Origin: Acidobacteriota bacterium
GTDB lineage: Bacteria; Acidobacteriota; Terriglobia; Bryobacterales; Bryobacteraceae
Assembly: GCA_005808475.1 (NCBI GenBank)
Contig: SYLY01000020.1
Location: forward strand, 1-64,000
Direction: 5' to 3'
DNA length: 64,000 bases
Position numbers and translations under genes: made by a program. The stretch's first letter is position 1. Every line of letters starts with the position of its first letter. Positions 1-64,000 of the stretch are shown one piece after another. The notes under the pieces are model-generated. The model was not told the origin of the DNA, did no database searches, and was given only the letters and a program-made list of their open reading frames with translations.

Positions 1-687
1 GCCCGGCGTCAGCACCACCACGCGCGGCGATTGCACTCCGCCCGGCGCGATCGATTCCAGCGTCTCGAGAAGCTTGCTCGGGTAGTTGTCCACCGGCCGG
101 ATGGCCATTCCTTCGAACAATCGCGGAAACGTGCTCTTCATCACCGCGCGATTCTCGAGCACGTAGGACACGCCGGAGGGAACGCGCAGGTTGACCTCGA
201 GCACGTAGATCTGCCCGTCGCGATCGCGCACCAGGTCGGTGCCGGTGATATGGCACCAGATGCCGCGCGGCGGATTCAAGCCCACGCACTGCGGACGCAG
301 ACACCGGGCGGACTCGATCACCTCGCGCGGCACTACTCCTTGATTGAGGATCTTCTGGTCGTGGTAGACGTCGTCGATAAACAGGTTCAACGCGCGAATT
401 CGCTGCTTCAGGCCGCGCTCGACCCAGGCCCAATCGGAAGCGGAGACAATCCGCGGGATCATGTCGAACGGGAAGATCCGCTCCGCGCCCGACGTGTCGC
501 CATAGACGTTGAACGTGATCCCCATCTGGAGGAACAGCTTCTCCGCCGACTCCTGATGGAGCAGTAGCTCGCCGTCGTCCAGCGACTCGATGGTCTCGGC
601 AAGCAGCCTCGCCTCCGGCCGGGGTTCGCCCCCGGGGAAGAACATCTCGTCGTAAAATCCGCCGGTGTCGTAGTCCGAGAATCGCAT
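1..687 (-). CDS. circularly permuted ATP-grasp protein (COG2308 type), C-terminus outside window
   Basis: Reading down from an ATG at 687 gives 229 codons that stay open to the window edge, so the gene is cut at its 3' end. The product starts MRFSDYDTGGFYDEMF, carries GIWCHITGTDLVRDRDGQ around residue 155 and then an LEVNLRVPSGVSYVLENR block. These are the classic blocks of the circularly permuted ATP-grasp family (CP_ATPgrasp, COG2308), which usually sits beside alpha-E and transglutaminase-like proteins and is thought to act in peptide ligation; the substrate is unknown. Many homologues have LEDN where this one has LEVN; the Glu and Asn are kept. No clear Shine-Dalgarno was seen before the ATG. 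The gene diverges from the receptor at 824. Confidence 0.85.
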   Translation of the reverse strand, partial: MRFSDYDTGGFYDEMFFPGGEPRPEARLLAETIESLDDGELLLHQESAEKLFLQMGITFNVYGDTSGAERIFPFDMIPRIVSASDWAWVERGLKQRIRALNLFIDDVYHDQKILNQGVVPREVIESARCLRPQCVGLNPPRGIWCHITGTDLVRDRDGQIYVLEVNLRVPSGVSYVLENRAVMKSTFPRLFEGMAIRPVDNYPSKLLETLESIAPGGVQSPRVVVLTPG

Positions 688-823
688 GGCGCTTTGAGAT
701 CGACTCCGTTCATCATGACGCAGTTGGCCGGTTCCGTGGGTCGAAAGTTTTTATGGGAGTCATCGGAATTGTCGATCCACGGCCTCGGATTCGGTGTAGT
801 AATATTGGGCCACGGGAGATTCA

Positions 824-3800
824 ATGACACAGAGGATCGTTTGTCTATTGGCTTTCGTGGCGGTTCTGGCGGCGCAAGTCGAGACCACCACGTCGATCAC
901 GGGCACTGTTTCGGACTCGGCGGGAGCCGTGTTCCCCGGCGCCGCGGTGCGGCTCACCAACCAGAACACGGGCGGAACTCGCGAGGCCTCCACCAACAGC
1001 GAGGGCGTCTACGCGTTCCAGTCGCTGCCCGCCGGCAAGTACACGATCGTCGCGGCGGCCAAGGGATTCAAGACGAGCACGATCACCGATCGCGTGGTCG
1101 AGACCGCGCAGCACGCCCATGTGGATATCCGCTTGGAACTCGGCGCCACCACCGAGCAGGTAACGGTCTCGGCGGCCGGCGCGGAACTGGTGAACACAGC
1201 TTCGGCGGAAATCACCGGATCGATCACTCCCGAACTGGTGCAAAACATCCCGCTCGGCAGGGGCAACATGTTCGACCTGCTGCAATTGACGCCGGGCGTG
1301 GTGCCGCAGAACGCGGGTGAGAACATGTCGTTCGCTTCGCGCTCTCTGAACTTCGTGGGAGCCGGGAACACGTTCCAGGCGTCGGGCGCATTCATCGCCG
1401 GCAATCGCGATTCCGGCAGCAACATCTCCGTGGACGGGTCCAACATTCAGATTCCGGTGTACGGCCAGGCGACCCAACTGCAGGCGCGCGCCAGCGTACA
1501 GGAGGTTCGCGTGGAGGCGGCCGGGATGAGCGCCGAGTTCGGCAATGGAGTGGCCGCCGTGAACGTGATCACCAAGGGCGGCTCCAACGAGTACCACGGC
1601 GAACTCTCCTGGTACTTCCGCAATAACCATCTCGACGCCAATAGCTTCCTCAACAACGAGGCCAACCGCCGTCTGCAGCCGTACACGCAGAACCAGTTCG
1701 GCGCGGCCCTGGGCGGTCCGGTCAAAAAGAACAAGCTCCTGTTTTTCGGCAATTACGAGGGCTTCCGCGTGTTCCAGCGGCAGCAGCAGTTCGCCACCGT
1801 GCCCTCCGCGGAAGTCCGCCGGGGAGACTTCTTCGGGTACCGCCCGCCCGGTCCGGGCGGCACTTTCCTGGCGACGCCGGTGATCTACAATCCCTATGAC
1901 GCCGATACCACCACCGGCCTTCGGCGGCCATTCCCCGGCAATCGAATTCCACTCGGGCAATCCGGAGCCTGCGCTCCCAGATCCGGGTGTGGCGATTCGG
2001 TGACCAACAAGTACCTCGAGAAGTACGTGTTGTTGCCGAACGCGGTGGTCAATGGAATCGACCAGTACACCAACGCGGTGCGCACCACGCTGGATCAGAA
2101 TCAGGTCACCGGCCGGGCCGACTGGCTGCGCAACGCGAACTCGACCGTTTTCCTGCGCTTCACTTACAACAAACAGGACTCTTTCCAGGCCGGCCTGCAA
2201 CCGCTCGAAGGCACCGGGAATCCGTCGGCGTCCACCAACGCGGTAATTCACTGGACGCAGGTTTTCGGTTCGGCGAAGGTCAACGACTTCGGGGTGTCCT
2301 ACGTGCGTCCGAACTGGGCCTTCACCCGTCCTCTCGATCTGCCGGACTCGGCCGCCGAGATCGGACTGCCGAACACCTCCGGCTACACCGGCGCCGTGCA
2401 ATGGTCGGTGCCTGGATTCAATCTGGGCGTCGGCACCAACTACATTTTCAACGCTTATTCGAATAACATCCAATTGAAGGACGACTTCAGCCTGGTGCGC
2501 GGACGGCACAACTTCAAGATGGGTTTCGACGGGGTCAACAAGCGCTTCATCTATTACAATCCGTCGGGCGACAAGGGTCAGTTCTCATTCAGCAAGTTCT
2601 TCACGCAGGCCTGCCCTCCCGGCAACGCCCGGTGCGAACAGGCGCGGACCGCCGCCGGCGCGCAAGTGGGCGGACTCGAATTCGCCGACTACCTGCTCGG
2701 CGCCTACTCGAGCACGCTGCTCATCAACCGCCAGATCCCCTACGTGGGACATCAGACGTACCTCGGCTACTACTTCCAGGATTCCTGGCGCGTGTCCAAC
2801 CGGTTGACCGTGAATCTGGGCATCCGCTACGAATATTGGAGCCCGTGGACGGTGCCGCGTAACACCACTCTCACGTTCGATTACCAAAAGGGACAACCGC
2901 TGTTCGCGCTTCAGAATCCGAACGATTTCCTCGACCGGAGCAAGTGCTTCGGAGGATGCGCGCCGCTCAACGCGGGCGTTCCGCGGCAAGCCTACAAGAT
3001 CGGGGCCAAGAACTTCGCTCCGCGCGCCGGCGTGACGTACGCATTGACGCCGGCGACGGTGATCCGCGCCGGAGCGGGCATCTACTACGACGGCAATATC
3101 AACATGAACCAGTTCAACGATATTCAGTCGGGCGCCGCGCCGTTCAGTCTCCGGTACGAAGTGGTGAACGACACGTCGCGGGTGCTGCCGTCGCGGCTGG
3201 TGGGCAACGAATATCCGGGCGGTCTGCTCGGATCGCCTCCTCTGGCCAACGCGAACCCGCCCGCCAGCTTCCGTTACGCGCAACCCTACTATCCGGTTCC
3301 GGCCGTCTATCAGTGGTCGGCGAGCGTGCAGCGGCGCATCGGAACCGCCTGGGTCGCCGAGGCCGACTATGTCGGATCGCACACGATCCATCAGTTCCAG
3401 TTCATCGATTCCAACGCGGCCGATCTGCCGCAAGGGTCGATCGCGAGCCTGCCGTTGCAGCAGCGCCGTCCGTATCCGCAGTGGGGAATCATCGGCACCT
3501 GGGCGCCGCTCGGCTGGGCCAAGTACCACGCCGGAACGGCGAGCATCAAGAACAACCGGTGGCACGGGTTGACGCTGCAAGGCAACATGACCTGGGCGAA
3601 GAACATCGCCACCAGTAACATCAATGCGTCCGATCACGGCAATATCAACTTCCGCTATCCGTACATTTGGGCCGGACCGTCGAACATCACGCCGAAGCTG
3701 TGGTTCATCATGGCGGCGAGCTATCAGTCGCCGAAGCTGACGGCGGGCAAGGCGCTGGGCGCCGCGATCAACGACTGGGTATTTAGCGGAACCTACACCG

Positions 3801-4228
3801 CCTCGACAGGAAGCCCGCACTACGCGCAGACGCAGGATCTTACTGGCACCGGCTATTCCGGCGCGTCGAGCGTGATCATGCCGAACCGGACTTGCGACGC
3901 CAACCAGGGCGACGGCATCCGAACGCGGCTCCGTTGGTTCAATACCGGTTGCTTCGCCGATCCGGCGTTCGGCACGTGGGGCAATTCGACTTTCGGCGTC
4001 GTCACCGAGCCGGGCATCAACAACTGGAACCTCGCCACGGCGAAGCGATTCCCCGTGCCGCTATTCGGCGAAGGACGGATGCTCGAGTTCCGAAGCGACT
4101 TCCTGAACACGTGGAATCACACGCAGTTCTCCCAGTCGGACAAGAATCTGCGCAGCGTCAACTATGGCCGCATCAACGCGGTGAGGCCGGCGAGGCAGAT
4201 TCAGTTCGCGCTACGGCTCCTGTTCTAA
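824..4228 (+). CDS. TonB-dependent receptor, Oar-like, with carboxypeptidase-regulatory-like N-terminal domain
   Basis: A 1134-residue outer-membrane protein. Residues 1-17 form a signal peptide ending LAAQ. Residues about 22-105 form a CarboxypepD_reg-like beta-sandwich (ITGTVSDSAGAVFPGAAV, then EGVYAFQSLPAGKYTI). A plug-like segment follows to about 250 (the VAAVNVITKGGSNEYHG region), then a long beta-barrel ending in the aromatic terminus LRLLF, as expected for BAM-inserted porins. This architecture is greatly expanded in Solibacter-like Acidobacteriota and is usually linked to uptake of large or polymeric substrates; the substrate cannot be read here. A GGGAG element lies about 6 nt before the ATG. 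The gene ends 1 nt before the convergent gene at 4230. Confidence 0.93.
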   Translation: MTQRIVCLLAFVAVLAAQVETTTSITGTVSDSAGAVFPGAAVRLTNQNTGGTREASTNSEGVYAFQSLPAGKYTIVAAAKGFKTSTITDRVVETAQHAHVDIRLELGATTEQVTVSAAGAELVNTASAEITGSITPELVQNIPLGRGNMFDLLQLTPGVVPQNAGENMSFASRSLNFVGAGNTFQASGAFIAGNRDSGSNISVDGSNIQIPVYGQATQLQARASVQEVRVEAAGMSAEFGNGVAAVNVITKGGSNEYHGELSWYFRNNHLDANSFLNNEANRRLQPYTQNQFGAALGGPVKKNKLLFFGNYEGFRVFQRQQQFATVPSAEVRRGDFFGYRPPGPGGTFLATPVIYNPYDADTTTGLRRPFPGNRIPLGQSGACAPRSGCGDSVTNKYLEKYVLLPNAVVNGIDQYTNAVRTTLDQNQVTGRADWLRNANSTVFLRFTYNKQDSFQAGLQPLEGTGNPSASTNAVIHWTQVFGSAKVNDFGVSYVRPNWAFTRPLDLPDSAAEIGLPNTSGYTGAVQWSVPGFNLGVGTNYIFNAYSNNIQLKDDFSLVRGRHNFKMGFDGVNKRFIYYNPSGDKGQFSFSKFFTQACPPGNARCEQARTAAGAQVGGLEFADYLLGAYSSTLLINRQIPYVGHQTYLGYYFQDSWRVSNRLTVNLGIRYEYWSPWTVPRNTTLTFDYQKGQPLFALQNPNDFLDRSKCFGGCAPLNAGVPRQAYKIGAKNFAPRAGVTYALTPATVIRAGAGIYYDGNINMNQFNDIQSGAAPFSLRYEVVNDTSRVLPSRLVGNEYPGGLLGSPPLANANPPASFRYAQPYYPVPAVYQWSASVQRRIGTAWVAEADYVGSHTIHQFQFIDSNAADLPQGSIASLPLQQRRPYPQWGIIGTWAPLGWAKYHAGTASIKNNRWHGLTLQGNMTWAKNIATSNINASDHGNINFRYPYIWAGPSNITPKLWFIMAASYQSPKLTAGKALGAAINDWVFSGTYTASTGSPHYAQTQDLTGTGYSGASSVIMPNRTCDANQGDGIRTRLRWFNTGCFADPAFGTWGNSTFGVVTEPGINNWNLATAKRFPVPLFGEGRMLEFRSDFLNTWNHTQFSQSDKNLRSVNYGRINAVRPARQIQFALRLLF

Positions 4229-4229
4229 T

Positions 4230-4874
4230 CTAATCGCGGGCCGGCTCCGCGGCGGCCGCCTTGGTTGCCGATCCGGTGAACGGCACCTTCAAACTGCCCG
4301 AACTCACTTGCTGCGCGATCTCCTCCATCGCCGGGCTCGGTCCGCCAGCCCGCAGCGCAAAGCTCGAACCGAAGTCGCGGAAATTGTACTTGACTCCCTC
4401 CACGACGAAATCCGCCGCCGACTCCAGTTCGATCGAGCCCGTGTACACGAACTCGCCGCCCGGCGTTAGCGACGCTTCGCCCGTCCGGGACTTGAAGGTG
4501 GCGACCAGTTGCGCTTCGGTGAACGTCGCCGGCTTGGCGTAGTCGCGGTTCGGAATCGGGTGGAAGTAGACGTTCAGTATTCCGGTATCGGTGAGCGGAA
4601 CCAATTTGAACTTTTTGCCCTCCGGCGTGATGCGGACCGATGTCGGCTCGGTGCGGAAGCTGAACATCGCGAACTTCTCGCTTTGCTTGTCGGTGAACAG
4701 CGAGCCCTTGATGCCATCAATGCGGGTGTAGTAGCCGAGCAACTCCGCCGTGCCGTCGCCGAGCACCACCACGCGGCCCGTCACCGAAGCGGCCGCCGGC
4801 GCCGGGTCCGCCGCCCAAATGGAACCGGCCGCCGCCAAGAGGGCCGCCAAGCGAAGGTAATTCACGACTAACAT
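4230..4874 (-). CDS. secreted protein of unknown function, last gene of the aldolase operon
   Basis: A 214-residue protein with a clear signal peptide (MLVVNYLRLAALLAAAGSIWA, cut near AADPA). The mature part looks like an all-beta fold and I do not recognise the family. The start at 4874 was chosen because the longer reading frame upstream runs antisense-like through the aldolase gene and lacks a signal peptide. The ATG lies 7 nt inside the 3' end of the aldolase gene, which suggests translational coupling. It is the only small exported product of the operon. It could be a structural or binding accessory, but nothing in the sequence decides this. Confidence 0.7.
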   Translation of the reverse strand: MLVVNYLRLAALLAAAGSIWAADPAPAAASVTGRVVVLGDGTAELLGYYTRIDGIKGSLFTDKQSEKFAMFSFRTEPTSVRITPEGKKFKLVPLTDTGILNVYFHPIPNRDYAKPATFTEAQLVATFKSRTGEASLTPGGEFVYTGSIELESAADFVVEGVKYNFRDFGSSFALRAGGPSPAMEEIAQQVSSGSLKVPFTGSATKAAAAEPARD

Positions 4875-5650
4875 CGTAGCGCGTCCCACGCGGCATAGGT
4901 TTCCTGGAAGCCCTTGCGAAGCAGCCCGATCGCCGACACCGTGGTGAGGAATCGAGCGCCCATGTCCATCAATTCGCGAGCCCGCTCCGGCGTCGCGCTC
5001 GTCGAGCCCCACCACTTTCCGTGCCTTGCCGCGGCCGCCGCCACCGCTTCGAACGCCCGTTTCATCGACGGATGGCCTGGCTGTCCGAAGCAGCCGTAAC
5101 TTTGGCTGAGATCGGCCGGGCCCACGAACAGAATGTCGACTCCAGGCGTGGCGGCGATTTCGTCGATCTCGTCCACCGCTTCGTGGTCCTCGATCTGCAC
5201 GCAGAGGAACGTCTCGCGGTTGGCCCAGTCCATGTAGCGCGCGGTGGGCATCATGCCGTAGCGCGCCGCCGCCTCCACGCCGTCGATGCCGCGCAGTCCC
5301 ACCGGCGCGAACTTGCCGTCGCGCACGATCTCGCGGGCGTCGGCGCCGCCCATGCAGTGCGGAACCATCGCTCCGAGCGCGCCCGCTTCGAAGGCGCGCG
5401 GCAACGAGTGGCGGCCTTCACGCCGAACGCGGATCATCGGAGCCATGCCGGTCGAGCGGCAGGCGAGACTCATCGCCCACGCGTCGTCCCAACTGTAGTC
5501 CTGGTGCTCCATGTCGATCCACAGGCAGTCGAAGCCGCACAAGCCGATCAACTCGGCGATCTTGGGCGAGCCGACGGGCGTCGTGCTTGCCACCAGCGCC
5601 GTCTCGCCGCGGCGCAACTTCTCGAGAACTCGATTATTCAGGGGGTCCAT
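4868..5650 (-). CDS. HpcH/HpaI family aldolase
   Basis: A 260-residue TIM-barrel class II aldolase of the HpcH/HpaI (citrate lyase beta-like, PF03328) family. The family cleaves 2-keto-3-deoxy acids to pyruvate plus an aldehyde, using a divalent metal. Visible marks are GFDCLWIDMEHQDYSW near residue 45, an APVGLRGIDG segment, the QIEDHEAVDEIDEI metal-ligand region and GVDILFVGPADLSQSYG. Length is normal. It overlaps the FAD oxidoreductase upstream by 17 nt and the secreted gene downstream by 7 nt. With the MFS carrier two genes upstream it points to catabolism of a sugar acid or a related keto-deoxy compound. The exact substrate is inferred, not shown. Confidence 0.85.
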   Translation of the reverse strand: MDPLNNRVLEKLRRGETALVASTTPVGSPKIAELIGLCGFDCLWIDMEHQDYSWDDAWAMSLACRSTGMAPMIRVRREGRHSLPRAFEAGALGAMVPHCMGGADAREIVRDGKFAPVGLRGIDGVEAAARYGMMPTARYMDWANRETFLCVQIEDHEAVDEIDEIAATPGVDILFVGPADLSQSYGCFGQPGHPSMKRAFEAVAAAAARHGKWWGSTSATPERARELMDMGARFLTTVSAIGLLRKGFQETYAAWDALRC

Positions 5651-7430
5651 AGACTCTCACTCCAAAGACGCGCGCGACGGTGTCTCCGTTGACCGCCGTT
5701 ACGTCGAGACGCAGCGAAGCGGCTCGCACCGGCGGGTCGAACCGGTGCAGGCGCCGTCCCGAGTAGTTTCCAGTCACCGCGATCTCGCGGCCGCCGGCGC
5801 TCAGGCGGTAGTCGCGCACGGTCTCCGGTTGCGGACCGCGAATCATCTTCGCCGCGTAGGCGTCGCTCATGGTGAGCGTGAGTTCGCGATGAAAACCGGT
5901 GTCGAAGGTGAGGATCGCCGTCGAGATCTCGCGCGGCTCTTCCCAGCGCAGTTCGATCCACGCGGGGAGCGTATCCGAGGTCCACTGGTTGGACGAGTCC
6001 GGCAGGGACGGATGCAGCCGCGGCGAGGTCGCCCGATCCACTCCGTTGGTGACCGCCCCGGGATCGCCGGAACTCGCGGCGATGCGCGCTTGCCGCGCCA
6101 GATCCGCGGGATCGTCGTTCGCGGCTCCGATCAGATACGCGCCGTCTCGCGACAGCCTGCGCCGCAACTCGACGATGTCCAGTGGGCCGCGCGACGCCAG
6201 GGCGGCGGCCGTTCCCACCGCCTGGCCCACGACGCCGCAGGTGGCCATCACGCGCGTGGAAGCGAACGCGACGTGAGTCGCGCCGATGATGCGGCCCGCG
6301 AAGAACAGATTGTCGAGATCGCGCGCCCGCAGGCTTCGCAACGGGATCGAATAGAGATGCGGAACCGGCGCCTGCGCGCACGGATACTCGCCGGGCGCGT
6401 CGACCCCCATCACCGGATGCATGTCGATCCACCAGCCGCCGTACGCCACTTGATCCTCGAAGATGCATCCCGATTGGACGTCGTGCTGCGTCAGCATGTG
6501 CCGCGCGGTGAACCGGCGCGATTCTCGCTTGCCGGGGATCATGCCGACCCACTCCAGGGCCCAATTGGCCGGATCCTCGAAGACGAGTTCGTCGCCTTCG
6601 GACGCCTTGTCGTAGGTGGCCGCCTGCATGCCTCGCCGCGGACAGTGGTTCTTCACGTGATCCCACACGCCCAGCGCGACCCGAAGCAGTTCGTGGCGAA
6701 TGCGGTCGTTGTCCTTGATGGTATCGAGGTGGCCGCCCCACTCCACCCACCAGTAGCCGTAGTCGAGTTCGGCGTGGCTGCGATATCGCAGATCGCGCTC
6801 GGTGAACGGACGCGCCCAGCTTGGCGCGGTGAACGGCATCGGGCGGTCGTGCCGGCGGGCGGTGAACAGGATGGTGGAGCCGAGCTTGTCGCCGTCCGCG
6901 ATCTCCGGCGCGAGCGGCTCGCCGAACTCGTCGCGCGATTCCCGCCCCATGCGAAACGCCGCGCCCGCCTCCGCCCCCAGCCGCCCGTCGCCCGAGCAAT
7001 CGGCGAATTGCGCGGCGCGAATCTCGAACTCGTCCTCGGTGGAGTGGCGGGTCGCGCGCACGCTCTCGATGCGGCCGCCGGCTATGCGGCAACCCGTGCA
7101 CGCCGTATCGAGCAGAAGCGTGATCGCGGGCTCCGACATCACCTTGTCGTAGAGCAGCAGATCGAACAGGTGTGGCGATCGATGCGGGTTGCGAACCGCG
7201 TCCTCCACGCGGAGCTCGTCGACGATCCCCGCTTCGCGCGCGCCGGGCCGCTTGCCGGAGCACGATGCGCCCACCATGTGCATGCGGACCTCGGAGGACG
7301 CGTTGCCGCCGAGTACGGACCGGTCCTGCACCAGCACCACGCGCGCGCCGTTGCGAGCGGCCGCCAGAGCCGCGCACACGCCGGCGATGCCTCCGCCTAC
7401 CACGCAGAAGTCCGCGTCCAACCGAATCAA
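5634..7430 (-). CDS. FAD-dependent oxidoreductase with C-terminal discoidin-like domain
   Basis: A 598-residue flavoprotein of the FAD_oxidored type (PF12831). Residues 5-35 hold the Rossmann motif (CVVGGGIAGVCAALAAARNG), followed by LGGNASSEVRMHMVG. The FAD-binding part ends with a LFFAGRIIGATHVAFASTRV segment and a conserved second GxGxxG-like region. After about residue 460 comes a beta-rich tail (NQWTSDTLPAWIELRW, LRLDVTAVNGDTVARVFGVR) that reads like an F5/8 type C (discoidin) carbohydrate-binding domain. No signal peptide is visible, so the carbohydrate-binding-like tail is odd for a cytoplasmic enzyme. It overlaps the MFS gene upstream by 4 nt (ATGA) and the aldolase by 17 nt. The substrate is unknown; a sugar-derived alcohol or acid is the context guess. 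Confidence 0.85.
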   Translation of the reverse strand: MIRLDADFCVVGGGIAGVCAALAAARNGARVVLVQDRSVLGGNASSEVRMHMVGASCSGKRPGAREAGIVDELRVEDAVRNPHRSPHLFDLLLYDKVMSEPAITLLLDTACTGCRIAGGRIESVRATRHSTEDEFEIRAAQFADCSGDGRLGAEAGAAFRMGRESRDEFGEPLAPEIADGDKLGSTILFTARRHDRPMPFTAPSWARPFTERDLRYRSHAELDYGYWWVEWGGHLDTIKDNDRIRHELLRVALGVWDHVKNHCPRRGMQAATYDKASEGDELVFEDPANWALEWVGMIPGKRESRRFTARHMLTQHDVQSGCIFEDQVAYGGWWIDMHPVMGVDAPGEYPCAQAPVPHLYSIPLRSLRARDLDNLFFAGRIIGATHVAFASTRVMATCGVVGQAVGTAAALASRGPLDIVELRRRLSRDGAYLIGAANDDPADLARQARIAASSGDPGAVTNGVDRATSPRLHPSLPDSSNQWTSDTLPAWIELRWEEPREISTAILTFDTGFHRELTLTMSDAYAAKMIRGPQPETVRDYRLSAGGREIAVTGNYSGRRLHRFDPPVRAASLRLDVTAVNGDTVARVFGVRVYGPPE

Positions 7431-8653
7431 GCCGAGGCCCTCCGCAATCGTTGACGGTCGCGTTCGAAATACACGCGATAGCCGAGAAATAGCGCGCCCG
7501 CCGCCAGTAGAATCAGGATCGACACCAGGCCGAACAGCATCTGCAATCCGAACCGGTCGCGCCAGAAGCCCGCGATCAACGCGCCCGCTCCGCCCATCAG
7601 CGTGTTGAAGCTGTTGGCGATTCCCACCGCGGTGGATCGCTGAGCCGGCGGCGAGATCTCATACAACACCGGGTGCCAGTTGGACTCGCCCATCGCGCGG
7701 AAGAACAGGAACGCAGCCGCGCCCGCCAGCACCAGCGGCCAGTCGCTCGCGAACCAGAACAGCAAGGGGAACGGCGCCGCCGCGGCGAAACACACGGTCA
7801 CGATCAGCAGCCTTCGCCGGGGATCGGTGCGCGCGATGGCGTCGGAGAGCAAGCCTCCAATGACGAAGCCGGGCAGGATCGGCCCCGAAATGGTGAGATT
7901 GCCGAGCAGCGCGGACTTCGTCAACTGCATCTTGTACTCGTCGAACAGGAACACCGGCAGCCACGTAATCAGCATCCACACCGCCACCGCCGCCGAGCCG
8001 CTCGCCGCCAGAAGACAGTAGAAGGTCGGAGTGCGCAGCACGGCGCGCGACGTGTCGAGCCAGCCGGCCGAACCCGCCGCGGAGTTCTCGCTGCCGCCGA
8101 CGCGGATCTCGCGGATGTAGAGCCGGCATGCGATGCCCAGCACGATCCCCACCGCGCCGAGCACGGCCAGCGTCGGTCTCCACCCGTAGGTCTGGCTCAA
8201 CCACGCCGCCAGCGTCCCTCCGATAATCGGTCCGAGCGCGCCGCCCGCGTGGAGGATCGCCGATGCGCGGCCTCGCGTTTCGCGTGCGTGCGTGTCCGCG
8301 AGGATCGCGTAGGCCACCGGAATATAGCAAGCCTGCGTCACTCCCAGCACCGCGCGCAACGCGATCAAGTGGGCGCCGTTTGCCGCCAAGGCGCATAACA
8401 GCGTGACCGCGCTCCAGCCCAGCAGGCACCAGCAAAGGATATCGCGGCGGCTCCAACGGTCGCCCATCCATCCGGCGAACGGCGAGAACGCAGCGTAGAC
8501 CCACAGGAACGCCGGCATCAGCCACGCCGATTCCAGTTTGGTCAGCTTCAGATCGTTGTCGATCAGAGGCAGCACGGAGAAGATCACCGTGCGGTCCTCG
8601 AGGTTGAGGAACGCGGCCGCGAACAGCAGCCACACCACCGCCCACTTGTACAT
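7427..8653 (-). CDS. MFS transporter
   Basis: A 408-residue major facilitator with about 12 hydrophobic segments. The first runs YKWAVVWLLFAAAFLNLEDRTVI, and the loop 2-3 signature GWMGDRWSRRDILCW is present. The GRASAILHAGGALGPIIGG segment resembles the anion:cation symporter (ACS) group, which carries hexuronates, galactonate and similar acids. The ATG at 8653 was taken as the start because the longer frame upstream is out-of-frame antisense-like sequence over the sialidase-like gene. The start shares 1 nt with the upstream stop (TGATG), and the end overlaps the FAD oxidoreductase by 4 nt. The transport partner of the operon is therefore probably imported by this protein. Confidence 0.88.
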   Translation of the reverse strand: MYKWAVVWLLFAAAFLNLEDRTVIFSVLPLIDNDLKLTKLESAWLMPAFLWVYAAFSPFAGWMGDRWSRRDILCWCLLGWSAVTLLCALAANGAHLIALRAVLGVTQACYIPVAYAILADTHARETRGRASAILHAGGALGPIIGGTLAAWLSQTYGWRPTLAVLGAVGIVLGIACRLYIREIRVGGSENSAAGSAGWLDTSRAVLRTPTFYCLLAASGSAAVAVWMLITWLPVFLFDEYKMQLTKSALLGNLTISGPILPGFVIGGLLSDAIARTDPRRRLLIVTVCFAAAAPFPLLFWFASDWPLVLAGAAAFLFFRAMGESNWHPVLYEISPPAQRSTAVGIANSFNTLMGGAGALIAGFWRDRFGLQMLFGLVSILILLAAGALFLGYRVYFERDRQRLRRASA

Positions 8654-9651
8654 CAGGGCAGCCGCACCCGCGCGAGATAGATCGCGGTTTTGCCTTCGTG
8701 AGTGGAGTAGTAGCTCACCCAAAGCAGGCCATCGCGGAAGACCAGGCCCGCGTAGCTGGAGTCGCCGGCCGATGGCAGCGCCAGGAACTCGCGCAGGGAA
8801 CCGGCGCCGGCGTCCATCCAGCACAGCGACGTGCGGGTCTTGCCGTCGTGCAGGCGGACCGCGGCTACCATGCGCCCATCCGGCAGCTCGATGAAGTTCG
8901 GGCCGCCCACGCGAACTCCGGTGTCCTTCCAGGTCCATTTCCCGTAGGGAGCGGGCGCGGTTCCGATCATGGCTGTCGCCCGTTCGGCGGGGATCGGCGG
9001 CTTTCCGGCATAAGGGTCGCGGCGCAACAGGCAGACCGCCGTGCCGTCCGCGCGGAAGCGGATGGTGTTCTCTCCCGGCGAGTTTGCAATGCCGAGATCG
9101 GGAACGATCGTCTCGAACGGCTTGCCATCGCGCGTCCGGTAGAGGCGGATCGTCCGCCGGTTTCGATCTGGCCACGTGGAATAGCCGATCGAGTAGCCGT
9201 CGCGGCCTTTCCATGTCACGCGCCACAGCCAGAACTCGGGATCGCCCACACGCATGGCGGCGCTCCACGATACCGCGTCGCGCGAGAGCCACGACATCGA
9301 CTGGTAGCGCACCGCGCCGCCATCGGGAAAGCGCGCGGCGCCGGTCAGCAGGAACTCGCCCGTGGGAGTCCGCGTGATCTTGGCGTCGCGCAGGTCCGCT
9401 CCATCCAGCCGGATCTCGGCGCGCGATGTCCACGAGCCGCCGTCGCGCGATTCCACCACGCGCAGAATGCCGTCGGCGGAAACGTGCGCCTTGCCCTCGC
9501 GAAAGACGCAATACCAGCGGTCCTGGTGCCACATCAGATCGGTGAAGGCGTTGGTCTCGCCGCGGTCCCAGACCTTGCGTACATCCACGATTTCGGCGCT
9601 CCACGCGCTGGATGAAAGCAGGGCCGCCGAGGCCGCCGCGAGGATTCGCAT
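8653..9651 (-). CDS. secreted sialidase-like (BNR/Asp-box) beta-propeller protein
   Basis: A 332-residue protein with a signal peptide (MRILAAASAALLSSSAWSA). The mature part is a propeller with Asp-box-like repeats: SRDGGSW near residue 90 and SRDAVSW near 125. This matches the exo-alpha-sialidase-like superfamily. The Arg triad and nucleophile Tyr of true sialidases could not be assigned with certainty, so hydrolase activity is only possible. It is the first gene of a five-gene overlapping operon (sialidase-like, MFS, FAD enzyme, aldolase, small secreted protein), which would fit release of a substrate outside the cell before import. Only 24 nt separate it from the divergent S41 gene. Confidence 0.78.
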   Translation of the reverse strand: MRILAAASAALLSSSAWSAEIVDVRKVWDRGETNAFTDLMWHQDRWYCVFREGKAHVSADGILRVVESRDGGSWTSRAEIRLDGADLRDAKITRTPTGEFLLTGAARFPDGGAVRYQSMSWLSRDAVSWSAAMRVGDPEFWLWRVTWKGRDGYSIGYSTWPDRNRRTIRLYRTRDGKPFETIVPDLGIANSPGENTIRFRADGTAVCLLRRDPYAGKPPIPAERATAMIGTAPAPYGKWTWKDTGVRVGGPNFIELPDGRMVAAVRLHDGKTRTSLCWMDAGAGSLREFLALPSAGDSSYAGLVFRDGLLWVSYYSTHEGKTAIYLARVRLP

Positions 9652-9658
9652 CTATCGC

Positions 9659-9668
9659 AGGGTATCCT
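9659..9668. promoter_or_regulatory. overlapping divergent -10-like elements in a 24-nt intergenic gap
   Basis: On the plus strand TATCCT (9663-9668) lies 7 nt before the ATG at 9676. On the minus strand TACCCT (9664-9659) lies 7 nt before the ATG at 9651. The two hexamers share two bases. No Shine-Dalgarno is visible for either gene. Both starts therefore look leaderless, with the promoters reaching into each other's coding region. Confidence 0.45.
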
Positions 9669-9675
9669 ATCGACG

Positions 9676-11169
9676 ATGCTCCGTTGGATCTGGATCGCCG
9701 CCGCCACGCCGGCTCTGCTCGCGCAGCCTTCGGGAATCGTCGACGCGGCCAAGGCGAGAGAAGAAACTCGCATGGTCCGCCAGTCGCTCGAGCAGGGCCA
9801 TCCGGGACTGTACGACCACATCTCGAAGGCGGCGCTCGACTCGGCGTTCGACCGCGTGGAGCGCTCGTTCGACAAGCCCACCACGGCCTTCGAGATCTAT
9901 GCCAGGCTGGCTCCTGTCGTCGCTTCCATCCGCTGCTTTCACACGAGCTTCCTGCTGCCGAACTCGATGTGGCAGCCTTCGCACCGCGTGTTTCCATTCC
10001 AGATCGCCGTTCGCGAGGGACGCCTCTGGTTCTTGCGCACTCACTCCGGCGAGACCGCGGTTCCTCCCGGATCGGAGATCCTGTCGATCAACGGCGTTGC
10101 CGCGCCGGCGCTCCTGGCGGCGATGCTTCCCGTGGTTCCGGTGGACGGGCAGTCCGGCGCCGCGGCGGCCCGGCTCGGCCAGGCGTTTCTATTTCCGAAG
10201 CTGCTGGTGGATCTGTGCCGCATCGAGGCGCCGTACCGGATCTCGTATCGCGCGCCGGGAGCGAAGACGGCGGCTACGGCGACCGCCGCCGGAGTCGCGA
10301 GATCAGACCTTCGCCCGCCCTCGCCGCCAGCGGAAGCACTCCGGTTCCTCGATGGAGATCGGGTGGCGGTGTTGAGAACGGTGGCGCTGTGGTCCGGCGT
10401 GGCGAAGGTCCACAACGAGGAACTGGTAGTGCGGGTCTCGCGCTTATGGGAAAAGCTGAAGGCCAAGCTCGGGTTGCCCCCGGACCCGCCACCGCCGGCC
10501 TTCTCCGAACGGATCGGCGCGGCGTTCGATCAGATCGCGAGGAAAGGATCGCGTGCGCTGATTCTGGACCTGCGCGGCGACCTGGGCGCCGACGACGCCG
10601 GCGGCGCGCACCTGTTGGCCCATCTGGTGGACAAGCCGTTCGTCTACTATCGCGACCTGCTGCTCAATTCGATTCAGCCTCCGTTCCATGGGTGGGCGAA
10701 TCCCACGCCGGCGTTGCCGGCGCACTGGTTCGAGGGCACGCCCGATGGCAAGTGGCGCTACACGGCGAGCCCGGGGTGGGGAACGCACCGGCCGAGGCAG
10801 CCCCGGTTCGCGGGGCCGGTCTTCGCGGTGGTGGACGGCACGACCGCGTCCGGCGCCTGCGAGTTTCTCAGCGCCGCCGTCGCGGCGGGGCGAGTGACCG
10901 TGGTGGGATCGGATACGGCTGGCGTCTACCGCGGCAACTCCTCGGGTTTCTCGGTTCGCGTACCGTTGCCGCATTCGGGCGTCGTGCTGACCGTTCCGAT
11001 GGTTGCGTTCCGGATGGCGGTGGATGAAAAGCGGGACGGAAACCGTCCGGTAACGCCCGCGATTCCCGTGGAACCAACGGCCGGCGACCTGGTTCGTGGA
11101 GTGGATCCCGCCATGGGCCGCGCGGTCCTCGCGGCGCGGGAGGTTGAAACGAAGCCCCGAGGCGAGTAA
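9676..11169 (+). CDS. S41 family peptidase-like protein, secreted
   Basis: A 497-residue protein with a signal peptide (MLRWIWIAAATPALLA). Residues about 20-110 form an N-terminal helical region. A PDZ-like fragment follows (PPGSEILSINGVAAPALLAA, near 135-155), then an S41/tail-specific-protease-like core from about 280 (RALILDLRGDLGADDAGG). The probable catalytic Ser is S392 in DGTTASGACEF, where S41 enzymes carry the serine nucleophile. A downstream Lys base could not be assigned. The core is related to the CtpA/tricorn family, but the N-terminal part is unusual for CtpA. It is divergent from the sialidase-like gene and not tightly joined to the next gene. Confidence 0.8.
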   Translation: MLRWIWIAAATPALLAQPSGIVDAAKAREETRMVRQSLEQGHPGLYDHISKAALDSAFDRVERSFDKPTTAFEIYARLAPVVASIRCFHTSFLLPNSMWQPSHRVFPFQIAVREGRLWFLRTHSGETAVPPGSEILSINGVAAPALLAAMLPVVPVDGQSGAAAARLGQAFLFPKLLVDLCRIEAPYRISYRAPGAKTAATATAAGVARSDLRPPSPPAEALRFLDGDRVAVLRTVALWSGVAKVHNEELVVRVSRLWEKLKAKLGLPPDPPPPAFSERIGAAFDQIARKGSRALILDLRGDLGADDAGGAHLLAHLVDKPFVYYRDLLLNSIQPPFHGWANPTPALPAHWFEGTPDGKWRYTASPGWGTHRPRQPRFAGPVFAVVDGTTASGACEFLSAAVAAGRVTVVGSDTAGVYRGNSSGFSVRVPLPHSGVVLTVPMVAFRMAVDEKRDGNRPVTPAIPVEPTAGDLVRGVDPAMGRAVLAAREVETKPRGE

Positions 11170-11292
11170 AATGAGATAGATTCACGATGTCCTTCGTCCG
11201 GGGAGGAGAAAGCCGGGACAGCGCGGGAGCGCGGGTCCAGCGGTGGGCGCGATCGGCTTCTCACACGGCGGCGGCATCTCAAGACGAGAGCC

Positions 11293-11802
11293 TTGAAACA
11301 AGACAAGAAAAACGATCGGGCCATGGACGGGCGGGAACAAGCGGAGCTCTACGAGCGGGCGGCGAAGCTATTCAAGTCGGAGGATTTCGCCGGCGCCCGG
11401 GAGACGTTCGCGCGAGCGGCCGCCGGTCCGGTCGTGGATGTGGCGCATAGCGCCCAGATGTATGTCCGGATGTGCGAACGCCGTATGAGCGCGGCGGCTG
11501 CTCCGAAGAGCGCCGAGGAACAGTACTCCTTCGCGGTCAAGCTGATGAATCAGGGCCGCTATCCGGAAGCCGAATCGCACCTCCGCGGGGCGGTATCGGC
11601 AAGTCCTGAGTCCGGCCGCTTCCATTACGCGCTGGCGCTGGCGCTGGGACACTCGGGCGATCTGGCCGCCGCGGCGGATCATTTGCGGCGCGCGATCGAG
11701 ATTCAGCCAGCCAATAGCGACGCGGCCAAGCGGGACGCCGGCTTCATGGCGCTGGCGCAGCAGCCGTATCTGCGAGATCTGCTCCAAGGGGAAAGGGGTT
11801 AG
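11293..11802 (+). CDS. tetratricopeptide repeat protein
   Basis: A 169-residue soluble protein with TPR units at about 13-45 (LYERAAKLFKSEDFAGARET) and at 75-145 (YSFAVKLMNQGRYPEAESHL, then HYALALALGHSGDLAAAADH and LRRAIEIQPANSDA). It starts at TTG 11293; an in-frame ATG at 11323 (MDGREQAELYE) is an equally good start. No signal peptide is seen. The stop at 11800-11802 lies 2 nt before the CTG start of the CofD/YvcK gene, and the last codons hold that gene's strong Shine-Dalgarno, so the two are almost certainly co-transcribed. The partner protein is unknown. Confidence 0.8.
   Translation: MKQDKKNDRAMDGREQAELYERAAKLFKSEDFAGARETFARAAAGPVVDVAHSAQMYVRMCERRMSAAAAPKSAEEQYSFAVKLMNQGRYPEAESHLRGAVSASPESGRFHYALALALGHSGDLAAAADHLRRAIEIQPANSDAAKRDAGFMALAQQPYLRDLLQGERG
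11787..11798 (+). promoter_or_regulatory. double Shine-Dalgarno before a CTG start
   Basis: AGGGGAAAGGGG lies 6 nt upstream of the CTG at 11805, inside the end of the TPR gene. It decides the start of the YvcK/CofD-like gene, because no ATG, GTG or TTG exists in that frame between the in-frame TAG at 11715 and the nucleotide-binding motif. Confidence 0.7.
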
Positions 11803-11804
11803 CA

Positions 11805-12872
11805 CTGGCAACGCCGCTCGCGCTCCCGGGACATGGGCCGCTCCGCATCGTCACGATCGGCGGCGGCAGTGGACTCTCCGTCCTGCTCCGAGGACTCAAG
11901 GAATACGTGCCGCACCCTGGCCCCGGTACGTCCGAACCTCCGGCCCGGCTCCCCAACATCGAAGTGACCGCGGTGGTGACCGTCACCGACGACGGCGGCA
12001 GTTCGGGTGTGTTGCGCCGGGAGATGGACGTGCTCCCGCCCGGCGACATCCGCAACTGCATGGTGGCGCTCAGCGAGGACGAGGCGCTGCTTTCCAAGCT
12101 GTTCCAGTACAGGTTCGAATCGGGAAAGGGTCTCAAAGGCCACTCGTTCGGGAATCTGTTTCTCACCGCGCTGACGCATTTGACCGGCGACTTCTCCAAG
12201 GCCGTGGCGGTTTCGAGCGAAGTGCTGGCGAGCCGCGGACGCATCTATCCGTCCACCGCTTCCGATGTGACGCTCGAGGCCATTCTGGAGGATGGGAAAG
12301 TCCTCGCCGGCGAGACCAAGATCAGCGCGACCAAGATTCCGATCAAGGAGATCCGCCTGAATCCGCGCCGCGTGAAGCCTCTGAAGGATACCCTCGAGGC
12401 CCTGTCCCAGGCGGATCTGATTTGCCTCGGTCCCGGTTCGCTGTTCACGAGCGTGATTCCGAACCTGCTGGTGGACGGCGTCAGCGACTCGATCCGCAAG
12501 TCGGCGGCGCGCAAGGCGTACTTCGTGAATCTGATGTGGCAGCCGGGCGAAACCATGGGCTTCTCGGCGGCCGATCATATCGACGCGATCAACCGCCACT
12601 CGGGCGCGTCGCTGGTCGATACGATCGTGATCAACACGCGCCCAATCACGGGTTCGCGCCGGCGGCGCTACGCGGCGGAGAAGATCCAACCGGTGCCGAA
12701 CGACTATCCCCGCCTCCACACGCTCGGTCTTCGGGTGGTGGGCCGCAATCTGCTTTCGCGCGGCGACAAGATCCGTCATTCGTCGCAGGCCACCGCCGCC
12801 GTGGCGGTCGAACTGGCGCAGGAAGCGCGCGCCTCGCGGCTGGGCGGACGGGCGTCGCTGGGCGCCTACTGA
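11805..12872 (+). CDS. yvcK: YvcK / CofD-like (gluconeogenesis factor family) protein with a CTG start
   Basis: A 355-residue protein of the CofD/YvcK family (PF01933). N-terminal IVTIGGGSGLSVLLRGLK (residues 15-32) is the phosphate/nucleotide-binding loop. It is followed by VTDDGGSSGVLR, PPGDIRNCMVALSED and HSFGNLFLTALTHLTGDF. YvcK proteins bind UDP-sugars and help balance cell-wall precursor supply. A GTG at 11907 would give a shorter reading frame but would remove the GGGSG loop. Upstream of it the only near-start codon is CTG 11805, placed 6 nt after AGGGGAAAGGGG. The neighbour is glmU, 39 nt downstream, which supports a role in envelope precursor metabolism. The alternative, 2-phospho-lactate transferase (CofD), is less likely in this context. 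Confidence 0.85.
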   Translation: MATPLALPGHGPLRIVTIGGGSGLSVLLRGLKEYVPHPGPGTSEPPARLPNIEVTAVVTVTDDGGSSGVLRREMDVLPPGDIRNCMVALSEDEALLSKLFQYRFESGKGLKGHSFGNLFLTALTHLTGDFSKAVAVSSEVLASRGRIYPSTASDVTLEAILEDGKVLAGETKISATKIPIKEIRLNPRRVKPLKDTLEALSQADLICLGPGSLFTSVIPNLLVDGVSDSIRKSAARKAYFVNLMWQPGETMGFSAADHIDAINRHSGASLVDTIVINTRPITGSRRRRYAAEKIQPVPNDYPRLHTLGLRVVGRNLLSRGDKIRHSSQATAAVAVELAQEARASRLGGRASLGAY

Positions 12873-12911
12873 CCGGCGGCGCCACCGCCGATCCCTTAGG
12901 AGAAGTCTCCG

Positions 12912-14303
12912 ATGAGCCAATCTGTTTCGATCGCGATCCTCGCGGCCGGTCTCGGCACGCGCATGAAGTCCCGCAAGGCGAAGGTCTTGCACGAGGCCGG
13001 TGGAATGCCGGTGGTGGAGCACGTGGTGCGCGCGGCCAAGGCGATCTCGGGAGGCGCGGCGGGCATCGTCACTGTCGTCGGCCATCAGGCGGATCGCGTG
13101 CGAACGGCCTTGGCGGGGCACGGGATCGGATTCGCCGAACAGACCGAGCAGCGCGGCACAGGCCACGCTCTGCTGATGTGCCGGGAACAACTCGAGCCAC
13201 ACGGCGGACTGGTGATGGTGCTCTACGGCGATACGCCTCTGCTCACGGTAGCGACGCTGCGCCGGCTGGTGGACCTGCAAGGCTCCTCGGGCGCCGCCGC
13301 GGTGGTGATCACCACCGAACTCGCCGATCCGCACGGATACGGCCGCATCGTTCGCAACGTCGCGGGCGACGTTGTGGCGATCGTCGAGCAGAAGGCGGCC
13401 ACGCCCGAGCAGGAGGCGATCCGCGAAATCAACTCCGGTATCTATTGTTTCCGCGCGGATCTGTTGTGGCCGTTGCTCGGCGGTCTGGCGCCCAATCCCG
13501 CGTCCGGCGAGATCTACCTCACCGATATCGTGGAAGCGCTCCATGCACGCGGCGAACGCGCGGTTCCGATGCTGCTGAGCGACGAATCGGAACTGCTGGG
13601 GATCAACACCAAGGTGGAACTGGCGGTGGCCGACCGGATCTTCCGCGAGCGTAAGAACAGGCAACTCATGCTGGACGGCGTCACCATAATGAAGCCGGAA
13701 ACGGTCACCATCGACATGGATGTCGAGATCGGGCCGGACACCGTGGTGGAGCCGTTCTCGTTCATCCAGGGCAAGACCCGGATCGGCGCGGAGTGCCGGA
13801 TCGGGGCGGGGGCGATCATCCGGGATTCGACGCTCGAGGACGGCGTGATTGTCGAGGCCTACACGTTCGTGGGAACCTCGCACCTCGAAACCGGCGTCTC
13901 GGCGGGGCCGTTCGCCCGGCTTCGCATGGCGAATCACGTGGGGGCCGGCGCGCACATCGGCAACTTCGTGGAACTGAAGAAGACGCGGATGGGAGCGGGC
14001 GCCAAGGCCGGTCATCTCGCGTACCTGGGCGACTCGACCATCGGCGCGGACGTGACCATCGGGGCGGGGACGATCACCTGCAACTACGACGGGCGCAAGA
14101 AGCACGAGACCCACATCGGAAAGGGCAGCTTCGTCGGAAGCAACTCGACGCTGGTCGCGCCCATCAAGATCGGTGCGGAAAGCTACATCGCGGCCGGATC
14201 CACGATCACGCACGAGGTTCCCGTGGATTCGCTCGCGCTCGGGCGGGCGCGGCAGGAGAACAAGGCCGGTTGGCCCAGCCGCCGCCGCGCCGCCGCCAAG
14301 TAG
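12912..14303 (+). CDS. glmU: GlmU, bifunctional UDP-GlcNAc pyrophosphorylase / glucosamine-1-phosphate acetyltransferase
   Basis: A 463-residue cytoplasmic enzyme that makes UDP-N-acetylglucosamine for peptidoglycan and other glycans. The uridyltransferase domain begins with ILAAGLGTRMKSRKAKVLHE (residues 9-28) and includes LVMVLYGDTPLL near residue 105. The acetyltransferase left-handed beta-helix runs from about 255 to 440 (hexapeptide repeats such as IGAGAIIRDSTLEDGVIVE, then GAGTITCNYDGRKKHETHIG). Length is normal. AGGAG lies about 9 nt before the ATG. Its pairing with a YvcK-like gene makes a small UDP-GlcNAc supply module. Confidence 0.96.
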   Translation: MSQSVSIAILAAGLGTRMKSRKAKVLHEAGGMPVVEHVVRAAKAISGGAAGIVTVVGHQADRVRTALAGHGIGFAEQTEQRGTGHALLMCREQLEPHGGLVMVLYGDTPLLTVATLRRLVDLQGSSGAAAVVITTELADPHGYGRIVRNVAGDVVAIVEQKAATPEQEAIREINSGIYCFRADLLWPLLGGLAPNPASGEIYLTDIVEALHARGERAVPMLLSDESELLGINTKVELAVADRIFRERKNRQLMLDGVTIMKPETVTIDMDVEIGPDTVVEPFSFIQGKTRIGAECRIGAGAIIRDSTLEDGVIVEAYTFVGTSHLETGVSAGPFARLRMANHVGAGAHIGNFVELKKTRMGAGAKAGHLAYLGDSTIGADVTIGAGTITCNYDGRKKHETHIGKGSFVGSNSTLVAPIKIGAESYIAAGSTITHEVPVDSLALGRARQENKAGWPSRRRAAAK

Positions 14304-14593
14304 ATCCCGGTTGGAGATATTCACCAGGAAGCCGTCCCCCGCTCCACCGTTGATGGTCGTTCACCCGGCTTTTCGCCGTGGCGGCTCGTTGGACGAACCG
14401 GTAGTCCAGGCCCGCGTTGGTGAACTGGATCGTGGTGTCGCGCCGGGCGGTTTTGTCCGCGGCCTTGGCGGACCGCGTCGATGATGGCGCCGACCAGTAC
14501 AGCAATGCGGCGCAACTGGCTGTTCACCCATTCAAAGCGCAGGCCGGGCGCCAAACCTCCAACCCGCCGGATTTTCGATACCATCGAGAGTCC
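14304..14593. other. 290-nt intergenic region
   Basis: It lies between glmU and the propeller gene. Both strands hold short open frames, but none has a recognisable motif or a good start. No hairpin with a T-run and no clear promoter was found. It may carry the terminator of glmU and the promoter of the next gene, but I cannot point to either. Confidence 0.4.
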
Positions 14594-15841
14594 ATGCCTA
14601 TCGCGCGACGAATCGACTCGGGGTTCCCCTGGTCTCACGACACCTACAATGGAATCGGCGTGGCCTCCGATGGCTGCGTCTACTACGTGCTGTGCAGCGA
14701 GTCCTTCACCCGCGCGGGCGCCATGTTCCGCTACGATCCGCGTTCGGACCGCGCGGAGTTCGTGGCCGATCTTTCACAGGCCTGCGGCGAATCCGGCGGG
14801 GTGCCGCAAAACAAGTCGCACGTCAATTTCGAGGAGCACGCGGGCAAGCTGTACTTCGCCACGCACGTCGGCATTTACTCGGTGGTGGATGGCAAGGAAG
14901 TGATGCCCGTGCCTCCGGCGGGCGTGGCTCCGTATCCGGGCGGCCACTTTCTTTCCTACGATCTCGCCAGCGGCGCCATCGAGGATTTGGCCATCGCCCC
15001 AGGCGGCGAGGGCGTGCTGACGTTCGCGCTCGACGGGCCGCGGTCGCGCGCTTACGCGATCACGTGGCCCACTGGGCGGCTCCTGGCGGTCAACCTCGAT
15101 TCGCGCGAGATCCGCGACCACGGCCGCGTCTCCGAGATGGGCGAAGCGGGCATCGGCGCCAACTACCGGACCCTGTGCCGCTCGCTTCGCGTCGATCCGG
15201 GCGACGGCTCGGTTTACTTCACCACATCCGAGGGCTGGATTTTCCGTCTGCGCCTGGAAGCGGACGCGTTCGAGCGAGTGGAGGGCGACGACCTGCGCAA
15301 GGACTACTTCGGGCTCTACGACATCGCGTCGCCCGGCCACATGGGCTACAACTGGCGGCAGACGATCTGGTACGAACCCGAGAGCGCGATCTACGGCGTC
15401 CACGGCAACTCTGGCTATCTGTTCCGGTTCGAGCCGCGCATCGAGCGGGTGGACGTGCTGAGCCGTCTCACATCGCTGCCGAGCCAACGCTGCGGCATGT
15501 TCGATCAGTTCAGCTACGGCTATCTCGGGTTCGCGCTAGGCCCGGACGGCCACACGATCCACTATCTGACCGGCGGTCCCGTGTTCGAGAATGGACGGCG
15601 CGTGGCGGGCAAGGCGTCCACCGCGCGGGGCGAGGCCAAGGGGCAGGAGAACCTGCATCTGGTGCTCTACGACATCGAGACGGGCTCGTACGAGGATCGC
15701 GGCCCCGTGCTGTTCGCGGATGGTTCGCGGCCGAGCTACGTCAACTCCGCCGCGGTCGCCGAGGAAGGCCGTGTCTATGCGATCTCGCGTGTCGCGCCCA
15801 CGGCGGACGCCATCAGCGATTTGGTCGTGATCGAGCCATAG
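14594..15841 (+). CDS. conserved hypothetical beta-propeller-like protein
   Basis: A 415-residue protein starting MPIARRIDSGFPWSHDTYNG. No signal peptide is visible. The chain shows repeated beta-propeller style blades (AMFRYDPRSDRAEFVADL, HFLSYDLASGAIEDLAI, LLAVNLDSREIRDHGRVSEM, GYLFRFEPRIERVDVLSRL, HLVLYDIETGSYEDRGPV). These resemble WD40/YVTN or SMP-30-like folds without a clear family match. The ATG at 14594 was chosen because the frame upstream is not protein-like. It converges on the fumarase beta gene with 16 nt between the stops. Function is unknown. Confidence 0.72.
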   Translation: MPIARRIDSGFPWSHDTYNGIGVASDGCVYYVLCSESFTRAGAMFRYDPRSDRAEFVADLSQACGESGGVPQNKSHVNFEEHAGKLYFATHVGIYSVVDGKEVMPVPPAGVAPYPGGHFLSYDLASGAIEDLAIAPGGEGVLTFALDGPRSRAYAITWPTGRLLAVNLDSREIRDHGRVSEMGEAGIGANYRTLCRSLRVDPGDGSVYFTTSEGWIFRLRLEADAFERVEGDDLRKDYFGLYDIASPGHMGYNWRQTIWYEPESAIYGVHGNSGYLFRFEPRIERVDVLSRLTSLPSQRCGMFDQFSYGYLGFALGPDGHTIHYLTGGPVFENGRRVAGKASTARGEAKGQENLHLVLYDIETGSYEDRGPVLFADGSRPSYVNSAAVAEEGRVYAISRVAPTADAISDLVVIEP

Positions 15842-15857
15842 ATCGCGGCCGGGATCG

Positions 15858-16436
15858 TCAATCGAAGCGCAGGCCTCGGACGCGCTCCGCGGCCTGCTTC
15901 TTCACCCGCTCGTACAGGCTGTTGCCGTGCGCGTCGATGGCGACAATCAGCGGACCGAAATCCTTGACGCGGAAACGCCACAAGCACTCCGGCATCAGGT
16001 CTTCCCACCACACGTCCAGGATCTCCTCGATCTGCATCGTTTCGAGCGCGGCCGCTCCGCCGACGATCGCCAGGTACACGCCGCCGATGCGCCGCATCGA
16101 CTCCACGCTATCGTCCAGCAGACCGCCCTTTCCCACCACCGCGCGCACGCCGTATTGCTGCATCAACGGCGTCACGAACCGGTTCATGCGCGTCGACGTG
16201 GTGGTTCCGATCGACAACTTTTCGTAGCGCCCATCCGGCAGCTTGCGCACGCCCGGAGCCGTGTGGAGGCAGATGCCGCCGGTCATGTCCACCGGCGGCG
16301 CTACGCCGTGATCGAAGATGCGGATCTGCGTCGCGTCGCGGATGCCGAAGATCTCGCCGGTGATCGACACCGTGTCCTCGAGCCGCAACGACCGCACTAC
16401 TTCTTCGTTCAGCGGCGTCCGCAACTCATGATGCAT
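15858..16436 (-). CDS. class I fumarate hydratase, beta (C-terminal) subunit
   Basis: A 192-residue subunit of the Fe-S dependent fumarase/tartrate dehydratase family (Fumerase_C, PF05683). It carries LEDTVSITGEIFGIRDATQIR, SIGTTTSTRMNRFV and VGKGGLLDDSV, all typical of the substrate-binding beta part. It forms one enzyme with the alpha subunit encoded just upstream, with which it overlaps by 11 nt. It is the last gene of the EF-G-like/M81/sdh/fumarase operon. Fumarase follows succinate dehydrogenase in the TCA cycle (fumarate to malate). Tartrate dehydratase is the main alternative, but context favours fumarase. Confidence 0.92.
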   Translation of the reverse strand: MHHELRTPLNEEVVRSLRLEDTVSITGEIFGIRDATQIRIFDHGVAPPVDMTGGICLHTAPGVRKLPDGRYEKLSIGTTTSTRMNRFVTPLMQQYGVRAVVGKGGLLDDSVESMRRIGGVYLAIVGGAAALETMQIEEILDVWWEDLMPECLWRFRVKDFGPLIVAIDAHGNSLYERVKKQAAERVRGLRFD

Positions 16437-17316
16437 ACGCGATGCTCCCGTCCGCCGCGATCACCGCCCTGGCGCGTTCGCCGCGCCAGCACTGAATGTT
16501 AACCGCCACCGGATTCTGCGAGATGTGCGTGTGAGCCCATTCGACATGGACCGCCAACGCGGTGGTCGCGCCGCCGAGTCCCTGCGGTCCGAGTCCGGTC
16601 TGGTTGATCAGGTCGAGCAGCGACGCCTCGAGAGCGGCCGCGTCCGGATCCGGGTTCACCGACCCGATCTCGCGGAAGCAGCTCGCTTCTTTCGCCAGCC
16701 GCATCGCGACATCGGAGGTTCCGCCGAGTCCCACGTCGGCGATGATCGGCGGACAGGGCCGCGCGCCCGCGTCGAACACGCATTCGACGACGAAACGGCG
16801 AATGCCGGGAACGCCGTCGGCGGGATTGAGCATCTTGAGAAAGCTCATGTTCTCCGAGCCCGATCCCTTCGGCGCCATGGCGAGATCGATGCTCTGGCCG
16901 CCCGGCTCGAACTCGATCTTCACCGCGGGGATGCCGCGGCCGGTGTTGGTGTGCGTCGGCTTGCGAGTGAGCGGATGCACGGTGTTCGACCGCAGCGGAT
17001 ACTCGCGCGTGGCGCGCTCGCAACCCGCGCGGAGCCGGTCCTCGAGCATGGCTCCGTCGATGGCGAGGCCAGTTCCGATGCGCACGCGAAACACAGGCAA
17101 CCCGGTGTCCTGGCAAACGAGCGTGTCTTGCTCGTCGGCGACTTTCACGTTCTCGAGGATCGTGAACATGACGCGTTCAGCGGTGGCGTTGCCCTCGGCC
17201 CGTTCGGCGTCCAGGCCGCGGCTCAACGCGCGGCGAACGTCGGCGGGAATATCTTTGAGGGCGCGAATGTAGAGCTCCTTCGCCGCTTCCTCGATGCTCG
17301 CGTAGATGTCGCTCAT
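16426..17316 (-). CDS. class I fumarate hydratase, alpha (N-terminal) subunit
   Basis: A 296-residue Fe-S subunit (Fumerase, PF05681). Likely [4Fe-4S] ligands are the Cys in TLVCQDTGLPVF (near residue 69), the one in ARPCPPIIADVGLGG and the one in NIQCWRGERA. KGSGSENMSFLKM and LINQTGLGPQGLGG are also family blocks. The ATG at 17316 gives MSDIYASIEEAAKELYIRA; the frame extends upstream into sdhA, but that part is antisense-like. It overlaps sdhA by 4 nt and the beta subunit by 11 nt, so the pair is translationally coupled to succinate dehydrogenase. Confidence 0.93.
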   Translation of the reverse strand: MSDIYASIEEAAKELYIRALKDIPADVRRALSRGLDAERAEGNATAERVMFTILENVKVADEQDTLVCQDTGLPVFRVRIGTGLAIDGAMLEDRLRAGCERATREYPLRSNTVHPLTRKPTHTNTGRGIPAVKIEFEPGGQSIDLAMAPKGSGSENMSFLKMLNPADGVPGIRRFVVECVFDAGARPCPPIIADVGLGGTSDVAMRLAKEASCFREIGSVNPDPDAAALEASLLDLINQTGLGPQGLGGATTALAVHVEWAHTHISQNPVAVNIQCWRGERARAVIAADGSIAYAS

Positions 17317-18986
17317 GGCTTCAGTCTCGTGAATTCGACCGGTCTCTCCGTCATGCCGTCCTTCGTCAAATGGATGTTGCGCAACCACGCGGGATCGGGG
17401 GAAGGGAAGTCCGCCCGATAGTGCGCGCCGCGGCTTTCGGTGCGTCTCAGCGCCGATCGCGCGACCATGTCCGCCACCGCCACTGTGTCGATGGCGTCGA
17501 TGGTGTGATTCCACGCGGGGTTCGACGCGGCCGTCCCGGCGACCGCCACCCGTTCGGCCCGCTCGCCGAGCGTCTCGAGCGCCGCGATCGCGGCTTCGAG
17601 GTCGCGTCCGTTCCGCACGACTCCTACCTTTTCCCACATGAGGTTCTCGATTTCCTTCCGGACAGAGAATACGTTCTCAGTACCGGATCCGCCGAGCAGG
17701 CGCGACCACCGGTCGCGAATCGCGTCCAAGGCCGGCAAGGGCGCCGGGTCCAGCAACAGGTCCGGCATCGCGTCTCCGGCGACGCCGCCGTAGACGATGG
17801 AGTCGGCGACGCCATTGCCGCCGAGGCGGTTCGCGCCATGCACGCCGCCGGCGTCCTCGCCCGCGGCGAACAGGCCGTCGAGCGTCGTCCGGCATTGGAG
17901 GCCGATCGTCATTCCGCCCATTTGATAGTGGGCGCTCGGCGACACTTCCACGCGGTCGTGCACCAAATCGAAGCCATACCCCGCGCACCGCTCGATCATG
18001 CCGGGGAATGAGCGGCGCACCATGTCGTGGTCGAGATGCGAGAGATCGATGAACACGCCGCCCGCCGGACTCCCGCGCCCCGCCATGATCTCGAGATAGC
18101 TCGATCGCGAGACGACGTCGCGCGTAGCGCGTTCCAGCTTGTCCGGGGCGTAGCGTTCCATGTAGCGCTCGCCGGCGCCGTTGTACAGACGCGCGCCGGC
18201 GCCGCGGAGGCCCTCCTCGAGCAATCCGCCCGTTGCGACGGACGTGCCCACCAGCAGCCCTGTCGGATGGAACTGGAGCATCTCCATGTCGACGAACTCC
18301 GCTCCCGCCCGGTATCCGATCGCCATGCCGTCGCCCGATTTCTCGAGCGACGGAGAGGAGATCTTGTACATGCGCGCGCCGCCGCCGGTGGCGAGCAGCG
18401 TCGCCCGCGCCGATACGGCGATGAACCGCCCCGTGTGGATCTGCAGCAGCAGCGCGCCTCGGACGCGTCCATTGCCGTCCTGGATCAGGTCGAGCGCGCG
18501 GCACTCCTGCAGCACGCGGATCTCGGGATGATCGAGCACCCAGTCGCGCAGGTTCGACATGATCTCGATTCCGGTGAGATCGCCCTTGTGCACGGTGCGG
18601 TCGAACGACTGGCCGGCGAACGGCTTCTGGTGGATCGTGCCGTCGTCGTTGCGGTCGAACAGGCAGCCGGCCTTGTTCTCGAGTTCGACGATGCGGCGCG
18701 GCGCCTCTTCCACCAGCTTCCAGGCGAGTTCCTGGTTGTTGAGGAAGCCGCCGCCGCGGACGGTGTCGCCGAAGTGGAGATCGAGCGAATCGCGGGAGTT
18801 CAGCACCGCGTTGTAGCCGCCCTGCACCATGCGCGTGCAGCCCGATTGGCCGAGCAGTCCTTTCACCACCATGGCGATGCGCGGGCGCGGGCGCGGACGC
18901 CGCTCGAGCGCGTGCATCGCGGCGAGCATCCCCGCGCCGCCCGCGCCGACGATGAGAATGTCGGTATCGATGGTCTCGTGATTCAT
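17313..18986 (-). CDS. sdhA: succinate dehydrogenase / fumarate reductase flavoprotein subunit
   Basis: A 557-residue flavoprotein. Residues 8-22 hold the FAD motif (TDILIVGAGGAGMLAA). FHPTGL, SRSSYLEIMAGRG, HYQMGGM and GANRLGGNGVADSIVYGG mark the substrate and flavin site. At the usual covalent-FAD position, where E. coli SdhA has SHT with the linking His, this protein has GCTRMVQGGYNAVL; the His is replaced by Cys (C50). The start at 18986 (MNHETIDTDILIVG) overlaps sdhD by 4 nt. Its place after B-C-D is an unusual order. It oxidises succinate to fumarate and feeds quinone; the reverse reaction is also possible. Confidence 0.93.
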   Translation of the reverse strand: MNHETIDTDILIVGAGGAGMLAAMHALERRPRPRPRIAMVVKGLLGQSGCTRMVQGGYNAVLNSRDSLDLHFGDTVRGGGFLNNQELAWKLVEEAPRRIVELENKAGCLFDRNDDGTIHQKPFAGQSFDRTVHKGDLTGIEIMSNLRDWVLDHPEIRVLQECRALDLIQDGNGRVRGALLLQIHTGRFIAVSARATLLATGGGARMYKISSPSLEKSGDGMAIGYRAGAEFVDMEMLQFHPTGLLVGTSVATGGLLEEGLRGAGARLYNGAGERYMERYAPDKLERATRDVVSRSSYLEIMAGRGSPAGGVFIDLSHLDHDMVRRSFPGMIERCAGYGFDLVHDRVEVSPSAHYQMGGMTIGLQCRTTLDGLFAAGEDAGGVHGANRLGGNGVADSIVYGGVAGDAMPDLLLDPAPLPALDAIRDRWSRLLGGSGTENVFSVRKEIENLMWEKVGVVRNGRDLEAAIAALETLGERAERVAVAGTAASNPAWNHTIDAIDTVAVADMVARSALRRTESRGAHYRADFPSPDPAWLRNIHLTKDGMTERPVEFTRLKP

Positions 18987-19330
18987 CGCAGGTTCTGGAA
19001 CGCCTCGATTCCCCACCAGGCCCAAAGCGCCCCGGCCGCGATCAGCAGCGCCGTCACTACGCGCGCGGCGCCGGGGCCGATGCGTCCGTGATCGATCACG
19101 ATGTTCCGCAGACCGCCGAGGCCGTGATACAAGGCCACGATGAGGAACGCGATGTCGATGCCCTGCCACAGCGGCGACGCGATGCGGGCGCGGATCGCCT
19201 CGTACGTCAGCTCGCCCCGCAGCAGTTGATCCGACGCGAAGTGCTCCACCCAGAAGTGCGCGATCAGCAGAAGCACCAGCGCCGCTCCGGTGATTCGCTG
19301 TCCGTACCAGTTGATCGCGTTCCAGGACAT
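18983..19330 (-). CDS. sdhD: succinate dehydrogenase membrane anchor subunit D-like
   Basis: A 115-residue membrane protein with three hydrophobic segments at about 12-30, 55-75 and 88-106. It begins MSWNAINWYGQRITGAALVL, and a conserved YHGLGGLRNIVIDHGR lies between helices 2 and 3, where His and Arg often contribute to haem or quinone sites in the sdhD family. It shares one base with sdhC (TGATG) and overlaps sdhA by 4 nt. Sequence similarity within this family is low, so the assignment rests mostly on size, helices and position. Confidence 0.85.
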   Translation of the reverse strand: MSWNAINWYGQRITGAALVLLLIAHFWVEHFASDQLLRGELTYEAIRARIASPLWQGIDIAFLIVALYHGLGGLRNIVIDHGRIGPGAARVVTALLIAAGALWAWWGIEAFQNLR

Positions 19331-19686
19331 CAGCGCACCTTCAGGATCGCGAAGAGGAACATCGGGATGGCGCCGGCCAGAAACAGCACGGCTCCAGCGC
19401 CCACTGTCAGCCGCCAGAACAACGATGCCTGCCTGCCGTGCGCGTGGCCGAGATCGAGCAACGTGATTCGGATTCCATTCAACGCGTGCAGAATCACCGC
19501 CGCCAGCAGCGCGATCTCGCCGAGCTTGAACAGCGGGTGACGGAAGAAGGCGAGAGCCTCGTCGAAAGCCTGGGGACCTTCGCTCAACTTGTGAATGGTC
19601 CGCACGTGCAGGAACAGATAGAGGAGCAGGCCGAGCCCGGTGACGCGCTGCAGCGTGTGCGCGTACATGCCTGTCAGCCGGATCAT
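19330..19686 (-). CDS. sdhC: succinate dehydrogenase cytochrome b subunit C-like
   Basis: A 118-residue membrane protein with three helices (LGLLLYLFLHV near 18-28, GEIALLAAVILHALNGIRI near 56-74, and a last one near 95-115). HALNGIRITLLDLGH is the classic SdhC block. Candidate haem-ligand His are in LFLHVRTIHK and ILHALNG. It overlaps sdhB by 4 nt upstream and sdhD by 1 nt downstream. With sdhD it anchors the soluble dehydrogenase to the cytoplasmic membrane and passes electrons to quinone. Confidence 0.88.
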   Translation of the reverse strand: MIRLTGMYAHTLQRVTGLGLLLYLFLHVRTIHKLSEGPQAFDEALAFFRHPLFKLGEIALLAAVILHALNGIRITLLDLGHAHGRQASLFWRLTVGAGAVLFLAGAIPMFLFAILKVR

Positions 19687-20405
19687 GGCAACTTCTCAAA
19701 CGGCGCGCGGCGCAGCATCGCGCGCTTCAGCCATACGATGGAATCGGTGAGACTGATTCCCTTGGGACAGACGGCCGTGCAGTTGAACTGCGTGTGACAG
19801 CGCCAGACGCCCGCGCGCTCGGAGTCGAGCGCCTTCATCCGCGGCGCCACGGCTTCGTCTCGCGGATCGGCCAGCCGCAGCAAGGCGCGGTTGATGGCGG
19901 CCGGTCCCAGGTACTCGCCGCTGGTGGCCTTCACGCCGCAGGCGCCGAAGCAGGCTCCGCAGGTGATGCAATCGCGCTTGCCCCCGGTCATGCGCATGTA
20001 CTGTGACGAGGCAGGCACGATCGCCAGTTCCTTCGACTCGGGATGCTTGGGCCGGAATCCGGGCGTCACCCGCTTCCATTGCTCGAAGAACGGCTCCATC
20101 GACACCGCGACATCCTTGAGGACGGGCAGGTTCGGCAGCGGCGCCACCACGATCTCCGGCGCGCCGAGCGAACTCGCCCTGGTGCGGCAGGCCAATCGCG
20201 GGATGCCGTTGATCGAGACCGCGCAGGTTCCGCACATGCCAACCCGGCAGGCGCAGCGGAACGTGAACGACGGATCGTGATCGCGCTGGACGGCGAACAG
20301 CGCGTCGAGCACCGTCATGCGATCCTCGAGTTCCACGGAGAAGGTCTGATATCCTCGGCCGATGCCGCCTTGGTTGCGCGCCACACGCACGCCGTAAGAA
20401 CTCAA
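19683..20405 (-). CDS. sdhB: succinate dehydrogenase iron-sulfur subunit
   Basis: A 240-residue protein with three Fe-S sites. The [2Fe-2S] site is CRVGMCGTC followed by RLAC. The second domain has CITCGACFGAC, and then CHTQFNCTAVCPKGI completes the [4Fe-4S] and [3Fe-4S] ligands. The likely start is TTG at 20405, whose TTGA overlaps the TGA stop of the M81 gene. A GTG five codons in is an alternative. No ATG near the N-terminus gives a reasonable start. It is the first of the sdh genes in the order B-C-D-A. Confidence 0.94.
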   Translation of the reverse strand: MSSYGVRVARNQGGIGRGYQTFSVELEDRMTVLDALFAVQRDHDPSFTFRCACRVGMCGTCAVSINGIPRLACRTRASSLGAPEIVVAPLPNLPVLKDVAVSMEPFFEQWKRVTPGFRPKHPESKELAIVPASSQYMRMTGGKRDCITCGACFGACGVKATSGEYLGPAAINRALLRLADPRDEAVAPRMKALDSERAGVWRCHTQFNCTAVCPKGISLTDSIVWLKRAMLRRAPFEKLP

Positions 20406-21877
20406 GCCTTCCACTCCAGGCCGGCGTCGAGCGGATAGATGGGGCGCGAGAGGCGCTTCCACGGCATGCGCGCGAAGTTCGCGGTGCTGACGCCGGGTGT
20501 GTCGACCACCATCATCCGCTTCGCGATGGGCTCGTAGGCCGCGCGAAATCCGAGCGGCGACTTCACCACCACGATTTTGCAGTAGAGCGGATCGATGCCG
20601 TGGCAGCGGAAGAGCGCAGGGTCGACGGTCATGGTCGACTTGGCGCCGATCAGAATCAATACGCGTCCGCATTCCAGCACCGCGGACGCGCCCATCGACT
20701 GCTCGATTCCCGGATTGTATCCACGCGCGCGCGGCGTCCAGCGCCCGTCGGAAAGCATCCGCACGCGGCCGGTGACGCGCACCGGCTTGGAGTTTTTGAG
20801 ATCGAACTTGCCGCCCACCGGAAGGGTGACCGTCGCTCCAACGCCCGCCGCGCGCAGGGTCTCCACGGCTTCGGGATCGACGACGAAGATAGCGGCCGCG
20901 CCATCCAACGGCGCTTTGACGAGGTATTTCAGGACTCCGGTGGAATCACCGGGCGAGCCCGATCCGGTGGAGTCGGAGGATTCGGCCAAAACGACCGGCC
21001 CTTCCTTGGCGGCGATCGCCTCGCGAATCGCGTCCTGCACGGGCACGAGGTCGGCGTCGAAGTCGCGGCGCGTGTCCCATAGCTTCTGCGCGAGCGCGCG
21101 CGCGTGACGGTCCGCCGCGGACGCGTCGCCATCGGTAACGGCGACCACGGCTCCGCCCATCTCATGGATATCCATCCAGGGCTGCACGGTGAAGACCGAG
21201 ATCCACTCGGCCTGTCCGCGCGCTTCGATCTCCCCGGCGCGCCGTACGAGCCGGGCCATCGGACCCTTGCTTGTGGACGCGTTCTCCGCCGGAACGATCA
21301 GCGGGACTTTCCGCCATCGCATGGCGGGCTTGCACTTCCCGTCGAGCATCCGGGCGGCGATCGAGGCCGCCTTGCTTCCCACCTCGAACATGTCGACATG
21401 CGGATAGGTGTGGTAGCCGAGAATCGCATCGGCGCCTTCGACCATCGCCGCGGTGACGTTGGCGTGGAGATCGAGCGTGACCACGATGGGAACGAGCGGC
21501 CCCAGAAGGCGGCGGGCCAAGCCGATCGTGTGGCCTTCGACGTCATCCTCCCCCTCCGCCGTCTGCGCGCCGTGCATCGCCAGCAGCAACGCTTCCGGTT
21601 TGGGGATCGACGAAAGCGCGTCGCCGAACTCCCGGGATAGGCGTTCGAAATCGGGGCGAACCAGCCGCCCCGCGGTGATCGCCCACGCCGCGCAAACGGG
21701 CGCGATCTCCCGTTTGCGCCGGCGCAAGACATCGATGAAGCCGCCCATTTCGGTGAGCTTCCCCGCGTGCCGGTCCAGCGCGGCTTGGCCGAACACCGGA
21801 TCGAAATCGTCGTAGCGCGTCTTGACCGGAGAGAACGTGTTGCTCTCCTGCATGATGGACGCGATCGCAATCGCCAC
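20402..21877 (-). CDS. M81 family metallopeptidase (MlrC-like)
   Basis: A 491-residue protein of the M81/MlrC family (DUF1485 plus MlrC_C). It opens with AIASIMQESNTFSPVKTRYDDF, and LLAMHGAQTAEGEDDVEGHT, TLDLHANVTAAMVEGADAI and GYHTYPHVDMFEVGSKA are its hallmark blocks with likely metal-binding His/Asp. MlrC is named for opening linear microcystin, but most homologues have unknown natural substrates. No signal peptide is seen. It is 6 nt downstream of the EF-G-like gene, and its stop overlaps the sdhB start by 4 nt, an odd partner for succinate dehydrogenase. Confidence 0.88.
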   Translation of the reverse strand: MAIAIASIMQESNTFSPVKTRYDDFDPVFGQAALDRHAGKLTEMGGFIDVLRRRKREIAPVCAAWAITAGRLVRPDFERLSREFGDALSSIPKPEALLLAMHGAQTAEGEDDVEGHTIGLARRLLGPLVPIVVTLDLHANVTAAMVEGADAILGYHTYPHVDMFEVGSKAASIAARMLDGKCKPAMRWRKVPLIVPAENASTSKGPMARLVRRAGEIEARGQAEWISVFTVQPWMDIHEMGGAVVAVTDGDASAADRHARALAQKLWDTRRDFDADLVPVQDAIREAIAAKEGPVVLAESSDSTGSGSPGDSTGVLKYLVKAPLDGAAAIFVVDPEAVETLRAAGVGATVTLPVGGKFDLKNSKPVRVTGRVRMLSDGRWTPRARGYNPGIEQSMGASAVLECGRVLILIGAKSTMTVDPALFRCHGIDPLYCKIVVVKSPLGFRAAYEPIAKRMMVVDTPGVSTANFARMPWKRLSRPIYPLDAGLEWKA

Positions 21878-21883
21878 GAAGTG

Positions 21884-23980
21884 TTACTCCTCTTCTTCTT
21901 CTTCGCCCGATCGCGCGGCCTTCGCGGCGGCGACGATTTTCTCCGATTGCGGCGAAGGCACGAAATCGTAGTGCGAGAACTCCATGCTGAAACTGGCGCG
22001 GCCCTGGGTCATGGAGATGAGGTCGTTTTGATACGACAGCATCTCCGACATCGGCACCTGCGCCTTGATGATCTGCGTGGCTCCCTTGGTGTCCATGCCG
22101 CTGACGCGCCCGCGGCGTCCGTTGAAGTCGCCCATGAGATCGCCGGCGTAGTCCACCGGCGCCTGGACCTCCACGTTCATGATGGGCTCGAGCAGCGCGG
22201 GCTTGGCGGCCTCCATGGCCAGCTTGAACGCCTTGCGTCCCGCGGTCTTGAACGACAGTTCGTTCGAGTCGACGTCGTGGTAAGAGCCGTCGTAAAGCGT
22301 GACGCGGAAGTCGACGACGGGGAAACCCGCCATATAGCCGCGCTCGGCCGCCTCGATGATTCCCTTTTCAACGGCGGGAATGTACTGCCTCGGGATGGCG
22401 CCGCCGAACACCTCGTTGACGAACTCGAACTTGCCGCCGCGAGCCAGCGGCGACACGCGGATCCGGCAATCGCCGAACTGGCCGTGTCCGCCGGTCTGTT
22501 TCTTATGGCGGCCATGCACGTCGGCGCTGCCGCGAATCGTCTCCCGGTAGGGAATCTTCGGCGCGTGGAGCTCGACGTCCACATGATAACGCTTCTTCAA
22601 TTTCGAACAGACGATCTCGACATGCTGCTGGCCCGATCCCGCCAGCAGGAACTCCTTGGTCTGCGCGTCGCGGTAGAAGCGCAGCGACTGGTCTTCCTCG
22701 AGGATTCGATGAATGCCGTTGCCCATCTTGTCCTCGTCGTTGCGCGTCTTGGCCTGGATCGCGTAGGCGATGGATGGCTCGGGAAGCTGGACCGCGGGAT
22801 AGGCGATCGGCGACGCCTTGTCGGCGATCGTGTCGCCGGTGAGAGTGTCCTTGAGCTTGGCGACCGCGCCGATATCGCCCGCGCGAAGTTCCGTGACAGG
22901 CTGAATGGTCTTGCCGATCAGCGCGCCGATGTGGCTCAGCCGTTCGTCGGCTCCGGTGCGGACGTTGTTCAGATGCGCGTCGTTCTTGACCACTCCGGAA
23001 ATCACCTTGAAGTACGAGACCCGCCCCGCGAACGGGTCGGCGACCGTTTTCCACACGAAGGCCGAGGCCGGACCGTCGTTGGAGATTTTCCGCTCGACAT
23101 CCTGGCCGTTGAGCCGGCCCTTGACCGCTCCTCGCGCTCCGGGCTCCGGCATGTAGTCGGCGAGGAAATCGAGCACACGATCGGTTCCGATGTTGTTCGA
23201 CGAGCACGCGCACAGTACCGGGAAGATCCGGCCATCGCGCAATCCGGCGAGCAAGCCATCGCGGATGTGTTCGACCGGGAGCGTGCCTTGCTCGAAGAAT
23301 TCCTCCAACAACTTGTCGTCGCCTTCCGCGGCGAGTTCCACCAGGGATTCGTGGGCCGTTTGAGCCGCGTCCGCCAAGGCGGGCGGAATGTCGATCTCTT
23401 TGCCTTTGCCGTCGCCGCCAGGGGTGTAGGTGTAGGCCTTCATGCCGACCAGGTCGACGACGCCTTTGAATTCGCGCTCGGCGCCGATGGGCAGTTGGAT
23501 GGCGACCGCGGTGCGTCCGAAAGCGTTTTGTATCGATTCCATCACGCGGTCGAAGTCCGAGCGTTCACGGTCCAGCTTGTTGACCACGACCGCGCGGGGC
23601 AGGCCGCATTCGGCCGCGAGCGCCCACGTCTTTTCGGTCTGCACTTCGACGCCTGCGACGCCGTCGACGACCGCCACGACGGAGTCCGCGGCCACGAGCG
23701 CCTGCTTCACGTCGTTGGTGAAGATGTTGAAGCCGGGCGTGTCGATGAGGTTGATCTTGTTCCTCTTCCATTCGACGCTTGCCACGGCGGAGGCGATCGT
23801 TATCTTTCGCGCCACCTCTTCTTCGTCGAAGTCCGTTGGGGTGTTGCCCTCGTCGACCCGGGTCAACCGGTTGGTGGCGCCGCTGGTAAACGCGGACGCC
23901 GCCGTGAGGGACGTCTTGCCGCTATTCAAGTGACCGACCAGGGCCACATTGCGGATATCCTTGCCGTCGTAGACCTTCAC
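21884..23980 (-). CDS. elongation factor G-like GTPase
   Basis: A 698-residue translation-factor-like GTPase. G1 is GHLNSGKTS (residues 16-24), G3 is LIDTPGFN and G4 is VNKLDRE. It has EF-G domains II to V (for example ETIRGSADVHGRHKKQTGG and HYDFVPSPQSEKIVA). The switch I segment reads RKITIASAVASVEWKRNK, as in the EF-G-like (FusA2 type) group rather than canonical FusA. It ends in an acidic tail of six Glu. GTG at 23980 is the start, with GGGAG about 9 nt upstream. It heads the M81/sdh/fumarase operon. Its role is not clear; ribosome recycling or stress translation are possible. Confidence 0.9.
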   Translation of the reverse strand: MKVYDGKDIRNVALVGHLNSGKTSLTAASAFTSGATNRLTRVDEGNTPTDFDEEEVARKITIASAVASVEWKRNKINLIDTPGFNIFTNDVKQALVAADSVVAVVDGVAGVEVQTEKTWALAAECGLPRAVVVNKLDRERSDFDRVMESIQNAFGRTAVAIQLPIGAEREFKGVVDLVGMKAYTYTPGGDGKGKEIDIPPALADAAQTAHESLVELAAEGDDKLLEEFFEQGTLPVEHIRDGLLAGLRDGRIFPVLCACSSNNIGTDRVLDFLADYMPEPGARGAVKGRLNGQDVERKISNDGPASAFVWKTVADPFAGRVSYFKVISGVVKNDAHLNNVRTGADERLSHIGALIGKTIQPVTELRAGDIGAVAKLKDTLTGDTIADKASPIAYPAVQLPEPSIAYAIQAKTRNDEDKMGNGIHRILEEDQSLRFYRDAQTKEFLLAGSGQQHVEIVCSKLKKRYHVDVELHAPKIPYRETIRGSADVHGRHKKQTGGHGQFGDCRIRVSPLARGGKFEFVNEVFGGAIPRQYIPAVEKGIIEAAERGYMAGFPVVDFRVTLYDGSYHDVDSNELSFKTAGRKAFKLAMEAAKPALLEPIMNVEVQAPVDYAGDLMGDFNGRRGRVSGMDTKGATQIIKAQVPMSEMLSYQNDLISMTQGRASFSMEFSHYDFVPSPQSEKIVAAAKAARSGEEEEEE

Positions 23981-24203
23981 TTGGAACGCTCCCGAGAGTT
24001 ACGCTTTCATGACGAAAACGGAATCAGATCGCCAATCCTATCACAACTTCCGGAGATCCCAGCCGGCGTGGGCGAGCGGGGAAACCCAGCGCGGAGGCCC
24101 GTGGGAAATTCCGGGGGATCGCGGCCGCGTTCCGGCGGCGGTTTCCATCGCGCGGGGATAGGAAAGACCGCATTCGGCATGGCGCCGGACGGCGCAGGCG
24201 CGC

Positions 24204-24209
24204 CATAAT
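24204..24209 (+). promoter_or_regulatory. -10-like CATAAT, 6 nt before the Kelch gene start
   Basis: CATAAT lies 6 nt upstream of the ATG at 24216, and no Shine-Dalgarno is present. A transcript would start at or near the ATG. This is one of several identical arrangements in the window. Confidence 0.4.
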
Positions 24210-24215
24210 CAACGG

Positions 24216-25808
24216 ATGCGAGCTACGACCGCCTTTTGCCTGTTTTCCGCCGTTGCGTCCGCGCAAGGCACATGGGAGGTACGTGCACCCTATCCACTTT
24301 CGGTGACGGAGGTTTCGGGCGCGGCGGTCTCCGGGCGGATCCACATGTTGTGCGGGTTGAGCGCTACCGGCGGGACGAATCGGATGTTCGTCTACGCGGC
24401 CGCGGAGGACCGGTGGACGGAGGGGCCGCCCGTACCCGTGGCTGGCGGACTCGACCATTGCAACGTGGCGTCGTTGAATGGGAAGTTGTACCTGCTCGGC
24501 GCGCTGCGGTTCGGAACCGCGTTCGTGCTCGGCGAGACATGGATGTTCGACCCGGCGGCTGATCGATGGGAGCGCGTGGGCCAGATGCCGACGCCGCGCG
24601 GAGCGTCGGGTGTCGCGGTGGTGAATGGGCGGATCGTGGTGGCGGGTGGAGTGGCGGGCGGCGTGGCGGTCGCGACGGTGGAGGCGTTCGATCCGGAGAG
24701 CGGCGCGTGGTCGCGGCTGGCGGACATGCCCACGGCTCGCGACCACCTGACGGCGCAGAGTGTGAGCGGCAAATTCTACGCCATTGCCGGGCGCAACGGC
24801 GAACGCCAGATCCCGGCCACGGAAGAGTACGATCCGGAGTCGAACATCTGGCGGGCGCGCGCTCCGATTCCGGTGGCGCGAGGCGGCCTCGGCAGCGGAG
24901 CGGTGCATGGCAAGATCGTGGTGTTCGGCGGCGAGGGACCGAGTCCCCGCCCGGAGGGCACTTACGCGGACAATCACGAGTACGATCCCGTGTCCGACCG
25001 GTGGCGCGCCCTCACGCCGATGGTGACTCCGCGCCACGGAATCCAGGGTGTGGTCCTGGACAACCGCATATTTGTGGCCGCCGGCGGCCGGCGCGCCGGC
25101 GCGGATTTTTCCGACCGGCACGAAGTCTTCCATGTTGTGGGCGAGGGTGCGCCCCGCGTGGATGGGGCCGTGCGCAACGCGGCGAGCTTCGAGGCGGTGG
25201 TCGCGCCGGGGATGATCGCGTCGCTGTTCGGCGACAATCTGTCGTTCGGTTTGCAGGCGGCGGTTGCGGGACCGCTTCCCGAGCGCCTGAACGGTGTCAC
25301 GGTGCAGGTGGGTGGGCTTCCAGCGCCCCTGTTCTTCGTGTCGCCGCAGCAGGTGAACTTTTTGATTCCGGCGGGCGCCGCCATTGGGCAGTCGCGGGTG
25401 CAGTTGACCAACGCGGGCGTGCTGGCGGGACCGTATCCGTTGCAGATCGCCGCCGCCGCGCCAGGCATCTTTGCGTTCGGTCAACGTGGAGATGGCCAGG
25501 GCGCGATCCTGGTGGCGGGCACCGGACTTCTGGCGCGCGTGACACGGGACGCTTTTTCGCGGGCGCCCACGCCGGGCGAGGCTGTGGAGATTTACGGGAC
25601 CGGTTACGGCGCGGGGGCGACAGTCACCATCGGCGGCATTGAGGCGCAGGTTCTGTTTTCAGGACCCGCGCCTGGCTTTCCCGGACTGGCGCAGTTGAAT
25701 GCGGTGGTCCCGAGGGACGTTGCGGTGGGCACGGCGATTTCCGTCCGCATCCGGGCGGGAGGAGTGCTATCGAACATCGTGACAATGGGAATCGCGCCGG
25801 CGCCATAG
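24216..25808 (+). CDS. secreted Kelch-propeller protein with Solibacter C-terminal domain
   Basis: A 530-residue protein with a signal peptide (MRATTAFCLFSAVASAQG). Residues about 20-300 contain Kelch-type blades (for example GKLYLLGALRFGTAF, GRIVVAGGVAGGVAVATVEA, GKIVVFGGEGP). From about 310 to 530 it carries the domain first described in Solibacter (TIGR03437 type): LPERLNGVTVQVGGLPAPLF, VSPQQVNFLIPAG, FPGLAQLNAVVPRDVAVG. This is a lineage marker for Bryobacterales. A role in extracellular binding is likely, but nothing shows a ligand. It converges on the second receptor gene. Confidence 0.88.
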   Translation: MRATTAFCLFSAVASAQGTWEVRAPYPLSVTEVSGAAVSGRIHMLCGLSATGGTNRMFVYAAAEDRWTEGPPVPVAGGLDHCNVASLNGKLYLLGALRFGTAFVLGETWMFDPAADRWERVGQMPTPRGASGVAVVNGRIVVAGGVAGGVAVATVEAFDPESGAWSRLADMPTARDHLTAQSVSGKFYAIAGRNGERQIPATEEYDPESNIWRARAPIPVARGGLGSGAVHGKIVVFGGEGPSPRPEGTYADNHEYDPVSDRWRALTPMVTPRHGIQGVVLDNRIFVAAGGRRAGADFSDRHEVFHVVGEGAPRVDGAVRNAASFEAVVAPGMIASLFGDNLSFGLQAAVAGPLPERLNGVTVQVGGLPAPLFFVSPQQVNFLIPAGAAIGQSRVQLTNAGVLAGPYPLQIAAAAPGIFAFGQRGDGQGAILVAGTGLLARVTRDAFSRAPTPGEAVEIYGTGYGAGATVTIGGIEAQVLFSGPAPGFPGLAQLNAVVPRDVAVGTAISVRIRAGGVLSNIVTMGIAPAP

Positions 25809-25876
25809 CTCCCTGCCAACTGGCGCCGGCGGATCGCCGTGCGAGCGCCGCCCGCGGGGACAGCGCTCCGGCCGCG

Positions 25877-28800
25877 TTACCAGCTAACGCGCGCCGAGAA
25901 CTGGATGATTCGGGGCTGGTTGGACTGGGTTGACAGGTCCTGGAGACCGGTTGTGGCGTTGGGGCCGCCATCGGTCGGATGGTTCGGCGCGTTGAAGAAG
26001 TCCGCGGTGAAGCGGAGTTGGGCTCTTTCTCCGAGCGCGAAATTCTTGAATAGGGAAACATCCAGGTTCCAGAAGCCGGGTCCGCGGAAGAACGAGCGCG
26101 CGTTGGGATTCACGGTGGCGCCGACCGGGGTTAGGCGCGTGGTTCCGTTGGACAGCGGCTGTGACAACCGGTTGTCGAGCCCCGGGCCGATGGGGCGCAG
26201 GACGCGGTTGGCTTGGCTGGCGGGAACCAATTCCTGCAGCTTCTGCTGGTCGACGTTGGTGGCGAGGGTGGGGTTGAAATCGCCTTTGAACCAGAGCCGT
26301 TGCGGCCGGCCCGCGAAGGTCATCAGCAGCCGTTGATCGCCGGTGAGCGTCGGGTCGCCGAACAGGTATTCGCCCGCGGTCACCGAGGACCAGAGGCCGC
26401 TGCGCCACTCCCCGATCGATGCGATCTGCCAGCCGCCGATGACGTGATTCAACGCGCCGCCCGCGCCCTGGGCGAACTTCTTACCCTTGCCGAACGGCAG
26501 ATCGTAGACGGTGTTCCAGCGCACACGCTGCGCCGGGACGTTCACGGAGTTGTAGTACACCAGCCGCCGCAACTGGTCGTAGGTCATGTTGGCTCCGCCG
26601 AGCATCAGCGCGTTCTCCGGAATTTCCGACACGCCGTTGGTCGCGTTGATTGCGCCGTTACCCGCCGAGAACCCGCCTTCGTCGGTGGTCGTCAGAGAAC
26701 GGGTGAAGACGTAGAACCACTGGAAGGCGAGCCCGTTCGAGTAGCGCCGCTCCAGTTCGGCCTGCACCGAGTGGTTGTTGGAGAAGCCCGTGTGATTGGC
26801 GGCTCGGAAGGCCCAATCCTTGTTCGGCCGCAGCAGGTCGCGATTGCCGGGCGGGTTCTGCTGGGTGCGGGCGACGTAGTTGAACTCCGCTTCCTGAGCA
26901 TTGATGCTGAACCGCTGTTCGAGGTCGCGGCCCTGCGTTCCGACATAGGAGAGCCGCAACGCCGTGTTCTTCATCATCTCGCGTTCGAGAGTGAAGTTGA
27001 ACGACCGCGAGCGGCCATCGCGCCAGTCGCGGTGGTCCCAGGGCATCATCGACTGCGCGTTGACGGCGATCGGAACGACTCCTTGGGTGCTCACGGTCGC
27101 TTGGCCGACGAAGAATTCAGGACGCGGCGCCGTTCGCACGGCAAAGGTCGACGTGCCGTCGAGCGCGCCGATCGGGTTGGTGAACCGCAGATTGAGCGGC
27201 GGGTTCGTGCGGGACGTTTGGAGAATCTGGGAAAGCGGCATGGTCCAGAAGTATTCGCCGTACCCGCCGCGGACCACGAACTTGTCGGTCAGCCGGTATG
27301 CCAAGCCGATGCGGGGGCCGAAATTGTTGTTGTCGGCGGGCAGCAGATTCGTGGGAAGGCCGGCTTGATTGGCGGTCTTCCAGGTCATGCCGCGAGCCCG
27401 CCACGAGGCGGCGACCGACGGCGGAATCCCCTGCAGGTCCTCGATCTTGACGTCGCCGGGAGTGATGACCTCGAAGCCGCGACTGAAGTTCGCCAAGTCG
27501 ACGTTGACGATGCGGTTGTACTTCTCCTTATAGACGGTCCATTTGTCCCATCTCATTCCCAGGTCGACCGTGAGCCGCTTGCTCACTTTCCAGGAATCCT
27601 GGACATAAAGGCCCATTTCCTGCTGCTCGAAGTAGAAGTAGCCGCGGTTGTACTGGTTCGAAAGGAACGTGGGCAGACCCAGCGCCATCGATGCCAGTCC
27701 GTCACCGGTGAATGGCCGGGCGGTGTCGCCTGCCGCGTCGTAGTTGGTCGTCCAGGCGTTGCCGAAGGTGTGCGAGCCCTGCGACTGCTGCAATTCCCGG
27801 ATGTTGTTGTACTCGAGCCTGAGCTTGCCGCCGAACTTCAGCGTATGGGTGCCCTTGATCCAGGTGCCGTTGCTCTCGATGCCGTGCGCGGTGAGGCGCT
27901 CGTCCTTCTTGTTGTCGGCGTCCCAGCCAAAGTTGCCGCCGCCGATCGAGGGCCATCCGGATGCGCCGAAAGGATTCGGCAGACCGAGCTGTTTGGGCCA
28001 ATCGGTGAAGTCGGCGAGCGTGCCGCCATTGTTGGCCGTGCGATGGCTCACCAGCAGGATGTCGTTGAATAGCGTTGGGGAGAACAGGTGGGTTTCGCGA
28101 ATCGAGACCGAGTGGATCGGAACCGAACCGCGGCCGGTGCCGAATCCGTTGGTGACTTCCGGCCGGGGCGATCCGAAACGGCCGCCCGCTTGCTCGTTGG
28201 TTCGAGTGGTTCGCGTGAATCGGGCCGAAAGCGAATCCTTGTCCGAGAAGCGGTGGTCGCCCTTCAACGTCAGCGAACCGGTATTCGTCTTGTTCGGGTA
28301 GTATTCGTCCATGTTGCCGCCGCCTTGATACGGGTTTATCGAATTGGTCGGCAAATGGGTGATGGACTCCATCACACCAAAGAACGGGTGAATCCGGCTC
28401 CGTGGAATCACGTTGCCCGAGAACGGCTGCCTGCTGCCGTCCACTGCCGTGGTCAGCGGATCGAAGATATTGGTTTGACGTCCGGCCGTGTCGATGATGC
28501 GGGAGAAGTCGCCGCGCCACTGATCGGGTGTGGGCACGGTGTCGCGAATGAACGAAAGCTGACGGTCGCGGCTGCCTTCGAACGCGGCGAACCAAAACGA
28601 CCGGTTGCGGCCGTCGTGGAGTTTGGGAATCCAAACCGGACCGCCCACTGAAATGCCGTACTCGTTGCGAATCAGCTTGGCCGGAGTGTTGCCGTCCTGC
28701 CGCTGGCGCGCGCGCAGGCCGCCGTAGTTGTTGCGATGGGTCTCGAAGGCGGAGCCCCGAATCTGATTGGTTCCACTCTTGGTCACCATTTCGACGGTGG

Positions 28801-29464
28801 CTGGCCGCGAGTATTGGGCGCCGGAGCCGGTGGTCTCGATGCGGAATTCCTCGATCGTGTCGAGGCCTGGCTGCACGCGATTGATGCCGCCGCCGAAGCG
28901 GTCCACCAGAGACACGCCATCGAGCAGCATTTCCACCGAGCCGATCTTGAGGCCGTTCACGCGCGGATTTCCACCGCCTTCCACGCCGGGCGTGAGGTTG
29001 AACAGATTGGTCACTTGGCGGCCATTCAGCGGAAGCTGGCGAATGCGAAGAGCATCCTTGACGTCTGAGATCGCCGAACCCTCGGTCGCGATCACCGGCG
29101 CCGCGCCGGATACCTCGACTACCGTGTCGACGCTGCCGACTTCCAGCGCGATGTTCACCACGGCGGTCTCGCCGACCTGGAGCGAGAACTTGCCGTTGAA
29201 TCTTTTGAACCCGGCTCCTTCGGCGGCAAGTTGATAGGAGCCCGGCGGCAGACTGGGAATATAGTAAATGCCTTGCTCCGTCGTCTGGGACGTTCTGGCC
29301 AGACCCGTGGCCGTATTGAGCAGGTTCATCTTGACGTTGGGGATCATGGCGCCGGTGGGATCGGTGACAGTCCCCTTGACGACGCCGGTTCCGGTTTGGG
29401 CAGCCAATGGGATTGCCACGGCGAGCGCAAGCGCCGGAAGAAGAGATTTCGGTGAAGCGATCAA
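25877..29464 (-). CDS. TonB-dependent receptor, Oar-like, with carboxypeptidase-regulatory-like domain
   Basis: A 1195-residue outer-membrane protein beginning MIASPKSLLPALALAVAIPLA with a signal peptide. Residues about 28-115 are CarboxypepD_reg-like (GVVKGTVTDPTGAMIPNVKM, YYIPSLPPGSYQLAAEG). Residues 130-260 are a plug (LPLNGRQVTNLFNLTPGVEG, VEMVTKSGTNQIRGSAFE). The rest is a barrel ending FSARVSW. The TTG start at 29464 is set by AGGAGGTG ending 5 nt upstream, inside the last codons of the methyltransferase gene, with 1 nt between the genes. The substrate is unknown; no carbohydrate-use genes are directly attached. Confidence 0.93.
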   Translation of the reverse strand: MIASPKSLLPALALAVAIPLAAQTGTGVVKGTVTDPTGAMIPNVKMNLLNTATGLARTSQTTEQGIYYIPSLPPGSYQLAAEGAGFKRFNGKFSLQVGETAVVNIALEVGSVDTVVEVSGAAPVIATEGSAISDVKDALRIRQLPLNGRQVTNLFNLTPGVEGGGNPRVNGLKIGSVEMLLDGVSLVDRFGGGINRVQPGLDTIEEFRIETTGSGAQYSRPATVEMVTKSGTNQIRGSAFETHRNNYGGLRARQRQDGNTPAKLIRNEYGISVGGPVWIPKLHDGRNRSFWFAAFEGSRDRQLSFIRDTVPTPDQWRGDFSRIIDTAGRQTNIFDPLTTAVDGSRQPFSGNVIPRSRIHPFFGVMESITHLPTNSINPYQGGGNMDEYYPNKTNTGSLTLKGDHRFSDKDSLSARFTRTTRTNEQAGGRFGSPRPEVTNGFGTGRGSVPIHSVSIRETHLFSPTLFNDILLVSHRTANNGGTLADFTDWPKQLGLPNPFGASGWPSIGGGNFGWDADNKKDERLTAHGIESNGTWIKGTHTLKFGGKLRLEYNNIRELQQSQGSHTFGNAWTTNYDAAGDTARPFTGDGLASMALGLPTFLSNQYNRGYFYFEQQEMGLYVQDSWKVSKRLTVDLGMRWDKWTVYKEKYNRIVNVDLANFSRGFEVITPGDVKIEDLQGIPPSVAASWRARGMTWKTANQAGLPTNLLPADNNNFGPRIGLAYRLTDKFVVRGGYGEYFWTMPLSQILQTSRTNPPLNLRFTNPIGALDGTSTFAVRTAPRPEFFVGQATVSTQGVVPIAVNAQSMMPWDHRDWRDGRSRSFNFTLEREMMKNTALRLSYVGTQGRDLEQRFSINAQEAEFNYVARTQQNPPGNRDLLRPNKDWAFRAANHTGFSNNHSVQAELERRYSNGLAFQWFYVFTRSLTTTDEGGFSAGNGAINATNGVSEIPENALMLGGANMTYDQLRRLVYYNSVNVPAQRVRWNTVYDLPFGKGKKFAQGAGGALNHVIGGWQIASIGEWRSGLWSSVTAGEYLFGDPTLTGDQRLLMTFAGRPQRLWFKGDFNPTLATNVDQQKLQELVPASQANRVLRPIGPGLDNRLSQPLSNGTTRLTPVGATVNPNARSFFRGPGFWNLDVSLFKNFALGERAQLRFTADFFNAPNHPTDGGPNATTGLQDLSTQSNQPRIIQFSARVSW

Positions 29465-29465
29465 C

Positions 29466-30863
29466 TCACACCTCCTGGAGTGGGGACGATGAACCGAGTC
29501 TAGTCATCCCGGCGGCGCGAGTCAAGCCGTTCGCTTCCGCCTCTTCCGCCTCTACGTCCTCCGGCCATGCGCGGGCTGGAAAATGAGGGTTGGCGACGGC
29601 CAGGAGTTCCTCGTACCGGCGCCGGTCCTTGTCGAGTCCACGCGAGCGGGCGATCGCGGCCAGATAATGGAACGCACGATAGGTGGACCGCCAGTCCGCG
29701 TTCCATCCTCCAGTGACCCTCCGGAACTCGATCTCCGCCGCGGCCGGATCGTTGTCCGCGAGGTGGGTCTTGCCCATTTCCAGAGCGATCTTGCCCGCCG
29801 GTGAGTGAGCGAACGATCGCAGGATCTCACGCTCCACCTGCGATTCCACCAGACGCTCGAGGGCGGTCCCGGCGGCGCGCTCGCCGCGCTTGCCGATCAG
29901 CGCCGACACGGCCCGCGAAACCTCGGTGTGAGCCACCCGGGTCTTGCCGAGGCAGAATCGCTGGTGGAGTGGGGCCAAGTCCTCCCGGCGGATTCGTGCC
30001 GCTGCGAGTTTGCGTTCGTAGGCTTGACCATGGCCCAAGTCCTGACACGTTTGCCGCGGCGCCGGTTCCGCCGTCAGGATCGCCGCATGAAAGGGCCGCT
30101 TCCCGCGCCACACCGCGCGGCGGTAGCCGGCCGGATTCACTTCCAGCCTCGGCGGCGAGAATCCAGCCGCCTCGCAGCACAGGGCGATCGTCTCGATCGA
30201 TGGGATGCCGACGACGCTAAGGCCGGTCGCCGACCCGTCGTAATAGGACGACTCGAGCTTGTTTCCGCACATGCCGACGGTCTTGGGACGTCCGAAGTAG
30301 ACGACATCCTTGGGTTCGATCTCCGCGCGCGCGGCGGCGCCGATATGCCGCGAATCGAGCGTGATCGTCTCGAGGAATAGCAACTCGCCGCACACCTGAC
30401 GCAGCGATCGCAGCGCGGCCGCGGGCGACTCCACGTGGTGGAGCAGCCCCGTTGCCACGACGATGTCGAAGATTTCTCCGCGCACCGACTCGGCCAGGTT
30501 CTCGATCCCTCCCTGCACAAATTCGACGCGCGTCTCGATTCCCAAGATGGACCGGGCCACTTCTCCCTTGCGGATGTTCTTGGACCTCGGCTCCACTCCC
30601 ACCAGACGCCGAAGAGGAAGGCCGCCGATCTGATGGAGAATCCAACCGTCGTAACAGCCAACATCGAGGATCGACATGCGCGCCAATCGGTCGCCGCTGA
30701 AACGCGTCGTAAGCACGCTTAGCAGCGTATCCGCAATGAAACGGCCGCGGCCCTCCAGCGCCTCTTCGTGAGTCAGGACCCCGGCGCCACCGGTCCATGC
30801 CGAGTGGTTGTAGGGGCCATGCGCGTTGAGTGTCTCGATTTGATCGATGCTCAGCGTCCTCAT
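29466..30863 (-). CDS. class I SAM-dependent methyltransferase with a long C-terminal extension
   Basis: A 465-residue protein. Residues about 62-75 give motif I (MSILDVGCYDGWIL), followed by LVGVEPRSKNIRKGE, a FDIVVATGLLHHVESP segment and LLFLETITLDSR; these are typical class I methyltransferase parts. Residues after about 270 form a helical region with no known motif, ending near residue 450 in an acidic EDVEAEEAEANG patch. The last codons contain the AGGAGGTG Shine-Dalgarno of the receptor gene, which starts 1 nt after this stop. The acceptor is unknown. Such pairing of a cytoplasmic methyltransferase with a receptor is not something I can explain. Confidence 0.8.
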   Translation of the reverse strand: MRTLSIDQIETLNAHGPYNHSAWTGGAGVLTHEEALEGRGRFIADTLLSVLTTRFSGDRLARMSILDVGCYDGWILHQIGGLPLRRLVGVEPRSKNIRKGEVARSILGIETRVEFVQGGIENLAESVRGEIFDIVVATGLLHHVESPAAALRSLRQVCGELLFLETITLDSRHIGAAARAEIEPKDVVYFGRPKTVGMCGNKLESSYYDGSATGLSVVGIPSIETIALCCEAAGFSPPRLEVNPAGYRRAVWRGKRPFHAAILTAEPAPRQTCQDLGHGQAYERKLAAARIRREDLAPLHQRFCLGKTRVAHTEVSRAVSALIGKRGERAAGTALERLVESQVEREILRSFAHSPAGKIALEMGKTHLADNDPAAAEIEFRRVTGGWNADWRSTYRAFHYLAAIARSRGLDKDRRRYEELLAVANPHFPARAWPEDVEAEEAEANGLTRAAGMTRLGSSSPLQEV

Positions 30864-30939
30864 TGCTGGGAGTCCATCGGAGGAAATTCCGCGCTTCCCG
30901 AGTCAGCCACGTTCGATCCGAGGTACTACTCCATTGCGT

Positions 30940-31389
30940 CTATAGGAACCGCGCGGCCAGCCAGCCGGCCGACAGGACCGTGAGAAGGACCGGGCCGAAA
31001 ACGAGCCGCCAGGGAGTCGCGATGTCGGCTTCGGTGGGGGCGTTCGGGTTGAAAGCCACCGGGACTTTGGCGCCGATCGCGATACGGCGATCGGCGCGGG
31101 TGACAACGGAGGGGCGGAAGCGGAATTCGGACCCGCCGGCGCGGAACCGGATCACCGGGCGGCCCCTGCTCCGCAACCGGACGAGGTTGCCTCTGGAGCC
31201 CGTCGCGTCTCTCTCGTCGAGCACGATGCCATCGCTCGGAGGCGGCTGCTCGGCGTAGACGACCCTCTCCACGATGCCGGTGGTCCGGCCGGTCATGTCC
31301 CGAACTTGCATCCAGGACGAGATGGCCGCCAAGACCAGAAGGAATGGGGCCGCCTCGACCAGCAGGTGGACTAGCCGGCTGGCGTCCAT
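30940..31389 (-). CDS. DUF3592-like membrane protein
   Basis: A 149-residue protein with a hydrophobic helix at about 8-26 (LLVEAAPFLLVLAAISSW) and another at the C-terminus (PVLLTVLSAGWLAARFL). Between them lies a soluble beta-rich part with VIRFRAGGSEFRFRPS and IAIGAKVPVAFNPNAPTEA, which fits the DUF3592 pattern. It overlaps the HAD phosphatase gene by 19 nt and is the last gene of the M48-HAD-DUF3592 operon. Function is not known. Confidence 0.65.
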   Translation of the reverse strand: MDASRLVHLLVEAAPFLLVLAAISSWMQVRDMTGRTTGIVERVVYAEQPPPSDGIVLDERDATGSRGNLVRLRSRGRPVIRFRAGGSEFRFRPSVVTRADRRIAIGAKVPVAFNPNAPTEADIATPWRLVFGPVLLTVLSAGWLAARFL

Positions 31390-32003
31390 GAGCTTGGGCC
31401 CAGCCTGGCCAGCACCGATTCCGCGGTGCGCTCCGGATCGGCGATGCGCAGCACATCGAACCCGGCGGCCGATCCAGCCCGCGCCCCGGCATCGGAATCC
31501 TCGACGACCAGCGGCCGCCTCGCACCGAGCCTCGCGGCCGCAATCAGATAGGGCTCGGGGTCGGGCTTCAGCCGGCGGACATCGTCGCCAGTCACGATCG
31601 TGGCGAACGCGGCCCGCACACCGGCTGCCTCGAGCGCCGGTTCGACCTCCAACCTCCCGCTAGAACTTACCACCGCCAACGGCGGACCCGCCATTTGCAG
31701 CAGAAGCTCGCGCGTGGCGGTGGGCATCGGAACGGCCAACAGCATCCGATCGCGAAACAGCGCCTTCTTGCGCGGATACTCGGCCCACACCGGATCGAAC
31801 AGCGAGTCCCGGCCCGCGATGCGGCATAGCGCCTCGATCATCTTCCGGTCCGAGACTCCGATGCACTCGCGCGCGTAGTCCTCCCAGGTCAGCGCCAAGC
31901 CGTACGGCGCGACCACTTCGCGCCAACATGCCCAGTGAATGGGCTCGCTATCGACGAGCACGCCGTCGAAATCGAATAGGATGGCATCGTAGCCGGAGGT
32001 CAA
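31371..32003 (-). CDS. HAD-superfamily hydrolase (beta-phosphoglucomutase-like)
   Basis: A 210-residue cytoplasmic enzyme with all four HAD motifs: FDFDGVLVDSEPIH (I), VVSSSGR (II), RLKPDPEPYL (III) and LVVEDSDAG (IV). An insertion cap between residues 18 and 90 places it in the beta-phosphoglucomutase/phosphatase subgroup. Known members act on sugar phosphates or phosphoglycolate; the exact substrate is open. It overlaps the M48 gene by 4 nt and the DUF3592 gene by 19 nt. Confidence 0.85.
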   Translation of the reverse strand: MTSGYDAILFDFDGVLVDSEPIHWACWREVVAPYGLALTWEDYARECIGVSDRKMIEALCRIAGRDSLFDPVWAEYPRKKALFRDRMLLAVPMPTATRELLLQMAGPPLAVVSSSGRLEVEPALEAAGVRAAFATIVTGDDVRRLKPDPEPYLIAAARLGARRPLVVEDSDAGARAGSAAGFDVLRIADPERTAESVLARLGPSSWTPAG

Positions 32004-33385
32004 CGCGCCACCCGGATCGAATCGATCATTTGATCGAAGACCGGTTGCGCCGCCGACAGATCCTGCTCGGGTGCGATCAGCAGCAGGTAGAACAGACCCT
32101 GCGGATGCTCCACCGACACGAGGATATCCGCTTCGTTGGTGCCCTGGAAAGGAGACGGCGATTGCAGTCTGGTGGCGATTGCGCTGGACCCGCTCGCCAA
32201 GCGGAACGCCTTCTGGCCGCCGGGCTTGAGGTTTTGATCCCGCTGTTGGAAGCTTTTGATCAAAGCCTGCGTATCGGCCTCGATGTTCGGCCGGCCGCGC
32301 GACTGATACAGACCGGCCATGGCGCCGTAGCCGATGCCTCCGTTCGGGAATAACCCCGCCGGCGAAGCGATGGTTACCTCGCTCCCGTTGGGGTCGCCCA
32401 GCAGTTGCCAGTTCTCCGGGTACCCGAAAGTCACGATTTGGCTCTTGAACTCCTTCAGGTTGCCCGAGGGCCGCGCCGCTTGTGGATTCGAAGGGTTGCC
32501 CTGTGGCTGCACTCCACCCTGTCCGCCCGCCTGCCCCGGCTGGGGCTTGGGCTTGGGCAGCTCCGGCATGCCTTTGATCGAGCTCTGGATCTGCGCCAGA
32601 TTGCCGGATTCCGAGCCGTAGGCGCGGGGCGGCAAAAGCAGAATCTCCTGCTGGATGTTCTTGACGCGGTTCTCCGGATTCGGGTGGGACGCGAAGAACT
32701 CCTGCAGTTTGCCCGACTTGCCGTGCTCGGCCTGGAGCTTCTCGAAAAACCGCGCCATCTCGATCGGGTTGTAGCCTGCTTCGGCCATGATGCGCGTGCC
32801 CAGAAGATCGGCGTCGCGTTCGGCGTTGCGGCCCATCTTGAGCAGCACCGAATTGGCTCCGAGTCCGATTCCCAATTGGGCCAACGTACCGGTGATGCCC
32901 CCGTTTCCGAGCATTGCTCCGCCGAGAACCGCTGGAAGCTGAATCAACTGCGCCTTGGAGGCTTGGTTGGTGCCGTGGCGCAACGCCACGTGCGAGATCT
33001 CGTGCGCCAGCACAGCCGCTATCTGCGAGTCGTTCTCGGCCGCCGTGATCAACCCCGTGTGGGTGAACGTCGGCCCACCCGGAAGGGCAAAGGCATTGAT
33101 CGATTTGTCCTGCACTACCTTAAAGGTGTAGGGATACCCCCCGGCTAGAGAACTCTTAGCCAGCTTCCCGCCGATGTTGCGGAGGAATGCGTTGACGGAC
33201 TCCTCCTTGACGACCGGCATTTGCTGTTCGACCTGCGCGGCGTATTCCTTGCCCATTTGGACATCTTGTTCCTTGCTGAACAGGTTGAATCCCGGTTTGA
33301 TGTCCCGGAGCTTCGGAGCCTTCTGCGCCAACAAGGAGCCGGCGGCGGCCAAGGTGAACGCCAACAGACGCGGAAATCTCTTCAT
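32000..33385 (-). CDS. M48 family metalloprotease, secreted
   Basis: A 461-residue protein with signal peptide MKRFPRLLAFTLAAAGSLLA. The zinc site is LAHEISHVALRHG (H128, E129, H132), with a third ligand in RNAERDADLLG. This is the BepA/LoiP-like M48 group, which does outer-membrane protein quality control. Residues about 260-330 are a Pro/Gln/Gly-rich linker (KPKPQPGQAGGQGGVQPQG). After it comes a domain of about 120 residues (IVTFGYPENWQLLGD onwards) that I do not recognise. GGAGGAG precedes the ATG. TAGAAT at 33409-33414 on the minus strand may be the -10 of this operon. Confidence 0.9.
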   Translation of the reverse strand: MKRFPRLLAFTLAAAGSLLAQKAPKLRDIKPGFNLFSKEQDVQMGKEYAAQVEQQMPVVKEESVNAFLRNIGGKLAKSSLAGGYPYTFKVVQDKSINAFALPGGPTFTHTGLITAAENDSQIAAVLAHEISHVALRHGTNQASKAQLIQLPAVLGGAMLGNGGITGTLAQLGIGLGANSVLLKMGRNAERDADLLGTRIMAEAGYNPIEMARFFEKLQAEHGKSGKLQEFFASHPNPENRVKNIQQEILLLPPRAYGSESGNLAQIQSSIKGMPELPKPKPQPGQAGGQGGVQPQGNPSNPQAARPSGNLKEFKSQIVTFGYPENWQLLGDPNGSEVTIASPAGLFPNGGIGYGAMAGLYQSRGRPNIEADTQALIKSFQQRDQNLKPGGQKAFRLASGSSAIATRLQSPSPFQGTNEADILVSVEHPQGLFYLLLIAPEQDLSAAQPVFDQMIDSIRVAR

Positions 33386-33408
33386 GATCGAGTGGTCTCC
33401 TCCAGATA

Positions 33409-33414
33409 ATTCTA
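33409..33414 (-). promoter_or_regulatory. -10-like TAGAAT of the M48 operon
   Basis: Read on the minus strand, TAGAAT lies about 24 nt upstream of the ATG at 33385, with the GGAGGAG Shine-Dalgarno between them. This makes a normal leadered start. A good -35 was not found. Confidence 0.4.
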
Positions 33415-33511
33415 CTGCCAGCCAAGCTCTTAGATGCAATCGCCGGGCCAAACGATTCTGTACCGGGATGCCGGAGCTGCCTCTGATGCTGTTTTTCGGC
33501 GCTTATAGCGT

Positions 33512-33517
33512 TATAAT
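33512..33517 (+). promoter_or_regulatory. perfect -10 TATAAT, 6 nt before ilvE
   Basis: TATAAT at 33512-33517 is followed by 6 nt and then the ATG at 33524. There is no Shine-Dalgarno. This is the clearest leaderless-type start in the window. The -35 region is not convincing. Confidence 0.55.
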
Positions 33518-33523
33518 GGCGAA

Positions 33524-34465
33524 ATGACGCCCACCGAAAAGATCTGGCACAACGGACGCTTCATCCGATGGGAGGATGCCAAGATTCACGTACTCTCCCA
33601 TGTGGTGAGCTACGGCAGTTCGGTCTTCGAAGGGATTCGGTGCTACGAGACGACGTCGGGTCCGGCGATCTTCCGGCTGCCCGAGCATGCCCGGCGCCTG
33701 ATCGACTCGGCCCGCATCTACCGCATCGACGAGGCCAAGATCGGCTACGACGCCGCGCAATTGGCGCAAGCGATGATCGATCTGGTCGCCATCAACCGAA
33801 TGAAGTCGTGCTACATCCGGCCCATCATCCTGCGCGGCTACGGCGACATCGGCGTGATGCCGAAGAACAACCCGATCGAGACGTATCTCGCCTGCTGGGA
33901 ATGGGGCAAGTACCTCGGCGCGGAGGCTTTGACCGAAGGCGTTGACGTGTGTGTCTCGAGCTGGAATCGCAATGCTCCCAACACGATGCCGACGCTGTCG
34001 AAGGCCGGTGGCAACTACCTGAGCTCTCAACTCATCCGCATGGAAGCCGACGTCAACGGCTACGCCGAGGGCATCGCGCTCGACGTGAACGGCTACGTCA
34101 GCGAAGGGTCGGGCGAGAACATCTTCGTCATCCGCGACGGGAAGGTCTACACGCCGCCGCTTTCCGCGTCGGTGCTGCCCGGTATCACCAGGGACACGGT
34201 CGTCACATTGATGAGAAATCTCGGGATCGAGCCGGTCGAAACCAACATCCCCCGGGAGTCGCTCTACGTGGCGGATGAGATTTTCTTCACGGGCACGGCG
34301 GTCGAGATCACGCCGGTGCGGTCGGTGGACCGCTACAAGGTCGGGTCCGGGACGCGGGGGCCGCTGACGGCCAAGCTCCAGGAGGATTTTTTCGGGATCG
34401 TGCAGGGACGAGTCGAGGACCGATTCGGGTGGCTCACTCCTGTTCCCGCCGCCGTTGAGGTCTAG
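33524..34465 (+). CDS. ilvE: branched-chain amino acid aminotransferase
   Basis: A 313-residue PLP-dependent class IV aminotransferase that interconverts Val, Leu and Ile with their keto acids. K160 in MPTLSKAGGNYLSS is the probable Schiff-base Lys. EGSGENIFVIRDGKVYTPPL and SASVLPGITRDTV are the cofactor phosphate blocks. VFEGIRCYET near residue 35 also fits IlvE. A perfect TATAAT 6 nt upstream of the ATG suggests a leaderless transcript. D-amino acid aminotransferase or 4-amino-4-deoxychorismate lyase are less likely given the length and these blocks. Confidence 0.95.
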   Translation: MTPTEKIWHNGRFIRWEDAKIHVLSHVVSYGSSVFEGIRCYETTSGPAIFRLPEHARRLIDSARIYRIDEAKIGYDAAQLAQAMIDLVAINRMKSCYIRPIILRGYGDIGVMPKNNPIETYLACWEWGKYLGAEALTEGVDVCVSSWNRNAPNTMPTLSKAGGNYLSSQLIRMEADVNGYAEGIALDVNGYVSEGSGENIFVIRDGKVYTPPLSASVLPGITRDTVVTLMRNLGIEPVETNIPRESLYVADEIFFTGTAVEITPVRSVDRYKVGSGTRGPLTAKLQEDFFGIVQGRVEDRFGWLTPVPAAVEV

Positions 34466-34707
34466 CAGCCCGTGGTGCAAGCAGCACATGCGCCCAGAAA
34501 CAGATCGGCGGGCGCCCTTCCAAACGGTCACCTCCCCCGAGATACCCGCCTGGCTCAACGCCCGCTACGGATCGCTTTTAGTTGTAGCAGGATCCCCGGC
34601 CGCGCGCCACAACTGATTGAGAATTCAGGGAGGATTTCTACAGGCAATTTTCCTTTTAATTTCAATAGGATAGAAGTGGCCTCCTGTGGAAATCTTGTGA
34701 ATAAAAC
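34466..34707. other. 242-nt AT-rich intergenic region with two DnaA-box-like 9-mers
   Basis: The stretch 34610-34707 is strikingly AT-rich for this genome. Near its end TGTGAATAA (34696-34704) is an exact reverse-strand match to the TTATNCACA DnaA box. TGTGGAAAT (34685-34693) is a weaker match, offset by 11 nt. No dnaA, dnaN or gidA gene is nearby, so an origin is not indicated. No clear Shine-Dalgarno precedes nagA. Confidence 0.4.
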
Positions 34708-35877
34708 ATGAGTCTGAGGACTTGTATCGGGCGAGAGCCCTCCGGCGCGGCGATTTCGGTGGAGTTCGGCGAACGCATCGAGTCGGTGTCGGCTTGGACC
34801 GGCGAGGCGCCGGCTCAGTGGCTGTCGCCCGGCTGGGTCGACATTCAGGTCAACGGGTATGCCGGCGCGGACTACTGCTCGCCGCACACCACTCTCGAAG
34901 ATGCCACGCACTCGGTCGAGGTGCTTTGGTCGACGGGCGTCACGCGCTTCTTTCCCACCGTGATCACCGGGTCACGGGAGGGACTGGCCGGCGCGATCGC
35001 CAACCTGGCGAAGCTGAAAGCGGCAATGCCGCTGCACGGCAAGTCGATGGTGGGATTCCACATCGAGGGTCCGCACATTTCACCGGTGGAAGGGCCCCGA
35101 GGGGCGCATCCGGAATCCGCTGTCCGTCCGCCCGACATCGACGAATTGAAGAGTTGGATCGACTTGTCGCACGGTCAGATCAAGCTGGTTACGGTCGCGC
35201 CGGAGTGGCCGGGCGCGGCGAGCTACATCGAATTCGCGGCGAGCCGGGGGATCGTGATCGCGATCGGTCACACCATGGCGGACTCGGCGCAAATTGCCGC
35301 CGCCGTTTCGGCTGGCGCGACAATGTCCACTCACCTCGGCAACGGAGCGCACGCGACGATTCGCCGGCATCCGAACTACATTTGGGATCAGTTGGCGGAC
35401 GACCGGCTGGCCGCGAGCTTCATCGCCGACGGGATTCATCTCCCGGCGGCGTTTCTCAAGGTTGCGTTGCGCGCCAAGGGGGTCGAGCGGTCGGTAATGA
35501 CGACGGACGCGGTGATGCCCGCCGGTTGCCGGCCCGGCCGATACCGTCTGGGTGAGGTGGATGTCGAACTGCATGACGACGACCGGGTAACGTTGGTCGG
35601 CAAGGACAAGCTGGCCGGCTCCTCCCTGCGGATGGATCGGGGGGTAGAAAATCTGATGCGCCTGGGCGAGGTGAGCTTCGGCCAGGCGATCGCCATGTCC
35701 AGCCGAAACCCGGCCCGGTGCGGTAGGATCGAGGGCCGCTGCCAGGGACTCGCTCCCGGCGAGCTTGGGGATCTGCTGGAACTCGACTTCGACGCGGCGG
35801 CGATATCGGTTCGTGTGCGTAGTGTCTACCTCGAGGGTGAAAACGTCTATCGCGCGGACCGGGCGGACTCGAACTAA
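34708..35877 (+). CDS. nagA: N-acetylglucosamine-6-phosphate deacetylase-like protein
   Basis: A 389-residue amidohydrolase. SPGWVDIQVNGYAGADY is the NagA-type opening block. Metal/substrate motifs follow: FHIEGPHISPVEGPRGAH, IAIGHTMADSAQI, STHLGNGAHATIRRHPN, FIADGIHLP and TTDAVMPAGC (catalytic Asp). The enzyme would deacetylate GlcNAc-6-phosphate to glucosamine-6-phosphate. The HLGNGAH block differs from the HLFNAM of E. coli NagA, so substrate or metal use may vary. The N-terminal part before residue 40 is short. No nagB or nagK is next door. Confidence 0.82.
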   Translation: MSLRTCIGREPSGAAISVEFGERIESVSAWTGEAPAQWLSPGWVDIQVNGYAGADYCSPHTTLEDATHSVEVLWSTGVTRFFPTVITGSREGLAGAIANLAKLKAAMPLHGKSMVGFHIEGPHISPVEGPRGAHPESAVRPPDIDELKSWIDLSHGQIKLVTVAPEWPGAASYIEFAASRGIVIAIGHTMADSAQIAAAVSAGATMSTHLGNGAHATIRRHPNYIWDQLADDRLAASFIADGIHLPAAFLKVALRAKGVERSVMTTDAVMPAGCRPGRYRLGEVDVELHDDDRVTLVGKDKLAGSSLRMDRGVENLMRLGEVSFGQAIAMSSRNPARCGRIEGRCQGLAPGELGDLLELDFDAAAISVRVRSVYLEGENVYRADRADSN

Positions 35878-35944
35878 TACCGCAAACGGTGAGGGGGGAT
35901 TGACGGCCACTTGGAGCCGCCGTATTCTGGAGTCGGTATTGATC

Positions 35945-36190
35945 ATGGAGACCCGCACCGGCCGGCTCTTCGATCTCGGCGTGGATGGTTTGGGTTTCAT
36001 CGCCGAAGACCCCGGTGGTCTCACCTGGGCTTTCCGTTACGGTTCCGAGGGTTCGCGCTTGGCGGACAACAGGGAGGAGTTTCACCGGCTGGAAGGTGAA
36101 ATCGTCGACTTTGGCGTTCAGGGTGGCAGCGTCGCCTCCGTCGTTCTCACGGCTCCGCGCGAAGCGCAAGCCCGAGGTGCGGCGGTGTGA
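35945..36190 (+). CDS. small cold-shock-domain-like protein
   Basis: An 81-residue protein. The block TGRLFDLGVDGLGFIAEDPG followed by LTWAFRYGSEGS and LEGEIVDFGVQGGSVASVVL follows the layout of CspA-type OB folds. RNP1 would be DGLGFI in place of KGFGFI, and RNP2 would be TWAFRY in place of VFVHF. Several nucleic-acid-facing aromatics are changed. The ATG is the only good start in the protein-like part, and no Shine-Dalgarno is visible. The family call rests on pattern, not on a search. Confidence 0.5.
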   Translation: METRTGRLFDLGVDGLGFIAEDPGGLTWAFRYGSEGSRLADNREEFHRLEGEIVDFGVQGGSVASVVLTAPREAQARGAAV

Positions 36191-36237
36191 CCGGATCCCC
36201 TTGTTCGCGGCCCCTTTCCCTGTCCGGCGTGACCGGT

Positions 36238-36243
36238 TATCAT
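36238..36243 (+). promoter_or_regulatory. -10-like TATCAT, 7 nt before the DUF1549 gene start
   Basis: TATCAT is followed by 7 nt and the ATG at 36251. It favours 36251 (MRLVKFWLPLL) over the ATG at 36242, which overlaps the hexamer. No Shine-Dalgarno is present. Confidence 0.4.
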
Positions 36244-36250
36244 GATAGCG

Positions 36251-38077
36251 ATGAGGCTTGTGAAGTTCTGGCTGCCGCTATTGACTTCGTTGGCGGCCGT
36301 CCGCGCCGCCGATCCCAATTGTCCCCGTTATCCGGCCGCCGCGCGGACCGAAACGGAGGACAGCCTACAACTCGATCGCGACTTCCAGGCGTTGCGCCGC
36401 AAAGGCGCATCGAGGGCGGCGGCGTCGAACCGGCCCGCGTCCAACAATTTCATCGATCAGGTGCTGTTCCAAAAGATGGCCGCCGATGGCGTGGCGGCCG
36501 CGCCCAGAACCACCGACGCCGAATTTCTGCGGCGCATCTACCTCGATCTGTCGGGCCGCATTCCCACACCGGAACAGGCGGAGGCGTTCCTCAACGACCC
36601 TGATTCGAACAAACGCGCCGTGCTCGTCGAGCAACTGCTGGCGGCCCCGTCCTACGCCGACCAGCTCACGCTGTTTTACGCCAACAAGTTCAAGGTCACC
36701 CGCGCCCACGAGAGCGTGTCGAGCCCCGGCCGCGACGTCTTCCACAAGTTCCTGCGCGACGCAATCGCCTCCGACCGCCCCTACGACGAGTTCGCCCGCG
36801 AGTTGCTGAGCGCGAAAGGCGAAGTCGACTCCTCGCCGGGTACGCAGTTTTTTGCGCGGTGGATGGACGTGAACGGGCCGATCCAGGATTCCTGGGACGA
36901 CATCACCGACAAGATCTCCACGATCTTCCTCGGTTACAAGACGGAATGCGTCTCGTGCCACAACGGACGGGCGCACTTGGAGAAGATCAACCTGCACCTA
37001 TCGCGGCGAACGCGGAAGGAGTTTTGGGAGCAGTCCGCGTTTTTGTCGCGCATGTTCTACGTTCGATGGAGCGACGATCCGATCGGGTTCCGTCCGCGCA
37101 TCATTCTGGTCGATCGCGACTATGGAACCTATTCGGGGGCGGTACCCGCGACCAATCCCGGCAACCGGCCCGCGCGTGAGGGCGCGGTGGTCACGCCGAA
37201 GTACTTCGGCACCGGCGTAGCTCCGCCGACTGGCGAGTGGCGCCGGGAGTTGGCCAACGCGATCGTGTCGGACCGCCAGTTCGCACGCGCCGCCGTCAAT
37301 CATATTTGGGACTACTTTTTCGGCTTCGGCATCGTGGATCCCCCCGACGCCTGGGACATGGACCGCGTGGATCCGGCGAGCCCTCCGCCGGGCGATTGGC
37401 CGCTCCAGAACTCGCACCCCGAACTGCTCGACCAGTTGGCGCGTTCCTTCGTGTCTGACAATTACAAGCTGAAATCGCTGATCCGGCAAATCGTGTCGAG
37501 CGACGCCTATCAACTTTCGAGCCGCTACGACGGGCAGTGGAAGCCCGGCTTCACCCGCTATTTCGCGCGCTATCAAGCTCGCCGCCTGAGCGCCGAACAG
37601 TTGTACGATTCGACGATCACCGCGACGCGCACCGAACAGCCGATGGTGATCGGATCCTCGGGCCGCGTGGCTGTTTACGCGAATCAACTGCCCGACCCCA
37701 CCGAACCGATCAGCGATTTCCGCGTCGTGGACTTCATGAACCAGCTCGGCCGCGGCAACTGGATGACGATCGACCGCTCCACCGAGCCGACCCTGCTGGG
37801 GTTGCTCTATCAAATGAACGACAGCCAGATCGTGAACCGCTCGCTCGGTCTGGCGAACTCGAACGTGCCCGCGACCAACCGCGTCCATCAGGTGGACGCC
37901 AAGGCCACCACCGACGAAGACGCGATCAGCGCCATCTACCTGGCTACGCTCACCCGCCATCCCACCGATCGCGAGACGACGCTGATTCTGTCGCGCCGGA
38001 GCGGCCCTCGATACCAGTGGTTGAGCGACGTCCAGTGGGCGCTGCTCAACAAGCTCGACTTCACGTTCAACTACTGA
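36251..38077 (+). CDS. DUF1549/DUF1553 protein with a c-type haem motif
   Basis: About 608 residues with a signal peptide (MRLVKFWLPLLTSLAAVRA). Residues about 70-290 are DUF1549-like (FLRRIYLDLSGRIPTPEQAE, YDEFARELLSAKGEVDSSPG). Near residue 233 a CVSCHNG motif could bind c-type haem. From about 330 the DUF1553 part follows (WRRELANAIVSDRQFARAAV, QIVSSDAYQLSSRY, RRLSAEQLYDSTI). The pair DUF1549/1553 plus DUF1501 is common in Planctomycetes and Acidobacteriota, with no settled role. An ATG at 36242 is the alternative start. The DUF1501 gene follows after 15 nt. Confidence 0.88.
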   Translation: MRLVKFWLPLLTSLAAVRAADPNCPRYPAAARTETEDSLQLDRDFQALRRKGASRAAASNRPASNNFIDQVLFQKMAADGVAAAPRTTDAEFLRRIYLDLSGRIPTPEQAEAFLNDPDSNKRAVLVEQLLAAPSYADQLTLFYANKFKVTRAHESVSSPGRDVFHKFLRDAIASDRPYDEFARELLSAKGEVDSSPGTQFFARWMDVNGPIQDSWDDITDKISTIFLGYKTECVSCHNGRAHLEKINLHLSRRTRKEFWEQSAFLSRMFYVRWSDDPIGFRPRIILVDRDYGTYSGAVPATNPGNRPAREGAVVTPKYFGTGVAPPTGEWRRELANAIVSDRQFARAAVNHIWDYFFGFGIVDPPDAWDMDRVDPASPPPGDWPLQNSHPELLDQLARSFVSDNYKLKSLIRQIVSSDAYQLSSRYDGQWKPGFTRYFARYQARRLSAEQLYDSTITATRTEQPMVIGSSGRVAVYANQLPDPTEPISDFRVVDFMNQLGRGNWMTIDRSTEPTLLGLLYQMNDSQIVNRSLGLANSNVPATNRVHQVDAKATTDEDAISAIYLATLTRHPTDRETTLILSRRSGPRYQWLSDVQWALLNKLDFTFNY

Positions 38078-38092
38078 GGGGACTTTGACGTC

Positions 38093-39442
38093 ATGAGATA
38101 TCGACCCAACTGCCCGGGACACGCCCCCTTCACCAGACGGCACTTTCTCTTCGGCGCCGCCGCCTCCGGACTCGCGCTGAGACCCCACGCCGATGCCGAA
38201 ATCACCGGCCGGGCGGCGAACCCGCGAGGCACGGCGCGAGCTTGTATTTTCATCAACCTCAACGGCGGGCCCAGCCACCTCGATACGTTCGATCCCAAGG
38301 ACGGCCCCTGGAATCCGGCCGAGATCGACATGGTGCAACACCCGGGCGGGCTGGTAATGTCGCGCCGCCTTTTCCCCAAGCTGTCCACGCTGACACGCGA
38401 CCTGCTGGTGCTGCGATCCTGCGCCAGTTGGGAAGCCGCGCACGAACGGGGGCAGTTCTACATTCAATCCGCGCATTCGCTGAATCCGGCGTTAGCCGCC
38501 GAGATGCCCCACATCGGCGCGGTGATCGGATACGAAAAGGGCGCCTCCAAGGTCATGCCTCCGTTCCTGGCCTTCAACCAGACGGCGCTGCAGGGGGCGA
38601 CCTTCCTCGGCGGACCCTACATGCCGATGATGCCGCCCGCCACCCGCACGGGCATCGCGACGCTCACGCACAATTTCTTCGGCACGGCGAGCCAGAGCCA
38701 GACCCGGTTCGAGGAACGCTTCCGCCTGCTGCGCGATCTGGACGAGCCGCTTCGCGAGAACCCGCCCAACGAAGTCGTCGGAGCCTACGCCGGTTATTAC
38801 TCGCGCGCCAAGTCCATGATGTACAACGACCCGGTGGACGCGATCTTCAAGTTCAGCGCCGACGACGAGGGGCGCTACGGAGCGACTGCGATCGGGCGCG
38901 CGCTGATTGTGGCGCGTAACTCGATCCGCGCCGCCAACGGTGTCGTATTCGTGAGCGCGACGCAAAGCGGCTGGGACACGCACGACCGCCAGTTCGACCG
39001 CGGCGCAGCCACCAATAACTATGTACTTTCGAACGACCTCGACCGGGCGGTGGGCAATCTGGTGGACGATCTCCGCTCGTCGGGCAACCTCGACAGCACC
39101 CTGATCGTGATGATGGGCGAGTTCGGGCGGACGCCCGGAGTGCTGAACTCGCGCGCCGGCCGCGATCACTACCGGCAGGTGATGAGCGTCGCCATGATCG
39201 GCGGCGGCGTGCGGGGCGGCCGGGCGATCGGGGAGACCAGTGCGAACGGCGGTGAGATCGTCAGTCCGCGGTGGAGCCAGGACCGGCCCATCTATCCAGA
39301 GGACATTGCGGCCACGATCTACTCCGCGCTCGGCATCGACTGGACGAAGGGCATCAACGATACTCCCTCCGGGCGGCGGTACTACTATGTCAACGGCGCC
39401 TCCGAGGGCCGGTACCAGCCAGTGGAGGAAGTGTTCGGATGA
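38093..39442 (+). CDS. DUF1501 protein, Tat-exported
   Basis: A 449-residue protein with a twin-arginine signal (FTRRHFLFGAAASGLAL). The DUF1501 blocks are clear: CIFINLNGGPSHLDTFDPKD, LLVLRSCASWEAAHERGQ, SATQSGWDTHDRQFDRG, VMMGEFGRTPGVLNSRAGRD and SVAMIGGGVRGGRAIG. The fold is alkaline-phosphatase-like, but the activity is not established. GAGGGGAC lies upstream of the ATG at Shine-Dalgarno distance. The stop overlaps the next gene by 4 nt (ATGA). It is the usual partner of the DUF1549/1553 gene just upstream. Confidence 0.92.
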   Translation: MRYRPNCPGHAPFTRRHFLFGAAASGLALRPHADAEITGRAANPRGTARACIFINLNGGPSHLDTFDPKDGPWNPAEIDMVQHPGGLVMSRRLFPKLSTLTRDLLVLRSCASWEAAHERGQFYIQSAHSLNPALAAEMPHIGAVIGYEKGASKVMPPFLAFNQTALQGATFLGGPYMPMMPPATRTGIATLTHNFFGTASQSQTRFEERFRLLRDLDEPLRENPPNEVVGAYAGYYSRAKSMMYNDPVDAIFKFSADDEGRYGATAIGRALIVARNSIRAANGVVFVSATQSGWDTHDRQFDRGAATNNYVLSNDLDRAVGNLVDDLRSSGNLDSTLIVMMGEFGRTPGVLNSRAGRDHYRQVMSVAMIGGGVRGGRAIGETSANGGEIVSPRWSQDRPIYPEDIAATIYSALGIDWTKGINDTPSGRRYYYVNGASEGRYQPVEEVFG

Positions 39443-42219
39443 GATTGGCCATCGCGCTCGCGTTGGCGGCTCCCGCCTTTTCGCAAACGGCCGCGATCGT
39501 CCACATTCTCTCCGACGAACTCCAGGTCCCGGTTGGCCGCACGCTGAAGGTGCGGGCCGTGGTGCGCGACGCGGCGGGCAAGGAACTGCCCGCGGCGCAG
39601 GTGGCATGGTCGGTGAACCGGCCCAACGACGCGACAATCGCGGCCGACGGCACGGTTGTCGCAAGGGGACTGGCGACGATCCGTGTGACGGCGCGGTCGG
39701 GCACCGCTTCCGGCGAGGCGGCGATCCAGACGATCCCGACGCGCGTCGAGGTCACCCCGGACCGCGCGGACATGGAGGTCGGGACGCAGTATCAGTTCCG
39801 CGCGACCGCTTACGACGCCAACGGCGGCGCGATTCCAGGGATCACCTGGACCTGGTCGGTGACCAACCGCCGCCAAGGGGGATCGTCGCTCGCGGCGGTG
39901 GACCAGACCGGCATGGTACGCACCACCGGGGAAGGCGGCATCTGGGTTTGGGCGACGTACAACTACAACGAGTCGTTCCCCGGGTTGCAGCGGCAATGGG
40001 TGGCCTATTCGCCCGTGGAAGTCTCGACGGCCAAGAAGTACGAGATGCGGCGGTTGTTCTCGACGGCGCGCAGCGTGCGGCCGGCCTGGAACCTCCGGGC
40101 CAAGCCAACCATGCTTTGGTCCACCGACGATGGCTCGCTGCTGTTCAACGCGTCGCTCGGTGGGCTGGCGAACGCGCTTCTGGCCTGGAAAGAGGGCCGC
40201 TGGAAGGTAGTGAGCGCCGGTGGCGCGCCCAGATTCGGGCGTGCGTCGAAGACGCTCGAGTTTCGCACTCACACCGTGACTCGAGACGGCCGGATTCTGA
40301 CCTACGAGGACACCAATATCAACGGCGCCGAACTGAACCGGGGCACGGTGAACGGCGTTGACCACTTCCTGAGCCAGACGGTTCCGCTGGCCGGGACCGA
40401 GAACTCCAATAGCCTGTCGATCACGCGCAATTCGATGACGTCCACCGGTTGGGTCGCCTTGCGCGGGAGCTTCCGGTTCGAGAACACAACCACCAATCTG
40501 GTGGGCCTGTTTCGCGGCGGACTGACGCGGATCAACGAGACCCTGGTGCACACGGGCGAGCGCCTGGACGAGGCCCCGGGGACCTTCACCGTCGACACCG
40601 ATTACGGTGTGTCCGCCGATGGCACGGCCGTGTACTCGGTCACCGCGGGATCGCGGCGCGTTTTCTACAAACACCCCCCCGCCGCGACGCGCCAGAAGCT
40701 GATCGCGGTGGGTGATCCTCTACTGGGCGGCATTGTGCGGCGATTCCTCGGGGGGCAAGGCAACTCACCCTCGTTCTGGCAGGACGAGGACGGGACTACC
40801 GTTCTAGCCGTCGAGCTCGAGGATCTGACGCAGCACATGGTGGCGTTTTCGCCTGGCGGCTCGATCCGCGCGTTGCGGGTGAACTCGCAGTCGGGCGTGC
40901 TGTACATGCACCCTGGGCAAGGGATTCTGATCTACGCCAACCCTTACAACAATCAGGGGAACGGCGCCTGGCTCTGGCGGGGCGATACTGTTGTCCCGGT
41001 CCTGTTGTTGTCGCGGCGGCTGTTCGATCAGGCGATTCAGGCGCTTGAAAGCGGCGCGATCGACAAGGATGGCAACATCACGCTGATCCTGCGCGGCGAC
41101 GTGAACCCGATGATGGTGGCGCGAATGGGTCCGGATCCGTACGTTCTGTTCGCGGCTGGCGAGGAGATCCCGGTGGAACTGCCGGTCAACCTATTCACGC
41201 TCGTGAGCGGTGCGCGGGTGGGTCCGCCGCATTTCCAGGCGGGTGGCAACAACGGCAGCATCGCCGAGTTGTCTGGCGGTCAGATCGTTCCGAGGCTGCC
41301 GATCGGCGAGCGGCTGTTCGGAAACACGATGTGGTTCGGCGGCTCGCACGGGACGTCGACCTACAACATGCGGAAGGCGCCCAACGGCGACATTTTCTTC
41401 ACCAACGGCTCGGGCATCGGAAAGATCTCTCCTGGCGGCGAACCGGTGCTGCATCTCCGGTTTCCGATCGCGGTGGAGGGCGGCGTCAACGTCAATACTC
41501 CCGGCCAGATCGATGTCAACGCGCAAGGCGCGATCGTGTTCCAGTCGAGCACGTCGGCCGGCGACAATCGCATTCTGGTCTGGCACAACGGGCAGGCGAG
41601 GCAACTGCTGATCTTGTCGGCGACGGCGAGCACCGCTTCGACGATCGACAACCGGATCGCGCAGAGCATGGACTCGGTGACGATCGACGACACGGGCCGG
41701 GTGATGGCGCAGTTGCGATTTCGCAATGTCGCCGTTCCGGTGTTGTGCGTGTGGGAGGACGGACAGTGGCGGACGGCCGCGATGCCCAATGAAACCAGGG
41801 TGGGCGCCCATCTGATCGCCGGGCTCAACAACACGCCTCGGGCGGCCGGCAACCGTCTGTTGGCTGGCCTGACCAACACGGCCGGCGCGGCATTGATCGG
41901 CGAATGGCGCGACGGGTGGCAGATTGCCGTCGACACGACGACCGTGATGCCGAACGGCCAGGTCGCCAACTCGGTCTCGAATCTCGACGGCAACACGCGC
42001 GGCGACTACGTATTCCAGTTCGCCAACAATCAGAACACGCTCGTGGTGCGCCGGGGCAACGCGCTCTACCAGGTCCACAACTTCTACCGCCCGACCACCG
42101 AAGGCGATTACCTGATTCGAATCAATCACTTCGATTTCCGGGACGACGGCACGGTCTACATTCTGGCGGTGACCGCGCAGGACGACGTAGTTCTCTACGA
42201 AGCCCGTCCGCTCTTCTGA
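39439..42219 (+). CDS. large secreted protein with Ig-like (Big_2-type) repeats and propeller-like C-terminal part
   Basis: A 926-residue protein with signal peptide MRLAIALALAAPAFSQ. Residues about 25-100 (LKVRAVVRDAAGKELPAAQV, then ATIAADGTVVARGLATIRVT) and 105-190 (YQFRATAYDANGGAIPGITW) look like two bacterial Ig-like Big_2 domains. The remainder is a long run of beta strands with repeated FR-GG and NGDI segments and no clear family. The ATG overlaps the DUF1501 stop by 4 nt. The frame continues upstream inside the DUF1501 gene, but the signal peptide decides the start. A surface or adhesion role is possible. Confidence 0.78.
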   Translation: MRLAIALALAAPAFSQTAAIVHILSDELQVPVGRTLKVRAVVRDAAGKELPAAQVAWSVNRPNDATIAADGTVVARGLATIRVTARSGTASGEAAIQTIPTRVEVTPDRADMEVGTQYQFRATAYDANGGAIPGITWTWSVTNRRQGGSSLAAVDQTGMVRTTGEGGIWVWATYNYNESFPGLQRQWVAYSPVEVSTAKKYEMRRLFSTARSVRPAWNLRAKPTMLWSTDDGSLLFNASLGGLANALLAWKEGRWKVVSAGGAPRFGRASKTLEFRTHTVTRDGRILTYEDTNINGAELNRGTVNGVDHFLSQTVPLAGTENSNSLSITRNSMTSTGWVALRGSFRFENTTTNLVGLFRGGLTRINETLVHTGERLDEAPGTFTVDTDYGVSADGTAVYSVTAGSRRVFYKHPPAATRQKLIAVGDPLLGGIVRRFLGGQGNSPSFWQDEDGTTVLAVELEDLTQHMVAFSPGGSIRALRVNSQSGVLYMHPGQGILIYANPYNNQGNGAWLWRGDTVVPVLLLSRRLFDQAIQALESGAIDKDGNITLILRGDVNPMMVARMGPDPYVLFAAGEEIPVELPVNLFTLVSGARVGPPHFQAGGNNGSIAELSGGQIVPRLPIGERLFGNTMWFGGSHGTSTYNMRKAPNGDIFFTNGSGIGKISPGGEPVLHLRFPIAVEGGVNVNTPGQIDVNAQGAIVFQSSTSAGDNRILVWHNGQARQLLILSATASTASTIDNRIAQSMDSVTIDDTGRVMAQLRFRNVAVPVLCVWEDGQWRTAAMPNETRVGAHLIAGLNNTPRAAGNRLLAGLTNTAGAALIGEWRDGWQIAVDTTTVMPNGQVANSVSNLDGNTRGDYVFQFANNQNTLVVRRGNALYQVHNFYRPTTEGDYLIRINHFDFRDDGTVYILAVTAQDDVVLYEARPLF

Positions 42220-42326
42220 GAGTAAGTAAATCGAGCCGGTCTCCCTAGAGGATTTCCCTGATCGCAACCGAACGGCCTCTCCGGTAGTTTTGTACTAGCC
42301 GTAGTCCACTGCGGCGGAGGACCGTT

Positions 42327-45300
42327 TTGATTCGTCGTATCGCATTGTTGCCGCTTGCCGCCGTTTCCTGCGTATTGGCGCAGGACGATGGAGACGCCGC
42401 GAGCAAGGTGAGCTCCGCGGTGAGGCGCCTGGCCGCTTCGGCCCCTACTGTTCCGGTGTTCGTGATCGGAACCCAGCAGCCCCAGGACGACGTCGCCGAA
42501 CGCTGGAACGCCGCGTTGGGACGGCAGGTGGAGGCCGAGGAGCGGGCCTATGGCCAGCTCGCCGGTCAAACCTTCGTCGTCGAGGCTGCTCTCGAACGCG
42601 CGCGGGAGCGCCGGGACCGGGCGGTGACCGCGCTCCGCTCGGAGATCGCCCGGAACGTGGCCTCCGAAGTGGCGCCGCAGCAGGGACGCATCGAAGCGTT
42701 GCTGGCGCGCGTGGGCGCGTCGCGCATTCAGGCCTATACCGCGCTGAACATGATCGCCGCCGAAGTGCCCTCGTCCGCGATCGAACTTCTGGCCGCCGAT
42801 GGGGACGTCGGCCGAATCGTATCGAATCAGCGGCGCAAGCTGCATCTGGACATCAGCACGCAGGCGATGCACGCCACCGGCCTGTGGCTGCAGGGGGTGA
42901 ACGGGAAGGGCGAAGCGGTTGGAATCCTCGACTCCGGGGTTCGTGCAAATCACGAGATGTTCCAGGGTAAAGAAGTGATAAACAAGCCGTTTGTCAATGC
43001 GGCCCTGAGCTTGCTCGACCGGTTCGACGCACGCGTCTGTCTCGACGAGAAGCCCGAAACGGGTGAAGACAAAGTGGGACATGGGACGCACGTGGCCGGA
43101 ATCGTGGCGTCGGGCGGCACGCGCCGCTACCCGACGGTCAAGGGCGTCGGTTCGGGCGTCGGGCAGATCTACAACCTCAAGATCGGCATCAAGTTGAACG
43201 AGGAGTTGTGTGAACCTTCCGTGATCATCCTCGATCAGGATTGGATGGCGGCGCTCGAGTGGGCCGTGACGTCGACTCCGGTGCGGATCTTCAACATGAG
43301 TTTCGGCGGCGACCGGTCCGACGACGAGGACGCGGACGTGCTGGTGGACCAGATCGCCGATGCCTATGGAGCGATCCTGGTGATCTCGGCGGGCAATTCA
43401 GGTCCAGGCGCGGGGACCGTGGGAAGTCCCGGCAACGCGTTCAACATCCTCTCGGTGGCGAGCCGCGACGACCGCCGCACGGTGGATCCGGCCGACGACA
43501 TCATCGCGGATTATTCCAGCCGTGGTCCGACCGATACGGGGCGTTTCAAGCCCGACATCGCCGCGCCGGGCACCAGGATCACTTCGGCGGACGCGCTCAC
43601 CGGGGGCATTGTCGACCTGTCCGGCACCAGCATGGCCGCCCCTCACGTGGCGGGCGCGGCGGCGTTGCTCTGCCAGGCAGGAGTCCGCGACAACATCGGG
43701 TTGAAGGCGCTGCTGATCAACTCGGCCGACCACAAGGGCTGGAAAGCCGATCGCGGCTGGGGTTTCGCCAACCTGGCGCGCGCGGTGGAAATGAAGGACC
43801 TGATCATGCGGTCGGAACTCACGCCGGGCCGGCCCGGCGCCGCCACGCGCTACTGGCGCGCCCGGTTGGATAAGCCATTCCAGGCAACGATGGTGTGGAA
43901 CCGCCATGTCACCCAGCAGGGTGCGCGCCGGTTCGGCTCCCTGCGCGAACTCGACATGTACCTGCACGACCGCGCGACCGGGGCCGTGGTGGCGAAGTCG
44001 GACTCGTGGAATCAGAACGTGGAGCAGCTTTCGACAGAGTACCGGGGCGAGGTGGTGTTGCGGGTGCGTCCGGCAACCCCGGCTTTCGCGGCCGCCGGCA
44101 AGCCGGAGAAGTTCGCGATCGCCGCCACCCAGCTCGGCTTCGAGCCGCTGCGCGGACCGGCGCTGACCGTCGCCTGCCAGCAGGCGAATGGAGCGAGCGC
44201 GCTCGGCGAGTTCGAGGTTTCGTGCACGGCGCGAAACGACGGAGACCTGCCGGTGAAAGGGGTGGGCGGATACTTGGTTGTGCCGGTGGGATTCCGCTCG
44301 TCGGGGACCAACGATTTCGGCGAACTGGCGGCTGGCGGACAAGCGATGCGCCGCTTCAAGGTCTATCCGGGTCCTGAGGCCAAGGAGTTTTTCGGTTTTC
44401 AGGCGAATCTGACGGGCGCCTCCTTCGGTGAGATGCTCGAGGCGGTGAGTCAACCGTTGCGGGTCGAGGTCGGCGGCGCGGCGATGCCGTCGTTGACGGC
44501 GGCTCCGGCCGAGATCGCGTTCCAGTATCGTGTGGGCGGACCGGCCCCCGAGCCGAAGCAACTGGTCATCGGCTCGACCGGCGGGTCCATCGGCATCGTG
44601 GCGGTGATCGGCGCAGGTTCGTGGCTGACGACCGATTCCGGACTACGCGGCGTCACACCGGCGCGGATTCTGCTGGCCGCCAAGCCCGCGGGTTTGCCGC
44701 CGGGTCTGTATCGCGGCCGGGTGACGGTGGCCGCTTCGTCGGCCGCGACGCCGGTGTTCACGGTCGAGGTCACGCTAACGGTTTCCGACTCCGACGCCAC
44801 CGTCGCCGACTTGCGCACGAGCAAGCAGGCGCCGGCCGGATGCTCGCCGCCGGCTTGGAACAGCTACTTCTCCTGGCGCGACGAAAGGATCTGGTTCTGG
44901 TACTCGCTGGCGTCGCTGTCTCCGGAGGACCGGGTCCGTGTCGACTGGCTCGCTCCGAACGGATCCACCCATGCTTCGACGGCGGTTGAGCCGGCGGGGA
45001 CCGGTTCCGCCTGCCGCTCGGCTTCGCTCGAGTTGGCGGGGCGTCCGGCGGCCGCGCTGTACGGTCTGTGGCACGCCCGAGTCGTGGTGAACGACAGGGA
45101 GCTCTCGAAGCTCGGTTTCTTCGTGTCCCGGGTGACGGTCGAATCGTGGACATTGAACAACGCCGACCCGGTGGCGGCCTCCTGCCCCGAGCCGTCGGCG
45201 CCGGCGACCAGTTTCACTTTCTCCGATCCGCGCGTGACGGCCTGGCTTCGCGTACCCGACGCGGCCCAGGGCGACCGCTACGAAGTAACCTGGTTCGATC

Positions 45301-45482
45301 CGAAAGGGCAACCGTATCACACGCAGATCTTCCCCCGGATCGAGGCGGCTGGGCCGGTCTGCCTACCGGCGTCGCTACCCATTCAGACCACCATTCCGTC
45401 GCTGCTGCCCACCGGGCAGTGGACCGTCGTCGGCTACTGGAACGGGGCCCTTCTGGCGGCGCAGGCTTTCGTTCTCCGGTAA
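42327..45482 (+). CDS. S8 family subtilisin-like serine protease, secreted, multidomain
   Basis: A 1051-residue exported protease. TTG at 42327 (with GGAGG about 7 nt upstream) gives signal LIRRIALLPLAAVSCVLAQ. A helical propeptide-like region covers residues about 60-165. The triad is D202 (GILDSGVRANHEMF), H255 (GHGTHVAG) and S435 (LSGTSMAAPHVAGAAALL); ISAGNSGPG carries the oxyanion Asn. After about 500 come beta-sandwich domains and a C-terminal part with no named family. The next gene begins 5 nt after the stop, so both are probably co-transcribed. A 108-nt gap separates it from the upstream gene. Confidence 0.92.
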   Translation: MIRRIALLPLAAVSCVLAQDDGDAASKVSSAVRRLAASAPTVPVFVIGTQQPQDDVAERWNAALGRQVEAEERAYGQLAGQTFVVEAALERARERRDRAVTALRSEIARNVASEVAPQQGRIEALLARVGASRIQAYTALNMIAAEVPSSAIELLAADGDVGRIVSNQRRKLHLDISTQAMHATGLWLQGVNGKGEAVGILDSGVRANHEMFQGKEVINKPFVNAALSLLDRFDARVCLDEKPETGEDKVGHGTHVAGIVASGGTRRYPTVKGVGSGVGQIYNLKIGIKLNEELCEPSVIILDQDWMAALEWAVTSTPVRIFNMSFGGDRSDDEDADVLVDQIADAYGAILVISAGNSGPGAGTVGSPGNAFNILSVASRDDRRTVDPADDIIADYSSRGPTDTGRFKPDIAAPGTRITSADALTGGIVDLSGTSMAAPHVAGAAALLCQAGVRDNIGLKALLINSADHKGWKADRGWGFANLARAVEMKDLIMRSELTPGRPGAATRYWRARLDKPFQATMVWNRHVTQQGARRFGSLRELDMYLHDRATGAVVAKSDSWNQNVEQLSTEYRGEVVLRVRPATPAFAAAGKPEKFAIAATQLGFEPLRGPALTVACQQANGASALGEFEVSCTARNDGDLPVKGVGGYLVVPVGFRSSGTNDFGELAAGGQAMRRFKVYPGPEAKEFFGFQANLTGASFGEMLEAVSQPLRVEVGGAAMPSLTAAPAEIAFQYRVGGPAPEPKQLVIGSTGGSIGIVAVIGAGSWLTTDSGLRGVTPARILLAAKPAGLPPGLYRGRVTVAASSAATPVFTVEVTLTVSDSDATVADLRTSKQAPAGCSPPAWNSYFSWRDERIWFWYSLASLSPEDRVRVDWLAPNGSTHASTAVEPAGTGSACRSASLELAGRPAAALYGLWHARVVVNDRELSKLGFFVSRVTVESWTLNNADPVAASCPEPSAPATSFTFSDPRVTAWLRVPDAAQGDRYEVTWFDPKGQPYHTQIFPRIEAAGPVCLPASLPIQTTIPSLLPTGQWTVVGYWNGALLAAQAFVLR

Positions 45483-45487
45483 TCGCC

Positions 45488-46675
45488 ATGTTCTCCTTGA
45501 TCTCGAAAAATCGCCCGGCGCCGGTGACGCGGCGCGCCCAATGCGCGCTTTGCCCGAACGGCGACGGGATGCATCCGGCGGCGAAACTGAGCTGGGCGAT
45601 TCGCGACAAGGAAGGCAAACCGCTCGCGAGCAAGAAGAAGGCCTCGTCGTCCTCGTTGTTGTTGCTGCCCGACGCCGAACCGGTCGAACCGGTTGGCTGG
45701 CCGGACGAGCCCGTTCATCTCACCCGTGCGCCGTTGGACTTCCGCGAGGCCGTCCGGGTGGAGCTGTCCGCCGCCGCCCTACCCGCCGCGCAAGCCCGGT
45801 TCCCAGCGCCGCCGGCTGCGGCGCGACTGGCCAAAGCGCCCCGCAGGCAGCCCGCCGCCGCCGGCTGGAACGGCTGCAACTACATCAATACTCCGCGCGT
45901 GTCGGAGGGTCCGAAATCCTGGCAACGTTGCGCGCTCCCCAAGCGCGAAGGGGTCGCGCGGGACTTGCGGTTTGCCGCAACGGGAGTCAAATACTGGCTT
46001 CTTGCGACGCGGGACATCGAGGTGTCGGTGGGCCTTAGCCCGCAGCCGGGGTCCGGCTCCCTTCCGCGGGCCGTGTTGCCGGTCCTGAAGGCAGGGCTTC
46101 GGTTTCGCCTGCGCCGTATCGGGCCGGTTCCTGCCGGGCTATCGTCCCCAGTGGCTCCGGTGGCCGGACACATCGCCGCAGGGGGCAGCGAACCGCCCGC
46201 GCCACGTCTGCACCGGCCGGATGCCCCACCTCTGGCGGCTCCCGCAACGGCGCTCCGGTCCGCGCCGGACGCGCGGCTCGATCCAGCCGGTCCCACGATG
46301 GACCGGACCCTTCGCGGCAGTCCGATCGTGCCACCCGAACCCGTCTGTCCGCCGGAACGAAGTCCCGCATGGAAGTGGCCGTCGATCGCCGGCCGGCGAT
46401 TCCGAGGGTGGCGAGGCAACCCGGCTCCGCTGCGATTCGGCGTCGCTCCCGGTCCCGAGCCACGCGCGAGAGCTACGAGGACTCTGTCGGCGGCAGGACG
46501 CCGGGGTCCTCGATATCCGGCCGCTTGGCGAACGCCCGTCTGGTTTCGGGCTCCGCTTGCGGACCTGCGTCCGGCGCCGGTGTGGCGAACCGCGCTTCAA
46601 GCCGCCGCCGAGGTCCGTCAGGGCAGTTGGCGGACGTTCGCACCGCGCGTCGATGTTCCTCCCATACCGGACTGA
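45488..46675 (+). CDS. hypothetical Pro/Ala/Arg-rich protein, possibly degenerate at its C-terminal end
   Basis: A 395-residue open frame starting MFSLISKNRPAPVTRRAQCA. The first 170 residues or so use GC-rich third codon positions and look coding (CALCPNGDGMHP with a CxxC, KLSWAIRDKEGKPLASKKK, HLTRAPLDFREAVRVELS). Beyond about residue 180 the sequence becomes low-complexity, rich in Pro, Ala and Arg, and other frames look equally protein-like, so a frameshift or a disordered tail is possible. It starts 5 nt after the S8 protease stop. No signal peptide is visible. I do not recognise it. Confidence 0.45.
   Translation: MFSLISKNRPAPVTRRAQCALCPNGDGMHPAAKLSWAIRDKEGKPLASKKKASSSSLLLLPDAEPVEPVGWPDEPVHLTRAPLDFREAVRVELSAAALPAAQARFPAPPAAARLAKAPRRQPAAAGWNGCNYINTPRVSEGPKSWQRCALPKREGVARDLRFAATGVKYWLLATRDIEVSVGLSPQPGSGSLPRAVLPVLKAGLRFRLRRIGPVPAGLSSPVAPVAGHIAAGGSEPPAPRLHRPDAPPLAAPATALRSAPDARLDPAGPTMDRTLRGSPIVPPEPVCPPERSPAWKWPSIAGRRFRGWRGNPAPLRFGVAPGPEPRARATRTLSAAGRRGPRYPAAWRTPVWFRAPLADLRPAPVWRTALQAAAEVRQGSWRTFAPRVDVPPIPD
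46549..46579 (+). repeat. imperfect direct repeat, copy 1
   Basis: About 31 nt at 46549-46579, with the core CGGACCTGCGT, recur at 46750-46780 with three or four mismatches. The copies are 201 nt apart, which keeps the same reading phase. Confidence 0.4.
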
Positions 46676-46749
46676 GGACTGAGACAAGGGGCACGGGCAG
46701 GGGCTCGCCGCGCCACCGCGGTGCCAACTCCATTGGTAGTGGGAAGGCT

Positions 46750-46780
46750 TCGGGCGCCGCTTTCGGACCTGCGTACGGCG
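46750..46780 (+). repeat. imperfect direct repeat, copy 2
   Basis: Second copy of the repeat starting at 46549. It lies after the 395-codon frame has stopped, in the gap before the kinase gene, so the repeat crosses a coding/noncoding border. Confidence 0.4.
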
Positions 46781-46829
46781 AGGGCCTCATCGTGGGACCG
46801 GCTCTGGGAGCGGCCTCACCGCCAGCGAG

Positions 46830-48017
46830 CTAGTCGTTGGCGGACGGCTTGGCCCAGTCGAGATCGCCGGGCCGCGGGGCCACCGGTTGGGAGGGCGGCG
46901 TGGACTTGGTCTTGCCGCCTGGCCGCTTTGTGGGCTGACCGCGCTTGGGTTCGGCCTTCTGAGCGGGGCTCGCCTCAACCTGTCCCCCCGATCCCGGAAT
47001 GAGGTATTGGGTCGCGATAAAACCCAGGGCCGCCGCGGCGAACCCGGCGAAGCCGGCGGCGACGAACATTCCGGCCTTGCGCGGAGCGCGAGGCGGTTTG
47101 ACCAGCGGTTTCGGGATCTGGCGCACGGCCGATTTCCCGTCGGCGGACAAGGCAGGACGCACGGCTGTCCCGCCTTTTTCCAACATCGGCTTGACCTTCT
47201 CGAGGGCTTGCCGGAACTCGGCGGCGCCGCGGAATCGCTGGATGGGATCCTTGGCGAGAGCCTTCAAGACCAGATCGTTGAGCTCGCGCGGTATGTCCTT
47301 GTTCCAATGCGAGGGAGGCGCGGGTTGCTTTTCGACGTGCGCGCGCATGATCGCGAAACCGTCGGCGGCGTCGAACACCTTCTGCTTGGTGATCAGTTCA
47401 TAGAGGACCGCGCCGGTCGAGTAGAGGTCGCTCCGGTAGTCCAGCTCCTGCTGGCCGCGAACCTGCTCGGGCGACATGTAGTGGACCGATCCCACGGCGA
47501 CGCCGTCACGGGTGATCTGCACGTCCTTTTGCGACTTCGCCAAGCCGAAGTCGGTAAGCTTGGCCACGCCGTCGGTGGTGACGATGATGTTGGCTGGGGT
47601 GATGTCCCTGTGGATCACTCCTCGCCGGTGCGCGTACTCCAACGCTCCCAGGACCTGGGCGACATAGTCCACCGCCCGGTTGACGGGTGGGGGATCGATC
47701 TCGATCAGGCGTTTGAGCGAGCTTCCACGCACCATCTCCATCACCATCACCAGGAGTCCGTCCTCGACAAACGCATGATGCACGGCGGCGATGTTGGGAT
47801 GGGCGAGGCTGGCCTGCACCTGGATCTCGCGGAGGAACCGCGAGACGTGCTCCTGCTGGTCCTCCGGAGTCGCTCCGTCGGCGCTCGGAAGCAGCAGCTT
47901 CATCGCCTCGATCCGCTTGGTGACGCAGTGCTCGACTTCGTACACTCGTCCCATCCCTCCCGTCCCGATCAGGGACGTGATGCGGTAGGGTCCAATCGTA
48001 TCTCCGATGTCGATCAT
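46830..48017 (-). CDS. membrane-bound Ser/Thr protein kinase
   Basis: A 395-residue Hanks-type kinase. Gly-rich loop LIGTGGMGRVYEVEH, catalytic Lys K40, catalytic loop IHRDITPANIIV (D138, N143), TDFGLAK (D156) and YMSPEQVRG are seen. The usual Lys after HRDx is replaced by Thr (HRDITPAN), as Ser replaces it in some myxobacterial kinases. A juxtamembrane segment at about 280 precedes one helix at 296-318 (AGMFVAAGFAGFAAAALGF). A Lys/Pro-rich tail follows. The start at 48017 gives MIDIGDTIGPYRITSLIGTG; the upstream extension is not protein-like. TAGAAT at 48043-48048 may be its -10. Confidence 0.88.
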   Translation of the reverse strand: MIDIGDTIGPYRITSLIGTGGMGRVYEVEHCVTKRIEAMKLLLPSADGATPEDQQEHVSRFLREIQVQASLAHPNIAAVHHAFVEDGLLVMVMEMVRGSSLKRLIEIDPPPVNRAVDYVAQVLGALEYAHRRGVIHRDITPANIIVTTDGVAKLTDFGLAKSQKDVQITRDGVAVGSVHYMSPEQVRGQQELDYRSDLYSTGAVLYELITKQKVFDAADGFAIMRAHVEKQPAPPSHWNKDIPRELNDLVLKALAKDPIQRFRGAAEFRQALEKVKPMLEKGGTAVRPALSADGKSAVRQIPKPLVKPPRAPRKAGMFVAAGFAGFAAAALGFIATQYLIPGSGGQVEASPAQKAEPKRGQPTKRPGGKTKSTPPSQPVAPRPGDLDWAKPSAND

Positions 48018-48042
48018 GCCGGTGGCGGGCTGCTTCCCTGGG

Positions 48043-48048
48043 ATTCTA
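48043..48048 (-). promoter_or_regulatory. -10-like TAGAAT of the kinase gene
   Basis: On the minus strand TAGAAT lies about 25 nt before the ATG at 48017, with AGGGAAG between them as a possible weak ribosome site. Confidence 0.35.
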
Positions 48049-48103
48049 TCGGCGAGTTCAGGGCGGGCCTTTAATCGGGATTGGCCGCCGGCCCAAAAAA
48101 AGG

Positions 48104-49246
48104 CTATGCCTCGAAACTCTGGCCTTTCGCCAGCTTGTCCCAAGTCACTTCCTTGCCCTTGACGCAAGCCTCGAGCGCCATCACCGCGGTCAGGGTGCTC
48201 GACGCGGCGTGGAAACCCGCGTTCTCGAGCTTGCCTTCGCGAACCCCGTCGACGAACTCGAACACCGCGTCCCTGGTGATGTCGTACGCGGTCTGAACCA
48301 CCTCCGGAGCGCCCTTCTCGCGCCAAACCGTGTAGCCTTTGCGCGACACGTTGACCGCTCCCTTTTCGCACAGGAAGGTCTCGGAAATATCGCTGAAGCC
48401 CGGCGCCTTGAACTGATTGGCCGAATAGCTGAACACCAGCCCGTCGTCGAACTGAAAGGTGCACGCCAGATTGTCGAAGATGTCGCCGTACATGCGGACC
48501 TTACGGCTGCCGTAGCCGCTCACCTTGACCGGATGCCTTTCGGTAAACCAGTTGACCACGTCGATGTTGTGGCAATCCTGTTCGATCAGCATGTCGCCGC
48601 TCAACTCGCGGTAAAAGAACCAGTTGCGGACGCGTTCCTCGCTCTGGGCGTGGCCCGACTTGAGCGGCGGGCCACCGCCGATCCATGCCGCGCGAACCAT
48701 CTTCAACTCGCCCACTTCCCCCGACTTCACCACCTGGCGCGCCTTCCGGTAGTCCTTCCCGTACCGCTGCTGGAAGTCGACCGTGATGCGCTTGGACTTG
48801 TCCGCCTTACGCGCCGCTCGCAACACACGATGACAGCCCTCGGCATCGACCGCGGCGGGTTTCTCCATGAAGATGTGTTTGCGGGAGGCGACGGCCGCCT
48901 CGAAGTGCTCCGGGTGCAGGTAGGCCGGCGTGGCGATGTAGACGGCGTCGTAGTCGCCGGAGAGGATCTCCTTGTAGTTCTTGACCAGCTTGGCCCCGGA
49001 GAACTTCTTGCGCGCATCCTCCAGCTTGTCGTCATAGATGTCGCACACCGCCGCCACACGCAGGAACTCGTGCTTGGCGAAGTGATTGGGCGTGACGTGG
49101 CCGCCGCGGTTGCCAAAGCCGATGACGCCGAGGCTCACCGAGGAATTGGCCTGCGAGCCGCGCACCGATTGCGGCTTGACGATCGTGAATGCCGCGGCGG
49201 CGGCTGCCGCTCCGGCGAACTGGCGCCGGGCCGGGGACGTGGTCAT
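48104..49246 (-). CDS. Gfo/Idh/MocA family oxidoreductase with Tat-like signal
   Basis: A 380-residue NAD(P)-dependent sugar oxidoreductase. The N-terminus SPARRQFAGAAAAAAAFTIV looks like a Tat signal. The Rossmann motif is VIGFGNRGGHV, EKPAAVDAEGCHRVLRA carries the family EKP, and NWFFYRELSGDMLIEQDCHN holds the catalytic His region. GGAGG lies about 6 nt before the ATG at 49246. It diverges from the carbohydrate operon at 49320 and may work with it. Sugar oxidation outside the cytoplasm with a NAD cofactor is unusual, but such exported members, with tightly bound cofactor, are known. Confidence 0.9.
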   Translation of the reverse strand: MTTSPARRQFAGAAAAAAAFTIVKPQSVRGSQANSSVSLGVIGFGNRGGHVTPNHFAKHEFLRVAAVCDIYDDKLEDARKKFSGAKLVKNYKEILSGDYDAVYIATPAYLHPEHFEAAVASRKHIFMEKPAAVDAEGCHRVLRAARKADKSKRITVDFQQRYGKDYRKARQVVKSGEVGELKMVRAAWIGGGPPLKSGHAQSEERVRNWFFYRELSGDMLIEQDCHNIDVVNWFTERHPVKVSGYGSRKVRMYGDIFDNLACTFQFDDGLVFSYSANQFKAPGFSDISETFLCEKGAVNVSRKGYTVWREKGAPEVVQTAYDITRDAVFEFVDGVREGKLENAGFHAASSTLTAVMALEACVKGKEVTWDKLAKGQSFEA

Positions 49247-49300
49247 ATATAACCTCCGGGGCCGAAAAGGCCGATGGGATGAAGCAGATGACTTCGTCCC

Positions 49301-49308
49301 ATTATACT
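49301..49308. promoter_or_regulatory. overlapping divergent -10 elements (ATTATACT)
   Basis: On the plus strand TATACT (49303-49308) lies 11 nt before the ATG at 49320. On the minus strand TATAAT (49306-49301) is a perfect -10, about 54 nt before the ATG at 49246. The two hexamers share four bases, which would make the divergent operons compete for one polymerase site. Confidence 0.5.
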
Positions 49309-49319
49309 GAGACAGTCCC

Positions 49320-50726
49320 ATGAAGGTCTCGATTCTGGTGCCCGTCTACAACGAACGGACCCTCGTGGAGCGGAGTCTCGAGGCGGTGATCCAGGCGCCG
49401 CTGCCCGAGAATCTGGAGCGGGAGGTCGTGGTGGTGGACGATTGCTCCACCGATGGCACCAGCGCGATCCTCGAGCGGCTGGCGGTTCGTTGGCCGCAAA
49501 TCCGCCTCCACCGCCATGCCGTCAACCAGGGCAAGGGCGCCGCGGGGCGCACCGCGATTCGGCATGCCGCCGGGGACTTCTGCCTCATTCAGGACGCCGA
49601 TCTCGAGTACGACCCCAAGGACTATCCCCAACTGATGCGTCCGCTGCTCGAGGGCCATGCCGATGCCGTCTTCGGCTCGCGGTACCTTGCCGGCGAACAA
49701 AAGCGCGTGCTGCCGTTCTGGCACTCACGCATGAACGCCACGCTGACCATGTTCTCCAACATGTTCTGCAACCTGGATCTCACCGACATGGAGACCTGCT
49801 ACAAGGTCTTCCGCACCGATCTGCTCAAAAGCATTCCCATCCGGTCCGACCGTTTCGGCATCGAGCCGGAGTTGACGATGAAGTGCGCCAAGCGCAAGCT
49901 GCGCATCTACGAAGTCCCGATCAGCTACCACGGGCGGACCTATGAGGAGGGGAAGAAGATCGGCTGGAAGGATGGCGTCAAGGCGCTTGGCTGCATCCTC
50001 TACTTCTGGCTGGTGGACGACCTGTACGTGGAGCCGTATGGCCGCGCCTACCTCAACAATCTGAGCGGTACTCCCGCCTATGTGCAGTGGGTGACGAGTC
50101 TGGTGCGGCCGGGACTCGGCGACCGGGTCCTCGAACTCGGCGCGGGCATCGGGACGATGACAGGCCGGCTGATGGGACGGCGCCTCGAGTACACCGCCAC
50201 CGAGAATTCGCCGCTTTTCCTCGACGCGCTCCGCAACCGGTTTCTGCGTACACCGCACGTGAGCGTGCGGGAACTCGATCCCTCCGACCCGGCGGGCTAT
50301 CGAGGGTTGACCGGTTTCGATACGGTCCTCTGTCTGAACGTCCTCGAGTACGCCGCCGATCCGGCTCGCGTGGTGGCGTCGGCGGCCGCCGCGCTGCGGC
50401 CCGGTGGACGCCTGTTCGCGCTCGCTCCCAACGGACCCGGCCTGATGGGATCGCTCGATCGCACGATGGGTCACAAGCGGCGCTTTTCCACCGCCGAGCT
50501 GGCGCAACTGGCGGCCGGAGCCGGCCTCGAGGTGGAGCGAATCCACCAGTTGAACAAGTGCGCCCGGCCGATCTGGTATCTCGATTCGCGCGTGCTCGGC
50601 ACCGACCGAATCTCCAAGGTCACGCTAAAGCTGTTCGACAAGACGGTCTGGCTGTGGAGGTTTCTGGACCACGTCACGCCCGGCCCTGGGTTGTCGTCGG
50701 TACTGGTGGCTCGAAAGAAGAGCTAA
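49320..50726 (+). CDS. glycosyltransferase family 2 fused to a class I methyltransferase
   Basis: A 468-residue fusion. Residues 1-235 are a GT2/dolichol-phosphate-mannose-synthase-like transferase: VSILVPVYNE, VVVVDDCSTDGTS and QDADLEYDPKDY (DxD at about 92). From about 260 a class I methyltransferase follows, with motif I VLELGAGIGTMTGRL near 268 and LRPGGRLFALAPNGPGLMG near 360. One chain would couple glycosyl transfer with methylation of the same or a related product. It begins the five-gene plus-strand carbohydrate operon; the next start lies 9 nt past its stop. Membrane anchors were not seen. Confidence 0.9.
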   Translation: MKVSILVPVYNERTLVERSLEAVIQAPLPENLEREVVVVDDCSTDGTSAILERLAVRWPQIRLHRHAVNQGKGAAGRTAIRHAAGDFCLIQDADLEYDPKDYPQLMRPLLEGHADAVFGSRYLAGEQKRVLPFWHSRMNATLTMFSNMFCNLDLTDMETCYKVFRTDLLKSIPIRSDRFGIEPELTMKCAKRKLRIYEVPISYHGRTYEEGKKIGWKDGVKALGCILYFWLVDDLYVEPYGRAYLNNLSGTPAYVQWVTSLVRPGLGDRVLELGAGIGTMTGRLMGRRLEYTATENSPLFLDALRNRFLRTPHVSVRELDPSDPAGYRGLTGFDTVLCLNVLEYAADPARVVASAAAALRPGGRLFALAPNGPGLMGSLDRTMGHKRRFSTAELAQLAAGAGLEVERIHQLNKCARPIWYLDSRVLGTDRISKVTLKLFDKTVWLWRFLDHVTPGPGLSSVLVARKKS

Positions 50727-50729
50727 ACT
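50724..50729 (+). promoter_or_regulatory. -10-like TAAACT, 6 nt before the dehydrogenase start
   Basis: TAAACT contains the TAA stop of the upstream gene and is followed by 6 nt and the GTG at 50736. There is no Shine-Dalgarno. An internal promoter for a leaderless message inside the operon is possible. The same hexamer recurs before the gene at 53592. Confidence 0.35.
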
Positions 50730-50735
50730 GGCCCG

Positions 50736-51749
50736 GTGTGGGCATTCGGACTCGACTTCGAAAGCCGGACGGCGCGCGAACTGACGCTGCCCGATCCGCG
50801 TCCTCCCGGATGGGGCGAGGTCCTGCTTCGGGTGGAGGAAGCCGGCGTTTGTGGCACCGATCGCGAACTAGCCGCGTTCCGGCTCGGCCGGCCGCCGGAA
50901 GGTGAGCTGGCACTGGCGATCGGGCACGAGGCGGTCTGCCGGGTGCTCGAGACGGGCCCTGGCGCGACGCGCTTTGCCCCCGGCGACTGGGTTGTTCCTT
51001 CGGTGCGCCGGACCTGCTCGCCGGCTTGCGCGTCGTGCAGCCGTGGGCGGCGCGATTTGTGCGTCTCGGGCGGCTACCTGGAGCGCGGAATATTCGGGCT
51101 CCACGGCTACTGCGCGGAGTTCGCCATCGATCGCGAATCCGACCTGACGCCGATCCCCGCCGGTCTGGCGGATCTGGCGGTACTCGTCGAGCCGCTGAGC
51201 ATTGTCGAAAAGGCCATCGCCAGCGCCCTACGGATTCATGAACCCGAAGCCGAAACGGGATTGGTGATCGGCGCGGGGCCCGTCGGCCTGCTGGCCGCGA
51301 TGACCCTGCGGCTTCGGGGACTTCGGGTTGCCGTCCACTCGCTGGAGCCTCGCGGCCACCCGCGCGCACGGGCCGTGGAGCAATGCGGCATCGAGTACCA
51401 TTCGGCTCGGCCGCCGTTGGCGGACATCGTCATCGAGGCCGCCGGAACCGTGCAGGCGGGCCTGTTGGCGATCCGCTCGATGCGCCCATTGGGTGTGTGC
51501 GCCATCCTGGGAGCGCCCAACGCGAGCGGGCCGGTTCCTTTCATGGACTTGATCGTCGCCAACCAGACCGTCTTCGGCAGCGTTAACGCCTCCCCGGCCG
51601 ACTTTGAACGGGCCGTGGCCGACTTGGCCCTTTTTCCCTCCGCTCTCCTGAGCGGGTGGATTCACCGAACGGGACGTAATGCACTGTCATTCACTCTTTT
51701 GGGTGAGGCCGGCCGGTACTTGAAGGTTGTGCATCGCATCGGGGAATGA
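50736..51749 (+). CDS. zinc-dependent MDR dehydrogenase
   Basis: A 337-residue medium-chain dehydrogenase, close to glucose or sorbitol dehydrogenases. VEEAGVCGTDRELA holds the catalytic-zinc Cys and GHEAVCRVLETG the GHE motif. CSPACASCSRGRRDLC is a structural-zinc loop (C-x3-C-x2-C-x7-C), one residue longer in the first gap than usual. VIGAGPVGLLAAMTL is the NAD(P) site. Start GTG is 9 nt after the fusion gene, with no Shine-Dalgarno but TAAACT just upstream. It would oxidise a hydroxyl on the operon's sugar. Confidence 0.88.
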   Translation: MWAFGLDFESRTARELTLPDPRPPGWGEVLLRVEEAGVCGTDRELAAFRLGRPPEGELALAIGHEAVCRVLETGPGATRFAPGDWVVPSVRRTCSPACASCSRGRRDLCVSGGYLERGIFGLHGYCAEFAIDRESDLTPIPAGLADLAVLVEPLSIVEKAIASALRIHEPEAETGLVIGAGPVGLLAAMTLRLRGLRVAVHSLEPRGHPRARAVEQCGIEYHSARPPLADIVIEAAGTVQAGLLAIRSMRPLGVCAILGAPNASGPVPFMDLIVANQTVFGSVNASPADFERAVADLALFPSALLSGWIHRTGRNALSFTLLGEAGRYLKVVHRIGE

Positions 51750-51765
51750 GTAGAATGGGGGGTTC

Positions 51766-52617
51766 ATGGCGTTCCATTTCCGACAGGCGATTTGTAACGA
51801 AGTGTATGAAAAGCGGCCCTTTGCCGAGACCTGCCGGTCCATCAAGCAAGCCGGCTACGACGGGATCGAGATCGCGCCATTCACCTTGGACGAATATCCG
51901 GCTTCCATCTCCCCAGCTCGCCGCAGGGAGTACGCCAGCATAATGGACAGCGAGGGACTCGGTTTCGTCGGTCTTCATTGGCTGATGGTGTCGCCGCGCG
52001 GGCTTCACGTGACGACGCCGGACACCGCGGTCCGGGAGAAGAGCTGGCGCCACATTCGCGATCTGGTGGATTTGTGCGCCGATCTGGCCGTGAAGCAAAC
52101 AGACCCGGGCATCATGGTCTTCGGATCGCCCAAGCAGCGCGGCTCGACGGGCGGGATATCACGCGCGCAGGCAATGGAACACTACGCGCGGGGTTTGGCG
52201 TCGGTGGCCGATCAGGCAGCGTCTCGAGGCGTGACGATCCTGGCGGAAGCTCTGCCTTCGGCCGACTGCGACGTGATGAACACGATCGCGGAGTCGGCGG
52301 GAATCGTGGCGGGAATCGGGAGTCCGGCGATTCGCACGATGTTCGATACTCACAATGCGGCGGACGAAGTGCATCCGCACGATGCGATCGTCGACCGGTA
52401 CTTCGATGTGATCCGGCACATCCACATCAACGAGATGGATGGGCGTTACCCCGGAACGGGGGACTACGACTTCAAACCCCTGTTCGAAGTACTGAATCGG
52501 AAGGACTACCAGGGATGGATCTCTCTGGAGGTGTTCGATTTCAAACCGGACGCGGATACTATAGCCAGCGAGTCGCTTCGCAATATTCGTAGCGTAATAG
52601 AGAGGCTGGAATCATGA
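51766..52617 (+). CDS. sugar phosphate isomerase/epimerase-like TIM-barrel protein
   Basis: A 283-residue AP-endonuclease-2/xylose-isomerase-like TIM barrel. Metal-site blocks are visible: YDGIEIAPFTLDEYP near 35, VTILAEALPSADCD near 160, TMFDTHNAADEVHPHDA near 195 and HIHINEMDGRYPGTGDYDF near 225. A TAGAAT box and a run of G (possible Shine-Dalgarno) precede the ATG at 51766. The end overlaps the next gene by 4 nt. The most likely job is isomerisation or epimerisation of the keto sugar made by the dehydrogenase upstream. Confidence 0.86.
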   Translation: MAFHFRQAICNEVYEKRPFAETCRSIKQAGYDGIEIAPFTLDEYPASISPARRREYASIMDSEGLGFVGLHWLMVSPRGLHVTTPDTAVREKSWRHIRDLVDLCADLAVKQTDPGIMVFGSPKQRGSTGGISRAQAMEHYARGLASVADQAASRGVTILAEALPSADCDVMNTIAESAGIVAGIGSPAIRTMFDTHNAADEVHPHDAIVDRYFDVIRHIHINEMDGRYPGTGDYDFKPLFEVLNRKDYQGWISLEVFDFKPDADTIASESLRNIRSVIERLES

Positions 52618-53582
52618 GTCGATACGTCGTGACGGGTGGAGCGGGTTTCATCGGGTCCAACTTGGTGCGATCCCTGCTGCGGGAGCCCGGCGCCCGGGTC
52701 GTCGTGGTGGACAACTATTTGACGGGCAAACCCGAGAACATCCATGAAGTGCGGGACGGAATTGAGGTCCTCGAAGTCGACATCCGCGACTACGACGATG
52801 TCCGCCGGGCTGTACGCCACGCCGATGTGGTCTACCATCTGGCCGCGATTCCGTCGGTCCCCCGTTCGATCGAGAATCCGGTACCTTCGCATGAAGTAAA
52901 CGTCAACGGAACGTTCAACGTGCTGCGCGCCTGCACCGAAGAACGAGTAAGGCGCGTCATTTTCGCCGGATCCTCGTCGGCCTACGGCGACACCGATGTC
53001 CTGCCCAAGACCGAGGAGATGGCGCCTCGTCCCAAGTCGCCCTACGCGGTGCAGAAGCTGATCGGCGAGAACTATGCCACTGTCTTCTATTCCTGCTATG
53101 GGCTCGAGACGGTGACGTTGCGTTTCTTCAACGTCTTCGGACCGCGCCAGGACCCGGGAAGCCCGTACTCCGGGGTGATTTCGATCTTCATGAAGAAGCT
53201 GATTGCGCGTGAGCAGCCCACCATTTTCGGAGACGGCATGCAAACCCGCGACTTCACCTATGTCGAAGACGTCGCCGGTCTATGCCGCAGGGCGGCCGCG
53301 GCTCCCCGTTCCGCGTGCGGACGGGTGTACAACGCCGGTAACGGGAATCGCTATACGCTGAACGAGGTCTGGGAGACGCTCAACCAGATCGAAGGCACGA
53401 ATATCCCCGCTCGTTACGGGCCGGATCGGGGCGGCGACGTTCGGGATTCGCAAGCCGACACCACGGCTGCCCGGAAGTACCTCGGGCACGATCCGCAATA
53501 CAGCCTGGAGGAAGGGTTGCGGCGAACGCTCGAGTGGTACCGCGCTTCCCTCACCGTGGAGCAACCCGCACTGGCCGGCTAA
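52614..53582 (+). CDS. NAD-dependent epimerase/dehydratase
   Basis: A 322-residue extended SDR. TGGAGFIGSNLVRSLL is the NAD motif, SSSAYGDTD and YAVQK (YxxxK) form the catalytic set, and TRDFTYVEDVAG is a nucleotide-sugar epimerase block. It is close to UDP-GlcNAc or UDP-glucose 4-epimerases. It overlaps the isomerase gene by 4 nt and ends 9 nt before the deacetylase gene. It makes the nucleotide sugar part of the operon, probably feeding the GT2 enzyme. Confidence 0.9.
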   Translation: MSRYVVTGGAGFIGSNLVRSLLREPGARVVVVDNYLTGKPENIHEVRDGIEVLEVDIRDYDDVRRAVRHADVVYHLAAIPSVPRSIENPVPSHEVNVNGTFNVLRACTEERVRRVIFAGSSSAYGDTDVLPKTEEMAPRPKSPYAVQKLIGENYATVFYSCYGLETVTLRFFNVFGPRQDPGSPYSGVISIFMKKLIAREQPTIFGDGMQTRDFTYVEDVAGLCRRAAAAPRSACGRVYNAGNGNRYTLNEVWETLNQIEGTNIPARYGPDRGGDVRDSQADTTAARKYLGHDPQYSLEEGLRRTLEWYRASLTVEQPALAG

Positions 53583-53585
53583 ACT
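53580..53585 (+). promoter_or_regulatory. -10-like TAAACT, 6 nt before the deacetylase start
   Basis: TAAACT includes the TAA stop of the epimerase gene and is followed by 6 nt and the ATG at 53592. No Shine-Dalgarno is present. It is the same hexamer and spacing as at 50724. Confidence 0.35.
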
Positions 53586-53591
53586 GGCTGC

Positions 53592-55121
53592 ATGGCCGCG
53601 ATTCCGCCGAAGACAGTCGTACTCACATTCGACGACGCGGTGAAGTCGCACCGCGCTTTCGTCGGGCCGTACCTGAAGGAACTCGGCTTCGGCGCCACAT
53701 TCTTCGTGTCCCATCGCTGGATGGACGACGCGGCGAACTTCATGACGTGGCTGGAGATCGCCGAATTGCACGGAATGGGCTTCGAGATCGGGAACCATAC
53801 GTGGACGCACCTGAGCCTGGCGCAGCCCCGCTCCGCCGGGCGCCTCGAGGGCGAACTGGCGCTCGTCGAATCGGCCCTGGCGCGGGTGAAGGTTCCCAAG
53901 CCCACCAGCTTCGCGTGGCCGGGCAACGGGTTTGGCCCTGAAGCGATCGAAGTCCTACGCCGAGGGGGCTACCGCTTGGCTCGCCGCGGAGGCATGCCTG
54001 AGGTGGAGTATGGGCGAGCCACGGTCGGACCGCTGTTCGATCCCTCGCGCCGGCATCCACTGCTCATTCCGACTACCGCCGATTCCTATCCGAACTGGAC
54101 CTTCGAACACTTCCAGTCGGTGGTGGCGCGCGCCCCGGAGGGGCAGGCGGTTGTGCTTCAGTTCCACGGTGTGCCGGACGTGGCGCATCCGTGGGTGCAT
54201 ACCGAACCGGAGCTGTTCCGGCGGTGCATGCGATACCTAAAAAACCAGGGATTTCAAGTGGTTGCGCTGCGAGATCTCGAGCGATTTCGTGGCAGTTCGC
54301 CGCCTGACGATCCCTTGCTTAGCCAGCGCCATCCGCTCGTGCCGCCGGACAAGCTGCGCCTCCCCGTGGAGATGGAGGCGACCGGCGCCAGTCTGCCCTA
54401 CTGGCTCGGCGTGATGCGGCGGCATGGCTACTCCGCGGCGGAGATCCGAGAAGTAACCGGGGAGGCGAGCCACGCCGGGCCCCTAGCCGTCAACGGCAGC
54501 GTCCTGCCGTATCCGGGCGGACGCCACCCGCGCCTGGGGTTCTTCGAAGGCGCCGTGGCTCCGATGCGCGGGACCAAGGCGAGCGTGTTCCTGCCTTGGG
54601 ACCAGTCGAGCTACGTCGTGGTCGACGTGCCCGAGGCGATCTTCGCCAACGGCGAATTGATCTTCCTGGGACACACCCACATCCCGACCAAGTGGGACGA
54701 CCGCAATATGCCGGTCGACAACGTCGACTGGCAGCCTCAGCCGGACGGATCGCTACGTCTGGACTGGACGCTGCCCGACAAGGTTGAGTTCGGCGCCTCG
54801 GTGAAGCCAGCGACGGACGGCGTGGACATGGAGATCTGGCTTCGCAACACTACTGCCGCGCCGCTCCGGAAAATGCGCGCCCAGGTGTGCGTCATGCTGG
54901 GGAGGGCCAAGGGATTCGAGGCCACCACCAACGACAACAAGACCCTCGGTAAGACAGAGGCGCGAGTTTCGGCCGGCGGCCGCACCATCCGCACCGAATG
55001 GGAGCCGCTCAACCGGGTGTGGGGTCAGCCTCGATGCCCCTGCATGCACTCCGACCCCGCGCTACCGGACTGCGAACCCGGTCAAACAGTTCGGGCGCGG
55101 GGCTGGCTTCGGTTTTCCTGA
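53592..55121 (+). CDS. polysaccharide deacetylase with an unidentified C-terminal domain
   Basis: A 509-residue protein. Residues about 1-245 are a carbohydrate esterase family 4-like domain: VVLTFDDAVKSH (motif 1, with Ala after the Asp pair where Gly is usual), NHTWTHLSL (HxxxH zinc pair) and FAWPGNGFGPEA (motif 3-like). From about 290 to 509 lies a beta-rich domain (GRHPRLGFFEGAVAP, DGSLRLDWTLPDKVEFGASV) with CPCMHSDPALPDCEPGQ near the end that I do not recognise. No signal peptide is seen. It ends the five-gene operon and converges on the gene at 55123. Confidence 0.87.
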   Translation: MAAIPPKTVVLTFDDAVKSHRAFVGPYLKELGFGATFFVSHRWMDDAANFMTWLEIAELHGMGFEIGNHTWTHLSLAQPRSAGRLEGELALVESALARVKVPKPTSFAWPGNGFGPEAIEVLRRGGYRLARRGGMPEVEYGRATVGPLFDPSRRHPLLIPTTADSYPNWTFEHFQSVVARAPEGQAVVLQFHGVPDVAHPWVHTEPELFRRCMRYLKNQGFQVVALRDLERFRGSSPPDDPLLSQRHPLVPPDKLRLPVEMEATGASLPYWLGVMRRHGYSAAEIREVTGEASHAGPLAVNGSVLPYPGGRHPRLGFFEGAVAPMRGTKASVFLPWDQSSYVVVDVPEAIFANGELIFLGHTHIPTKWDDRNMPVDNVDWQPQPDGSLRLDWTLPDKVEFGASVKPATDGVDMEIWLRNTTAAPLRKMRAQVCVMLGRAKGFEATTNDNKTLGKTEARVSAGGRTIRTEWEPLNRVWGQPRCPCMHSDPALPDCEPGQTVRARGWLRFS

Positions 55122-55122
55122 C

Positions 55123-55740
55123 CTACATCGTCAGGACTTGGAAGTGGAATCGCTCCGGCGGCAGCGCGTCGTGCGGCCCGGGGCTCATGCCTTGCCACGT
55201 TTGAAATGCCGCATTGGCGAGCGTATCGTTCAAATAAAACAAGAACTGATCCGAGACGCACTGGAGCGGCGGAGGTTGGCGGAAGGCCAAGCGCAATCCG
55301 ACCGCCTTTTCGAGACCCAGCCCGTGGGCGTGAACGGACTTGTCCTCGAGCAACCGCACGAAGCTGGACCTTCCAGCGTGGGGCCACACGTCGGGGCGCA
55401 GTAGGGGGCGGAGTTTGAGGTCGTGCTCGAACGTGGTCTCGCACTGACGGATCCACTCGAGGATGCCATCTCCCCAATGCCAGTGCCGGAGCATGCCGAA
55501 GTAGTTGTCGACCAGGTTCAGCGCCATGTCCATTTTGCGCCGGTCGACATCGGCCTCCGAGGCAATTGAGTCCAGGAGCACGGTAGGAACCAAGTCCTCC
55601 TTCTCGACAACCTTCGCCGCCAGATCCATGACTCGATCCATCCGCTTGGGATGGCCGCCATCATGAATCATGAGGGGCGGCAATTCCACCAGGCCCGTCC
55701 CAGCCAGCTCCAAAAACCTGCGGTCTCCAATGGTATCCAT
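55123..55740 (-). CDS. hypothetical protein
   Basis: A 205-residue protein that I do not recognise. It begins MDTIGDRRFLELAGTGLVEL and appears mostly helical. Histidine- and tryptophan-rich segments (DNYFGMLRHWHWGDGILEW, LIHDGG-type IHDGGHPKRM) suggest possible metal binding, but this is only a guess. It ends one nucleotide from the deacetylase stop in convergent orientation. There is no signal peptide and no tight operon partner. Confidence 0.6.
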   Translation of the reverse strand: MDTIGDRRFLELAGTGLVELPPLMIHDGGHPKRMDRVMDLAAKVVEKEDLVPTVLLDSIASEADVDRRKMDMALNLVDNYFGMLRHWHWGDGILEWIRQCETTFEHDLKLRPLLRPDVWPHAGRSSFVRLLEDKSVHAHGLGLEKAVGLRLAFRQPPPLQCVSDQFLFYLNDTLANAAFQTWQGMSPGPHDALPPERFHFQVLTM

Positions 55741-55855
55741 GGGGCACCCACTTTCGTTTATCGCGTTATGTCATCAGCCTGTGTTCTTTATCGGCCGTCT
55801 TCCTGCGACTCTATACCGGCCTTTGGCGCCATGGACGCGTGGGAGTGCGCGGCGG

Positions 55856-56122
55856 TTACCGGCGTCCTCCGCTCAGCGCGCAAACGATGTGGATCTCCCG
55901 GGCGAGCCCCGTTTCGGTGTTCAGATCTTTCGTCTGATCGTGTCCCACGAAGAGTTTGATGTGTTCTCGAATCCGGTCCTGTTCGTCGATCATCCGAAAG
56001 CGGATGCCCGGGAAGCGCCGGTCCAAGTCCGCCAGCACCGCCCCGAGCGTGGCGCCTTCCGCCTCCACCTGGCTTCGCTCGCGCGTGTACGACCGAAGCG
56101 GGCCGGGAATGTAGACGATCAC
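55856..56122 (-). CDS. MoaD/ThiS-like small sulfur-carrier protein with C-terminal GG-RR
   Basis: An 88-residue ubiquitin-fold-like protein starting at GTG 56122 (VIVYIPGPLRSYTRERSQVE). The block GATLGAVLADLDRRFPGIRF followed by REHIKLFVGHDQ and EIHIVCALSGG is typical of the ThiS/MoaD family. The diglycine that is activated for sulfur transfer is at 85-86 but is followed by two Arg, so the tail would have to be trimmed before activation, as in some other carrier proteins. The GTG overlaps the stop of the BNR propeller gene by 4 nt. Confidence 0.8.
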   Translation of the reverse strand: MIVYIPGPLRSYTRERSQVEAEGATLGAVLADLDRRFPGIRFRMIDEQDRIREHIKLFVGHDQTKDLNTETGLAREIHIVCALSGGRR

Positions 56123-57231
56123 CCGATCTCCAACGACTGGATGCGGGGCAGGTGTTCGGCGATCCGCTTCCAACTCTCGCCCTCGTCGCGGCTGGCCCAG
56201 ATCTCGCCGCTGGTGGTTCCAAAGTACAGTCCCGCAGGCTTGCGGGCGTCGCAAGTCATCGCTTGGCGGAACACGGTGAACCAGGCGTTGTCCGGCGGCA
56301 GTCCTTTGTCCTGCCGGATCCACGACTTGCCGCCGTTGCGCGTCACATAGACCGCTGGCTTGCCTCCGGGACTGGTGCGCGGCCACACGGACGTTCCATC
56401 CATGGGGAAGACCCAGCAGGTTTCCGGATCGCGCGGATGCAACGTCATCGGGAATCCGATATCGCCGGTCTTCTTCGGTATCTTGCGCCCGATCCGGGTC
56501 CACTCGCCGGTGGGGCGATCCATGCGGTAGATGCCGCAGTGGTTCTGCTGATAGAGGCGGTCCGGCGCCAGCGGGTGCAGGCGCACGCAATGCGGATCGT
56601 GGCCAAACTCGGGCGGCGGCCCCGGAATGTAGTCGATTTCGCAGCCCTTGTTCAAAGGGGCCCACGAAGCGCCACCGTCCATGGTTTCGAAGACACCGCC
56701 GAGCGACATGCCGAAGTACATGTGCCTGGCGTCGCGCGGATCGATCAGGATCGAGTGCATGCGCGCGCCTCCGGGCGGTCCTTCCCCGCCGCACCATTGC
56801 GGGCGCATCGGATTCTTGTTGAGGCCATCCACTCCAGTCCAGGTGGCGCCGTGATCCTCGGACCGGAACAGGCCTGGAGGCGACGTGCCGGCCCACCAGA
56901 CGCCGGGCTCGCTTCGGTGGCCGGGCGTCAGCCAGAATACGTGGTCCACCGAGAGACCAGAGCCTTCCTCCGGCTTGTCGAACGCCGGTGGTTTGGAGGC
57001 CTCCTTCCATTTGCGTCCGCCATCCACGCTGACAAAAATGGTCGGACCGAGATGGCCCGCCTTCGCGGCGGCCACCACCCGGCTGGGCTCGCGGGGATCC
57101 GCCACCATGTGGTTGACGCTCTGCCCGAAGCAGATCGGAGCCGAGACGGTCCACTTGCGGCGCGCCGCGTCCGAATCGAGAATCCAACCGCCCTTGGCGG
57201 TTCCCACGAGCAGCCTGACGTTTGTGACCAT
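56119..57231 (-). CDS. BNR/Asp-box beta-propeller protein (exo-alpha-sialidase-like)
   Basis: A 370-residue protein. Five Asp-box-like repeats are seen: SVDGGRKWKEA, SEDHGATWTGV, TMDGGASWAPL, TRNGGKSWIRQ and SRDEGESWKRI. The start at 57231 gives MVTNVRLLVGTAKGGWILDS; the frame extends further upstream, but that stretch is not protein-like. No signal peptide is visible. It is followed by the MoaD-like gene with a 4-nt overlap. Whether it is an enzyme is not shown; the repeat alone also occurs in photosystem-stability and non-enzymatic proteins. Confidence 0.83.
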   Translation of the reverse strand: MVTNVRLLVGTAKGGWILDSDAARRKWTVSAPICFGQSVNHMVADPREPSRVVAAAKAGHLGPTIFVSVDGGRKWKEASKPPAFDKPEEGSGLSVDHVFWLTPGHRSEPGVWWAGTSPPGLFRSEDHGATWTGVDGLNKNPMRPQWCGGEGPPGGARMHSILIDPRDARHMYFGMSLGGVFETMDGGASWAPLNKGCEIDYIPGPPPEFGHDPHCVRLHPLAPDRLYQQNHCGIYRMDRPTGEWTRIGRKIPKKTGDIGFPMTLHPRDPETCWVFPMDGTSVWPRTSPGGKPAVYVTRNGGKSWIRQDKGLPPDNAWFTVFRQAMTCDARKPAGLYFGTTSGEIWASRDEGESWKRIAEHLPRIQSLEIG

Positions 57232-57309
57232 GGATATCAAGATGAACCAACCGGTCCGCCGCGTCAAGGGGCCGCGCGAATCCGATGCGCTATGATGGCG
57301 GCTGAACGC

Positions 57310-58224
57310 ATGCCCGAATACGCCATCGGTGTCGACCTCGGTGGGACGAATCTGCGCGCCGCCGCCATTGACCGCGAAGGCCGTTTCATCGACAAAATTT
57401 CGGGGTCCACCGATCTGGCGGAGGGCCGCGACGCGGTGATCGACGACATCGTGCGGAACATCGTGACGTTGCGCGACCGGCTGGGACCGGCCGGCTTGCG
57501 GGGAGTCGGCATCGGCGTTCCCGGGTTCATCGAACTCGAAAAAGGGATGATTGTCGGGTCGCACAACCTGCCGGGTTTCGACAACTTCCCGGTGCGCGAC
57601 GAGATCGGGCGGCGGCTGGGTTCCGCGGTGATCCTCGAGAACGACGCCAATGCGGCGGCGCTGGGAGAGAAGTGGATGGGCGCGGGGCAGGGAGTGGACG
57701 ATTTGGTGCTGCTCACGCTCGGCACCGGCATCGGCGGAGGGATCATTTCGCGCGGGCGGATCCTGCACGGTTTCGTCGGCATGGCGGGCGAACTCGGCCA
57801 CCTTACGGTGGTTCCCAACGGCAACCCGTGCGGCTGCGGCAACCGGGGTTGCGTGGAAAAGCACGCGTCGGCCACGGCGATCGAGGCGATGGCGAAGCTG
57901 GTGGCGCTCGGCGACAATCTGACGGCGAAGGATGTCTACGACCTGGCCGTGGGCGGCGACCATTTGGCCAAGCGCGTGTTCGAGAGCATGGGAACGGCGC
58001 TTGGCACGGCGCTCGCGATTCTGGTGAACGTATTCAATTTTCCGCTCTATCTACTCAGCGGCGGAGCGTTGCCCGCCTGGGACTTCTTCGCCCCGGCGAT
58101 GTTCGCCGAGGTGGAGGCGCGGTCGTTCACATACCGCGTCACCAAGACGCGGATCGAGAAGGCGTCGCTCGGCAATGAAGCCGGGTTGTATGGCGCGGCG
58201 TGCCTGCCGTTTCATCTGTCCTGA
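57310..58224 (+). CDS. ROK-family sugar kinase (glucokinase-like)
   Basis: A 304-residue protein. IGVDLGGTNLRAAAID is the ATP motif and ENDANAAALGEKWMG the substrate region. TLGTGIGGGIISRG is the ROK signature, and GHLTVVPNGNPCGCGNRGCV is the zinc-binding loop (His plus CGCGNRGC). It would phosphorylate glucose or another hexose. ATG codons at 57292, 57295 and 57310 are all in frame; 57310 is preferred because MPEYAIGVDLGG fits the family length. A TATGAT lies 13 nt upstream. It diverges from the BNR propeller gene. Confidence 0.92.
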   Translation: MPEYAIGVDLGGTNLRAAAIDREGRFIDKISGSTDLAEGRDAVIDDIVRNIVTLRDRLGPAGLRGVGIGVPGFIELEKGMIVGSHNLPGFDNFPVRDEIGRRLGSAVILENDANAAALGEKWMGAGQGVDDLVLLTLGTGIGGGIISRGRILHGFVGMAGELGHLTVVPNGNPCGCGNRGCVEKHASATAIEAMAKLVALGDNLTAKDVYDLAVGGDHLAKRVFESMGTALGTALAILVNVFNFPLYLLSGGALPAWDFFAPAMFAEVEARSFTYRVTKTRIEKASLGNEAGLYGAACLPFHLS

Positions 58225-58234
58225 CGCCGGCCGC

Positions 58235-59680
58235 TCATTCTTTCCGCGCTTCCACCCAATGCGACAAGGCGTTGCCGGCGCGTCTTCCCGGATTCGACAG
58301 CGCCGAAGCAGAGCCGTTGAGCGCCGCTCCGCGCAAGGTGAGCGACAACTGGATCGTGTAGGGGCGGCGGTTGACGTCCTCGGTTCCCAAGTCCCCGTTG
58401 ATCCGCCCGGTGAACATGCCATCGCGGAACGCGGGGGTGTTGACCAGGGTTTCGAGTTGATCGCCCAACCGGGCGCGCACCAAGCCGTCGGAGCGGAACT
58501 CGAGCCGAAGCGGCAGATCGCGCTTGTAAGTGGAGACGGAACCCCTCCAGACTCCTTGCAGGTCCGGCGCCGGTTCGAACTTCGGGGCCGCGACCGGCGC
58601 CATGCCCGGCGCGGGCTCTTTCCACTTCGGCGGTACACGCGCCAGAATCCGGTCCGCGACGCGGTGTGGCAGCGCAACGCCCGAGTTGCACAGCACCGCC
58701 AGCGCGATCCGCTCGGAGGGGATCAGCCGCAACGACGTCGCGACGCCGCCCATCGAACCGGTGTGCGAGATCACGCGATAACCGCCCGGCCCATCGGCGA
58801 TCGCCCACCCCACGCCGTACCAGGCTTTCGGCCCCGTCATCATGGTGGGTTTGCGCATCTCCTCGAGCGATGCCGCGGATAGGATCGCGCGCTGGTCCTC
58901 GAGCTTTTCACCGAGGTGGAACATGCCGAACCGGACGAGGTCGTGCGCGCTGGAATACACCGCGCTGCCGCCGGGATGATCGAAGTCGTAGAAGGGAATC
59001 GGCGCGCCCGTGGGATCGTAGCGGACCGCCTGATGTCCGGCTAGTTCGGCCGGAACGTTGACCGACGTGTGAGTGAGGCCGAGCGGCTCGAACACCTGCT
59101 CCCGCATGTAGTCCGCGTACGGCTTGCCCGACACTCGCGAGACGACGGAGTCGAGAATTCCATAACCGAGATTGGAGTATTGATATCGCTCGCCGGGCGC
59201 GGTCACCAGATTCGCGTAGCGAAGGATGGTGTCGTCCATCGACGGGCGGCGGTAGGGCTCGTCTTCGTAGAAGAACTGGTAGTGAAGCGGCAGCCCCGAC
59301 GAATGATTGGCGATGCGGCGCACGGTGGCCTGAGACGCGTCGAAGGCGCGGCCGCGGATCTTGGCGGCGCCGAGATATTCGTCCACCGGAGCGTCGAGCT
59401 TCACTCGTCCGCTTTCGACCAGGCGCATCAAACCAGTCGCCGTGATGGGCTTCGAGATCGACGCGAGCGAGTACATGGTGTGCGCGGTAGCGCGCCGTCG
59501 GGCGGCTTTGTCCGCCCAGCCGAACCCTTCCTCCCAGACGATTTTTCCGTCGCGCGCCAGCGCCACCGAAAGGGACGCGGCGCCGGATTCGGTCAACTGG
59601 CGGCGGATCTCCGTGCCGAGCGCTTCGAAGGAATCGGCCGCGAAAGCGGGGATGGAGAGGAACAGGGCGGCGAATCGCAT
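58235..59680 (-). CDS. serine beta-lactamase-like hydrolase (class C/esterase family), secreted
   Basis: A 481-residue protein with signal peptide MRFAALFLSIPAFAA. Catalytic residues are S74 in SISK (SxxK), a YSN motif in YQYSNLGYG and HTG in ISHTGSMGG. This is the PF00144 family, which includes beta-lactamase C, D-aminopeptidases and esterases. A C-terminal lipocalin-like beta domain (DLQGVWRGSVSTYKRDLPL and beyond) is fused after about residue 370. Antibiotic resistance cannot be claimed from this. It diverges from the alpha/beta hydrolase gene. Confidence 0.88.
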   Translation of the reverse strand: MRFAALFLSIPAFAADSFEALGTEIRRQLTESGAASLSVALARDGKIVWEEGFGWADKAARRRATAHTMYSLASISKPITATGLMRLVESGRVKLDAPVDEYLGAAKIRGRAFDASQATVRRIANHSSGLPLHYQFFYEDEPYRRPSMDDTILRYANLVTAPGERYQYSNLGYGILDSVVSRVSGKPYADYMREQVFEPLGLTHTSVNVPAELAGHQAVRYDPTGAPIPFYDFDHPGGSAVYSSAHDLVRFGMFHLGEKLEDQRAILSAASLEEMRKPTMMTGPKAWYGVGWAIADGPGGYRVISHTGSMGGVATSLRLIPSERIALAVLCNSGVALPHRVADRILARVPPKWKEPAPGMAPVAAPKFEPAPDLQGVWRGSVSTYKRDLPLRLEFRSDGLVRARLGDQLETLVNTPAFRDGMFTGRINGDLGTEDVNRRPYTIQLSLTLRGAALNGSASALSNPGRRAGNALSHWVEARKE

Positions 59681-59729
59681 ATCAATATCACGGTAACTCC
59701 AACGGGGCCCGGACCGTTTGATGCCGGCG

Positions 59730-59735
59730 TATCCT
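59730..59735 (+). promoter_or_regulatory. -10-like TATCCT, 6 nt before the hydrolase GTG start
   Basis: TATCCT is followed by 6 nt and GTG at 59742, which is in frame and begins the twin-arginine-like signal. It supports 59742 over the upstream ATG at 59718. Confidence 0.4.
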
Positions 59736-59741
59736 GGGACG

Positions 59742-60968
59742 GTGAGATCTCGTGTGACCCGCCGTCAACTCGCCGCGCTTCCCTCCGCCGCCTTCGCCCA
59801 GGCGCCCGCGGCCTCTCAACCCGATCTCGGGAATCTGTTCCCCATGCTCGACCGCTACGCGCAGTCGCGGTCGCGCAACCTGAGCTTCCTCGATCCGCGC
59901 TGGAAGCGGCTCGACGGGTGGAAGAAAGAGGCGCGGGCCGAGTTCGCGCGGCTGCTGCGTTTCGCGCCGGAGGCGGAGCCGCTGGGAGCGGAGTCGCTGG
60001 GGGTGGAGCGGCGCGACGGCTACAGCGTCGAGCGGCTGCGGATCTCCGCCATTCCCGGGCATCCCATCCCCGCGTGGTTGCTCGTGCCGGACGGCGGCGG
60101 CAAGCGGCCCGGCGTGATCGCGATCCACTGCCACAGCGGCCGCTATGTATGGGGGCATGAGAAGATCCTGAGCGCGCGCGGCGATTCGGAGGCGCTGCTC
60201 GAGTTTCGCGACCGTGTGTATGGCGGCGCGTGGGCGGAGAAGCTGGTCAAGCGCGGAGTGGTGGTGCTGGTTATCGACGGCCACTACTTCGGCGAACAGC
60301 GGCTGCGCGTGGAGGAGATGGATCCGGCATCGGCGCCGCCGACCTTCCGCGCGCGGCTCCAGGCGTTGGCCGCGATCCGCCGCGACGCCAAGGAGTGGCA
60401 ACCCGCCGTGGACGCGCTCTGCTCGGAGTTCGAGCATCTCACCGCGAAGACGATCTTCGCCTCGGGCGCCACATGGCCGGGCATCCACGTGTGGCAGGAC
60501 CGGCGCGCGGTGGACTATTTGTGCTCGCGCCCAGAGGTGGACGCGTCGCGCATCGGGTGCGCCGGGCTATCGATCGGCGGCTTGCGCACCGCCCATCTGA
60601 TCGCGGCGGATCCGCGAATCAAGGCGGCGTGCGTGGTGGGCTGGATGACGGAGTTCCACCGCCAGTTGCGGAATCACTTCCGCAATCACACGTGGATGGT
60701 CTATGTGCCCGGGATGTATCCGTCCCTGGATCTGCCGGACGCGGCCGCGCTTCACGCGCCCGGAGCGTTGCTGGTGCAGCAGTGTTCCAAGGATCAGTTG
60801 TTTCCGCTCGACGCGATGCGGTCGGCATGCGCCAAGCTCGAGAAGATCTACGCCAAGGCCGGCATCGCCGAACGGTTCCGGGGCTCGTTCCACGACTTGC
60901 CGCATTCCTTCCGCCCGGAGATGCAGGCCGAGGCGTTTGAGTGGCTGGAGCGCTGGCTTCGCTCGTAG
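59742..60968 (+). CDS. secreted alpha/beta hydrolase, dienelactone/acetyl-xylan-esterase-like
   Basis: A 408-residue protein. It starts VRSRVTRRQLAALPSAAFAQ, a short twin-arginine-like signal. The nucleophile Ser is in GLSIGG, the Asp in CSKDQLFPLDAM and the His in FHDLPHSFRPE. GVIAIHCHSGRYVWGH holds the oxyanion region. A lid or cap covers residues about 165-270. The start 59742 (GTG) was chosen because TATCCT lies 6 nt upstream; an ATG 24 nt earlier is in frame. The likely substrates are esters of plant or microbial polysaccharides, not proven. Confidence 0.82.
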   Translation: MRSRVTRRQLAALPSAAFAQAPAASQPDLGNLFPMLDRYAQSRSRNLSFLDPRWKRLDGWKKEARAEFARLLRFAPEAEPLGAESLGVERRDGYSVERLRISAIPGHPIPAWLLVPDGGGKRPGVIAIHCHSGRYVWGHEKILSARGDSEALLEFRDRVYGGAWAEKLVKRGVVVLVIDGHYFGEQRLRVEEMDPASAPPTFRARLQALAAIRRDAKEWQPAVDALCSEFEHLTAKTIFASGATWPGIHVWQDRRAVDYLCSRPEVDASRIGCAGLSIGGLRTAHLIAADPRIKAACVVGWMTEFHRQLRNHFRNHTWMVYVPGMYPSLDLPDAAALHAPGALLVQQCSKDQLFPLDAMRSACAKLEKIYAKAGIAERFRGSFHDLPHSFRPEMQAEAFEWLERWLRS

Positions 60969-61002
60969 CCGGATAGAATTGATCGAGGAGTCTGGTCAAG
61001 CT

Positions 61003-62694
61003 TTGGATCCGAGGGAAGTCCGCGCCTGCCTCGCTCGCATCCTGTCGAGCCCCGCGTTTTCGCGATCCGGCCGTATGCGCGAGTTCCTGTCGTTCGCCGT
61101 GGAAGAGTCTCTGGCGGGCCGGGGCGGAGAGTTGAAAGAGTCCGTGATCGGCGCGCGGGTGTTCGAACGGACGGCGGACTACGATCCTCGGCTGGATCCG
61201 ATCGTCCGGGTGGAAGCGCGGCGGTTGCGCGCGAAGCTGAAGGAGTACTACGAGGGCGAGGGCGCCAACGACGGCGTCCGCATCGATCTGCCCGTCGGGT
61301 CGTACGCGCCGGCGATCCACGGCGCGGGAAGCCCACGGGCCGCCGCGCCAGTCACCATCGCGGTGATGCCGTTCGAGGAGATCGGGGAAGGGCAGGAGGA
61401 CTGCTTCGCGGCGGGGCTCTGCCAGGAGCTGATCCACACGCTGACGCGCGCCGAGGGGCTACGCGTGATGGCGTGGGATACCTCGCGTCTGATCAGGACG
61501 CAGGCCGACGCCCCCCGCAAGGTGGACGCCGTGCTCGAGGGCAGCGTGCGGCGCGCGAGCACGCGCGTGCGGATCGCCGGACGGCTGGTGGACTGCGCGA
61601 GCGGCCTCTATCTGTGGAGCGGCGTCTACGACCGCGAGGTGCGCGACTTGCTGGGGCTGCAGACCGAACTGGCCGGCGCGATCGCTCATGCTCTGCGAGC
61701 CCGGCTCTCCGGGGATGCTTCCGGCGCTCCCGCTCCGCCGCAATCGGAAGGGTACTCGTTCTATCTCCGGGGACGGGACGCCATCGGGCGGCGTTCGGAG
61801 GAGACGATGCGGCGCGCGGCGGTGTTCTTCGAACACGCGATCCGCCTGGATCCGGGCAGTCCGCACGGGTACGCGGGTTTGGCCGAGGCCTACTCGCTGC
61901 TATCCGAGTACGGGTTCGATCCTCCTTCCGCCGCCATGCCTCGCGCGCGGGATGCGGCCGCGCGGGCGCTCGCTATTGACGGCGCTCACGCCGCGGCGCA
62001 CGCCACCCTCGCCGGTCTGCTGGGTCAGGAGTGGGACTGGTCGAACGCCGAGAGTCACTTCCGGCGCGCGATCGAGATCAATCCCGGGTATGCGATCGCG
62101 CACCTATGGTACGGCATCGACCTGTTGGCGCTGCTGGGCCGAATGGAAGAGGCCGAAGTCCACGTAACGGCCGCGGCGGAGTTGAGTCCGCTCGATCCGC
62201 TGACGCATGCCACGGTGGGCTTCCTGTCGTATCTGATGCGGGACTGGGAAGCGGCGGAGGAGCACTACCACCGAGCCATCGCCATGAGTCCCGACTCGGC
62301 CAAGGCATGCTCCGGCCTGGGCCGCGTATTCGCGGCGGCCGGCCGTTATCCGGAGGCGATGGCGATGATGGAACGCGCCAGCTTCCTGTCGCCGGACGAC
62401 CTAAGTGTCGCCAGCGTCCGAGGCCAGATTCTGGCGGAAGCCGGCGAGACCGCGAGTGCGGAAGAGTGTCTGGGGCGGCTGGAAGAGGCGAGCAAGCGGC
62501 GCCACGTCGCGCAGATCCGGTTCGCGTTCGTCGAACTGGGATTGGGCCGCAAAGACGCGGCGCTGGCCCGGCTGGAAGCGGCGGTGGAGATGCGCGAGCC
62601 ACAGGCGAATTGCATCGGCGCGCATCCGGGATGGGACCGGCTGCGCGGAGATTCGCGTTTCGCGGCTCTCACTCGGCGCGTCGGCGTGCAGTAA
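61003..62694 (+). CDS. TPR protein with CadC/TolB-like N-terminal domain, acidobacterial regulator type
   Basis: About 563 residues. Residues 1-100 match the N-terminal domain seen in many Acidobacteriota regulators (CLARILSSPAFSRSGRMREF, then RLDPIVRVEARRLRAKLKEYY). Residues about 110-230 are TolB-like (VTIAVMPFEEIGEGQEDCFA). TPR repeats fill 240-560 (YAIAHLWYGIDLLALLGRME, FGRVFAAAGRYPEAMAM type). It starts at TTG 61003, after GAGGAG at 60985-60990; TAGAAT at 60974-60979 may be the -10. No signal or transmembrane helix is obvious. A role in sensing or scaffolding is likely. Confidence 0.8.
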   Translation: MDPREVRACLARILSSPAFSRSGRMREFLSFAVEESLAGRGGELKESVIGARVFERTADYDPRLDPIVRVEARRLRAKLKEYYEGEGANDGVRIDLPVGSYAPAIHGAGSPRAAAPVTIAVMPFEEIGEGQEDCFAAGLCQELIHTLTRAEGLRVMAWDTSRLIRTQADAPRKVDAVLEGSVRRASTRVRIAGRLVDCASGLYLWSGVYDREVRDLLGLQTELAGAIAHALRARLSGDASGAPAPPQSEGYSFYLRGRDAIGRRSEETMRRAAVFFEHAIRLDPGSPHGYAGLAEAYSLLSEYGFDPPSAAMPRARDAAARALAIDGAHAAAHATLAGLLGQEWDWSNAESHFRRAIEINPGYAIAHLWYGIDLLALLGRMEEAEVHVTAAAELSPLDPLTHATVGFLSYLMRDWEAAEEHYHRAIAMSPDSAKACSGLGRVFAAAGRYPEAMAMMERASFLSPDDLSVASVRGQILAEAGETASAEECLGRLEEASKRRHVAQIRFAFVELGLGRKDAALARLEAAVEMREPQANCIGAHPGWDRLRGDSRFAALTRRVGVQ

Positions 62695-62700
62695 GAGCTC

Positions 62701-63741
62701 TCAGACTCGCCGTAGCTTGGTGACGCGCCCGACTTCCACCCACTCGGCGACGTAAATGTTGCCCGCCGCGTCGAAACAGGCGTCGTGCGGCGCGATGAAC
62801 TGGCCTGCCGGGAACGCGCCCCGGTCGAGCGTTCGCAGCGACTCGTAGGTCTTGCCGTCCGGCTGTTGCCCATCGCCCAGGTGCGCGATGAGCTTGTTGT
62901 TCTTGTCGAACAGCGTCACCACCGCCTTCAGGTCCGGCATCAGCATCACGCCGTCCCGGAACTGGAACGTGCTCGGCCAGCGGACGCCGTCCTTCACGGA
63001 ATGCAGCGGCTTGCCGTCGAGCGAGAAATACTGCACGCGCCTGTTGTCGCCGCGCTCGCCCACCATCAGCAGGGGGCTGCCGCCACGCTCGTCGATCGCG
63101 ATGGCGTGCGGCCAGATCGTCGTGCCCGGCGCGGTCTCCTTGCCCTTGTTGCGATCCATCTCGTCGCGCGATCCGCCGAAGGTGCGCACGTAGCGGAGCT
63201 TGGCGTCGTAGTGATGGATGTAGAACTTGCCATAGCCATCGGCGACATAGATGCCGCCGTCCGGAGCGATCGCCAGGTTCGACGGGCGGTACTGGCTCGC
63301 CCGGGTGTAGAGTCCGCTGGCGGCCGGCGCGTGCATCACCCATACCAGTTCGCCATCGAGCGTCGTCTTGCGGACGAAGCCCTTGACGTTGTCGCAGTGG
63401 TAGAGGAAATCGTCCGAGCCCTCGCGCCGCACGATGAGCCCGTGCGCTCCGCCGCGCATATCCGCTCCCCACGATTTCACGAAGCGGCCCCGCTCGTCGA
63501 AGATCGCGATGGCATCCGGGCTGTCGCTGGTCTTGTGAACGGTATGGGCCACGATCAGGCGGCCCTGGGAGTCGACGGCGATCCCGTGCGTGTTGCCGAA
63601 CTTGTGCGTGTCCGGCAGCCGAGCCCAGTCGTGATGGACTTCGTAGGTGTGCTCGCCCTTGCCCACGATGGGCAGCCGCTCCTGGCCGCGAGCGGCCGCG
63701 ACGGCGAACGGAACGGCGGCGATCGCTTGGCGGCGGGTCAT
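62701..63741 (-). CDS. secreted NHL-type beta-propeller protein
   Basis: A 346-residue protein with a Tat-like signal (MTRRQAIAAVPFAVAAARGQ). NHL/YVTN-like blades follow: GIAVDSQGRLIVAHTVHKTS, LAIAPDGGIYVADGYGKFYI, AIAIDERGGSPLLMVGERGD and CFDAAGNIYVAEWVEVGRV. A 6-bladed arrangement is likely. It begins 10 nt after the mqnC stop, so the two share a transcript. The gene converges on the TPR regulator with 6 nt between the stops. The ligand or activity is unknown. Confidence 0.82.
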   Translation of the reverse strand: MTRRQAIAAVPFAVAAARGQERLPIVGKGEHTYEVHHDWARLPDTHKFGNTHGIAVDSQGRLIVAHTVHKTSDSPDAIAIFDERGRFVKSWGADMRGGAHGLIVRREGSDDFLYHCDNVKGFVRKTTLDGELVWVMHAPAASGLYTRASQYRPSNLAIAPDGGIYVADGYGKFYIHHYDAKLRYVRTFGGSRDEMDRNKGKETAPGTTIWPHAIAIDERGGSPLLMVGERGDNRRVQYFSLDGKPLHSVKDGVRWPSTFQFRDGVMLMPDLKAVVTLFDKNNKLIAHLGDGQQPDGKTYESLRTLDRGAFPAGQFIAPHDACFDAAGNIYVAEWVEVGRVTKLRRV

Positions 63742-63751
63742 GCCGTGGACC

Positions 63752-64000
63752 TCAATTCAGGAAGTACGTGCGATACAGGGTATCGCGCTGCTTGGGGGTG
63801 AACCCGGCGTCGCGGATCATGTGGCGGAGATCCTCTTCGGTGGCGTGGTTGCGCGCGCCCGCCGCGGAGACGACGTTCTCCTCGATCATGATGCTGCCGA
63901 CGTCGTTGCCGCCGAATCGCAGACCCACCTGGCAGGTCTTCAGCCCTTGCGTCACCCATGACGACTGCACGTTCAGCACGTTCGGCAGGTAGAGGCGCGA
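63752..64000 (-). CDS. mqnC: cyclic dehypoxanthinyl futalosine synthase (MqnC), 5' part outside window
   Basis: Eighty-two codons of the C-terminal end are in the window and the rest lies upstream of the edge. The end QSSWVTQGLKTCQVGLRF, NDVGSIMIEENVVSAAG and HMIRDAGFTPKQRDTLY match the radical SAM enzyme MqnC of the futalosine pathway to menaquinone. The related MqnE and CofH end differently. The gene is followed after 10 nt by the NHL-type propeller gene. It suggests that menaquinone is the respiratory quinone here. Confidence 0.85.
   Translation of the reverse strand, partial: SRLYLPNVLNVQSSWVTQGLKTCQVGLRFGGNDVGSIMIEENVVSAAGARNHATEEDLRHMIRDAGFTPKQRDTLYRTYFLN

Follow-up and report, generated by a model that had tools for sequence, protein, structure and literature searches.

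A recurrent four-gene sugar-chemistry cassette around a glycosyltransferase-methyltransferase fusion in Bryobacteraceae

The window (the whole 64,000-nt stretch of Acidobacteriota DNA analyzed) carries five consecutive plus-strand genes, here called FUS, ADH, TIM, EPI and DEA, separated by 9, 16, -4 and 9 nt. FUS (49320..50726) encodes a GT2 domain (residues about 1-233) followed in the same protein by a class I SAM methyltransferase domain (about 246-467), and ADH (50736..51749, GTG start) a zinc dehydrogenase of the glucose-dehydrogenase type (MDR). TIM (51766..52617) encodes a xylose-isomerase-like TIM-barrel epimerase/isomerase, EPI (52614..53582) an SDR nucleotide-sugar epimerase of the WbpP/WbgU/GalE group, and DEA (53592..55121) a NodB-type deacetylase with an additional C-terminal domain. 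On the minus strand, a Gfo/Idh/MocA oxidoreductase gene (GFO, 48104..49246) diverges from FUS. An earlier note on this DNA had claimed the five genes with their spacings and broad families and the divergent gene, and the reading frames, their spacings and the divergent gene were borne out. Each of the claimed families also passes its curated Pfam cut-off: GT2 and methyltransferase for FUS; ADH_N and Glu_dehyd_C for ADH (PF08240 and PF16912, the latter with 96 bits vs. a gathering score of 34.9); the xylose-isomerase-like TIM barrel for TIM (PF01261); NAD epimerase for EPI (PF01370); polysaccharide deacetylase for DEA (PF01522); and PF01408 for GFO. The GFO start at 49246 is likely to be correct rather than the longest-ORF start at 49321, because it is preceded by GGAGG and yields a twin-arginine-like N-terminus; the divergent GFO/FUS gap would then be about 73 nt. 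The window gave no match in scans for Rfam families and tRNAs.

The folds were compared with those of known enzymes. The GT2 domain of FUS matches dolichyl-phosphate mannose synthase (DPMS, Z 26.0), ArnC (23.3) and GtrB (23.1) over 215-223 residues, and all top twelve structure matches belong to these three enzymes. FUS thus shares their GT-A fold across the whole GT2 domain and keeps the DxD-like metal/nucleotide motif (D92 and D94 of QDADLEY, which do not vary among 32 sequences), but unlike them it continues behind GT2 into the methyltransferase domain. The latter is a Rossmann fold (Z 20.6 to 2p7i) with a glycine-rich SAM motif; E272 and G278 are invariant. ADH matches 2b5w, and TIM matches ketose 3-epimerase structures. 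EPI aligns over its full length with the UDP-GlcNAc(A) 4-epimerases WbpP and WbgU and with GalE; its SSS, Y and K residues align with WbpP, and the catalytic S-Y-K positions also align with WbgU and 6wjb, which places it in the wide extended-SDR epimerase group.

None of FUS, ADH, TIM and EPI reaches the NCBIfam cut-off for a named specific enzyme. Naming EPI as GalE (TIGR01179; 171.5 bits, cut-off 262.3) or as the UDP-GlcNAcA C4 epimerase TviC (NF011728; 215.6 bits, cut-off 760) was rejected because both scores lie below the curated cut-offs. For the same reason GFO, ADH and TIM were not named as the Thermotoga inositol enzymes IolG, IolM and IolO, their best NCBIfam names (109.9/355, 68.7/450 and 83.2/300 bits, respectively).

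The earlier note had proposed that the five genes form a shared system, to be sought by searching the gene neighbourhoods of the fusion. This search supported the proposal for FUS, ADH, TIM and EPI, which occur together across many Bryobacteraceae genera, and not for DEA. The four genes are a recurrent sugar-chemistry cassette in Bryobacteraceae, the family of the window. Among the matches listed, and with the window itself excluded, TIM and EPI are adjacent in 103/105 genomes, FUS and ADH in 45/47, and all four genes occur together in at least 25 genomes; ADH adjoins FUS or TIM in 53 of the 57 ADH rows with 230 bits or more, lower-scoring rows having been dropped. The arrangement is beyond chance, as many genera repeat both the order of these genes and their orientation. 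The dropped rows include three partial ADH matches (G210, G240 and G213) whose coordinates are consistent with the cassette pattern.

The FUS loci were then read directly (78 of the 149 matches listed, mostly the best-scoring ones and then those on long contigs). A cruder gene caller recognized the fusion in only 67 loci, and its counts were not used. Downstream of FUS, in the 66 loci with at least 4 kb of sequence, we observed ADH-TIM-EPI in 23 cases, TIM-EPI in 12 and EPI alone in 10; EPI was thus near FUS in 45/66 loci, TIM in 35/66 and ADH in 24/66, and all three were absent in 20/66. Across 80 named loci, ADH or TIM stood beside FUS in Bryobacterales-type records only. Upstream, a SAICAR synthetase gene lies divergently from FUS in 21/63 loci; colicin-V-type and HAD genes are kept there at much the same rate, with 20-21 of 63 for the three genes. 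GFO, a facultative neighbour, is divergent from FUS in 20/63 loci. By this measure the ADH count is not above background, because the unrelated SAICAR synthetase gene is syntenic at a similar rate.

Comparison of relatives made visible -10-like signals ahead of two of the genes. TATACT (49303..49308, plus strand) ends 11 nt before the FUS start, and TAGAAT (51751..51756, plus strand) stands 9 nt before the TIM start. Such a hexamer was observed just before FUS in 56/79 loci vs. 2.5 expected, and just before TIM in 27/44 loci vs. 0.9 expected, in loci that are related rather than independent. Within these loci, ADH and EPI served as negative internal controls, with a hexamer in only 2/29 and 2/51 loci, respectively. 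In the window, TAAACT also occurs 6 nt before ADH (50724..50729, plus strand; overlapping the FUS stop) and 6 nt before DEA (53580..53585, plus strand; overlapping the EPI stop); the copy before ADH, which would split the first unit, is not conserved in relatives. A sigma-70 scan that demands a -35 hexamer returned one site, not above shuffles. From the conserved hexamers we infer that the cassette is probably transcribed as two units, FUS-ADH and TIM-EPI. With a -10 element only a few nt before the first start codon of each unit, the transcripts would have little or no leader. Leaderless genes were reported in 3/3 Acidobacteria genomes, at an average of 13.3% (PMC3160421).

DEA is a local neighbour outside the cassette. 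Its Pfam match (69.7 bits vs. a cut-off of 23.1) is confined to residues 5-129, and D14, D15, H69 and H73 of the Asp/His metal motif are invariant in 21 sequences. DEA thus shares the NodB domain and metal motif of NodB/CE4 polysaccharide deacetylases, but differs from them in a C-terminal part that has no match in Pfam, NCBIfam or the PDB and in the absence of an export signal in the genus of the window. In the C-terminal domain, neither Pfam nor NCBIfam gave a family over its cut-off, and no PDB-sequence match could be trusted; the candidate 4rjv (E 0.68) was taken as a chance hit, and a single-sequence AlphaFold2 model was poor (mean pLDDT 44.8). EPI-DEA adjacency was seen only in the window and in one congener (G085, locus L099); DEA is located elsewhere in the congener G210 and in every locus read from beyond the genus, and no neighbour gene is widely shared among its relatives.

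How far these genes act together can be read in several ways. That all five proteins, DEA included, are made from a single transcript and work on the same glycan, whether surface or stored, as the earlier note had it, fits the short gaps on a single strand and the EPI-DEA adjacency in one congener. This reading is very improbable: the conserved -10-like signal ahead of TIM as well as FUS, joined in the window by those before ADH and DEA, and a DEA gene that is free-standing elsewhere led us to reject it as the best reading, and one operon for all genes is unlikely on the sequence evidence. Moreover, the two pairs are found apart among the matches listed, FUS-ADH with TIM on a different contig in 7 genomes and TIM-EPI adjacent with FUS elsewhere in 28. 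Inheritance of the four genes as a syntenic block, each unit doing its own job, would be in keeping with the upstream genes kept in about a third of the loci and with the FUS loci that have none of ADH, TIM and EPI; we regard it as unlikely, though worth weighing, since EPI and TIM exceed the SAICAR-type background and ADH so rarely leaves the side of FUS or TIM among the matches listed.

A division into two modules, with GFO, ADH and TIM as a sugar- or cyclitol-catabolic branch beside a separate FUS-EPI glycan module, is suggested by the IolG, IolM and IolO names and by the Thermotoga inositol and Luteolibacter L-glucose pathways. In the latter, the IolO-like LguG works with the dehydrogenases LguA and LguD (PMC12632266). 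We consider this division improbable, because the Iol scores are far under their cut-offs and TIM is tied to EPI, not to GFO. Here, unlike in either pathway, a glycosyltransferase and a nucleotide-sugar epimerase accompany these genes.

Our best explanation, to which as a whole we give an even chance, is that two small cooperating transcription units, with DEA as a recent neighbour, carry out lipid-linked sugar chemistry. FUS-ADH and TIM-EPI would act together. EPI would supply a UDP-sugar by C4 epimerization, and the GT2 domain of FUS would move this sugar onto polyprenyl phosphate at the cytoplasmic face. The methyltransferase domain would methylate the sugar or the carrier-linked product, and ADH and TIM, which are missing from some otherwise similar cassettes, may tune the oxidation state or stereochemistry of the sugar precursor. 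The conserved gene order, the two footprints, the folds and the changing setting of DEA are shown by the data, whereas we infer every chemical step here, and a methylated polyprenyl-linked sugar as product is a tentative proposal. DEA, with its own -10-like hexamer and, unlike its relatives, no export signal, would lie outside the core and may have arrived by rearrangement within the genus. A wider joint reading is quite unlikely: that a single polypeptide of the fusion family produces a sugar both methylated and linked to polyprenyl phosphate, and that this route to a lipid-linked methyl-sugar donor is present in nearly all Bryobacteraceae, extends to many phyla and is split between two adjacent genes in Bacteroidota; that Bryobacteraceae add a dedicated ADH/TIM/EPI precursor branch on leaderless transcripts; and that in the genus of the window a normally exported DEA lost its signal and joined this branch in the cytosol.

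The soil-dwelling Bryobacteraceae occur widely and are poorly cultured, and little is known about their surface glycans. The gene families are known and their combination is apparently undescribed; a search of open-licence PMC papers found none on this cassette or fusion. The cassette, kept across many Bryobacteraceae genera, and the fusion, found in many phyla, point to specific enzymes that can be assayed for a modified sugar on a lipid carrier. They also advise caution when genomes are read: close packing of genes on a single strand is no proof of one operon where a leaderless gene can have a -10 element that overlaps the preceding stop codon.

The lipid-linked product would be consumed by a GT-C enzyme encoded elsewhere. 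In three GT-C-flanked loci of other phyla, PMT_2 (GT-C) proteins over the cut-off adjoin the fusion (L216 and L232) or a split GT2/methyltransferase pair (L229), the latter preceded by genes for a UDP-sugar dehydrogenase and for an epimerase resembling EPI. These were the only GT-C Pfam matches among the eight membrane-type neighbours scanned, with none for L214, L215, L151, L129 and L230. The genome of the window has 14 PMT_2 places over the cut-off.

Five open reading frames share the plus strand with gaps of 9, 16, -4 and 9 nt, as the earlier note had described, and Pfam confirmed the claimed families for all five proteins: a GT2-methyltransferase fusion (FUS, 49320-50726), a glucose-dehydrogenase-type zinc enzyme (ADH, 50736-51749), a xylose-isomerase-like TIM barrel (TIM, 51766-52617), an SDR epimerase (EPI, 52614-53582) and a polysaccharide deacetylase (DEA, 53592-55121), whose Pfam match stops at residue 129 of 509. 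The start of the divergent Gfo/Idh/MocA oxidoreductase gene (GFO, 48104-49246, minus strand) is most likely at 49246; GGAGG lies upstream of this ATG, and a twin-arginine-like N-terminal stretch follows. A 205-aa ORF convergent with DEA (55123-55740, minus strand) had no Pfam or NCBIfam match. Elsewhere in the window, a DUF1501 protein lies behind a PSCyt2/PSD1 protein (36242-39442); no function is assigned to this pair.

Each of the five proteins was searched in 250 genomes of the window's order. Near full-length FUS (≥61% identity) was present in at least 149 genomes besides the window's, and FUS is nearly universal in the window's family, Bryobacteraceae. Among the matches listed, TIM and EPI were adjacent in 103 of the 105 genomes with both, and FUS and ADH in 45 of 47, the latter arrangement spanning 21 of 84 sampled genera (hand count from genus codes); FUS lay within 5 kb of TIM in 65/110, and FUS, ADH, TIM and EPI occurred in order in 25 genomes. 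Among the same matches, 7 genomes had adjacent FUS and ADH with TIM on a separate contig, and 28 had adjacent TIM and EPI with FUS listed elsewhere; some of these separations may be due to contig breaks. This neighbourhood search, with the fusion as bait, spoke for the proposed shared system in the case of the four genes FUS, ADH, TIM and EPI and gave no support for DEA as a fifth member.

As a control for general synteny, 78 FUS loci were read. Of these, 66 extend 4 kb or more downstream of FUS, and in them co-oriented EPI was found within 5 kb in 45, TIM in 35 and ADH in 24; all three partners were present in 23 loci, TIM and EPI in 12, EPI only in 10, ADH only in 1, and none in 20. Upstream, 63 loci extend 4 kb or more; among them, GFO was divergent from FUS in 20, and genes with the Pfam names SAICAR synthetase (21/63), colicin-V-type (21/63) and HAD hydrolase (20/63) were kept as often in that position. 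By this count, EPI and TIM are therefore kept more often than unrelated neighbours, and ADH and GFO are not. The better argument for ADH as a member is that 53 of its 57 rows among the matches listed place it next to FUS or TIM. In L120, L121, L144, L161 and L167 the fusion is followed by a PfkB-family kinase gene, identified by Pfam in L161, rather than by ADH, TIM or EPI. The gene after EPI in L118, L158, L160, L162 and L169 encodes a low-molecular-weight phosphotyrosine phosphatase, identified by Pfam in L118.

The array had been taken for a single five-gene operon. A -10-like TANAHT hexamer ending 4-14 nt upstream of the start codon preceded the FUS gene in 56 of 79 cases, against 2.5 expected and no more than 7 in any of 200 shuffles; it usually stands 11 nt from the start. 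For TIM the count was 27 of 44 (0.9 expected, shuffles never above 4), with a usual spacing of 7-9 nt. The relatives compared are not independent, but the ADH (2/29) and EPI (2/51) genes of these loci act as internal negative controls. Inside the array, where TIM follows ADH, the TIM hexamer was present in 17 of 25 cases; where TIM directly follows FUS, it was present in 8 of 17. The window has TATACT (49303, plus strand) before FUS and TAGAAT (51751, plus strand) before TIM. Two TAAACT hexamers (50724-50729 and 53580-53585, plus strand), exactly 6 nt before the ADH and DEA starts, begin with the TAA stops of FUS and EPI, respectively, and are without support in relatives. With a conserved hexamer before TIM as well, a single operon is unlikely, and two transcription units are predicted. 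The form of the FUS and TIM elements agrees with that of leaderless genes; one paper (PMC3160421) has TANNNT some 12 bp before the start and reports such genes in three of three Acidobacteria genomes, at 13.3% on average.

In the AlphaFold2 model of FUS (mean pLDDT 88), residues 1-233 matched dolichyl-phosphate mannose synthase (Z 26.0, 2.2 Å over 223 residues), followed by ArnC (Z 23.3) and GtrB (Z 23.1); residues 246-467 matched the SAM methyltransferase 2p7i (Z 20.6). A phylum-wide search found the full-length fusion outside the order in at least 34 of 297 genomes (hand count), and named carriers include Planctomycetota, Desulfobaccales, Kiritimatiellae, Verrucomicrobia, Chloroflexi and Myxococcales. 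Bacteroidota loci L228, L229 and L235 encode the two halves as neighbouring genes; upstream of the split pair in L229 lie a UDP-sugar dehydrogenase and an EPI-like epimerase (42%), and downstream of it a PMT_2 protein. PMT_2 proteins also adjoin the fusion in L216 and L232, and a GT-C match was absent in five other membrane-type neighbours scanned (L214, L215, L151, L129 and L230). Among the named loci, those outside Bryobacterales-type records showed neither ADH nor TIM beside FUS.

EPI belongs to the WbpP/WbgU/GalE group and keeps the S-Y-K residues. It would supply a UDP-sugar, from which FUS would load the sugar on polyprenyl phosphate and methylate it, and a GT-C enzyme encoded elsewhere would use the lipid-linked sugar; the window's genome has 14 PMT_2 places over the cut-off. 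ADH and TIM would form an optional precursor branch, because EPI is kept without either in 10/66 FUS loci. No NCBIfam enzyme name reached its cut-off for the cassette proteins. GFO, ADH and TIM resemble the Thermotoga inositol trio, and TIM resembles the IolO-like LguG from a Luteolibacter L-glucose pathway (PMC12632266); both likenesses are leads only. The component families are known; as far as the literature searched shows, their combination and product are undescribed.

Near full-length relatives of DEA (53-73% identity) were counted by hand in 35 other genomes of the 250 among the matches listed, besides partial ones. No neighbouring family was shared by more than 5 of the 22 DEA loci read besides the window, and families that recurred next to DEA did so in 4 loci at most, most of which belong to one genus. 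EPI and DEA are adjacent in the window and its congener G085 (L099); in congener G210, DEA lies behind another gene. By our own reading, a pair of arginines and then a hydrophobic stretch lie in-frame upstream of DEA in 21/21 relatives outside the genus (L012-L028, L293-L296), whereas such a signal was found in 0/3 within it (window, L010 and L011), and an in-frame stop lies 3 codons upstream in the window and 5 in G210. DEA is therefore probably exported in relatives and cytosolic in the window's genus. Its C-terminal domain (54318-55121) had no match in Pfam, NCBIfam or PDB sequences, and the structure prediction that the earlier note had suggested gave a poor single-sequence model (pLDDT 44.8). 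Stand-alone homologues of roughly 280-310 aa (L297-L302) with twin-arginine-like starts align at 29-31% identity over the domain and have a PCxHxDP motif in common; the domain is apparently an undescribed family.
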